Below, piece after piece: positions 1 to 60,000 of a stretch of DNA of 60,000 bases. The stretch lies in the NCBI RefSeq assembly GCF_026151205.1, contig NC_087083.1, forward strand, positions 3,302,536 to 3,362,535, written 5' to 3'. Numbering within the stretch: the stretch's first letter is position 1; each line of letters opens with the position of its first letter. Both the position numbers and the translations under genes were made by a program. The notes beneath the pieces are model-generated. The model saw nothing but the letters and a program-made list of their open reading frames with translations, was not told the DNA's origin and ran no database searches. This stretch comes from Bolinopsis microptera (taxonomy: Eukaryota > Ctenophora > Tentaculata > Lobata > Bolinopsidae).

Positions 1-1077
1 ATTAAAGTGAGGTCTACCGTATCAGGGGAGTTCATTGTCACGATAGGTGCGTTCCAAGGTGATAGTTTGTCTGGAAACCTTTTCACCCTGTATTTGGCTG
101 GCGCACTTTACCACCTTCGTGCCTTTATGTCTTATCTAAGACCCAACCCTCCGTTTGCTGAAAACCTGCTACCTCTTGAGTGGGAGTACGCAGACGACGC
201 AGACTTCACAGACGAGGATAAAAAGAATTTGGAGTCCATGTTACCAATATGCAAGGAGATATTGGAGGAGTGGAATCTTTTTGTCAACGAATCAAAAACA
301 GAGTTCACACATATCTATCTGGCCGAGAAGAACGAAGTTGATGACAAAGGAGAGCCACTTCGAGGAAGAGAGCCCTGGAGATCATCTATCTCACTTGGTT
401 CCAAACTGTGCAGCAACGAGGACATAAAAAGACGATGTATTCTAGCAAATCTTGCTTTCCAAACCTACAAGAAAGTTTGGGAACAAGGTAAACGCATACC
501 TCTTAAGACCAGACTTAAGATCTAGGAAGCCCAGGTGGTCTCCGTCTTAATGTATAATTGTAGCTGCTGGGCAGCTTCAAAGCAGCTACTGAGTAAACTG
601 GATATTTGCCACAGAAAGCATCTGAGGCAAATCATCAGAATGACTTACCCTAATATAATCAAAAACGACACCCTTTACAAGAGATGTGAAGTGGTTCCAC
701 TCAGTGAGCGTGTTGCATGTGCACGATGGAGGATGCTCGGACATGTCCTTCGCAGTGATAACAACTCACCTGCACAGCTTGCATTACACTTTGCAGTAGA
801 GAGTCAGAGCACTAAAAAGGGTAGAGTAGGTAGACACCAGTCGAACTTGCTTAAGACTATTAAATTTGATTTAGGTAGCAGGAACATTCCATTTGTAAAT
901 ACAGACGATTTGTACAATTTAAGACTTTTAGCCTCTGATAGAGCGGGATGGAAGAAGTTGTTATAGCTTGTGTATCAGTTTTTCTTTTTTTCTGGCTACT
1001 TATCAGATCTTTAAGATGTTCATTTATGTTCTATTTTTGATTTGAATAAAGTTATATAATAATAATTTAACTTCCTC
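1..1077 (+). pseudogene. LINE (RTE-like) reverse transcriptase, C-terminal part, with an in-frame stop
   Basis: Non-LTR retrotransposon remnant, cut at its 5' side by the window edge. The frame beginning at position 7 carries a GAFQGDSLSG motif and the catalytic YADD box (in EYADDADF, near residue 62). After a TAG at 523-525 the same frame continues to 966 with the usual C-terminal features: a basic RRKHLR-like region, a GHVLRSD motif and a closing DRAGWKKLL. Because both parts share one frame, a single nonsense change explains the break. The 3' tail (967-1077) is AT-rich, with AATAAA and an ATAATAATAA run, as RTE-type elements often have. The copy is probably inactive. The exact clade is uncertain. 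Confidence 0.85.
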
Positions 1078-2512
1078 ATCGGACTTTGTTTGAATGGACA
1101 TTAAGGGGGCATACACCAAATCTGTCCAGACCAAATGACCTCATAGGCAGTTCAGTGACCTTCTAGCGCACCGTTTCCACACCAAAAAAAATTATTTTGA
1201 GAATTCCCATTTTTGTAATCGACCATTTCCTGGTTAAGAGTGCAATTTTCGGAAAAAATTATTTTGTTGTTGAGACGCTATAAGTTAATCATTTCTTGCG
1301 GTATCGGGTTGAAATTTTGCTCGCCGTTTATTCACATCTATTTCAAGGTGTGTGTAAAATCTTGATATCCTATCTAAAAAGGCTGGTGTGTTATGAATTT
1401 TTAAAGTCAAAAAGCTAAAATTGTCCTTTTCAGGCTTATTTTAACAAAAAGTCAGTCAGGGAAGATCGGATTATTTGATGCTTGACATCAAATTGTTCTC
1501 TGAATTCTGGCGCAGTTTTTGATGCCCTCAAAAATGTTTTTACTCATTCACCTTCTGATCTATTAGACCTCAAAGCCAAACAACAAATTTAGGCACATTT
1601 TTCGTTTTTAATATTTACTGATTTTTCCAAAATTTTGATAGGAATGTGCTAGTGACTTTTTGAAGGGTGCAAAATAACCGCAACTAGCACATTTATATAT
1701 GAGTTATGAACAAAAAAACACCCTAAAATGCTTCCCTTTGAAGTTATGGGAGAAAATGTGATTTTTTGGCTTTGCAGATAAAAAATCACATTTTCTCCCA
1801 TAACTTCAAAGGGAAGCATTTTAGGGTGTTTTTTGTTCATAACTCATATATAAATGGGCTAGTTGCGGTTATTTTGCACCCTTCAAAAAGTCACTAGCAC
1901 ATTCCTATCAAAATTTTGGAAAAATCAGTAAATATTAAAAAAGAAAAATGTGCCTAAATTTGTTGTTTGGCTTTGAGGTCCAATAGATCAGAAGGTGAAT
2001 GAGTAAAAACATTTTTGAGGGCATCAAAAACTGCGCCAGAATTCAGAGAACAATTTGATGTCAAGCATCAAATAATCCGATCTTCCCTGACTGACTTTTT
2101 GTTAAAATAAGCCTGAAAAGGACAATTTTAGCTTTTTGACTTTAAAAATTCATAACACACCAGCCTTTTTAGATAGGATATCAAGATTTTACACACACCT
2201 TGAAATAGATGTGAATAAACGGCGAGCAAAATTTCAACCCGATACCGCAAGAAATGATTAACTTATAGCGTCTCAACCACAAAATAATTTTTTCCGAAAA
2301 TTGCACTCTTAACCAGGAAATGGTCGATTACAAAAATGGGAATTCTCAAAATAATTTTTTTTGGTGTGGAAACGGTGCGCTAGAAGGTCACTGAACTGCC
2401 TATGAGGTCATTTGGTCTGGACGGCACAAACCACTGTTTTGGTGTATGCCCCCTTAAGATTAACGCTAAGGCATCCAGCGTTCAATTAATGTCCGTTCAA
2501 ATAAAGTCCGAT
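1078..2512. mobile_element. 82-bp hairpin MITE split by a TTAA foldback element
   Basis: The 27-nt arms at 1078-1104 and 2486-2512 are inverted copies with two mismatches (starting ATCGGACTTT and ending AGTCCGAT). Removing the inner element leaves an 82-bp near-complete hairpin whose loop, AAGGCATCC, is flanked by AACGCT and AGCGTT. The larger foldback inserted at a TTAA inside it. No coding capacity. Confidence 0.65.
1101..2457. mobile_element. Foldback element with about 660-bp inverted arms and TTAA target duplication
   Basis: Both ends read TTAAGGGGGCATACACCAAA inwards, and the TTAA is present at each side, as for piggyBac-type insertion. The two arms are long, nearly perfect inverted copies meeting near 1780, around a short spacer (TTTGGCTTTGCAG). 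The right arm has a roughly 14-nt extra block near its tip. Short open frames inside are a by-product of the palindrome. A non-autonomous element is likely. A second member with the same tips but a different body lies at 19607-21015. Confidence 0.8.
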
Positions 2513-2617
2513 TTTTTGTATCTTTAACATTATACGTAAGTACGTACAGCATCGAATCAAATATCAATTCGCTTACCCAACAATAAAAATAATTAACAAA
2601 TCAAAAACACTTTTCAG

Positions 2618-4508
2618 GGCAATTTTGTCGATGTTTCCGAACTGGATCCATCTTATGCTAATGTTATCTCTCATTCCCTCTATTATCTGCTTCCTCTTGA
2701 TAGACATCGTTGCAGATACCGAGGGTAATCCGAGCACATCATGTTCAACTGTAAGTCTCCTTGTAAATATTCCTTAATTCAAATAAATTAGATGCGGAGA
2801 TCCTAGTGGGGAATATTTTTTACACGTGACAGGAAATGTGGAGTTTGATTGGGTGTCAATGTCAAAATGCCTCCCCACCAGAATCCACATCCATGTTTAT
2901 TGCTTGCTTCACAATAGTAATTGGATATATCTTGACTCATGGTTAGGTTATATAAAGTGATGGTATACAAATTTGTATAAATTAATTTAACTTAATCCAA
3001 CTTCAGATTGCGTTTCTACTGAACTACTTTTGGCTATGTCAGTTGAACTGGATGGTTATAGAAGCGGTAACCTTGTACAAAGCAGTAGTGCAAGTATTTA
3101 ACACTTACATTAGAGCAGCAAAGCTGAAGTACTGTATTATTGGCTGGGGCCTTCCTCTTATCTTTCCTATACTGGGATTTGTTTGGGGTGGTAAACAGTT
3201 CGTTAACCCAGAAACGTTAGTTTATTTGAGATAAGTAAATATGTGAATTTATTCGCACCTCAGTCCTGGATGTGCGCTTGATATAAATTAATTTATAACG
3301 CTCAAATTAACGCTCAAACTATCGCTAATTAGACGATTTAAACAGTAATTTTATATATTAATTACTCTGCAGATGCTTTGTGAGGAAATCCTTCGGACTC
3401 GTCACTTTCTATGCTCCCATGGCATTTGGGATTATGGTAAATTGGATATTGTTTTTCTTCATCATTCGAGCTGTTTTTAAAGCCACGACGGCCAGAGCTG
3501 AACAAACGGAAATGACAAAAGTAAAAATGAGAGTGGTAAGTACCACGCATTTAATGGTAAGCTTTACGCTTTACCACTTACGGAAATGCTTATAAAAATG
3601 ACTATCCATCTATTATCTAACAAGTTCTTGAATCAATGCATCCCTTAAACAATTAATAGAAGTTTGACGTTAAACTTTTAAATCACGAAATCACAAACAT
3701 TCCTGCCCCAGAGACAGCTTAGGTCCGCGTTATTTGTTACAACCTTGTTGGGACTGGGCTGGATTGTTGGGTTCTTCCTCCTGGTAGACAGTACGGACAG
3801 TGATTTGTCACAAATCATCAGATGGACTTTTATTTTAGTGAACACCCCACAGGTATTCATTTGACCTCATTTTGTATTTAATTTTTTTAATTTAATTTGT
3901 TTTAATTTCATTTTTTTTTATTTCATTTTTTTTTATTTTATTTTTTCTATCTAATTTTGATATATTTTTTCTAGATGTTATGTTTTCAGGAGTACCCATG
4001 ATTATTATGTATACCATCTGTATGGTATTTGGCAATTTAACATTTGACATAAACCGATACTTACCCATTTCTAAGGTTCAATTAATGATTGGGTAAACCA
4101 TTTTAGTTTCAAATTCATAATTTTCCTTCAATGTTATATGCACCATTGTGATACTCATCTCGCAAATAAAGACCTGAAGTTCATATTTTTATATTTCAGG
4201 GTGTGTTCATATTCATATTTCACGTTCTGCTAAAGGAGGATGTAAAAACGTTCTGGGTGCATGTTTACAAATTGATGGTTCGAGAGAGCAGAGCGTGGAG
4301 TTTTGACCGGTTACAATCAGATGAGAGAGACAATAAGTACGCTATTCTACAATCTACATAGACAGAACCCTGCAAATTTAAGCCAAATATTACTATTTTA
4401 CAATTGTACAACTCTGTAACCGTGTATATTATTATTAAATTAATACACATACTCTTTAGGAATCAACCAGCAGATGAGACTGATCAAACATCAGAAAACG
4501 AATGTTAA
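2618..4508 (+). CDS. Adhesion/secretin-type GPCR, 3' part (TM2 to C-tail)
   Basis: Six exons are readable: 2618-2750, 3007-3215, 3373-3535, 3712-3852, 4200-4336 and 4460-4508 (stop TAA). All have GT-AG borders and matching phases. The product runs through TM2-like (IHLMLMLSLIPSIICFLL), TM3 (FLLNYFWLCQLNWMVIEAVTLY), TM4 (YCIIGWGLPLIFPILGF), TM5 (FYAPMAFGIMVNWILFFF), TM6 (LLGLGWIVGFFLLV) and TM7 (FILVNTPQGVFIFIFHVLL). The WMVIEAVTLY, GWGLP and LLGLGWIVG signatures are typical of class B2 receptors. An acidic C-tail follows TM7 (residues around NQPADETDQTSENEC). No extracellular region, GPS motif or TM1 is visible. They may lie upstream of the window or have been lost, since transposons fill 1-2512. 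Ligand unknown. Confidence 0.75.
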
Positions 4509-5560
4509 TAAAGGTGTAAAAGGTGAATCAGCATGAAATGAAATGAAATGAGGTATTTATATCCCGCTCATATGAAAAGTGTTTGTTTGTTTGGGGACTG
4601 GTTTAATAGTTTACGAATATAGTAACTTTATTACATAATTATTTCATAAAGTAAAAAAATGGAAATACTCTCTTTAAAATTCTCCTTATCAGTCAATAGT
4701 CATTACTTATAGTTACAAGTTAATGGTAATATTGTTACACTGTACAATGATTTCACTTTCGACACTGAGTAAGTGAGTAAAGTTGGCAGTTTGTACAGAC
4801 AATATTCATCTGAATACCTTCCTGCGAGTTTGAATATTAGAAGTAAGAAGATAAAATAAATATAAATTATTAACAGATGGTGTAAAGAAACGGAACAAAA
4901 ACGAGTTTAGTCGGGAGCTAAATAAATTTGTTCAACTATTTTACAAGGTGCGACAACACATTTTATAACGAGGATGATGATAAAAAACAATCACACTATT
5001 TTTATTAGAATTAGAAAAGTTGGACTGAATTGATAAATAATTTTAAATTTTAAGGTTTTAACAATTTGGAATTTTGTGTGCTGTGATTTCTCAGTCTTAA
5101 CTTACATATAATTACTTATTGATTTTTCGCACATTTTTTTATTAAAATAAAAGGACCCGTAGTGCACATCTATTAGTATTCAAATAATTGAAATATAAAG
5201 GAATTAGTTAATGAACTTTTTTGTTACATTTTTCTTTTTAACTTTTTATGTAATTACGTCCTGATCCACGAACTTTTGAAAATGCTGTTGTACAATGAAA
5301 GGTCTGTACTGATATTCAACCGGATTCTGAAATCTGATGAAATTGTTATAGATGTTAATTTTTGTTCGCCGTAGCATTTCCTTCTTTTCCTTCTTTACGT
5401 TAAAGATAAAACCGAAAACAACAAACTTGAGTCTATAAGTATAAGATCCACAGAATACCACATATTTCTTTTTTTACAAATTATTTAAAGAATGGACAAT
5501 AGCTCGACCCAAGTGTTGAGTAATATTTACTAGCCATATTAACCAAACAGACAATAAACC
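4509..5560. other. AT-rich 3' flank, no recognised gene
   Basis: This holds the likely 3' UTR of the receptor and intergenic AT-rich DNA. At 4580-4604 a 25-bp segment (core TTTGGGGACTGGTTT) occurs inverted at about 17538-17562. Short open frames here show no family features. Confidence 0.5.
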
Positions 5561-5599
5561 TGCGCCCTATTACAAGTGGTTTCTACAGATAAGTTGTCA

Positions 5600-5800
5600 G
5601 CAACTTAGTCACCGTTGCGTTCACAGAATAATGACGCTTTTACCAAAGAATCTGGTGATTTAACAACACAAAACGTCAGCTCACAACATTCCCGGTAGAA
5701 GCAGGAACAGTGCTGACAGTGTCATGTGAAGAGGGGTTCCTACTGAGGGGCAGCGACAAAATCACCTGCATAGCACTGAGGGCACCACTTGTGTGTAATT
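5600..5800 (+). CDS. Possible Sushi/CCP-domain exon (orphan)
   Basis: One frame reads PVEAGTVLTVSCEEGFLLRG, then SDKITC, ending in LVCNS before a GT donor (GTGAGT) at about 5801. The pattern GTVLTVSCEEGF..GSDKITC matches the second half of a complement-control (Sushi) module, with two of its cysteines and the aromatic after the first. The 5' border is unclear; a plausible acceptor is the TTCACAG near 5628. It lies downstream of the receptor on the same strand and could be the start of another gene or a relic. No partner exons were found. Confidence 0.4.
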
Positions 5801-6139
5801 CGGTGAGTTTTCAGTACTTAACGCTTTAGCGGGTGATACCCGTACATGAATAGTTGTTTGGAATATTAAAATATTGGTGATAGGTTGGGAAGCCAGCAGT
5901 AGTGTACTGTGCACACTACTGGCTAATACTACTACTTAGTCTTACTAGACATTCATTTGACCACTAAACATAAAGTTATAACCACTCGATTTTTAGCCTA
6001 AATAAGCATGATTTTCTTTTGTCCTTAATTGTGATATGATTATAAATGATTGTGTTATCTATGATCTGATTTTAATTTTTCACAAACTCACTGATTTATA
6101 AATCATGGTGGTTCTTTACTGGGTGGCGCTCAGCCTGTC

Positions 6140-6455
6140 ATTCCGCTTAATTGACGATGTCAATTCATCGCAGCTCGGCGAGGCACAGTAGCGCATCTCG
6201 CCGATCTAGCCGATGTCGCTAGTTTCTTTGCACTTAGCCCCTCCTGTGTGTGAGAAGCCTCATTGAGTGCGCGCTGCTGCACAGTAACGCATCGCGCTAC
6301 AATCATTCCGCCGAATCTCTTAATCTTTGTAGCGCGATGCGTTACTGTGCCGCGCCGCGCACTTAATAAGGCTTCTCACAGCGACACTGGCTAGATCGGC
6401 GAGATGCGCTACTGTGCCGCGCCGAGCTGCCATGAATTGACATCGTCAATTAACT
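6140..6455. repeat. Imperfect 310-bp palindrome with CG-rich arms
   Basis: The left arm reads AATTGACGATGTCAATTCAT, GCAGCTCGGCG, CAGTAGCGCATCTCGCCGAT and GTAACGCATCGCGCTAC. The right arm reads the complements in reverse order: GTAGCGCGATGCGTTAC, ATCGGCGAGATGCGCTACTG, CGAGCTGC and ATTGACATCGTCAATTAA. The centre is near 6300. A partial arm copy recurs at about 8165-8250. Foldback-type element likely. Confidence 0.7.
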
Positions 6456-9064
6456 TAATCTCTATTCGCCGAATTTCATATGATTATAAACATGATAACC
6501 TGAGGTCCCCATGTAAGGGTACTCCCCACTCCCCAGGTAAGGTGGTTCTATTACCGGACAATGTCTCCCTCCCCGGCCACCCTCCCTGATCCCTTTACTA
6601 AAACCCCGAAATTGATCCGTCGCCACTCTCCATGGAGAGACATGCAGTGGTGAGCGATCGATGTCATTTATATCTCGGTATCATCTTACATTCGAAAACG
6701 ATAATTCAAATTGATATCATTTATTTTTTGTTTAGAAAAAGGAGGCACTGGCGACGGTCCAATTTACCGAGTTTTAGGATTTGGTTTTTTGAATATCATC
6801 ATTCGGGGTATTTTTGCGATTTTGTTTAAATCACTCTCTTTGCTAGCCTCACCAATCTTAAATCATGGTTTTTCTCAGTCTACTCAAAAAAATATTGTTA
6901 TCAGATTACATAAGAATAGGATAGTTGTATATAATATGACTTTTATTTCACTAATAAGCCCGACCCCACGACTCTGCCAACTACTATCACGTGACTATGA
7001 TAATTGAGATAAAAACTGTATTTCCTCATCATGATGCTGGATTATGAACCAAATCTTTGGTTGTGAAATTGATCTGAATTGGTGTATTTTTGGACGCTGA
7101 TTCCGAATCACCCTTGACCATTGTTAATGATTTGGCCCGGCGCGCGCTACTTCGTAGCACTTGCCGAGAAGAAATAGCGGCGCGCACTACTTCGAAGAAA
7201 TTTAGACGAGTAACATCCGTCAAGAATCACCCCCCGAATTATATTAGTAAACGCCGTTTTCTAGAGACTGTGAGAATTTTCACAGTACCAAATTTGTCAT
7301 ACCTTTTTGGAATGATTAGTAAGTTTTGTCTAGAGCCCTTGTATCACGTTGCGACCCCCACGGTCGTTTCACTGACGATACAGGGGGAGCCGCGCACTCC
7401 GTGCGCGGCGGGTCATACAACGTATGACAAGCCCGAAGCTAATTGATCATTAATTTGGTCTGAGGTCACGTGATTATGAGCTTATGAGGTCACGTGACTA
7501 AGACGTCACCAGACCTTGTCCTCCGCGTTTCCCGCTCATTGGACCAGGTGAGCTTGCATGCTTGTGAATGTAAGTACAGCTGTACTATATATTACTACTG
7601 TAGTTTATACCTAATTAACCCCTATACACTGTCACTATGCACTATAGAAACCTGAAAAGTGGTTACTGCATACTGGAGGGAGAAGTGCCAAGACTACCTG
7701 CGTCCTGCGCAACATAGACGCTGTTGTCAGCACTGCGCACGCGCGCACGAACCTTCCCATCGGGGTTCGTGGATAGGTGCTTTTCTTGACTTGTGAAACT
7801 AGCGCTCCCGAAGTGGCGCGAAAGCACATAGTTAGGTGAATTTACAACCTACCAGGACGCGCGCCGAGGTTTTACGAGTATCACCCGTTAATTAATAACT
7901 CAAGATCAAATTCTGACCATCGAAATTGCTCTTAACGGGTGGTACTTGTAAAATATTTGTTTCAAACTGTCGACGAATCCAACTCGGCGCGCGTCTTGGT
8001 AAGTTATAAACCTACAAAATTGCTCAAACTAATTTAGGTTCCGTTTAGTAGTTAATGGTTAACGGAATTTAAAAAATTGCTCAAACTAATTTAGGTTCAG
8101 TCTAGTAGTTAATAAAACTTGTGCAAATGTCTACGCATGACGTAGAACTGCGTACTGCTTATTGTAGCGCGATGCACTACTGGGTCGCGCGCGCATCAAA
8201 TGATGCTTCTCGCAACCACAGATCGGCGAGATGCGAAGGATTGACATCGTCAATCAATACTGCTTAGTACTTCATGCTTGAGCGGTACTGCTGTTCACAG
8301 AGGCGCGCGCTCAATATCAAATAATCATAACGAGCGCGCGGTTTTTGGAATCTCTCCATTATTATATTAATTGGATCGCAGTGCTCACGGCCTGTACTGC
8401 GCGAACGACAGAAATATCTTTTGAAATATTTTGCTTCTGAAATTTTGGCTCTAGCAATTAAAAAATGTGACATGTAATTGTAAGATAACAATTAAATAAA
8501 TCCTGTGCGCGGCGCTTACAGCTGCACCTAAGAATTTCTCAACAATTGTGGCTGTGTGCGCGGCGTACTGTATGCTGTATAGGTGGTTGAAATTGAAATT
8601 TGAATTTATATATGAATATAACATTATGTATTTATTTATTATTTTGTTTTGTGGTAAATAAAAAGGCGCACGTTATATTTCCGCCAAAAGCACATTCAAT
8701 TCGATACGTATGAAATATGTTTATAATTTCTTGATTATGCACTAAGTTGGCATTCTCAGACCAAAATTGAACGGGGAATCGTTTAAGATCACTTTTGAGG
8801 CACATTGACAAAGGCTTTTCACGCTATTGTGCTTGTTATGGAGAAATACGTCAGTAGCGTTTTTGAGCTTGTTATATTATTCTCTTTCAAAAGTATTCCA
8901 AGTGATTTGCATAGGTGCATATATAAACTCTAGATACATTGCAAAATAAATTATCTCGATTCATGAAGTTTGATAGAAGTTACAGCAATGCGCGCAATTT
9001 GGGGAGTGTGCTTTTGGCGGAGATATAAACTGCGCCAAATAAAAACTCTTTAAAAACACTTTCT

Positions 9065-9235
9065 TTCTTAATTTATAAATTTATAAACTAGAAGATGTAA
9101 TTGAAAGAATGCAATTTTATTATTGAATTGAAAGATAAAACAGATGTATCATGAAAATTTATATTTTTCTACGAATTTGCTAATTTTAAGACAATTTTTA
9201 TAAATAAGTTATTTTGACTTTTGAATTAACTGTTA
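9065..9235 (+). repeat. 170-bp block shared with the LTR retrotransposon 3' region
   Basis: From TTTATAAATTTATAAACT to AATAAGTTATTTTGACT the sequence closely matches 16215-16373, which lies between pol and the 3' LTR of the retrotransposon. It is either a solo fragment of that element family or a short repeat carried by both. No LTR sequence flanks this copy. Confidence 0.6.
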
Positions 9236-9588
9236 TTAATTAAATGAAATTTGCAAACATCCATTGCTGTTGGATGATGATTAATCACTCTACACTCGAC
9301 TGTCACGTGACTTTTTGAACACGTTCTCTTGATGGCCCTGAATGACTATTCGAAATCATAGCCCTCTAATCTGATCTGAACCCTAACCCTAACCCAATCT
9401 CTAACAAATATATAGGGTCATTGTGACAATTATGTCTATATAATAATAATTTAAACTTTTATGTTATAGTGGCACAACAACTTATAATGCAACAACTTAT
9501 AATGCACAGGTATGCCACGAAAACAGTTCAGTATACAATAAAACCTGAAAAAGCAACCCACATTATATTCTAAACCAGATAAGGGTGA

Positions 9589-10110
9589 ATCCTCATTCCT
9601 GTCAACGGGAGAGAACTTCCTGCAGGGGCCAACAAAGCAGATGGAGCTAGATTAGATGTTAGTGCTAGGAGTGTATGGAACCCATTGGAAAGGGCATTTT
9701 TAGATGTAAGAGTATTTCATGCTCAAGCTCCTTCCAATAAGGCTCTTGGATCTCCAACCACTATGTACAATAGCCACGAGAGACAGAAAAAGAATTTATA
9801 CAATAAAAGGATTGTAGAAGTCGAACATGGGACGTTTACACCGATAGTCCTATCAACCACTGGGGGTATGGGAAGGGAAGCTAATAAGTTCTTCAAGAAA
9901 TTAGCGGATAAACTATCTAGGAAATCAGGCCAACGATATAGCGAGGCAATGACATTTATTAGGAAGAGAGTAAGATTTGACCTATTGAGAACAACAATCA
10001 TAGCTCTTACAGGAGAGAGAGGGTTAAAAAGTAGTAGTGCAGTAAAAAATAGCAGAATTAGATATGAATTTGGAGCCAGTTCTTTAAACTGGCTTACTTA
10101 TACTACTTAA
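9589..10110 (+). pseudogene. Repeat-encoded protein of unknown function, copy A (ARLDV/STTGGMG family)
   Basis: An open frame of about 173 codons has no ATG near its start, so it is a 3' fragment. It reads NGRELPAGANKADGARLDVS near the start, then ERAFLDVRVFHAQAP, VEHGTFTPIVLSTTGGMGRE and RVRFDLLRTTIIALTGERG. The 11.5-kb locus encodes a diverged relative with the same landmarks (ARLDVAA, DIRVTHPN, VPLVFTTSGGMG, LLRSTLITLRG). I recall this family as repeated in cnidarian genomes but know no function for it. The spaced LDV...DVRV acidic pattern loosely recalls PD-(D/E)XK nucleases, which is speculation. Confidence 0.6.
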
Positions 10111-10280
10111 AGGGTGTTTATAAATTTTATTTAGTTTTCTATTGAATTTATATTGAATTTTTATATAGGGTAATTGTTATATTATGTGATAAGGGTGAAT
10201 AGACTTGATACACTAAATAAACGATAATGTGTATGCATTTTCCAGTAGAACCAAATAGGGAAAACTAGGATTGAAAAATA

Positions 10281-10695
10281 TTAAGGGAAAAATATTAAGG
10301 GTAAAGATACAATATTATGAGCACGTTTGAAAAGAAATGTTTTCAGATACTCTTTAAAAGAGTCCAATGTTGTACAATTCTTAATCTCAAATGGTAGTTC
10401 ATTCCATAATTTAGGGCCAACTTTCTGAAAAGATCTTTCTCCATATTGTGTTTGCACTCTAGGTTCAGTCAAATAGATAAGATGATTATAGTTAGCAAAT
10501 TTAAACATTGTTCTTAAATAATCTGGTCCCATGCCATTAAGACATTTATAAACAGGAAGTAATAATTTGTACTGAATTCTGTAACTGATGGAGGTCTTTC
10601 AGAGTATCTCTTAAATGATCATGTTTATATAGTCCTACTATAGCTTTAGCAGCAGCATTTTGAATGAGTTGAAGCTGATGGATGAGGTAGTCAAT
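10281..10695 (-). pseudogene. CR1/L2-like LINE C-terminal remnant
   Basis: On the minus strand one frame ends with YGERSFQKVGPKLWNELPFE and SFKEYLKTFLFKR, the standard tail of CR1/L2-type LINE polymerases. Upstream (10533-10695) another frame gives LIQNAAAKAIVGLYKHDHLR and then LLLPVYKCLNGMGPDYLRT, so at least one frameshift separates the parts. Dead fragment. Confidence 0.75.
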
Positions 10696-11430
10696 AGATT
10701 ATTAGTGACAACAAAATTATAGTTTAAGACATCCATTCTGCGCAGTATTTCCAATATTAGAATTTATGATATGTATTGATTGAATAATTGGTGATAAATT
10801 TAACTTTTGTTTATTAACTTTTGTTTTAATAAGTTTTAGCAGTGTAATCACGATGCGAACGGTAAGCTCTCACACCATTGACTACTAATTTTGTTTTTCT
10901 CTCACTACTTATTTTCTGTGTTAATTTAACCACCGATTTGAAGTCATTTTTTTGTAACCCTCGGCATTAGGAATAGCCGTTTTTCTCATGGCTTAGAATA
11001 TAGTAATCTTAATTAAATGATATCGCCAATACTAACTAGCATGAGCAAGGAGTTTTAAGTCAATATTAATCGCAAAGTATTTAAACTTGAGCATTAACAA
11101 TCGCACAGCATATGAGCACATAGCCAATCAACATGGCTCTCAATCAGTGGCGTGACGTTGCCTGTTGGCGCCCCTGCCGAAAAGGCGCCCCCCTGTTGGC
11201 GCCCCCTCCCCTTTTGGTGCCCCTCCCTAAAATTGAACAAATTAGGTGATTCTAGAGGATACGCCGATAAAATCTCCAAAAAAGTGTGTTTACCTAGAGC
11301 AAAACGCGCAATTTTGCTAGTACTTTAGTTAAGTACGCCATAAGAGACACTGCTGCTTTTTTCCTCCGAGAAGCAAAGTGTAAAGACGTAAAGATAGAAC
11401 CAGCACTCCTGACAGTCGAGTCCAACCAAG
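10696..11430. other. AT-rich spacer with a C-rich low-complexity patch
   Basis: Nothing recognisable. At 11160-11225 a C-rich stretch repeats GGCGCCCC units. Minus-strand frames across it are low-complexity artefacts. Confidence 0.4.
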
Positions 11431-11469
11431 CTCATTCTCAAGGAAGACCAACACCCAGCTCAGGATAAA

Positions 11470-11860
11470 GCCCGTCTTGATGTAGCAGCTGTCGGATTGT
11501 ATGCACCTTTTGAAAGAACATTCTATGACATCAGGGTCACACATCCTAACTGTGACACAAATACATTTAAGTCACTAGATAAGATCTATGAGAAAGAAAA
11601 GAAAGATTTGTATGAAGAGAGAGTACTTCGTCGGAGAATTAGAAGGGATCTTTTGTCCCTCTAGTCTTCACAACCTCTGGAGGTATGGGACCGCTCTGCA
11701 CAGTGTTTGTAGATTCTGTCTCTGAGATGATAGCTGACCACAAGAAAGAAGCCAAGAGCAAAGTCACAAATCATATCAGAACACGATTCAGATTCAATCT
11801 GTTAAGAAGTACACTCATCACACTGAGGGGAATCAGAGGAAGGTCATCAGGCTATATATT
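11470..11860 (+). pseudogene. Repeat-encoded protein, copy B, frameshifted and interrupted by the LTR element
   Basis: The first part reads KARLDVAAVGLYAPFERTFY then DIRVTHPN. A frameshift around 11640-11655 leads to GSFVPLVFTTSGGMGP and then LLRSTLITLRGIRGRSS. It matches copy A at 9589-10110 in order and spacing. The LTR retrotransposon entered at its very 3' end: joining 11848 to the bases after 16737 puts a stop codon just after GRSS. A degenerate copy. Confidence 0.6.
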
Positions 11861-12037
11861 TCCAGTCCTATATATTACACCTTTAGTTTATATTATAGGA
11901 CCTTTGGCTTATATACTGTTACCTTAACTTTGTTATCTCTCAGGATATATTGTTAACTACATGTACTTGTGCTAATCCTTTGAACACTCTTTTACTATAC
12001 CCAGTGGAGTATCATTGCCTCGGAACACAGGCCGACA
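11849..12037 (+). repeat. 5' LTR (lacks the first four bases)
   Basis: Direct copy of 16549-16737, ending CGGAACACAGGCCGACA. The copy starts at AGGCTATATATT where the 3' LTR has TGTCAGGCTATATATT. Confidence 0.85.
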
Positions 12038-12052
12038 TTATATCCTCAAAGA

Positions 12053-12907
12053 ATGATTACAGCAATTGAAATTCCTCATCTGGCTAAAGGCCAGAAAATT
12101 GCACAGTTTCAGAAGGTTTTCTTAGCGGCTACAGCAACCCTTAAACCTGAACAGCAGCTTGCATGTTTACCAGTTTATATTCACCGGACTGAGGGGGAGA
12201 AGCAGCTCGCTTTCACCGCATCAGAAGAGGCAGATGTGAAAACAGCTTTTACGTTCCTTGAAGATCTCATCGATGGCCCACCATGTCAGTTCACCGAAAG
12301 CATGACATTTTTCAACTTGCTGCCGGTTAATACTTCGATGGATGGGATACGGTCTTATTTCTTCCAACTGGACGAGTTAGCCAGGCGTGCTAAGATCCCA
12401 TCTGATGTCTTCATCATGCGGTTTCTAACAAACATACCCGGTGGGAAGAAGCTGTTTGAGTGTAAGAAAGATAAAATTAAAAGCGAACTAGATGCTGCCG
12501 GGGTAGCCAGCTTTTTCAAAGACTGTATGGAAAAGCTTCAAAAGAATTCAGCAAGTTCAGAGGCTTCGACTAGTGAAACATTTGCATTTCCGGTAGAGCA
12601 AGAAGAGCAGGTACCTAAATGGGCTCGAGAGTTACTGAAGGAGGTGGATCAGCTTCGTTCAAGGTTAGAAGTGACAGATGAGGAGGATACTGAAATGTAT
12701 GCTGTCCAGTCAGATCGTAAGTTTGAAAAAAAAGACAGACCAGTATGTGATATCTGTAAGAAGACAGGTCACATTAAAGCAACATGTTATCAAAGAGTCT
12801 GTAGCTGTTGTGGTGGAAAAGGACACGATGAGGAGAGTTGCCCCTCCAGGAGAACCTCTAGGAATAAGAAGTTCCCTCCAAAGCGGAACAACCATGACAG
12901 AAGATGA
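12053..12907 (+). CDS. Gag-like protein of the LTR retrotransposon
   Basis: 284 codons, ATG at 12053. The protein has an N-terminal capsid-like helical region, an acidic EEDTEM segment near residue 220, and two CCHC zinc knuckles near the C-terminus (CDICKKTGHIKATC and CSCCGGKGHDEESC), typical of nucleocapsid. It ends in a basic RRTSRNKKFPPKRNNHDRR tail. The stop is TGA followed by CTA, and pol continues in the same frame, so a fraction of translation probably reads through to make Gag-Pol. Confidence 0.85.
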   Translation: MITAIEIPHLAKGQKIAQFQKVFLAATATLKPEQQLACLPVYIHRTEGEKQLAFTASEEADVKTAFTFLEDLIDGPPCQFTESMTFFNLLPVNTSMDGIRSYFFQLDELARRAKIPSDVFIMRFLTNIPGGKKLFECKKDKIKSELDAAGVASFFKDCMEKLQKNSASSEASTSETFAFPVEQEEQVPKWARELLKEVDQLRSRLEVTDEEDTEMYAVQSDRKFEKKDRPVCDICKKTGHIKATCYQRVCSCCGGKGHDEESCPSRRTSRNKKFPPKRNNHDRR

Positions 12908-15900
12908 CTATATGACAGCAAAGTTGAAGGGCAGATTGAGTTAGGTGAGAGCTGGCATCCTAGACAGTTTCTTGTAGACAGTGGGGCAGAAATCTCTATC
13001 ATTTCGACTAATAAAGTGCTGATTGAAAATGGGAGCAGTACTTCCGTGCAGGGGATTGGGGGTAGACAGTTGATTGGTCCGAAGAAACAATACAACATAA
13101 GATTCTCCTCTGACAAAAGCCAGAACTACAGGGTATGGCTGCACGAAACCAACCTTAGTACCAATCAAGAAATGGTTATCTTGGGTAGAGATTTCCTAAA
13201 TCAATTTTCCAGCACTGAGTTTGATTGGAAGAATTCAAAGGTTCGTTTGGGAGAGAAATGGATATTCTTTCTAAATGCTGACAAGGGAGGACATGACATT
13301 AACCCGAACTTGCCATCTGAGGCAAGAGAGAAACTCTGCAGTATTTTGGAAAGTTTCCCAGAGGTGTTTGCAAAAAATCCAAGAGCACCCAGGTGCAGTT
13401 CTGCTACCACACACGAGATAAAGAGTATCGATGACCGCCCAATTAGGAGCAAAATAAGGAGAATTCCAGCAAAATGGTCAAAGGAGATTGACACTCAGGT
13501 CACAGAAATGATAGAACATGATATCATAGAACCATCTTCCTCACCTTTCAACAGCAATCCCCTACTGGTCTCGAAGGATGACAATTCAAAACGATTTGTT
13601 GTCGATTTCAGAATGGTTAATCGTAACACGGTGCAGGATACTTACCCTTTGCCTACTGTTGAGGAGCTTGTAGATGAGGCCTTTGGGTGTACCCTCTTTT
13701 CTCAGCTGGATTTGGCAAGTGGCTACTGGACAGTGCCAATCTCTGAGAGTCATCGTAACAAAACAGCATTCAGTATACCCCGGGGAAAGTATCAGTTTAA
13801 GAGAATGCCGTTTGGATTGAAGAATGCACAGGCAACGTTTCAGAGGTGTATGGACAAGATTGTAGAGGAGTGCAAGGAAAAGGGTGCAATCGGCTTAGAT
13901 GCGTATGTTGACAACCTGATTGTGTGCTCCACATCCATGGAAGAACATATCAATACCCTTGAGATCCTGCTGCAAGTGCTGGAGAGCAACAACATGTCAC
14001 TGAGAAAGGACAAGTGTGAGTTTGCGTACCAAGAGATCCAATTTTTAGGATTCAGGATAGATGGGAAAACCCTGAAACCAGGAACCAAAAACATGGCTAA
14101 GATTAAAGAATTCCCGGCTCCCACTACAAGGAAAGAGCTACAAAGCTTCTTGGGCTTAGCCAATTACAATCGCAGATTTATTGATGGGTACTCTGTGATA
14201 TGTTCCCCGTTGAATCGCCTAACATCGTCAAAGGTCCCGTTTGTTTGGACAAGTCAAGAACAAGCTGCATTTAACAAGTTAAAGACCACCTTTCATGCTG
14301 CTCTTTCGCTGTTCATACCAGATTGGTCTAAGCCATTTGTGATAAGAACAGACGCCTCTAAGATTGCAGTGGGGAGTGTGCTTGGGCAGTATGATGGGGA
14401 TGGTTCGTTCAAACCCATTGGTTATCACTCCGAGACCCTTAACCAGAAGAATACAAAGAACTGGTCTGCTACAGAGCGAGAACTTTATGGTATCATAAGT
14501 GCTAGCAGAAAATGGAAAGCTTTTTGCTATGAAAAGATCACGTTCTATTCGGATCATGAGCCACTGAGGAACATTCATAGACAGAAAGATCCCAGAGGGA
14601 AAATCGGCCGTTGGATATTAGAGTTGGAAAATCTTGATTACTGCATCAAGTACCTGAAGGGAGCGGACAACCAGGAAGCAGATTACTTGAGCAGAATAAT
14701 GGGGAGTGATGCCCCATCAGAAGACCCTTCAGTGTTTGTGTTAGGGGAGAATCTGCTCCGAGAGGCTCAGATGAGAGACAAAGATATTGCTGAAGCAATA
14801 GAAACACTCCGTCAGGACAAGATTGTGGATAAAGGTTTATTCAGGAAATTCTTGAACCTGAAAGTCTCTAATAACCTACTATGCAAAGGCTCCCGAGTCA
14901 TTGTACCTCAGGGGATTGCCCCAAAGATCATCCAAGAGTACCACGGACAAGGCCACCCAGGAATCGATAATACCTGCCTGATGCTATCTGAAAGGTTCTA
15001 TTGGAGAGGTATGAGGAAACAAGTGGAGTCCTTTGTTTCCAACTGTAGAACATGCACACAGTGCAAACATGGACCTAAGCCTAAAGCACCAGTGCAGGAT
15101 CATAGAGAGGTTGAGAAGATCTTTGAGATGATTTCTATGGATCTAGCATCCATGCCGGTGTCCAGGAGAGGTAACGGAAGCTTTCTTTTGGTGACAGATA
15201 TATTCACCAAGCTGATGACAGCAATAGCTTTACCCAATGCACGGGCTGAGACAGTCGTGGACGCATTATGGTGCAGATGGTTCAGCTACTATGGGCTACC
15301 TAAATTACTTCAATCAGATCAGGGAAGTAATGTCGATGGCACCAAAGTTAGACAACTATGTGAAGAATTTGCAATCAAAAAGCTCCGATCTTCTGCATAT
15401 CATCCAGCTGGTAATGGCAGTGCAGAAAGAGCTATTGGGTCCCTCAAAACAATTTTGCGATCTATGTGTCTATCTAGAGGCATCCCTATTACTCAATGGG
15501 ATGAGCTCCTGCCAGAAGCGATATTGATGTTTAATAACACTCAAAACAAATCTTCGAAATTCTCTCCTTTCGAGGCTGCTTACGGAGTGTCAGCAAACTT
15601 GCCAATCGACAATAGGTTGGGTGTCAATCAAAAAGAAGCTCAAGACACACGGTTGGTTAGGCAAAACATCCCTCTCAACAAGCAGGAGTCTCGACTAAGC
15701 TATCAGAAACAGGCTAACAAGACTACTAACGTCAACGAATACCAGGTCGGGGACTGGGTGCTTTTAAAAAGAAACCATGGTGAATATCCCAAGATGAATC
15801 CAATATGGGATGAAATTTTCGAGATCTCCAAGAAGATTGGAAAATCATGCTGGGGAATTGTAAACTTCGTTTCCGGCAAATCCAAGGTAGTTCATCACGA

Positions 15901-16207
15901 CCAGATTCAGCCTGCAGGCAAGAAGCAGGATGCCTCTATGGTTATGGGTAGCTCAGTTCCGGTACAAAACCCTCAGGAACCAGCAGGAAAAGTTTATGTT
16001 GATAACAGTCTCCCTCAGCATAACTTACCACTGATAGATCGGCAACAATTTGCGAACAATGTTTTCAACATGCCAACGAGTGCAGTATTTGCCCCATCAG
16101 CTCCACAGCCGGCACCATCATCCCCACCTACAGAACCCTCAACAACTACAACCACCAGATCAGGGAGGGTAGTCAGACCCCCAACTAGACTAATCAACCA
16201 GTTATAG
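12908..16207 (+). CDS. Pol polyprotein (protease, RT, RNase H, integrase)
   Basis: Same frame as gag, directly after its TGA, with no ATG at its start. Order: aspartic protease (FLVDSGAEISII at 12971-13006; WLHE..LGRDFL near 13190), reverse transcriptase (PSSSPFNSNPLLVSKDD; FSQLDLASGYW; RMPFGLKNAQATFQ; YVDN at about 13900), RNase H (IRTDASKIAVGSVLGQ; SDHEPL), integrase zinc region (HGQGHPG...CRTC..C) and a core starting SMDLASM. The integrase shows DIFTK, QSDQGSN and the downstream AERAIGSLK glutamate. The C-terminal end is Pro/Ser/Thr-rich, without a recognised chromodomain. The RT active-site box is YVDN instead of the usual YxDD. Otherwise it is uninterrupted for about 1,100 codons. Confidence 0.9.
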   Translation, partial: LYDSKVEGQIELGESWHPRQFLVDSGAEISIISTNKVLIENGSSTSVQGIGGRQLIGPKKQYNIRFSSDKSQNYRVWLHETNLSTNQEMVILGRDFLNQFSSTEFDWKNSKVRLGEKWIFFLNADKGGHDINPNLPSEAREKLCSILESFPEVFAKNPRAPRCSSATTHEIKSIDDRPIRSKIRRIPAKWSKEIDTQVTEMIEHDIIEPSSSPFNSNPLLVSKDDNSKRFVVDFRMVNRNTVQDTYPLPTVEELVDEAFGCTLFSQLDLASGYWTVPISESHRNKTAFSIPRGKYQFKRMPFGLKNAQATFQRCMDKIVEECKEKGAIGLDAYVDNLIVCSTSMEEHINTLEILLQVLESNNMSLRKDKCEFAYQEIQFLGFRIDGKTLKPGTKNMAKIKEFPAPTTRKELQSFLGLANYNRRFIDGYSVICSPLNRLTSSKVPFVWTSQEQAAFNKLKTTFHAALSLFIPDWSKPFVIRTDASKIAVGSVLGQYDGDGSFKPIGYHSETLNQKNTKNWSATERELYGIISASRKWKAFCYEKITFYSDHEPLRNIHRQKDPRGKIGRWILELENLDYCIKYLKGADNQEADYLSRIMGSDAPSEDPSVFVLGENLLREAQMRDKDIAEAIETLRQDKIVDKGLFRKFLNLKVSNNLLCKGSRVIVPQGIAPKIIQEYHGQGHPGIDNTCLMLSERFYWRGMRKQVESFVSNCRTCTQCKHGPKPKAPVQDHREVEKIFEMISMDLASMPVSRRGNGSFLLVTDIFTKLMTAIALPNARAETVVDALWCRWFSYYGLPKLLQSDQGSNVDGTKVRQLCEEFAIKKLRSSAYHPAGNGSAERAIGSLKTILRSMCLSRGIPITQWDELLPEAILMFNNTQNKSSKFSPFEAAYGVSANLPIDNRLGVNQKEAQDTRLVRQNIPLNKQESRLSYQKQANKTTNVNEYQVGDWVLLKRNHGEYPKMNPIWDEIFEISKKIGKSCWGIVNFVSGKSKVVHHDQIQPAGKKQDASMVMGSSVPVQNPQEPAGKVYVDNSLPQHNLPLIDRQQFANNVFNMPTSAVFAPSAPQPAPSSPPTEPSTTTTTRSGRVVRPPTRLINQL

Positions 16208-16544
16208 GTCACATAATTTATAAATTTATAAACTTGAATATGTTATTGAAAGGATACAATTCTATTATTGAATGGAAAGATAAAACAGATTTATCATTGA
16301 AATTTATATTTTTCTACGAATTTGCTAATTTTAAGTCAATTTTTATAAATAAGTTATTTTGACTATTGAATTCCCATGCGCATGGGTTATTTGTATTTTT
16401 AATTTATTTGACAATATTTGAGAATTTAATCCTGGGAGACTTTATTATATCTATTTCATATGAATATTGAGCACTTATAGGATCTTATAAAGTTTTTATG
16501 CATTCACTTTGAAGGGAGGTAGATTTTTTTTAAGGGGAGAGTAA

Positions 16545-16737
16545 TGTCAGGCTATATATTTCCAGTCCTATATATTACACCTTTAGTTTATATTATAGGA
16601 CCTTTGGCTTATATACTGTTACCTTAACTTTGTTATCTCTCAGGATATATTGTTAACTACATGTACTTGTGCTAATCCTTTGAACACTCTTTTACTATAC
16701 CCAGTGGAGTATCATTGCCTCGGAACACAGGCCGACA
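16545..16737 (+). repeat. 3' LTR
   Basis: Begins TGTCAGG and ends CCGACA, the usual TG...CA borders with a short inverted repeat (TGTC/GACA). Preceded by the polypurine tract at about 16532-16541. Confidence 0.85.
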
Positions 16738-16741
16738 CATC

Positions 16742-18006
16742 TTGAATTGCAAGATGTATCCTTCAACCTCATCCCCCAGAAGACGAGCTTTGAGGTCTCC
16801 TAGATTTGTTTATGTAAATTTTGTAGATATTTTACTGTACTATTTTATATTGTATACAATTTTACGGACAAAATGATCCCAGGGGGGACTCCCAACCCAC
16901 CGCTTCGGCGGGTAGTTGATGCAGTGATCACAAGCAACAGCCACTTTGGTCTACTTGCTGTGAGGTGTCTCAGCTACATGGGTTGGGGGTCCCCCCCTTT
17001 TTTTCCTTTTTTTAATGTGTCAATTATCCTAATAAGGCTCCTCCCTAGAGTATTGATGAGGGTAGAGCTTGAACCCTAACTCTAAGTCATTTATAGTAAC
17101 CGTGGTCTTTAGACAGTTAGCACACTAGTCACTATCAACCATATGCCACATTTTTCACTGCCCATTCACTGTCATATTGATAGCGTCATATTGATAGCGC
17201 TAGCAGGTACTGATAAGATATGGGCTCAGTTATTATTATTATTCTTATTTGTTTTAACTTCAAACAAGAGCACTATACTGATACAGAGCACTATACTATC
17301 GACTCTACACTGCCCACTAATCGTTAATTCGACACAAGCAGCTTATATAAAACAGTGTGACAGTGTGATCATCTGTTGTATCAAATCAAATTATTTGTCA
17401 CTATGTTAATAAAATTTTAAATGAATAAACATAAAAGGTTACATCATAATTTTCAATTTTTATATTCACGTATATTAAATAAAATTATATTTTTATGTAT
17501 CATATGATTATGTAAACATTGGCCGGTGTACCAAAAACCAGTCCCCAAACAAACAAACATCTTCACATTGTATGAAATATATTATTAATATTATTATTTG
17601 TGAATTATAGGAGTAAATCGAATTAGTGAATTTGGACCTTAACCTGATCAACACTCCTAAACCTTAAACAGGTCATGGAGTGCTTGTTAGGTGGGGTCTA
17701 AACTGTTTTTTTGTTGTGATGTGAATTTTATTTTTAGTAGACCATTTTTTTATTACAAAGGGTTATATTTTTTTAGCATTATTATAGCATTTAATCTATT
17801 GAATTGGTTTATTGATTTTTCGAGGGTGTCTACTGTCTATCCTTATAGCTAGACAATTACCATTACTGAAATTATCTGTATACTGTTCGAAACATTTTAT
17901 TTTTTGCAAATCAAATCTGTTGCAATTGAAAAATTACATATAATAGTTGAGTTCGGTCATGAAATTTTGTAACACAATTTAAATAATGAAAATCATCTCA
18001 GCCAGG
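16742..18006. other. Intergenic, with a small C/G-tipped hairpin
   Basis: At 16881-16899 and 16979-16999 the arms AGGGGGGACTCCCAACCCA and its near complement form a 120-bp foldback whose loop contains CCGCTTCGGCGG. The rest is AT-rich. The 25-bp block at 17538-17562 is the inverted partner of 4580-4604. The last 200 bp should contain the macroH2A promoter, but I see no clear TATA box. Confidence 0.45.
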
Positions 18007-22551
<4,545 letters not shown>

Positions 22552-23939
22552 TTTCTAGCAAATCTTAAAGTGAAATTATTTCCTTCTCCACCGCCCTACG
22601 ACGCAGATTTAACAAGTTAATTAATTAATTAATAAGTTAATTAATTAATAAGTTGATTAGTTAACCGTTGAACTCATGGGCCATTTCAAACGAATGTGAC
22701 GATTTTTCTCCGGCGACTATTACAAATAAGAACTGAACTGTAAATCTAAATTCAATATAACCACGACATACGATTAAAAGTGGTGTTTACTAGTGTAATA
22801 CGAATTATATAGGTAAGCATGCTTCACTGGTCCATACCTTGCATTGGTTACCATAATATTTTCATACCATCTAGTTACCATGGTTACTAACTGTAACCAT
22901 GGTAACTAGGCATGCCTGATACCATCTTATTAAGCTTCTGTCTAGATGGAATATTTATTTGAATATATTTGCTTTGACAATTATCATTTCTGCTTTTCAA
23001 TTATTAAACAGTGCTAATTATAATTGGTTAGTTGTTAAGTATAACTTTTAATCATGTGTATTTTTAAGTATGAGGTGTTAAAGTTAAGCACCCTTTCACG
23101 TGAGCCGATTATCTAATAATTACTAACATAGTGACCGATTAGTAACCTGTTCGTAACCGATTAGTAACCTGTAAGTTACCAATGAGTAACCTGTAATTTC
23201 TTGTACCGTCAAACCTACGCTTACATTTGTGTAATTCTGTTTTCTTCTCTTACTTAGAAGAACAAGAAATTGATTTTTGAAGTTTTCAACAAAATCTTTA
23301 TCATCAAAAGACGGTATTATTAATTCATTTAAATTTTAAAATCTGACTACGCGTTACCGATCCCCTTTTCAAAGAGCGAGGGATGCTCTTTATTTTCATC
23401 ATCAACCACAGTCATTCAGTTTATAGGAGCTTTTATAATTATAGGGAGCAAAGTTTTGTCTTTTCTCGTTCAATGTGTCTCGTTAATATGCTCTAGCTTG
23501 GAATTTATTACCACTATTAGTACTATGTTATATATTACAGCAAACATATATAATCAACATTTTAACAACATCTGCATTTTACTCTTCGTTCAGTAGGCCC
23601 TGAGGGCAGGGGATCTCGAGTTGGTGATTTTTGACACTTATAAAAATTTCTCAAGAATTAAGAAGGCATTACATAAATATTATTTGATTGCCTACATTAT
23701 CACTCACCGTAATATACTCTAGCTCAGCCCAGGACCCCTTACACTTAACGTTTAAATAACTGATTAAAGCAACCTTGGGAAACTTACTCAACAACTTGAA
23801 TATACCCATTAAATATAATTAATAATTAAATAATGAACAGATAATTGATAAGTTAGGAATAATTAACAGATAATTGATTAGTTAGGAATAATTAACAAAT
23901 GACTATATTCTAATAAACACCCCCCAGTGTAGTACCACC
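22552..23939. other. Intergenic region between macroH2A and FAU
   Basis: AT-rich. Contains short TTAATTAATTAA runs (22615-22665), a near-perfect hairpin CTAGTTACCATGGTTAC/GTAACCATGGTAACTAG (22870-22908) and GTAACC-type repeats (23150-23190). No gene seen. The FAU promoter should lie in the last few hundred bases. Confidence 0.4.
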
Positions 23940-24338
23940 ATGCAACTGTTTATCCAAGGAGATGAGACCCGGTGCGTGACAGTAGAGCCCACCACCACCC
24001 TGCTCCAGCTAAAGGAGACACTCTCCCACCAGGTCCCTGTAGAAGAGCAGGTGATTACTCACGCTGGTAACCTTCTGTCTGATAATGTGATCCTGTGTGA
24101 GTGTGTACCAGATAACAGCACTCTCTGTCTTACTGGTCGCTTGTTGGGGGGTAAAGTGCACGGTTCTCTAGCTCGTGCTGGTAAAGTTAAGGGACAGACC
24201 CCTAAGGTAGCTGCGATGGAAGACAAGAAGAAGAAGAGGACAGGAAGGTGCAAGAGGAGAATCCAGTACAACAGGAGGTTCAGCACTGCTGTTAGTCAGT
24301 TCGGACGGAAGAAGGGACCTAACTCTAACTCTGCTTAA
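23940..24338 (+). CDS. FAU: FAU: ubiquitin-like FUBI fused to ribosomal protein eS30
   Basis: One uninterrupted frame of 132 codons with a good start context (CCACCATGC). Residues 1-~74 are the ubiquitin-like FUBI part ending in LLGG. After this di-glycine comes eS30 ([19 protein letters not shown], then the basic [12 protein letters not shown] and QYNRRF). The fusion is normally cleaved after GG, freeing eS30 for the 40S ribosomal subunit. The gene has no intron, unlike its neighbours, so a retrocopy is possible. The intact frame and conserved residues favour a working gene. Confidence 0.95.
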
Positions 24339-24642
24339 CTTGTCAATTCTTTTGGGTTTTTAATTTATTATAAGATTTGTGGGTTTTCTTGTTTGGGGTG
24401 ACAATTGTTTTCTTCTATTTGGAGAGGTAATATAAACAGGTCAATTTAAATTTAAATATTTGATATTATGAAAGCAAGGGTATCAAGTGAATACATGCGC
24501 CGGTTTGTATGCGTGTGGATGAAAGATCACATTCGTACACAAAACACGTTATAATTTATTATTACACATTATACGATTATAACATGCACACTGTAAATAC
24601 AATATAATGTATAATGTACTAAATGTATACTGTATTGCAGGA

Positions 24643-27600
24643 ATGTCAAGTCCGCCTCACTACGAATGGGTGGACATCACCAAGGCATTCGCCTCCGTCT
24701 CCCGCACCCTCCCATAGGACACCTTGTTAAGGACGATAACTTTGGTTTATTCGAGGCAATGTCAGCAATAGAATTAATGGACGCTAAAATGGATGCGGGA
24801 ATGTTGTGCAACAAGGAATTATGCCAGGTCTCCAGCGCTGAGGAGGCTATTGAACAGGGAATATTACCTTTGAACCCGGGCACTGAGGACATTATCGGGA
24901 TATCAGACGAGATATTATCGTGTGTGTGTACCTGGTTAAACGGACACAGCATGGCACAAACAGTGCTAACATGCCTCTACCTACACTCTATACCCCAGAT
25001 AGAGTCCCCTGTGTTAGTGAGCATCTGTAACGCTGCGCTCAAGTGTTGTGAGCTTATTTACTGTATTATATCCACTGCGGGGTGCTATGAGGAGGAGGAC
25101 TTTCTTACCTGCACGTACGGATACAACCTGTCTCCTAATATGTCTACTAGTAAGGTTATTTCCTTGTTAAAGGACGGAGAGGATGAGTTAAACAGGAAGG
25201 TAAAGAGAGGTCAGGATATTCTGCCAGTGGAGGACGCTATTTTAAAGAGACTAACATTCTGGAAGTACTTTGTTATAGTTCTACACAAGATCCAGATGTT
25301 TGAGCGTAAGAACATGGAACCTCTGAAGGGAGATCTTAAAGTTCTCTTCCACACTGTCTCACCCATAAAGTCATCCTTACAAATAGGCACTCAGGCGGTG
25401 GTCACTAACCAGAAACACCGTCAAATGGTGGGCTTCGAGTACTTAGTGAACCAGAAACTGTTGTCCTCGACCCCTCCCAGATATATAGAGATAATGGAGA
25501 GGGACGCTATGTGTGAGTATCTCATGAGACTGTTTGCTCACATAGAGTTGGTCACTAAGATTAGTGATAGTTTAACTCTCTCCAGTATCATCAGGTTCTT
25601 CGTCAGGTTCTCTGAACAGAACCCTTGTGTTTTATCACGTTCTTGTCTTTTTTACGTGTTCTTGATGGGAAACAAGGTGCTGGGAGAGGAACCGTTCACT
25701 AAGATAATAAAGGAGGAGATTAAAACCTTCTCCTACCCTGTTTCCTTCTTCCCCCCGTATATGAGCGATGCTAACGTCAAGTCGCTAGTAAACAACTTCC
25801 TAGACGGTACAGCACTGTGTATACAGGACTATCTACAAGCAATGTGTCATAATAAGGGACGGCAGAGACGCAAGCTAGGTGCACTGCTACCTGATCTTAG
25901 CGACCTGTATAAGAAGTCAGAGAACTTCGATAACATGCTGCATGCGTACCTGTCTAATAATGATAACTCAGCTAATCATATGAGAAGTTACAGTTGCTGG
26001 GTCCTCTTTATAACTGTGGAGGTAAGCATTAGTGTTAGCATTACTACTAGGATACTGCTGTATTTACATTGTCAATGACTCTGTTTATATAGTGAACTTT
26101 ATTTTGGTTAATATTTATAATAATTATGTTAATATAATGGTTAAGTATCTAAATGCAGTTAAAAAGAACTGTCCCCTCCAAAGAAGTGTAATATAACTAA
26201 TATAACCTAGGCTAGTACTATTAACTATAATCCCAGGTAATGATAAAGTACTTGTTGCTAGGCTGGGATCTAGAACTCTACGGTATTCACGAGGCTCACT
26301 ACATTTACTGCTACCTGGAGTACTTGTTTAGTTGGCTCAGACAGACTATTATATGTGGTCAGGATCAGGTCAGTGACAAATTCATGTTCACATACTTACA
26401 TACTTACATACTTATATACTTACATACTTACATACTTACATACCTACATACTTACAAACTTACATACTTACATACTTACATACTTACATACTTACATACT
26501 TACATACTTACATACTTACATACTTACATACTTACAAACTTACATACTTACATACTTTTATACTTACATACTTACATACTTAAATACTTACATACTTACA
26601 TACTTACATTATACATATTTAAATACTTACATACTTACATACTTACATACTTGCATACTTACATACTTGCATACTTGCATACTTACATACTTACATACTT
26701 ACATACTTACAAACTTACATACTTACATACTTAATAACACTTACTTTATACAATGCACTGTTTACCCGGTTCCAAGGTGAACACTGAACAATGGTTGCCG
26801 TGGTTACAGTGCACTGTACAAATGTGCACGGACAGGTGCTAGCAGGAGAGACTAACTAAACAAAACAAATCACTTTCACTTTCACTTTATCAGGTCCTAG
26901 CTGGAGAAGCATTAGAGAAGAAACTAGCTAAACGGAACAAGAACATGAAGAGAAAGAAGAAAGAGAAAACTAATCACATGGTCCTACAAATGACTAACGT
27001 CTATCAGATGATGTCACATGGGTACATTAAGGCTTTAGAGGGGTTCGCTATACAAGGTAAACAAACACTTTCACTTCCATGCTATATTAGATAACTAACA
27101 CTTTCACTTTTACGCTATACAAGGTTAGATTAGATAACTGAATGTATCGTGTACTCTGTACTGGGGGGCCGGGGGGGGGGGGGGGGGGGGCGGTGACACT
27201 GTTGTCGTCTAAATGTACGATCCTATTGAGATAGTACATGTTGATAGCTCGCTTCATAAGCATGTCATCTTCGTTCCAAAACTTTTTATGTCCCATGCAT
27301 ACACTCCTTGATAGTTATCTTGATCTAGTATCTTTGTTTCATACAATAGAGCATAAGTTTTGTGGTTTATCCACTGGGCTTAGAGTTTGTGTTTAAGCTA
27401 CCAAATTTTATTATTATTTATTTATTAATCCTATTATTCCAGGTAAACTAGATAGTTATTTAGATAAGAAATATGATAACGAAGAGCTGAGATTCAGACA
27501 GCGCTTCCTCCCCTTCAACATCTCCATGCCGATCCCTCTCGAGATCTCCAAGTACCCCTCCCTGTCCTATATAATAGCCAACGCGCCGAGCGGCCAGGAG

Positions 27601-27819
27601 CAGGAACTATTTCAGGAATCTTTAGATAACTTTACTTCAGTAAAACAAGTTCTAGACCGAATCCCTCCTCAACATTCAGTGGACTGCTTGTCTAAAGTAG
27701 TTAAAATGAACTGCGTTCAAATGGGCCTTGTTGTAAATGGTCACTGCAAGGACTCGAAAAAGGCACCAATTTTAGACTTTTCTATCTGCCAAAATGTTCC
27801 GTTTATGAAGGTCGTTTGA
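24643..27819 (+). CDS. NAA35: NAA35/Mak10, auxiliary subunit of N-terminal acetyltransferase C, with an apparent 1-nt deletion
   Basis: Exons: 24643-26021, 26237-26368, 26894-27056 and 27443-27819 (stop TGA). Product about 683 residues (human about 725). Landmarks: EWVDITKAF, then FGLFEAMSAIELMDAKMDAG, WLNGHSMAQTVLTCLY, VNQKLL, FVRFSEQNPCVLSRS, LGWDLELYGIHEAHYIYCYL, a Lys-rich KRNKNMKRKKKEK stretch and a C-terminal FSICQNVPF. The protein anchors the NatC complex (NAA30/NAA38) to ribosomes for co-translational Met acetylation. Near 24715 the frame must change: the initial frame hits TAG at 24715-24717, while homology continues one frame over with no residue lost, so one base is missing in the C-rich stretch. 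An AG immediately before the ATG (TTGCAG|GA-ATG) suggests a spliced 5' leader. Confidence 0.92.
26388..26735 (+). repeat. (ACATACTT)n minisatellite in NAA35 intron 2
   Basis: About 44 mostly perfect 8-bp units starting 20 bp after the donor of the 26237-26368 exon. It creates long spurious open frames in several phases. Confidence 0.95.
27160..27192. repeat. G-homopolymer tract in NAA35 intron 3
   Basis: GGGGGGCC followed by about 20 G and CGG. Potential G-quadruplex or assembly-sensitive site. Confidence 0.8.
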
Positions 27820-28307
27820 TTTTTGTATATTTTTTGTATATAAAATTGTTAGGATGTTTGTACTTGTGAAGAACGGCTCTGTGTTTCTATTTGATGATTG
27901 ATGTTGTTAGACATGTGTGAACAGACTTTCACTTCCAGTTTACTGTATAAAATTGTTAAGATACTTCACAGTGTAAATTAAACAGGGGCCGGGGCGGTAA
28001 AGTGGAAACAATATTTAGGCTGTATGATACACATCATATCATCTCTTTGAGCTAAAATGAGATGTTTTTCAAGTCGTCCAAAATTGTTGGGCCTGCTATA
28101 AATCTGAATGTGGTCCGTGTTTAAGATTAATAATTTAAAGTTTATTTTATCGTACTGTGAGGTATTTTGATCTGCTTTGGTTTTGAAAAGTGTGTGCTAA
28201 GTTATTTGATGCTATTTTGAGTTTTTGGTGACATTCACTTAGTTTGATAAGACCTATAATCTATATTCAGATGAAATTATATTTTCTATGAATTATTTTC
28301 ACTTTAA
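27820..28307. other. Intergenic, NAA35 3' flank
   Basis: AT-rich 3' UTR and spacer. Nothing further recognised. Confidence 0.4.
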
Positions 28308-28309
28308 TA

Positions 28310-28932
28310 CAGGGTGGGCCAAAAGTCAGTGTGCAAACGTTGGGTCTTATACCTCCGCCGTGTTTTATATTTGAGAGCTGTTGCTTTGCAGATGGCATAC
28401 TGTACTTACTGGTTCGAGGATTCCGTCGATTTGAAAATTCGAATATTTTAGACCACGCCCATTCAATATTAAAACACCTATATTGTTTTCTCTGAACATC
28501 ATGAACGCCTATTTTTTTCAGAGACGGTAGATTATCAAATGTTGCATATGATCTGAAAACATGTAGTTAACGGGGTCACCTTATCACGTGATTAGGTAAA
28601 CCAATCACCTGATCACACGTAATGAATAAACTCGTTATGCTTCATATCTCGGTCATCTGAGAAGCTACAGTTCTAATTCTTTCAGGACAAACGTAATTCG
28701 AATGGCCAAACACAATTCAATAACATTTAGCTTGATCCGACTATTCAAACTATCAAATAAATGCGAAAATGAACCTCCATTTGAAAAAAATGAACGCGAA
28801 TATTTTTCGAGTTGACAAATTCCTCGAACCAGTGGTGGTACTAAGTCATACCAGAAGGAAGTATTTCAATTGGGCACTCAGTGACTGAGCTATTAAGGCC
28901 AACGTTTGCACACTGACTTTTGGCCCACCCTG
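28310..28932. mobile_element. 623-bp MITE with TA target duplication (mariner-like)
   Basis: Terminal inverted repeats of 34 bp start CAGGGTGGGCCAAAAGTCAG and end in the complement. TA dinucleotides flank both sides (28308-28309, 28933-28934). No transposase is encoded. Confidence 0.85.
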
Positions 28933-28959
28933 TACTAATTTTACTACTAATATACTATA

Positions 28960-29080
28960 GCGAGTATTAACTATAGTATAGTAACTATAGTATAGTAACT
29001 ATAGTAACTATAGTAACTATAGTAACTATAGTAACTATAGTATAGTAACTATAGTTACTATAGTAGTAACTACTACAGAC
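28960..29080. repeat. TAACTATAG tandem repeat
   Basis: About ten units of GTAACTATA/TAGTAACTATAG. The repeat is partly palindromic. Confidence 0.8.
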
Positions 29081-29198
29081 TACTGTACTCGCTTTCCAAT
29101 ACTCCATTATCTTGTTATATTATTACAACAAATCTTCTTCACAGCTGTGATGAGTAGGTAAGGGGAGTTGTTAGCCTGGTTTAACTGACTAATAGCAT

Positions 29199-29294
29199 CA
29201 CGTGACCAACATACAGCCCTCTGATTGGTTTCCTTGTTCCACGTGATAAAATACAGCCCTCTGATTGGTTAGTTTGTGTCACGTGATAAGTGAT
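29199..29294 (+). promoter_or_regulatory. EXOC6 promoter: three CACGTG E-boxes and two inverted CCAAT boxes at 40-41 bp spacing
   Basis: CACGTG at 29199, 29240 and 29280, with ATTGG at 29224 and 29264, lie in two copies of a 40-bp unit that ends 10 bp before the EXOC6 ATG. E-boxes and CCAAT boxes are standard binding sites for bHLH-Zip and NF-Y factors. The same unit, minus the perfect E-box, forms an array in an RPA1 intron. Confidence 0.55.
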
Positions 29295-30268
29295 ATGGCG
29301 GAGGAAGCTAACCCGGAGACGACAGACTCCGTAAAAACGCACATCAATCATCTGTTATCAGAACTAGAGAGCAGTGAGACCCAGGTAATCATCTGTTATC
29401 AGAACTAGAGAGCAGTGAGACCCAGGTAATTGTCAGTAATTAGTCAGTAATTAGTCAGTAATCACCTGTACCGGGCCTGTACCTCATTAGTCAGTAATTG
29501 AGTTAGTTGCACAAGATAAGGGTACTGTAAACATGCTTGTTCCTCCAAAATTTAATCTAGTTAGTACTTACTACACGCACTACGAGCTTCATAACTACTT
29601 AGTTAATTAGTTAATTAGTTAATTAGTTAATTAGTTAATTACTCCACAGATCACGCCCACAGTAAGAGCAGTTTACGAGGGAGGATTTGAGAGTCAGTTT
29701 GCAGACTGTCTTACTGATAGGATCAGTAGTTTAGATAAAGATATAGAGATAATGTGCAGCTATCACTACCAGGTGGGAGAGTGTTTTTAGTTAATAACAT
29801 AATTAGTTATTTAGTTGATAACATTAGTGATCTTTTAGTTAATAATATTAGTTATCTTTTAGTTAATATTTATTAGTTATTTAGTTAATAACATTAGTTA
29901 ATTTTAGTTAATATTTATTAGTTATTTAGTTAATAACATTAGTTATCTTTTAGTTAATAACATTAGTTATTTAGTTAATAGCATTAGTAATCTTCTAGTT
30001 GATAACATTAGTTATATTTTAGTTGATATTTATTAGTTATTTGGTTAATAACATAAGTTATCTTTTAGTTAATATTTATTAGTTATTTAGTATGTCTATA
30101 AAATGTAACAGCAACAGTAACAGTGACAGTAAGGCATCATGTAGCCGGTGGGCCCGACATGATACGACATATCTTGACACGTCGGGGTTTTTCGGGATTT
30201 GTCAGGGTTTGTCGGGGTTTGTCAGGGTTTGACGGGGTTTGACGGGGTTTCCGGTTTGTCGAGCCTGG

Positions 30269-30306
<38 letters not shown>

Positions 30307-33300
30307 AGTCTCCCAACAAAAAGCCGAGACGGAGTCATCAAGCTTTACGTGGAAAAACACTATACAAGAAGGCCTCATGTAGCCGGTGGGCCCGAGGCAA
30401 AACCCCTCGACAAACCCCGACAAACCCCGTTTGTCGGGATATGTCGGGGTTTGTCGGGGTTTGTCGAGCCTGGAGGCTACATGATGCCTACTAGACCGGT
30501 TCATAAAACAAAAATGTTCTTGAATAATTACCAATATGTTCTTATCTGTTGATCCCTAGGTTCAAATACCACCAAAAAAAATTTCAAGTTCCAACTCTTC
30601 CATCTTAGTCCCGCTCCGGCCACGCCCATATTTTATTGGTTTCTTATACAGGTAAAATATCTAGAATCGGCTTTTTTAGTATGAAGGAGTAATGTTGGCT
30701 GTTTAAGATTCGTTATTCAAATATAAATGTCATAAAGGCATTTCGTTTAATGTGGGTTTTAAGTTCTGGTGATGATGAGAACCACGCCCTTTGATGACCA
30801 CGCCCATTTTAGAAAAATAAGTCATAAAAATTTCGGAAAACCGTATTTTTTGAGTTTATTTAATGGTTTGATGTTAAATGATATCAATTTTCTTCTACCT
30901 TCTCCTTGAGATAAAGTGTGTTAATACAAACCGCCCTGTCATAGAGAACACGGTAAGTTTAAACTAGTGTCAAGTAGTAATAGGTGAGCTGGTGAGTGGT
31001 GACTGTGTCAAGTGGTATTAGGTGGGTCAAATATGCTTAGTTGACACTGGTTTATGGCTCCGGATCATATAAAAAGGAAGACCATGTTTCAAGGACTATA
31101 CTACAGCCAACAACATGACTACTATCCTTGGAAAACGAAAGCAACCCCGCAGAGAAGTCCCTTGGGTTGGTACTCTCCTGGAAAAACTTTCCTTCTCAAA
31201 ACTTCCCACCAAAGGAACTGTTCTGAGAAGGCTCTTCTTTGAGCTTGAGAAGACTGCAGGTGATGGATCGTCAACACTATCCGCAGCTTGTGTTCAAGTG
31301 AAGAACGAACTAATCGAACTATGGGAATATGCTGGGTATGGCGATATCCTCAAGCACTCCCCTAACATCATTAAGGATATCAAAGCTCTACGAACCTCTC
31401 ACCAAGACCTCACTAAGGTTCCAGCAGTCAGACGACAAAAGCAGTCCTTCAAGATGAAAGAAGTGGCGTTCCTGAATTCCCTAGAGGCGCTTTTCGACAT
31501 TACAGTTAAATCCCTTCAGTCCTCTAAGCTGATTACCGATGAAGACCGCGACTTCCTTCAGAACCACTGGAAGAAGACAATCAGCTCTACGCCCGACCTC
31601 AACCTTCAGAAGAGCCTGGAAAAGAAGCTAGCAAGAGAGGAGTCCCTCAAACGATACTCCTTAGCAGAGTCCTCCACTTCTACTACTTTCCTCTCTACCT
31701 CCATGTCCTCAGACGATTCCCAACTGGACACCAGCCTTCAGGAGGAGTACACTCCTAAACGCCCCTGTGCTTCCAGAGGCACTACGATAGCAATCTCCAA
31801 ACGATTCGTAGAGAAGCTCGGTCCAGCTGCGGACAGACTGAATCTATCGTCGACACAGCTCACCGGGATCCTTGCTGCTGCTACAAACCACGGTGGAGGA
31901 GACAGCTGAGCTTGGAGGATTCGGAAAGGTAAGAGTTATTAGAATTACAGTAGTTGAACTTTGAATTACAATTGTCAATTGTGATTTAAACAATAATAAT
32001 TCAATTTTATATTAATTTCCACCATCTACAGGTCAAAAGGCTTGCAGTAATCCTCATCCAAGAAGAGCCAGATCCTTGGAATTCCTCCTACAGAAAACTC
32101 CACTGGAAGAGCAGAAGCGGAGATGGTGAAGGACTACCTCGACAGCTGGGAGGTTGCAGACAAGATCATAGCCTGCGGTTTTGATACAACATCCTCTAAT
32201 ACTGGAGTCAATAACGGGAGCTGCACCATCCTCCAGAACCTCCTTCACCTACAGCTGCTGTGGCTCGCCTGCAGACATCATATCCTGGAGTTGATAATCG
32301 GAGGGGCATTCACGACCATCTTTGGAGTGACCTCCGGGCCGGAAGTGACAACGTTCAAGATCCTGAAGATCTGTTCTTGGAACAGTCTAAACCTTGGAGA
32401 CAGACGGCTACCCGACATCCCCTCCTACTTCAAGGAAGACGTCGCGGACATCTTGGAGTACGTCAACAGCAAACTCGATCAAGAGTCTCACCTACCCCGA
32501 GGAGACTACAAGGAACTGCTGGAGCTGGTAAAGTTGATCCTTGGTGGAGATATTCAGGGCGTGGTTCTCATCATCACCAGAACTTAAAACCCACATTAAA
32601 CGAAATGCCTTTATGACATTTATATTTGAATAACGAATCTTAAACAGCCAACATTACTCCTTCATACTAAAAAAGCCGATTCTAGATATTTTACCTGTAT
32701 AAGAAACCAATAAAATATGGGCGTGGCCGGAGCGGGACTAAGATGGAAGAGTTGGAACTTGAAATTTTTTTTGGTGGTATTTGAACCTAAGGATCAACAG
32801 ATAAGAACATATTGGTAATTATTCAAGAACATTTTTGTTTTATGTACCGGTCTAATGCCTACAGTAACAGTAACAGTGACAGTAACAGTAACATTGTTGC
32901 AGGGTTTTATAGATTGTGTGAACGAGCTACTGTAACAGTAACAGTAACATTGTTGCAGGGTTTTATAAATTGTGTGAACGAGCTACTGTAACAGTAACAT
33001 TGTTGCAGGGTTTTATAGATTGTGTGAACGAGCTACTGTAACAGTAACAGTAACATTGTTGCAGGGTTTTATAGATTGTGTGAACGAGCTACTGTAACAG
33101 TAACAGTAACATTGTTGCAGGGTTTTATAGATTGTGTTAACGAGTTACTGTAACAGTAACAGTAACATTGTTGCAGGGTTTTCTAGATTGTGTGAACGAG
33201 CTACTGTAACAGTAACATTGTTGCAGGGTTTTATAGATTGTGTGAACGAGCTACTGTAACAGTAACATTGTTGCAGGGTTTTATAGATTGTGTGAACGAG

Positions 33301-36300
33301 CTACTGTAACAGTAACATTGTTGCAGGGTTTTATAGATTGTGTGAACGAGCTACTGTAACAGTAACAGTAACATTGTTGCAGGGTTTTATAGATTGTGTG
33401 AACGAGCTACAGTAACAGTAACAGTAACATTGTTGCAGGGTTTTATAGATTGTGTGAACGAGCTATTGTAACAGTAACAGTAACATTGTTGCAGGGTTTT
33501 ATAGATTGTGTGAACGAGCTACTGTAACAGTAACAGTAACATTGTTGCAGGGTTTTATAGATTGTGTGAACGAGCTACTGTAACAGTAACAGTAACATTG
33601 TTGCAGGGTTTTATAGATTGTGTTAACGAGCTACTGTAACAGTAACAGTAACATTGTTGCAGGGTTTTATAGATTGTGTGAACGAGCTACTGTAACAGTA
33701 ACAGTAACATTGTTGCAGGGTTTTATAGATTGTGTGAACGAGCTACAGTAACAGTAACATTGTTGCAGGGTTTTATAGATTGTGTTAACGAGCTACAGTA
33801 ACAGTAACAGTAACAGTAACAGTAACAGTAACAGTAACATTGTTGCAGGGTTTTATAGATTGTGTTAACGAGCTACTGAAAGTACAGAACATGGTTAAAG
33901 GACTACAATCTGATATTTGTAACGTTGACACCATGTTGTGTTCTAACAGCGCCGAACTTATAGACTCCCACGAGTCTCTAATATCACAGCGACTAGAACT
34001 CAAGAACATGGCCTCCACTATACAGGTATATTATAGAACATGGCCTCCACTATACAGGTATATTATAGAACATGGCCTCCACTATACAGGTATATTATAG
34101 AACATGGCCTCCACTATACAGGTATATTATAGAACATGGCCTCTACTATACAGGTATATTATAGAACATGGCCTCCACTATACAGGTATATTATAGAACA
34201 TGGCCTCCACTATACAGGTATATCATAGAACATGGCCTCCACTATACAGGTATATTATAGAACATGGCCTCCACTATACAGGTATATTATAGAACATGGC
34301 CTCCACTATACAGGTATATTATAGAACATGGCCTCTACTATACAGGTATATTATAGAACATGGCCTCCACTATACAGGTATATTATAGAACATGGCCTCC
34401 ACTATACAGGTATATGATAGAACATGGCCTCCACTATACAGGCTAGGTATATTATAGAACATGGCCTCCACTATACAGGTATATTATAGAACATGGCCTC
34501 CACTATACAGGTACATTATAGAACATGGCCTCCACTATACAGGTATATTATAGAACATGGCCTCCACTATACAGGTATGTTATAGAACATGGCCTCCACT
34601 ATACAGGTATATTATAGAACATGGCCTCCACTATACAGGTATATTATAGAACATGGCCTCCACTATACAGGTATATTATAGAACATGACCTCCACTATAC
34701 AGGTATATTATAGAACATGGCCTCTACTATACAGGTATATTATAGAACATGGCCTCCACTATACAGGTATATTATAGAACATGGCCTCCACTATACAGGT
34801 ATATGATAGAACATGGCCTCCACTATACAGGCTAGGTATATTATAGAACATGGCCTCCACTATACAGGTATATTATAGAACATGGCCTCCACTATACAGG
34901 TACATTATAGAACATGGCCTCCACTATACAGGTATATTATAGAACATGGCCTCCACTATACAGGTATGTTATAGAACATGGCCTCCACTATACAGGTATA
35001 TTATAGAACATGGCCTCCACTATACAGGTATATTATAGAACATGGCCTCTACTATACAGGTACATTATAGAACATGGCCTCCACTATACAGGTATATTAT
35101 AGAACATGGCCTCCACTATACAGGTACATTATAGAACATGGCCTCCACTATACAGGTATATTATAGAACATGGCCTCCACTATACAGGTATATTATAGAA
35201 CATGGCCTCCACTATACAGGTATATTATAGAACATGGCCTCCACTATACAGGTATATTATAGAACATGGCCTCCACTATACAGGTACATTATAGAACATG
35301 GCCTCCACTATACAGGTATACTATAGAACAAGGCCTCCACTATACAGGTATATTATAGAACATGGCCTCCACTATACAGGTATATAATTGTCACATTGAT
35401 GGTATATTAATATAGAACATGGCCTCCACTATACAGGTATATTATAGAACATGGCCTCCACTATACAGGTACATTATAGAACATGGCCTCCACTATACAG
35501 GTATATTATAGAACATGGCCTCCACTATACAGGTATATTATAGAACATGGCCTCCACTATACAGGTATATTATAGAACATGGCCTCCACTATACAGGTAT
35601 ATTATAGAACATGGCCTCTACTATACAGGTATATTATAGAACATGGCCTCCACTATACAGGTATATTATAGAACATGGCCTCCACTATACAGGTATATCA
35701 TAGAACATGGCCTCCACTATACAGGTATATTATAGAACATGGCCTCCACTATACAGGTATATTATAGAACATGGCCTCCACTATACAGGTATATTATAGA
35801 ACATGGCCTCTACTATACAGGTATATTATAGAACATGGCCTCCACTATACAGGTATATCATAGAACATGGCCTCCACTATACAGGCTAGGTATATTATAG
35901 AACATGGCCTCCACTATACAGGTATATTATAGAACATGGCCTCCACTATACAGGTACATTATAGAACATGGCCTCCACTATACAGGTATATTATAGAACA
36001 TGGCCTCCACTATACAGGTATGTTATAGAACATGGCCTCCACTATACAGGTATATTATAGAACATGGCCTCCACTATACAGGTATATTATAGAACATGGC
36101 CTCTACTATACAGGTACATTATAGAACATGGCCTCCACTAAACAGGTATATTATAGAACATGGCCTCCACTATACAGGTACATTATAGAACATGGCCTCC
36201 ACTATACAGGTATATTATAGAACATGGCCTCCACTATACCTTACAAGACATTTTTGTGGCGGACCAATTTGCGACGACCGAAATTTTGGCGGTCCGAAAA

Positions 36301-39300
36301 TATGGCGAAATTGAACAAAAACCGTCACATTTCGGACGTCACAGAAAATAAGGGTATTTTTCATCATTTTGTTTTCCGACACAAAGGAAATTCAAAATTT
36401 TCTAAAAATCGGTAAAATCATGTTTAAACAAAATGAAACTTATAAATCGATTTCTTCATCTTCCTCTAAGGGGTCCGGCTCGACTCTTTCAGTTTCACTT
36501 ATTGAGTTTGATATTAAATTGTTTATCTTGACTTAGTCTCTTATAAGACGTTTATGTTAGCACATAAATGTAATTTATTGTAAATTTAAAACGTATTACT
36601 TGACATTAAATTCATCATGGAATATTGTGTTTATTTGTCCCACCATCATATCACTAACTTTTCAAGAACAAAATGAATCGATGAAGCCACAATTATTGGA
36701 ATAAGCTAAAAAATAATGCGACGGATTCTATTACGACGACCGAAATTTTGGCGGTCCGAAAATATGGCGAAATTTCGGGAAAACCGTCGCATTTCGTACG
36801 TTATGAAAATGTCTTGTAAGGTACAGGTATATTATAGAACATGGCCTCTACTATACAGGTACATTATAGAACATGGCCTCCACTATACAGGTATATTATA
36901 GAACATGGCCTACATTATAGAACATGGCCTCCACTATACAGGTACATTATAGAACATGGCCTCCACTATACAGGTATATAATTGTCACATTGATGGTATA
37001 TTATAGAACATGGCCTCCACTATACAGGTATATTATAGAACATGGCCTCCACTATACAGGTATATTATAGAACATGGCCTCCACTATACAGGTACATTAT
37101 AGAACATGGCCTCCACTATACAGGTATATTATAGAACATGGCCTCCACTATACAGGTATATTATAGAACATGGCCTCCACTATACAGGTATATTATAGAA
37201 CATGGCCTCCACTATACAGGTATATTGGGGGGTACCAATGGCATAAATGGCATAATGGAGAATTGGCCAATAAAAATTTCCATTTATGCCATAAAACGTA
37301 TGCCATTTATGCCATTTTTGATATAATACATTTCTAGTTTATTTATTTGTCATATGAATCTTTAACGATCATTCCAAGCGTTATAAAGCATGAAACATGT
37401 CTCTTATTCAAGTACTAATAATAATTTGCGAATTTAAAGTCAAATATGAAGACCTAATTTCATGGCATAAATGGAGAATTGGCCAATAAAAATTTCCATT
37501 TATGCCATAAAACGTATGCCATTTATGCCATTTTATGCCATTGGTACCCCCCCGGTATATTATAGAACATGGCCTCCACTATACAGGTACATTATAGAAC
37601 ATGGCCTCCACTATACAGGTATATTATAGAACATGGCCTCCACTATACAGGTATATTATAGAACACGGCCTCCACTATACAGGTATATTATAGAACATGG
37701 CCTCCACTATACAGGTATATTATAGAACATGGCCTCCACTATACAGGTATATTATAGAACATGGCTTCCACTATACAGGTATATTATAGAACATGGCCTC
37801 CACTATACAGGTATATTATAGAACATGGCCTCCACTATACAGGTATATTATAGAACATGGCCTCCACTATACAGGTATATTATAGAACATGGCCTCCACT
37901 ATACAGGTATATTATAGAACATGGCCTCCACTATACAGGTACATTATAGAACATGGCCTCCACTATACAGGTATATAATACTATAATAGAACATGGCCTC
38001 CACATTGATGAGGTTAGAAGATGAAATAGATATAAATTTTAGTTGTGAAGTTTTATTGACTCTCATGTAAACAACACTACTCCTAAGTAAAGTGTGACAA
38101 CTAACTAACAACTAACTAATTACAACTAAATAACTGCAGGCTATAAAGCTGTGTATACCTGTATTGGAGATGTACCAGAAGTTAAAGGAAGAAATGCACA
38201 ATAAGAATTACTACAGCGCTATAAAGATATTAGGACACTTGGAGCACACTTACCTTCCCCCTATCTCCTCCTACAGTTTCGCTAGCATCATGTCACAGCA
38301 GATACCCAAAACTAGACAAACCATCAAGGAGATATCCAGATGTGATCTTAAAGACTTCTTAAAAACTATCAGGGAGAAATCTCAAGATATTGGACTGAAC
38401 GCTATGTGGCAAAGTCATCAGACCATGAACACTGACATTCCGATAGGTAATTAATCAATTAGCTAATTAATTAATCAACTAATTATTCGATTATCTGATT
38501 AATTAATCAACTAATTAATTAACTAGATTATGTACAGCTCTAACCATGTCATAAAACAGCTGTTAATTTATAACTTATCCTACATTGTGTTTCCCTTCCT
38601 TTTCCAAATGCAATATAAATTATCTCATTTAACACAGCACCAAGAAGTTCAGAAATAGTTTATTTATTTTAATTTTATATTGTTTATTTATTTTAATTTT
38701 ATATATTTCAATTTTCTATTATTGGTGTATAAAATAACTTAACTTATTTATAGTTTATTTATTTTAATTTTCTATTATTGGTGTATAAAATAACTTAACT
38801 TATTTATAGTTTATTTATTTTAATTTTCTATTATTGGTGTATAAAATAACTTAACTTATTTATAGTTTATATATTTTAATTTTCTGTTAATGCTGAATAA
38901 AATAACTTAACTTATTTATAGTTTATTTATTTTAATTTTCTGTTAATGCTGTATAAAATAACTTAACTTATTTATAGTTTATTTATTTTAATTTTCTGTT
39001 AATGCTGAATAAAATAACTTATTTCTCCCACTAGATCACATCCTGGGGAGAAGACCTAAGAGTATAGAGGACGGGCCACTAGACTTCCTAAACTTCGCTC
39101 CCATTTACCGGTGCCTGCATATCTACTCCATCATTGGAGAAAAGGAGGACTTTGCCAAGGAGTACCACGCGGACAGAAAGAAACAAGCTGATCTTACTTT
39201 TAAATTTGTGCCAAAGTTGGGGGACTCCTCCCAAGACTCAGACTCTTATAATGCGGAGTATTTCTGTAAAGTTGTGGGCTTCTTTGTTATAGAGAACACA

Positions 39301-41533
39301 CTGTTACACACTACGCAAGGACTTGTTACTCACACTTCTATTGATGAACTATGGAACCTCTTCTTGTCTTGTCTAGGTAATAATTAATAATTAAGTTAGG
39401 GATATTTTAATAACTTTATGTTATTTAGATATCAGGTCCTCTACTTAGTACTTAGTTTACTAATTACCTATTTAACTAGTTTACTAATTATCTATAATTT
39501 GACAAGTTTACTAATTAACCAATTATCTAGTTAACCAATTATATAGTTAACTAATATTCCTTCCTCCTACAGGTAACCTAGACCAGCTGCTTCTGAACAA
39601 GGATGACCAGCCTCAACAACTACTAGACCTCAAGCTGCTTCTAGTTCTCTTCTGTCAGACTCTGGGCGGGTACGAGCTAAACGTTACCAAGTTATATAAG
39701 CTCCTTATAAACCTGTACCAGAAGTACTGTGACAGTCTTCAGTCACTCTGGAAAACAAAGTTCAAGGAAGTTTTCGGTAAGGAAAACTTAAATACCACAA
39801 ATTTTCACTTCATACTACTATTGTGTAACACTTCGCTGTTGTGTCACTAATTAATCAGCTAATCAATTAATTAGCTAACTAATTAATTAATTAGTTAACT
39901 AATTGCCATTTGTCCCTCAGGTAAAGACAACTACTCTCCTCTCACAGTAGACTCAGATGTACAACTCCAACAGTTAATGGGTTGTGCTTATCAAGCACTA
40001 GATAGGACTGACATGAAGTTCCCAGTACATCTACCTTTCTCTAAACTAGTACCTGAAATATTCATACTAATGGAGGAGTACATAGAGGCGTCGTTACAAT
40101 TCGCAACTCATCTCGACCTGAGCCAGACTGAAGTAGACGATCTAGTTAGGAAGTCTACAAACGAGCTTCTCACTAAAACACTGAACGATTGTCTGATAGA
40201 TCTAATAAAAGAGAAGAACCTGGTACTATCCCAGATAGTACAAGTCAGCATCAATACTTCCTTCTTACAGCGCTACTCTCACTCTATGGAAACGTTCGTA
40301 TCCTCTAAAACAGGATGCACTGTGTCTAGTACTCAGGCTAAAGATTTGTACGGACTGAAGATGTTTGATAATGTTAAGGAGGAGGCTAAGAGACAGATAC
40401 ACGTCAAGGTACGGTAGAGGGGTTAAATAGAGGGGTGAAATAGAGGGGTTAAATAGAGAGGTGAAATAGAGAGGTGAAATAGAGGGGTGAAATAGAGGGG
40501 TGAAATAGAGGGGTGAAATAGAGGGGTTAAATAGAGGGGTCAAATAGAGGGGTCAAATAGAGTGGTTAAATAGAGGGGTCAAATAGAGGGGTCAAATAGA
40601 GGGGTGAAATAGCAGCTCCTATTCAGATGGGTGAAATAGCAGCTACTATTCAGATGGGTGAAATAGAGTGGTTAAATAGAGGGGTGAAATAGCAGCTACT
40701 ATTCAGATGGGTGAAATAGAGGGGTGAAATAGCAGCTACTATTCAGATGGGTGAAATAGCAGCTACTATTCAACTAATAGACTAATTAACTAATAGCCTA
40801 ATTAACTGATACATTAATCAACTTATAATACATTAATCAACTTATACATTAAATTAACACATGCCTTTCTCTCCAGCTGACAGAGAAGATAGACGAATTC
40901 TTTGAACTGTCTCGCTACAACTGGATGACTAGCGAAGTAAGAGAGTACCCTAGCGACTACATAACCGACATGTTGACCTACCTCAACAACAAGTTCAGAA
41001 CCTTCACTCAACTAGAACAGAGCGTAGCTTGTGGAGCCTGTGAGGAAGCTGGTAAACACATCGCTAACAAACTGTTGGAGATATTTCTAGATCCCACCAT
41101 AACACAGATGTCACGTGTAGCACTGGATATTCTAGATCAGGACGTGATCGCTTACGAGGGGTTCGCTCTGGATGAGCCGGTGAAAGGTGTAAAGAATATA
41201 AACCTGCTGATCCCAATCCAGACACTCCGCAATGTTATAAACATGATAAAACAGTCCGACTATGACAAGTATATAGCTGAGTTTAACCCGAGTAGTAGGA
41301 GCTCTAGTAACATAGCACCTGAGGTGCTGGCTAGAGTACTAGAGAGGTTCCTGGATAAAGATAGCAAGAAGTTCTCTTTCAAGAGTTTCAGTATGAACAA
41401 GAATGAGAAGGAGATGAACCAGCTGCTGGAGGCTGTTATAAAGAAACTGAGAACACTGAACACCGGGGGAAGCGGGTCCAGCACTCCTACTATGCTCGCT
41501 AGGAAGCTTTCTAGGAGCAATCTCAACTTCTGA
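29295..41533 (+). CDS. EXOC6: Exocyst complex component 6 (Sec15)
   Basis: Eight exons: 29295-29384, 29650-29772, 33849-34025, 38140-38446, 39035-39376, 39573-39776, 39921-40408 and 40877-41533. They join in phase to 795 residues (human about 804). Landmarks: MAEEANPET start, VRAVYEGGFESQF, GFIDCVNELLKVQ, CIPVLEMYQKLKEEM, EISRCDLKDFLKTIREKS, FAPIYRCLHIYSIIGEKEDF, VVGFFVIENTLLHTTQGLVT, DELWNLFLSCL, LPFSKLVPEIF, KIDEFFELSRYNWM and a Sec15 C-terminal helical domain ending RKLSRSNLNF. Sec15 links the exocyst to Rab11/Sec4-type GTPases for secretory-vesicle tethering. Introns 2 and 3 are unusually long (4.1 kb each) because of transposons and splice-site minisatellites. The symbol could equally be EXOC6B. 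Confidence 0.95.
29344..29425 (+). repeat. 41-bp duplication of EXOC6 exon-1 end with its donor
   Basis: The block ending GCAGTGAGACCCAG|GTAAT occurs twice, donor at 29385 and again at 29426. Only the first donor keeps the frame into exon 2, because 41 is not a multiple of three. Confidence 0.92.
29788..30095 (+). repeat. TTAGTTAATAACATTAGTTAT minisatellite in EXOC6 intron 2
   Basis: Degenerate units of TTAGTTAAT(A)ACATTAG with an ATTTATTAG variant, beginning soon after the exon-2 donor. Confidence 0.85.
30132..30490. mobile_element. Foldback element with GTCGGGGTTT units and a poly-T tract
   Basis: The ends are AGGCATCATGTAGCC and its complement GGCTACATGATGCCT. Inside are tandem GTCGGGGTTT/GACAAACCCC units in both orientations, about 33 T at 30273-30305, and a second left-end copy (CTCATGTAGCCGGTGGGCCCGA) at 30374. 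ACAGTA stands on both outer sides once the hAT element is removed. The hAT element landed in its right tip. Confidence 0.65.
31115..31909 (+). pseudogene. hAT transposon protein, N-terminal part
   Basis: 264 codons from ATG 31115. Begins MTTILGKRKQPRREVPWVGT; central charged helices; C-terminal GTTIAISKRFVEKLGPAADR then LNLSSTQLTGILAAATNHGG. The closing segment matches my memory of the region ahead of the catalytic core in a hAT-like family widespread in arthropods and hydra. A donor-like GGTAAG follows at about 31929, and an acceptor-like CTACAG lies at about 32031. Sequence linking it to the next frame appears to be missing, so the copy is probably internally deleted. Confidence 0.6.
32051..32587 (+). 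pseudogene. hAT transposon protein, catalytic-region fragment
   Basis: Open from 32051 (after a stop at 32048). It reads QILGIPPTENSTGRAEAEM, then ACGFDTTSSNTGVNNGSC and WLACRHHILELIIGGAF. The FDTT.SNTG block and the ACRHH motif are signatures of this hAT-like group; the Cys/His pair fits the hAT CxxH motif and the Asp of FDTT one catalytic acid. The frame runs on into the right TIR and stops there, so the final catalytic Glu region is absent. Non-functional as a complete transposase. Confidence 0.65.
32863..33880 (+). repeat. Acceptor-site minisatellite: 18 copies of the EXOC6 exon-3 start with its 3' splice site
   Basis: Units of 48-62 bp contain (ACAGTA)n, then CATTGTTGCAG|GGTTTTAT, then AGATTGTGTGAACGAGCTAC. 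The part after the AG is the first 30 nt or so of exon 3. I count 18 occurrences of TTGTTGCAGG, the last being the true acceptor at 33847-33848. Copies vary by a few bases (for example GTGTTAACG). Confidence 0.95.
36239..36821. mobile_element. 583-bp MITE with TA duplication inside the donor minisatellite
   Basis: The ends are CCTTACAAGACATTTT and its complement, with TA on each side. Internally it carries two direct copies of a CGACGACCGAAATTTTGGCG-containing block (about 36274 and 36735). Confidence 0.85.
37227..37553. mobile_element. 327-bp hairpin MITE with 8-bp GGTATATT duplication inside the donor minisatellite
   Basis: The ends are GGGGGGTACCAATGGCATAA and its complement. GGTATATT occurs immediately on both sides. 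Inner segments repeat GGCATAAATGG and GCCATTTATGCC in both orientations. Confidence 0.8.
38660..39015 (+). repeat. 56-bp AT-rich minisatellite in EXOC6 intron 4
   Basis: Units contain AGTTTATTTATTTTAATTTT, CTRTTAWTGSTGWATAAAAT and AACTTAACTTATTTAT. About six copies. Confidence 0.9.
40409..40770 (+). repeat. (AGAGGGGTGAAAT) minisatellite at the start of EXOC6 intron 7
   Basis: Starts a few bases after the exon-7 donor. 13-bp units give way to a longer AGCAGCTACTATTCAGATGG-containing unit. Confidence 0.92.
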
Positions 41534-41705
41534 TTGGTTGGGCTGTGTCACGTGGGGCTGGTTCTGTTGTGAATACTGGGCTCTGATTGGTTGGACTGTG
41601 TCACGTGGTGCTTGTTCTATTGTGAATACTGGGCTCTGATTGGTTGGGCTGTGTCACGTGGTGCTGGTTCTGTTGTGAATACTGGGCTCTGATTGGTTGG
41701 TTTCA
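41525..41705 (+). repeat. CCAAT/E-box minisatellite beginning at the EXOC6 stop codon
   Basis: Three to four units of about 60 bp, each with CTGATTGGTTGG, TGTGTCACGTGG and TTGTGAATACTGGGCTC. The first CTGATTGG contains the EXOC6 stop TGA. Confidence 0.9.
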
Positions 41706-42285
41706 ATTTCTGGATTCAATTCTTTATATATGGTTGGGATAATTATTTCCAATTTTGTAATTTTTCAAATTTAAAATTCTTTTAATGATGTCGTGTAGAC
41801 AACAATTCTGATTTCGTTGATTTTTGAGGGACAATTTAATTTGTGTTTTGCAGTGTATATTTATTATTGTACAAAATATAAATTTTCAGGAACAGAAGCT
41901 AACAATATAGCCATGATAAATGTTAGTTTTAAAAGATGAAAAATCACATTGATGACCTTTCGCTTTCATGTTTGTTTTTTGTAATATAGACTATTTTATT
42001 TTTACAAAAAAACCTGCAATATTCCTTAGTTAGAATACTATATGTTTACAGTACACTACAATGTAGATGTACTAAAGGGGTATCCTAAGAAGATTCTTGA
42101 TCTTTTGGCAGGGCCCCTCCTCATTTAACCCTCAATCAAGTTTCCTATAATGCTAAGTGCTCATTACTTGATCACTGATCGCTTACAATTATTCGCTGCG
42201 TGCAATTCAGATGTACATGTCATTAAACACACTGACTATGTCTACATATCTTATTAAGAAAATAATTAGCTTATTCAGGAAAATA
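41706..42285. other. EXOC6-RPA1 intergenic spacer
   Basis: AT-rich, with the probable EXOC6 3' UTR and RPA1 promoter. An in-frame upstream ATG for RPA1 is at 42211. No other gene is seen. Confidence 0.4.
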
Positions 42286-45200
42286 ATGGCACAAGACCTG
42301 ACTCCAAATGGAATTCTGAAATTCTTTAATCAGTCCATCAATACAGACAGTTACAAACCCACCGTTCAGATAAACGCTATAAAGAAATGTGGGTCAGGTT
42401 AGTTGGTTTTATTTTACTTATTTAGGAGTGAATTTTACATTAACGTTACATGTTTTAAATGTTACTTTCATGTTATATTAACTTAGTATACTTAGTATAC
42501 TTGCAGTTAACTTAGTTAGTTATCTTTATTCTTTAACTAGAATATTTTCAGGAAGTGGAGCTAATAAAAACAAGCTGTTAGTTAGTGATGGAACTAACTT
42601 CACCACAATGCTTTCTGTTGGGGACGAAATAGACAAAGTGGTTAGTTGTTTTACTAATGTGTTGAACTATTTTAACATCTTAACGACGACCGTGAAGCGA
42701 AGGTTATGTGTATATATTATGTGTATATATTATGTGTATATGTATATTATGTGTAACTACTCTACTCAGATAGCTGACGACACGTTGAGGAAGAATGCAG
42801 TAGTAAAGGTAGAGCGTTACAACGTGACTAACTCTAACAACAAACACTTCGTACTTATACTAGAGGTCTCCATCTTATCTTACCCTGAACAGAAGATAGG
42901 TGAGTTGTAATGATGTCACTTAAATAACTTAAATAAAAACACTTTGTACTAATACTACTAATTATAACTCCAGATATATATAATCTAGTTTGCATTATCC
43001 CCATTATCAGATGGTTTATCATTACGCCCCCCGGCCCCACTGCACCACTGCACTCCCCCCCCCCACCCCCGGCCCAACTGCACCCCCACTCCCCCACCCC
43101 CGGCCCCACTTGCACTCCCCCACTGCACCCCCCGGCCCCACTCCCCAACTGCACCCCCCCCCCCCCCGGCCCCACTCCCCCACCCCCGGCCCCCCATCAT
43201 TACATGTAACTTATAATATCCCACTCAGGTAACCCTGTAAAGCTATCAGATGACCAGATACAAGCCGAGGTTAACAAGACCCCCACCCCTTCTACTTCAG
43301 TACCCAGCGCAGTCTCTACTTTCAATTCTGGTTAGTTAACTTTATTTGGTTAGTTTAGTGAACTTAATATATATAATATATAAGTTACTTTGATTAACTT
43401 GAGTTGTTTATTTGAGGGATTTGATTATATTTAGTTGGTTATAATAACCCTCCCACAGGAGGCATGGCAGGAGCTGCTCCTTCAGGCACACCTGGTAATA
43501 TATATCCGATACAGAGTCTCAACCCCTATCAGAACAAGTGGACTATCAAGGCTAGGTAACAAATTGATATCTTGATAAATAGATAATAATAATGATACTT
43601 TAATGTAGATAATGACTATAGCTATATTTATATAAGATAACACAGTGTAACTACAGGGTAACCAAGAAGAGTGATATTAGAACGTGGTCTAACGCACGGG
43701 GAGAAGGGAAACTGTTCAGTCTGGAGCTGATGGACGAGAGTGGAGAGATTAGGTGTACAGGTGAATATACTAACCAACCAGAGAGCTGTATTGTAGTCAC
43801 GAGACAAATACTAACCAATCAGAGAGCTGTATTGTTGTCACGAGACAAATACTAACCAATCAGAGAGCTGTATTGTAGTCACGAGACAAATACTAACCAA
43901 TCAGAGAGCTGTATTGTAGTCACGAGACAAATACTAACCAATCAGAGAGCTGTATTGTAGTCACGAGACAAATAATGACCAATCAGAGAGCTGTATTGTT
44001 GTCACGAGGCACAAAATAAGCAAACTGCAAAGACGATAATGTTTTGTTTATTATTTTATTTTGTCCCGATCTGCACCTTGGTAATATCTATTTGTTCAGG
44101 TTTCACAGACGCAGTAGATAAGTTTTACAACGTAGTAGAACAAGGTCAAGTGTACTACGTTTCCCGCTGCTCTCTCAAGACCGCTAATAAACAGTACACT
44201 GCTATAAAGAACGACTACGAGATGACGATAAATAGTGACACTACTATTGTTAAGTGCGAGGGTCAGTACTCACTTATAACTATAACTATTGTTAAGTTAC
44301 TAATAAAGGAATAAGAGAACTAAAAACTAGTCCTCTTTTACACTACTAGTTACCATAGTTACAATACTAGTTACCATAGTTACACTACTAGTTACCATAG
44401 TTACACTACTAGTTACCATATGCTTAGTTACACTACTAGTTACCATAGTTACACTACTAGTAACTATAGTTACACTACTAGTTACCATAGTAACACTACT
44501 AGTTACCATAGTAACACTACTAGTTACCATAGTTACAATACTAGTTACCATAGTTACACTACTAGTTACCATAGTTACACTACTAGTTACCATATGCTTA
44601 GTTACACTACTAGTTACCATAGTTACACTACTAGTTACCATAGTTACACTACTAGTTACCATATGCTTAGTTACACTACTAGTTACCATGGTCACGTAAC
44701 TACTTCTCTTTTAGACGGAGATGCAGTTCCGCAGATAAAAATGGAGTTTACTCAGATATCAGACCTGGAGAGATGCGAGAATAACAGTTTTGTGGATATA
44801 ATGGGAATAGCTACTGATATTGGAGACGTTCAGTCTATTACTGCTAGGTTAGATATCAGAAATTTCAAATATTTTTAATGTTTATATTCTCATTCCTCGT
44901 GTATATATTGACATAATTCTGTTCAATATTCAATAAAACAACGAAAGTTCTTTTTAACGAATGGTAAATATTCAAAGACTAGCGGGAGCACCCCGGTTAA
45001 CTCTTTCTGACCATTTCTGCTGATGACCCGACCCCCCATTGTTACTTGCCTTAGTAACCATGCAATGGTTACTTGCCTTAGTAACCATGGTTACTTATTA
45101 ACTTTCTTGTATTTAACAGCTGTCTAATTATTTCTCTAAATGACAGGGCGTCAGGCAAGCAACTCACTAAAAGAGAAGTAAAGTTGCAAGACAAATCAGG

Positions 45201-46997
45201 AGCAGCAGTGTCTCTGACACTCTGGGGAAATGATGCTGATAAGTTCGACACAGGACTTGCAAACCCTGTCATTGCTGTTAAGGCAGCTAAAGTCAGCGAC
45301 TTCGGGGGCCGGTCTCTCTCTGTTTCTTTCAGCTCTACTTTACTGGTAATATATGTTTTAACTTTACTGTTTATTTTTAGCAAAGTAACATAGCAGCACT
45401 AGTAAAGTAAGATACAGCATGAACAATGCAAATGGAGCTGATAAAGTATGAACCAGGTTAATCCGGACACAGCCCCCTCACACGAGTTAAAGGGATGGTA
45501 CGATACCACCGGTAAAGACGAGACTGTCAGACAAATGTCCGGTTCTGGAGGTATGGGAGGGGGTGGAATGGAGACTGCTCACAAATCATTTGGTGAAATT
45601 AAGGAGGCTAACATTCAGGTGAGATATATGAGATTTTATAAGTTGTTCAGCCAATCAGAAAGCTGCATTATAAGTTGATCAGCCAATTAGAGCTGCATTG
45701 TAGCCCCGAGACTCAAAACAAAGTAGTCTGAGCACTTCATTTACTCTTTATTTCCAGGATAAGCCGGAGTATTTCAGTAACCATGCAGCAATAGTGTTCG
45801 TTAAAAAAGATAACTGTATGTACCAGGCCTGTCCCAGCGCTGACTGTAATAAAAAGGTTATCATTCGTTTTTTCAAGTTTTATTTCCAATCAATTTTGCT
45901 TTAACTAGTCAGCTATTTTGTCAGTTCCCGAAATGAAAACACAGGCTCAGGGAGGGAGGGCATCCCCAGCCCCATGTTTTATCTTAAGTTTTCTTACTAA
46001 TTATGTTTTCTCGCATATTTTGTTACAGGTACTATTACTACTACTACTACTATTACTACTACTATTACTGCAGGTAATGCAAGAATCAGCTACAGAATAT
46101 CGTTGTGAGAAATGTGACAAACTCTATCCCAACTTCAAATACAGATTAATGCTAACAGTGAAACTCTCTGACTTTACTGGCAACGAGTGGGTCACATGTT
46201 TCCAGGTTTGTGGAATGTCAATAATAATAATATAATATATATATATAATATATAATAATAAGCATTTTATACGTTCCAAACTGGGTGTTTTGTAAATCGA
46301 TACTAATTAGGGCAGGAACCGAGAGCGCCTAATGTCATGACAATTTTACGACAAAATGTGACAATATGTGCCAATATACGACAATATACTAAAATATATG
46401 ACAATACATGACAAGATGTGACAAGATTTGACAATAAACGACAAGATTTGACAATATATGACAATATACGACAAGATTGACAAAATGTGACAAACCGTGG
46501 GAAAATGGGCACACTCGGTTCCTGCCCTAATTAATATGTACAAATTATACAAATCAATAATGTACATATTATAATGTATAACGTATCGGTATAAGTTATT
46601 TAATTAATGTGTAATATTTGTTCAGGAAACAGCAGAGAAATTGTTGGGAATTTCAGCCGATGACCTTGGCAAACTGAAGGAAACAAATGAAGCAGAATTT
46701 GAACAAGCAATGAACAAAGTCAACTTTACAGCGTATAACTTCAAGATTCGGGCTAGAACTGAAACGTATATGGACGAATCACGGTGAGCATATAACAAGT
46801 TTCTATGTATTAAATTTTAAAAGTTATTTTACGTGCAATGTACATATTTCTAATATTACTGTATTTACTATTCTGTTGATTTAGTTACTAATACGTTTTC
46901 TTTCAGACTCAAGTGTACAGCTCTATCAGTTGAACCTATTGACTATATTACGCACAGTAAACGCTTGATAGATGAAATAAAGCTGTTAGAAGGTTGA
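42286..46997 (+). CDS. RPA1: Replication protein A 70-kDa subunit
   Basis: Fourteen exons: 42286-42397, 42552-42640, 42770-42899, 43229-43330, 43459-43555, 43657-43760, 44100-44261, 44715-44847, 45147-45345, 45457-45618, 45758-45856, 46074-46205, 46626-46783 and 46907-46997. They join in phase to 589 residues (human 616). Order: N-terminal OB fold ([10 protein letters not shown]..), a short Ser/Thr/Pro linker, DBD-A ([38 protein letters not shown]), DBD-B ([23 protein letters not shown]) and DBD-C with a zinc ribbon ([11 protein letters not shown] ... [19 protein letters not shown]). RPA coats single-stranded DNA in replication, repair and recombination. Start at 42286 (MAQDL) gives a normal N-terminus; the ATG at 42211 would add 25 residues. 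Several introns hold minisatellites. Confidence 0.95.
43020..43200. repeat. C-rich low-complexity array in RPA1 intron 3
   Basis: Irregular CCCCCACCCCCGGCCCCACT-type units. Glycine-rich minus-strand frames are artefacts. Confidence 0.85.
43770..44010 (-). repeat. 40-bp CCAAT-containing tandem repeat in RPA1 intron 6
   Basis: Six units of ACCAATCAGAGAGCTGTATT followed by GTAGTCACGAGACAAATACT. On the opposite strand the unit matches the 40-bp EXOC6 promoter repeat (ACCAATCAGAGGGCTGTATT then TTATCACGTG). A degenerate pair also lies in RPA1 intron 10 at 45648-45712. Confidence 0.9.
44330..44700. repeat. GTTACCATAGTTACACTACTA array in RPA1 intron 7
   Basis: About 17 units of 21 bp (CTAGTTACCATAGTTACACTA with variants; ATATGCTTAGTT insertions three times). 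Single related motifs also occur at 22156, 22870-22908 and 51915-51945. Long open frames in both strands follow from the 21-bp period. Confidence 0.92.
46350..46500. repeat. GTGACAATATACGACAA degenerate repeat in RPA1 intron 12
   Basis: Irregular units around TGACAAGAT/TGACAATATACGAC. The repeat block is bounded by GGCAGGAACCGAG and CTCGGTTCCTGCC (46312 and 46513), which are inverted copies, so it may be a small TIR element. Confidence 0.7.
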
Positions 46998-47313
46998 AAA
47001 TACAAGACATATTGAATCTGACTCCGAAAACTTGCCGGATTTGGAGTCTAGATACACACGTTATTGACTGTTAAAAGTGACTTAATTCTATGGACGCTAT
47101 CAGCTTTTTTAAATATTTAAGAATTTCATTATCATAAATTTGTTTATTTGGTTGTTAATTTCCACGAAATGACTGTTTCCCTTTAAATATTTCGATTTCA
47201 AATTAGCGGGACTATACGCGCCGCGCATTAAGCGCGAGCCACAAACTACATGGTTTCAGCATTATTATTGTGCGCATTGTAAATTAAGCACACAGTTGCG
47301 AACATTTTAAGAT
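46998..47313. other. RPA1 3' flank
   Basis: Probable RPA1 3' UTR with AT-rich sequence, plus a CG-rich GCGCCGCGCATTAAGCGCG spot at 47218. Nothing else recognised. Confidence 0.4.
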
Positions 47314-47829
47314 TTGAAAAGAATGTTTAAACGCGGGATTATTTGCTTTCCTTGCCCCAGGCTTGGCTGCCTTTGCCGTGTAATCCAAAAGAATAACAAA
47401 ATTTGCTTTACATTTTCTGGCTCTTTGGCGAGAGTAACTATTTCACTTAATTTCCTGAATAATGCCCGAAAAACTGGTACCTTGCACAGTCATTGTAAAG
47501 TAAACAGCCTCGCTCTCCGCTATGCGGGGTACTCTGCTGTTGTGCTATCATTTAAATTTTACTCCTCTTTTGAATTTGATCTAAGTGAAATGAAATCAGC
47601 AAGATTTTTTGACAATCAATTTGAAGTTACTATTAACCAGATTTACAGATATTGTTTGGGTCTGATGGAAACCGTTAAAAAGACTTTATTTACTGGACCT
47701 ACATCCTTCACTGTTTTTAGTGTTCAGGCAGAGCTGGAACATGAAATTGAAGGTCTAAAATTCGTATATTTCTATTCTATTGTTACAAATTCAAGAAGAG
47801 TATCTGCGATCTCTAAGGGTGGTATCTGA
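47314..47829 (+). CDS. Hypothetical 171-codon open frame
   Basis: An isolated intact frame not composed of simple repeats, with two close start ATGs (47314 and 47323). The predicted product is Phe/Ser/Lys-rich, with a Cys-rich N-terminus (CFPCPRLGCLC) and an acidic SVQAELEHEIEGL segment; no signal peptide or membrane segment is clear. I do not recognise a family. It may be chance or a fragment of a repeat, since it borders the second repeat mosaic. Confidence 0.25.
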   Translation: MKRMFKRGIICFPCPRLGCLCRVIQKNNKICFTFSGSLARVTISLNFLNNARKTGTLHSHCKVNSLALRYAGYSAVVLSFKFYSSFEFDLSEMKSARFFDNQFEVTINQIYRYCLGLMETVKKTLFTGPTSFTVFSVQAELEHEIEGLKFVYFYSIVTNSRRVSAISKGGI

Positions 47830-48179
47830 GGTTAGGATGTCCTCGTATACACATTCTGCCGACAAAGACTTTACATTTTATTTCTGCTACAATGTAAAAG
47901 AGTTTAATGTTTAAGAAACCGGATAATTATCCGTCACATACGACGTACGTGATTTCTGCTACGGCTCTGACTGGACAAATTACTCATACTCTGTCCCCAA
48001 AACCTAAGTTTTAAGCAAACCATCTTTGGAAATCCCGAAAAGAAAATTTACTGGGCGGAGCTTAGCCTGTTTGCTGTTACTCCGCCACATCTTGAATCTG
48101 TTAATTAAATATTAACAGAAAGCCCCTCCCCTCCCACTGCCTTAAACCTAACCCTAAACAATCGAATTCGTGTTCAACT

Positions 48180-50345
48180 AGCTTGTCACGTGACCAAAAC
48201 AGTTTTTTGCTTATAACTTTCCAGGGAAGCATTTTTACCCTACGTTGTACGTCATGCGGGGTGATTCGAAATCATCTTCCAATGAATTAACCGAATCAGG
48301 TGACTTTCATTACATACCCTCAGGGCCTTTCACAAGAATTTTCTTAAAATTTGGGCGAGCGATTTAGTGGGAGCGCGTTAAACTTTCACGAAATAGTCTA
48401 TCTATTCACATACAACATAGCCATGTGTATACGCGTACTGCAGGGCTCTGGTTAGAGCAAGTCTATCTACTTCCTTATATAATATGGTCATGTCACGTGA
48501 TTTAAACAGTTTCATAGATTGTAGATAGCTTGGCAGGGAAGCACTTTAACCCTAGTACCTAGATTCAAAAATACGTCTACTGAAATTGGTTTCATCTGTC
48601 AGGGTCACTTTTAGAAGAATCTTGAAATTCCAGTGTTGTGTAAACTTAAATTACTGGGCCGCGCTCAGCCTGTTTGCTGTTATTCCGCCTAATCTCTATT
48701 CGTATGTTTATGAACATGGAAATGATAGCCTGAGGTCCCCAGGTAAAACTTAGAGTGATCCAGCACGCTCGTATCAATGGCAAAACAAGTACTACTATAT
48801 AATACGTGAATATAATCGGTAATTTTATCAAAAATTGTAGCTTTATTACCTACCAGGACGCTGTATCACGTGGTGACCCCACTGTCGCTTCACTGTATAG
48901 TTTCTACGATACAGGGGGAGCCGCGCGGCGGGTCATAAAACGTATGACAACCATGACGCGCGCCGAGTTGGACTCGTCGACGGTCCTAATATATGGAATA
49001 GATATTTTACGAGTATCACCCGTTAACAAAAGATTTGATCTATGGATTCATGAAGTTTGAAAGTAGTTATTTCAATGCGCGCAATTTTGAGAGTGTGCTT
49101 TCGCGGAAGACACAAACTGTGCCTTAAGAGTATCACCCGTTATTATTCAAACTGATTGAGTAAATGGGAGTTACAAATCATTTTACATTTTTACAAGATA
49201 CTATCTATCCTCACCTCCTTACTCTTTACATGCGATCGTGCTAAATCACTCTACAGTCGATCTTCGAGATTGTTCTAAAAGGGTCCCCGACAGTTGAAAC
49301 CAACTTCAATCGATTATTTTCGGACGCTGATTCCGAATCACCCCACATGACATAGGGTTAAAATGATCCTCTGACGAGATATTGGCGAAAAACTGTCTCG
49401 ATCACGTGATATGATCGTATAAGGAAGTTAGTCTAATATCTAGTTAGGGTAGGTAGTGCGCCATCGACAGTGAGCCGCGCGTGCCGACTGTAGGATGGTT
49501 TTTTAGAGCTAATTTCGGCCAGCACAATTTTCTTCAAACAAATAGATATTAAGTATCCTTCCCGACCTCCGATTGCAACAAAAATTGGTAAGCTTACTCA
49601 TAGACTTACAAGGAAAGTGTCCGAAAAGTTTAAAGCATATCCAACCATCAGACATTATGTTACAGCTAAAAGCAGCGTATTTTGCCCCATTTTGATCACT
49701 ATATCAACTCTGATATCCACCAAATTTTTCGGACAGTTGTGAAAGCTCTATTGGAAGGTCGTCGCCAATTTTCAGAATGATCTCATTCAAGGAACTGAAG
49801 ATATATCCAAATAATACGACAAAAACCAACGAATTTGGTTAAATTTGGTCAAATTACGCGACTTTTACAGCTAATTTTGCTCCAAAATGCAAAAGCCGCG
49901 CACCATCAAATATGGCACCTAGGCGAAACTCACTAGGATTTTTCCAAAAAGGTATGACATATTTGGTATTGTGAAAATTCTCACAGTCTCTAGAAAACAA
50001 TGGTACAAAAATTTTTTAAATCCGAGTAAGTTTATTTTTATGGTGCACCCCCTAGAGCTAGTTAGGGTTTCAGCATATGGGTTAGGATCAGATTAAAGGG
50101 TTAGGGTTTCGAATAGTCGTTCAGTACCAGCTAGATAAGAGAACGGGTTGAAAAAGAGAACGGGTTGAAGAAGTCACGTGACAGTCGAGTGATTAATCAT
50201 CATCCCTTTACATGGGGACCTCATGTTTTTCTGTTCATAAACAGAATGCGGCGGAATGTTTACTGGGCCGCGCTCAGCCTGTCATTCCGCCGAATCTCTA
50301 TGTTTGTGAACATAATAGCCTGAGGTCCCCAGGTAACGGAATGTT
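48180..50345. repeat. Repeat mosaic, copy B
   Basis: Contains the modules listed for 6118-9440 and two copies of a block running from GGGCCGCGCTCAGCCTGT through AATCTCTAT to CCTGAGGTCCCCAGGTAA (48654-48747 and 50262-50335). Several CACGTGA palindromes (48186, 48494, 49402, 50175) are embedded. No coding sequence identified. Confidence 0.6.
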
Positions 50346-52400
50346 TGTCACTGGTACGAGGAAGCCCGACACAATTCCGTAGAATTCCACCGTAATACAT
50401 TTCGGTGGAGTTTCACGGAGCTGTGTTGGGCTTCTTGGATAGTACCACACGTATATAATGTATACACACGTATATAATGAATACACTACACTTTGGAAGT
50501 GTCGGACACTGGGCTTCCATACACAGCACAAATCCAGGGGATAATTCTTATTATTTAGAGGGCAATATTGCACCTTACAAATTCTAGTGTACAAATAAAA
50601 CAAAGTTTAACCAATGTATGGATGAATAGCAATTCACAAAATTTACATAACATAGTAATATTCATGTTACTACACAGTGTAGCAATATATTTCGTTTTAT
50701 TAACGGATCCAAAAAGCAAAACACTATAAGTATAAGCATAACGGTAGTCGTGGTGAAGTCTCAAAATTTGAGCTAGAATATCGCCCTTCCAAACTAGATG
50801 TGAAAGTTTTAAAAAATGTGTTTCCCAGTCCTGATATTAAGGGGTGAAGTTATGCAGCTTACATTCCTGTGTAACACGTGGTAGGTCGTTTAGAGGCACT
50901 TTATAACTCTACCTCCCACCCTTAACTTCAATTTATTTTAATTCTACGTTTTTAAACACATGCCCCGTCCCCAAGGTTTCGCCTCAAATATATCGTTAAT
51001 CCACCGAAAGAGGCAAAAATCCCAGAATTTTTATTTTACAGACTAGAAAAATAAAGACAAAGAATTGCACAGCCTTCTCCCTCAATTCTTATCAAAATTG
51101 TAACATAGTGTTCCCTCATCATAACAACAACTTGCTTAATCACTGAAAATAACCCCCAGTTCTGTTAGAGAATTGCAGTAAAATTTAACCAACTGAACAA
51201 GCTATTAGCTAATTAGCTAATAACTTATGGAGTGGAAAACTAATGGTAAAACTTAAATCACTTGCTAGAGTGCTGCTACAATATACAATACAATACAACT
51301 TGCATGGTACGCAGTATGCATAGCACGCGAGTTGCAAGATATACAATTCGCATAAAATGAAAAAATTGCATAATATGCACGTTTTATGATAAGAAATATA
51401 GGGCTCCTCATTTCATAAACCTTGCTATCTGTTACACCTACTAAAGTTGAATTAAAAAACCAAAACATAAGATATGGGGCGGCAGTTGAATAGGTAACGA
51501 AAACATACTAGCAAAATAGTAGTAGTACAGTAGTACTAGTAGTACAGTAGTAGTACAGTAGCAAAAATAATTAAGTGTAGTACACTGTGTTAACTAAATG
51601 CCTTGCCTCACTGTTGAAACGGAGGACTATTAGTAGTAGTAGTAGTAGTAATGCTACTAATTACTACTAATTAGTTAGTAGTAGTAGTAGTAGTAGTAAT
51701 GCTACTAATTACTACTAATTAGTTAGTGAAAGTCTCCCAAGAATGAGTGTTGAGTTATAAAGTTGATCAATGAAAATAAATTAGCGAACGAGCTAGCTGC
51801 AACTTAATTAGTTAATTAGCTAATTAATTATGACAACCTGCCCACTCCTCACAACATGAACTTTAAATTGCTTTCTGAACTTCCACTTACTTTACTAATC
51901 AATAGTAACTCACTTGTTACACTAGTAGTGTAACTATGGTAACTAATCAATAAGCCAATTAAATAAATAAGGTCCGCAGCTCCTTAACATTCTGGCAACA
52001 ATTTCACTTTACACCATCATATATAATAGGCACAGTGCTCTTTCATCAACATAGTAACTTTAAGAAAAAGACCAAAATTAATTGTATACCAAAGAACGTT
52101 ACTCTGGCACTTGTCAGGCACACAACGCTATGTTACTATGGCAACGGTCAAACGCCGCTGCTTACTGATCCCCTGATTGCGGCACTTCCTGGGAGATAAT
52201 TAGTTAAATAGTTTGTGAAGGAGTAATTAGTTAAATAGTTTGTGAAGGAGTAATTGATTAGATAAATCTTCGATATGATTTCCTGATGAATCATGATTGA
52301 AATTAAAGTTTACGAGTAAGGCGTTTCTAAGAAAAGTAGAAAAATAATATAAAATAAGTTATAATAAAATGAACTCTTAGTACAGCATAATATAAAATAA
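50346..52400. other. Intergenic/intron DNA downstream of calcineurin A
   Basis: AT-rich. A 46-bp block with (GTA)n and ATGCTACTAATTACTACTAA is duplicated at 51630-51725, and AATTAGTTAAATAGTTTGTG at 52197-52245. The true last exon of calcineurin A could lie here on the minus strand, but I could not identify it. Confidence 0.4.
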
Positions 52401-52405
52401 GTTAT

Positions 52406-54590
52406 GGACACGTTCATTTGAGTTTGAGGATATTGGTAAATATAAGTGACCCTATTAGAAGGCACAGTGTAGTTGACTTTGTCACACTATGAAATTACTT
52501 AATCCCTTGATGGTTAGGATAATCGTCTCATCCTCTAGGCTAACTTTGTCACATAAGGATATCTTAATCAGGTGATAAGATATCGCTTAAATACGGCCGG
52601 CACGGAAATGGTTACATTGTCACACTATAAACATGTGACGGAGTAAATATGGACCCCTTGCTGCCGTTTTTGACCAACATTTTTAGTGTCCAGTTGATTG
52701 GATGGGTACATATGACCATTACCTACATATTTTACGACTTTTTTCGTTAGATGGTGCATTCAGGTTTACTCTGTCACACATTAAAGAAAATATGTGATGA
52801 ATGTTTAGGGCACCCTGATAAGCAATGCTGAGTAGTGTAAGTTTATTTGATAGCCTGGAAGTGCTGGGAATTGTTATTATATCACATAGTCGTAAGGAAT
52901 TAAAACACAGAAGGCACAACCAAGTTTACTTTGTCACATAATCTTGATGATATCTGAACATGTGTGAAATTGAACAAATAATGATATACCAGCTTAAACC
53001 CCTTATATTACGTACTATGGATCAAACAACACTGATAGTACCATGCACCAGTCACATAAATCATTATCAGGTGGTAATATGTTAACAGTGTCACAATTAA
53101 ACTACCGCTACATGGTCAAAAATAGGGTAATTTCGTCACAAAAAATTATTATAACTCTGTTAGCTCCTTGCTGGCAAAATAACTACTTTATCGAAATTTT
53201 GTTGATGATAAAGTTACATAGTATTCTAATAGAGGTATAGTTCTTCAAAATAGGGGCAAGACATGTTTACTTTGTCACATCAGTTATTATAAGAGTTAGG
53301 TAATCGTCATCAGATTAAAAGATATTTTTTCCGTAGTTTGGATCGATTAATACTTTAATATACCTGTAATAAAGCATCCTATGCCAATTTTAACACACTA
53401 TCTTGATACTGTTGGGGCAGGGAAAGTTAATTTTGTCACATTTTAATATCTTTGACAAATTAATCTAAATTTTTAAAATTGAGCTCTTATGTTCTGGACA
53501 ATATTCTTCCAATCGTTTCTGAAAGAATGTTGAATTCTAATAGAGTTATAGATCTTCAAAATAGGGGCAAGACATGTTTACTTTGTCACATCAGTTATTA
53601 TAAGAGTTAGGTAATCATCATCACATTAACATATATATTTTTGTAGTTTGGATTGATTTATATAGGTAATAAAGCAGCCTATGCTAATTTTTACACACTA
53701 TCTTGAAATTGTTGGGGCATGAAAAGTTAATTTTGTCACATTTTTGGTGACTTTGACAAATTTAACCTAAAATTGTTAAACTTAAGCTCTGATATTCTGG
53801 ACAATATTCTAATAAAGGTATAGAATATAGATCTTCCAAATAGGGGCAAGACATGTTTACTTTGTCACATCAGTTATTATAAGAGTTATTATAAGAGACT
53901 ATTTCATTCTATAATCATTGTTTTTAATCTATTTACGATTTCGTATAATTTTTTGTGACAATGTAAACATCAACTGATCTTAACTTGCATCAACTACATT
54001 GTCATCATATAAAATTTTCCCACCTTTCAAACCAAAATCAGATATAAATAATTCGCCCAAAATTTAAAATTTCATATATTGTGACAGAATTAACCTCATT
54101 TCCCAATAACCAAGTGCCTGTATTAGCTAACTATTCAAAACAATATATTTTAGGGCTATGATTGGTAGAGCAACCATCAAATAATGAGTTGAAAGGGTTT
54201 TTAGGACACCTCACAGTAGAATAGAGGTATGGTATCATGAGTGTGACAAAGTTACCCAAATATTGCCTTGTAACCGTTCGATCCGTGCCCATTAACCAAT
54301 GTTGTATCATAATTGTTAGATTGACCTAATTTACTATATTTCAGACCAAGGAATGATAATTAGACAACTGCAGTTAACTAAGTCACACAAAATGTGACAT
54401 TTGAAACATTATAGTGCCTAACAACAGTAGATTTTCTTTCTGAGCGGTGCATATGGGAGTATGAGTTACGTGGCTAATGTTCAGAACTTCTGAACGTGCT
54501 AAGTTAATAGATGTCAAAATTAAGCCACTATCGTCAAAAACGCTATTATTTTTGTTTACCAATATCCTCAAACTCAAATGAACGTGTCCT
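52406..54590. mobile_element. 2.2-kb TIR element carrying about 16 dispersed GTTTACTTTGTCACA motifs
   Basis: TIRs of 35 bp (starting GGACACGTTCATTTGAGTTT) lie at 52406-52440 and inverted at 54556-54590, with TTAT on both outer sides. Inside, a 15-bp motif close to GTTTACTTTGTCACA recurs in the plus direction at about 52472, 52540, 52611, 52764, 52924, 53081, 53127, 53264, 53426, 53575, 53726, 53855 and 54373, and inverted at about 53952, 54079 and 54241. Intervals often are 130-160 bp. No open frame looks coding. It lies in the 3' intron or flank of calcineurin A. Confidence 0.7.
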
Positions 54591-54611
54591 TATAATAAAA
54601 TAAACTCTTAC

Positions 54612-59220
<4,609 letters not shown>

Positions 59221-59234
59221 TGTGGAATTAAACG

Positions 59235-59575
59235 CGTATCCAATCCCTATCCCTAATTCTAACCCATATCTAACTCTATCTCTAATTCCAATCCCTATCC
59301 CTAATTCCAACCCATCTCTAACTCTAATTCCAATTCCTATCCCTAATTCCAACCCATCTCTAACTCTATCTCTAATTCCAATTTCTATCCCTAATTCCAA
59401 CCCATCTCTAACTCTATCTCTAATTCCAATCCCTATCCCTAATTCCAACCCGTCTCTAACTTTATCTCTAATTCCAATCCCTATCCCTAATTCTAACCCA
59501 TCTCTAACTCTATCTCTAATTCCAATCCCTATCCCTAATTCCAACCCATCTCTAACTCTATCTCTTATTCCACTG
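59235..59575. repeat. Minisatellite of CTAATTCCAA / CCCATCTCTAACTCTATCT units
   Basis: Higher-order unit of about 60 bp made of six-base CTAACT/CTATCC/CTAATT-like words. It produces long frames on both strands. Confidence 0.93.
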
Positions 59576-59756
59576 GGCTATGTCGGGTTTCTTACACAAT
59601 TAAAATTAAAGTTAACAAGCAACATTGGTTAAATGTTAGATACAGATTTAATAAGTTTACACGCATTTTCAAATGCACAACGCTAATTCCTTAATGTAAC
59701 AACAGGTATGAACTTGTTAATAAAGTTTCATAGCTAGCTAAGTTCCAGCAATACAA

Positions 59757-60000
59757 ATAGTTCACCGAGTGTAATGTAATTCACCGGGTGTAATGTAATT
59801 CACCGGGTGTAATGTAATTCACCGGGTGTAATGTAATTCACCGAGTGTAATGTAATTCACCGGGTGTAATGTAATTCACCGGGTGTAATGTAATTCACCG
59901 GGTGTAATGTAATTCACCGGGTGTAATGTAATTCACCGGGTGTAATGTAATTCACCGGGTGTAATGTAATTCACCGGGTGTAATGTAATTCACCGAGTGT
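59757..60000. repeat. AATTCACCGGGTGTAATGT minisatellite running off the window
   Basis: About 13 units of 19 bp, with CACCGAGTG variants, continuing beyond position 60000. Confidence 0.95.

What the first reader, a model, noticed from the sequence alone, without database searches (positions are those of the whole stretch)
34004..37990. EXOC6 exon 3 ends in about 90-100 tandem copies of its own exon end plus donor splice site
Each 32-bp unit contains the last 21 coding bases of exon 3 and the GTATAT donor. Intron 3 therefore opens with a long row of near-identical 5' splice sites. Splicing from the first donor keeps the frame; a unit of 32 nt means inclusion of one or two copies shifts it. Each unit carries AG|GT, so one unit is also excisable as a perfect mini-intron. 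I know of no described array of this size seeded exactly on a functional splice junction.
Basis: seen in the sequence. Interest (0 to 1): 0.85.

Follow-up and report, generated by a model that had tools for sequence, protein, structure and literature searches.

The report
Splice-junction minisatellites bracketing EXOC6 exon 3
In what is probably a comb jelly, one exon of an ordinary secretion gene sits between two long rows of copies of its own splice sites; this is a very large case of a known kind of repeat ("mirage" minisatellites), another gene in the same genome has an even longer one, and it raises the testable question of how splicing picks the one usable pair.

Summary
EXOC6 exon 3 ends at 34025, followed by 93 copies of a 32-bp unit (34003-37980): the last 23 coding bases plus donor GTATAT. 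92 AG|GT donors remain; two insertions interrupt the array. (1) The exon's acceptor lies in a second array: 18 acceptors, 32903-33849. Only the innermost pair (acceptor 18, donor 1) gives full-length protein; 17 of 17 other acceptors and 91 of 91 other donors truncate it. (2) Exon 1's donor is duplicated (41 bp x2). (3) It is not unique: one of 15 arbitrary 10-kb stretches of this genome holds a Sushi-domain gene with three donor-spanning arrays, one of 71-bp units spanning 11.9 kb (about 160 copies); a Rab5-like gene has a 34-bp x2 case.
Repeats spanning exon-intron boundaries are known as amphioxus "mirages"; repeat-borne donors are known in human IFI6, and AG|GT unit excision in human UBC. 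Best reading: junction-seeded minisatellites in a repeat-rich, probably Bolinopsis, genome, tolerated because the innermost pair is used and because donor-side units are formally self-excisable GT..AG segments. No transcripts were available; how the right donor is chosen remains open.

The parts
29295..29384 (+). EXOC6 exon 1 (start codon to first donor)
   Evidence: Open frame, GT donor
29346..29430 (+). 41-bp x2 duplication spanning the exon 1 donor (..GACCCAG|GTAAT); use of the second donor gives a stop after 37 aa
   Evidence: TRF 100% matches; self-repeat test; translation
29650..29772 (+). EXOC6 exon 2
   Evidence: its 3' part lies inside the PF20651 match
32879..33878 (+). Acceptor array: 18 copies of TTGTTGCAG|GGTTTT.., spacing 50, 56 or once 80 bp; acceptors 32903 to 33849
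   Evidence: TRF; listings
33849..34025 (+). EXOC6 exon 3 (177 nt, phase 0 at both ends), between the innermost acceptor and the first donor
   Evidence: Only this pair gives 795 aa; inside the full-length PF20651 match
34003..37980 (+). Donor array: 93 units AGAACATGGCCTCCACTATACAG|GTATATTAT, 92 with AG|GT
36239..36821 (+). Insertion in the array: 583 bp, 16-bp exact terminal inverted repeats, TA on both sides (mariner-like by recall)
37227..37553 (+). Insertion in the array: about 326 bp, 21-bp terminal inverted repeats, GGTATATT on both sides (hAT-like by recall); end uncertain by 1 base
38140..38446 (+). EXOC6 exon 4
38698..39021 (+). Intron 4 array, 56 bp x5.8, ending 13 nt before exon 5; does not span the junction
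   Evidence: TRF; sequence
39035..41533 (+). EXOC6 exons 5-8 (39035-39376, 39573-39776, 39921-40408, 40877-41533)

Best explanation
The arrays are junction-seeded minisatellites of the kind called 'mirages' in amphioxus. A short segment covering the end of exon 3 and the start of intron 3 was tandemly duplicated, then grew by unit and block duplication. The same happened separately at the exon's acceptor and at exon 1's donor. Shown: seeding on true junctions; block repeats inside the array; insertions inside it; only the innermost acceptor-donor pair encodes full-length protein; other genes of the genome carry the same structure. Inferred: the arrays persist because they are nearly neutral. 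Exon definition (nearest acceptor and donor around the exon body) usually selects the productive pair. On the donor side every retained run of units is itself a GT..AG segment, so a second splice from donor 1 would restore the normal mRNA. No adaptive function is needed.
For: Units span a real coding junction. Growth history: exact direct repeats of 381, 361 and 281 bp at offsets 1475, 389 and 1054, a recurring order of unit variants, and two units (35357, 36951) holding a piece also found in the array's 3' flank. Two insertions with terminal inverted repeats lie inside. The 64-nt unit search lists 43 matches, all at this locus on C12 (a lower bound), against origin as a dispersed repeat. Same structure elsewhere: Sushi gene on C13, donor arrays of 71 bp (11.9-kb span), 56 bp x3.9 and 65 bp x2, and a Rab5-like gene, 34 bp x2. 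Self-repeat gradient by one rule: exon interior 0 of 400 positions, junctions 3 of 45, intron interior 150, 89 and 100 of 250 in EXOC6, NAA35 and RPA1. 91 of 91 retained donor segments begin GT and end AG. Precedent of undisturbed splicing: amphioxus Adh3 and globin (PMC3087553).
Against: No transcript shows that donor 1 is used. Published work on competing donors does not guarantee that the exon-proximal (intron-distal) site wins; factors such as SRSF1 can favour the intron-proximal one (PMC5585400 passages). EXOC6 has 3 of 14 junctions affected against 1 of 115 junctions or approximate edges in the other genes tested, so the gene may be special, though it was chosen because of the array. In the EXOC6 array the intronic part varies more than the exonic part (0.061 vs 0.007 per site), which could mean constraint, although block duplication inflates shared variants and the C13 array shows little difference (0.016 vs 0.013). 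Excision of a single 32-nt unit would be below the usual animal intron size (recalled).
Confidence: 0.75

Rival explanations
1. Regulatory rheostat: the donor and acceptor arrays divert a copy-number-dependent share of EXOC6 transcripts into truncated, decay-prone isoforms, tuning dosage.
For: All 17 other acceptors and 91 other donors truncate the protein, with the stop after 81 aa (acceptors) or, for 89 of 91 donors, 154 aa; 92 donors are intact. An intronic VNTR affecting splicing is the subject of a paper on human ABCA7 (PMC5954066, title and start of abstract in the listing only).
Against: The same structures occur in unrelated genes (Sushi, Rab5-like), as expected of a mutational by-product. 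No conservation data. For UBC tandem splicing the authors found no tissue-specific or feedback regulation (abstract).
Confidence: 0.08
2. The array helps splicing or transcript integrity: a row of U1 binding sites marks the exon end or protects a long intron from premature polyadenylation.
For: An AG|GT donor is kept in 92 of 93 EXOC6 units and 72 of the 74 C13 units examined.
Against: Recent expansion alone keeps copies alike. In the C13 array the donor GT shows 0 substitutions, but so do most other positions. The second copy in the Rab5-like gene has lost its GT.
Confidence: 0.05
3. Assembly artefact or wrong copy number: long-read assembly error inflated a short repeat.
For: If the genome is the published B. 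microptera, it was built with wtdbg 2.4 and polished with Illumina reads (PMC10232365 passage). The amphioxus authors found a mirage aberrantly assembled in a draft genome.
Against: Ordered unit variants, block repeats and two different insertions inside the array are hard to make by assembly error. The exact copy number remains uncertain.
Confidence: 0.07
4. The true exon 3 end lies elsewhere and the 32-bp unit is an ordinary intronic repeat.
For: None found.
Against: PF20651 matches residues 51-219 to profile positions 2-170, equal lengths and hence no net insertion or loss across the exon 2/3/4 joins; only donor 1 keeps the frame open. The alignment itself was not printed.
Confidence: 0.02

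Closest known systems
Amphioxus 'mirage' minisatellites (Adh3; globins BflGb6, BflGb9)
   Same: Minisatellite-like tandem duplications spanning intron-exon boundaries, on acceptor or donor side; many units carry AG/GT; unequal copy number (PMC3087553 abstract and passages).
   Different: There 6 and 3 units of 150-160 bp in the two haplotypes of BflGb6 and a duplicate of 157 bp in BflGb9; Adh3 units are 10-72 bp (its copy number was not seen). Here 93 and 18 units on the two sides of one exon, and about 160 in another gene; a different phylum if the species guess is right. Undisturbed splicing was reported there, not tested here.
Human IFI6 (6-16) minisatellite with multiple splice donors (Turri 1995)
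   Same: A minisatellite at an exon end supplies several donors.
   Different: Two downstream repeat units are used, giving three mRNAs (one sentence in PMC4526556). A unit of 12 nt and 26 copies are recalled; Turri 1995 is not held.
Dual-specific splice sites in tandem repeats (human UBC, VCX3A)
   Same: AG|GT at unit edges, so whole units can be spliced out as introns.
   Different: In UBC the units are coding and isoforms carry variable unit numbers (PMC10809524 abstract and passages). Here extra units are non-coding and retention truncates the protein.
[quoted passage not shown]
   Same: Duplicating a segment with AGGT yields a GT..AG piece that can be removed without changing the protein (PMC4974935 passages).
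   Different: Here the duplicated segment already contained a working exon-intron junction, so no new intron position arises.

Membership tests
Mirage (exon-intron boundary) minisatellite | Tandem units include both coding exon end and intron sequence of a real junction | tested here: met
   donor; acceptor
Mirage (exon-intron boundary) minisatellite | Units carry splice signals | tested here: met
   92 AG|GT in 93 units; 18 TTGTTGCAG acceptors
Mirage (exon-intron boundary) minisatellite | Growth and homogenisation typical of minisatellites | tested here: met
   Block repeats of 281-381 bp and recurring variant order
Mirage (exon-intron boundary) minisatellite | Length instability between alleles or individuals | not testable with these tools
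   No second EXOC6 copy in the assembly. The C13 array spans 11.9 kb in one gene copy and at most 6.7 kb in a second copy whose flanks are 91-95% identical, probably a paralogue.
Mirage (exon-intron boundary) minisatellite | Does not interfere with regular splicing | not testable with these tools
   No transcripts; only donor 1 with acceptor 18 encodes the conserved protein
Dual-specific splice site array | AG|GT at unit edges so that any run of units is GT..AG | tested here: met
   91 of 91 retained segments
Dual-specific splice site array | The same site observed used as donor and as acceptor | not testable with these tools
   Needs RNA reads
Rogers-type intron gain | New intron at a position that was exonic | tested here: not met
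   The duplicated junction is the exon 3 / intron 3 boundary itself; the gene model needs no extra intron within exon 3

The most novel reading that the evidence does not exclude
The donor array is a self-correcting splicing track. The pre-mRNA is spliced from any of 92 equivalent donors, and mis-spliced products are re-spliced from donor 1 to the AG left at the new exon junction, so that all paths converge on one mRNA. Such a track would let junction arrays grow to kilobases genome-wide and would make donor-side arrays commoner and longer than acceptor-side ones.
Probability: 0.18. Interest if true: 0.8.

Novelty: new member of a known kind. Interest (0 to 1): 0.55.

Why it matters
It is a natural experiment on splice-site choice: 92 near-identical donors and 18 near-identical acceptors compete around one 177-nt exon, and only the innermost pair encodes the protein. 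Counting junctions in long-read cDNA would show directly whether proximity to the exon decides, whether units are removed stepwise, and how much mis-splicing a conserved gene tolerates. It also suggests that boundary minisatellites, described in amphioxus, may be frequent and much larger in another animal lineage, which bears on how introns grow and on how gene annotation can fail there.

Tried and rejected
Origin as a dispersed repeat or mobile element: rejected, since the unit search lists only this locus (the tool says such counts are lower bounds). Second allele of EXOC6 for a copy-number comparison: none listed in the assembly. Species by mitochondrial COX1: no match, uninformative. Constraint on donor bases: inconclusive; EXOC6 shows more variation in the intronic part, C13 hardly any difference. 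The per-position table for C13 is out of register because of fuzzy unit starts; I replaced it by the aligned count. misread five minus-strand loci (L016, L018, L024, L034, L042); the two with internal edges (L034, L042) were redone, 0 flagged. The first junction test (at least 6 nt on each side) found 2 of 45 junctions and missed the exon 1 duplication, which has only 5 matching nt on the intron side; with 4 nt it is 3 of 45. The controls were repeated with 4 nt.

Rows left out of counts: the RPA1 exon 10 acceptor was not placed (25 of 26 junctions used). One search reports 152 Ras-family matches; I chose 55 by hand, leaving out the intronless cluster on C1 and weaker or unlisted ones, and 53 of the 55 lay in fetched loci. 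Ras exon edges are model-match ends, good to about 20 nt, not exact junctions. For the 15 arbitrary stretches, 92 array-edge open frames from 50 arrays were read by eye and only peptides from L015 were then tested with Pfam, so '1 of 15' is a lower bound.

Weak points of the C13 comparison: the joined exon at the 71-bp array scores 19.0 bits, just under the 20.7 cut-off, and its first half alone has no match. At the 56-bp array the two exons join in frame with GT and AG, but the 38-aa joined peptide has no Pfam match. At the 65-bp array they join in frame with Sushi repeats on both sides. The 11.9-kb span rests on the match list, which has one gap of 0.4 kb (C13:1497183-1497597); C13:1493601-1500000 was not read. 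In the second gene copy the listed matches cover only C13:1687599-1687988 and 1691568-1694312; most of the 3.6 kb between them was not read, so 6.7 kb is an upper limit.
Full report
WHAT IS THERE. The window lies in G000, 264.65 Mb in 232 contigs, 13 of which are above 15 Mb. With 13 chromosomes and 265 Mb, this fits the ctenophore Bolinopsis microptera (13 chromosomes, 265 Mb, 346 scaffolds in Table 1 of PMC11797021, passage; 13 scaffolds holding 97.23% of bases in PMC10232365, passage; here the 13 hold 97.5% by my own sum of the lengths). The scaffold number differs, so the species is an inference. EXOC6 has eight coding exons (29295-41533, + strand) that join to a 795-aa frame matching PF20651 over 2-170/170 and PF04091 over 1-348/348, and the Sec15 chains 2a2f and 5yfp.

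DONOR ARRAY. Exon 3 ends TATACAG|GTATAT at 34025. The last 23 coding bases and 9 intron bases form a 32-bp unit; 93 copies start between 34003 and 37948. 92 AG|GT sites survive. The commonest unit (51 of 93) is identical to the coding copy. Exact direct repeats of 281-381 bp at offsets 389, 1054 and 1475 and a recurring order of variants show growth by blocks of units. Two units hold 22 and 25 extra bases that include CACATTGATG, also present just past the array's 3' end, as expected if the array grew from the exon 3 / intron 3 boundary. Two elements with terminal inverted repeats (16 bp with TA on both sides; 21 bp with GGTATATT on both sides) lie inside the array.

ACCEPTOR ARRAY AND EXON 1, MISSED AT FIRST. 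Upstream of exon 3, 18 copies of TTGTTGCAG|GGTTTT.. lie with acceptors between 32903 and 33849, spaced 50, 56 or once 80 bp. The last is the coding one and follows the longest ACAGTA run (33795-33839), which may strengthen it (inference). Exon 1's donor lies in a 41-bp x2 perfect duplication (29346-29430). An intron 4 array (38698-39021) and the intron 7 array (40415-40732) come within 13 and 6 nt of splice sites without spanning them.

CONSEQUENCES. Using any of the 17 upstream acceptors stops translation after 81 aa; any of the 91 later donors gives a stop after 142, 154 or 172 aa (1, 89 and 1 of 91); exon 1's second donor stops after 37 aa (three shifted donors were tested 5 nt upstream of their GT). 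So, with single changes tested, only the innermost pair makes the protein. For every later donor the retained segment begins GT and ends AG (91 of 91), so a second splice from donor 1 would restore the normal mRNA. The acceptor side lacks this property: the exon 2 / unit seam reads CAG|GGTTTT, without GT at the seam.

HOW GENERAL. I tested whether a junction lies inside a local direct repeat (score 18 or more, at least 4 nt on each side). EXOC6: 3 of 14 junctions; NAA35: 0 of 6; RPA1: 0 of 25. With the same rule, exon interior: 0 of 400 positions; intron interior 150 of 250 (EXOC6), 89 of 250 (NAA35), 100 of 250 (RPA1). With a stricter 6-nt rule the junction count is 2 of 45. Ras-family genes elsewhere: 84 approximate internal exon edges in 53 matches; 3 edges flagged, of which 2 are purely intronic and 1 spans a donor (a PF00071 gene, Rab5-like by recall; 34 bp x2, second copy GAG|AT, donor lost). 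Repeats are thus common in these introns, rare at junctions and not seen inside these exons, which is what tolerance set by splicing predicts.

A LONGER CASE. Among 15 arbitrary 10-kb stretches, L015 on C13 holds a Sushi-domain gene (PF00084 in five of seven peptides from L015) with donor-spanning arrays of 71 bp x74 within the locus, 56 bp x3.9 and 65 bp x2. The 71-bp array runs on to C13:1493296, a span of 11.9 kb; the match list has one 0.4-kb gap, so about 160 copies. Joining its exon to the next gives a Sushi match over 6-56/56 (19.0 bits, cut-off 20.7), and use of donor 2 instead gives a stop. The exon pairs at the 56-bp and 65-bp arrays also join in frame with GT and AG; Pfam confirms Sushi repeats around the second join but finds nothing in the short peptide across the first. 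A second gene copy 190 kb away, flanks 91-95% identical, carries the same 71-bp array at the same place, within a span of at most 6.7 kb of which the listed matches cover about 3.1 kb, so array length differs between copies. The EXOC6 array is therefore one of a class.

COMPARISON WITH WHAT IS KNOWN. [quoted passage not shown] PMC4526556 (one sentence) says human IFI6 uses two downstream repeat units as donors, citing Turri 1995 (not held). PMC10809524 (abstract and passages) reports AG|GT dual-specific sites used in the tandem repeats of human UBC. PMC4974935 (passages) gives the Rogers AGGT model. PMC2812944 (passages) reports human repeats at exon-intron boundaries. Ten searches ran; I saw no ctenophore case or array of this size among the titles listed, but some lists were capped (8 of 10, 15 of 24, 10 of 96 and 10 of 69 papers shown) and most subscription papers are not in that library, so this is weak evidence of absence.

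HOW IT MOST LIKELY WORKS. Shown: seeding, block growth, insertions, coding consequences, recurrence in other genes. Inferred: productive splicing through the innermost pair by exon definition, possible re-splicing on the donor side, near neutrality. In print, competing donors can be steered either way by splicing factors (PMC5585400, passages), so choice of donor 1 is the real open question. Of the boundary arrays found, counting the two C13 gene copies as one, six are donor-side and one acceptor-side; this fits the excision argument but the sample is small. Their unit lengths (32, 34, 41, 50/56, 56, 65, 71) include no multiple of 3, as for sequence that is never meant to be translated; again a small sample.

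VERDICT. Observation confirmed and extended; a new and very large member of a known kind, not a unique object. Interest is moderate to high because the locus makes splice-site choice directly countable with long-read cDNA.

Noticed in passing
L015 1-9100 with L061 (C13:1493296-1509100), - strand: Sushi-domain gene with three donor-spanning arrays, one of 71-bp units over an 11.9-kb span, and an acceptor-side intronic array 47 bp x4 at L015 6164-6353.
   Followed up: yes
G000 C13:1687599-1694312 (L062, L063): Second copy of that gene, flanks 91-95% identical, with the same 71-bp array; in the flank it also has a row of 15-bp TAGCATTGACATGTC repeats where the first copy has none.
   Followed up: partly
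L055, about 2370-2430: Rab5-like gene (name by recall; PF00071) with a 34-bp donor-spanning duplication; the second copy has lost its GT donor.
   Followed up: yes
window 30100-32860: Intron 2 of EXOC6 holds what looks like an inserted element with long inverted ends (near 30502 and 32845) and two ORFs (31115-31909, 32123-32587), flanked on both sides by CAGTAACAGTGACAGTAA-like sequence resembling the acceptor array's repeat.
   Followed up: no
window 12053-16207: ORFs resembling gag and pol of a Ty3-type retroelement (by recall of motifs; not searched).
   Followed up: no
window 43767-44008 and 40415-40732: Arrays in RPA1 and EXOC6 introns that start 6 nt after the exon end without including exon sequence.
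   Followed up: partly
window 39453-39555: Part of EXOC6 intron 5 matches other sites on C7, C9, C11, C12 and C13 at 72-86% identity: a dispersed repeat family.
   Followed up: no
L001 1059-10000: A 29-bp satellite-like array filling almost the whole stretch (about 309 copies).
   Followed up: no
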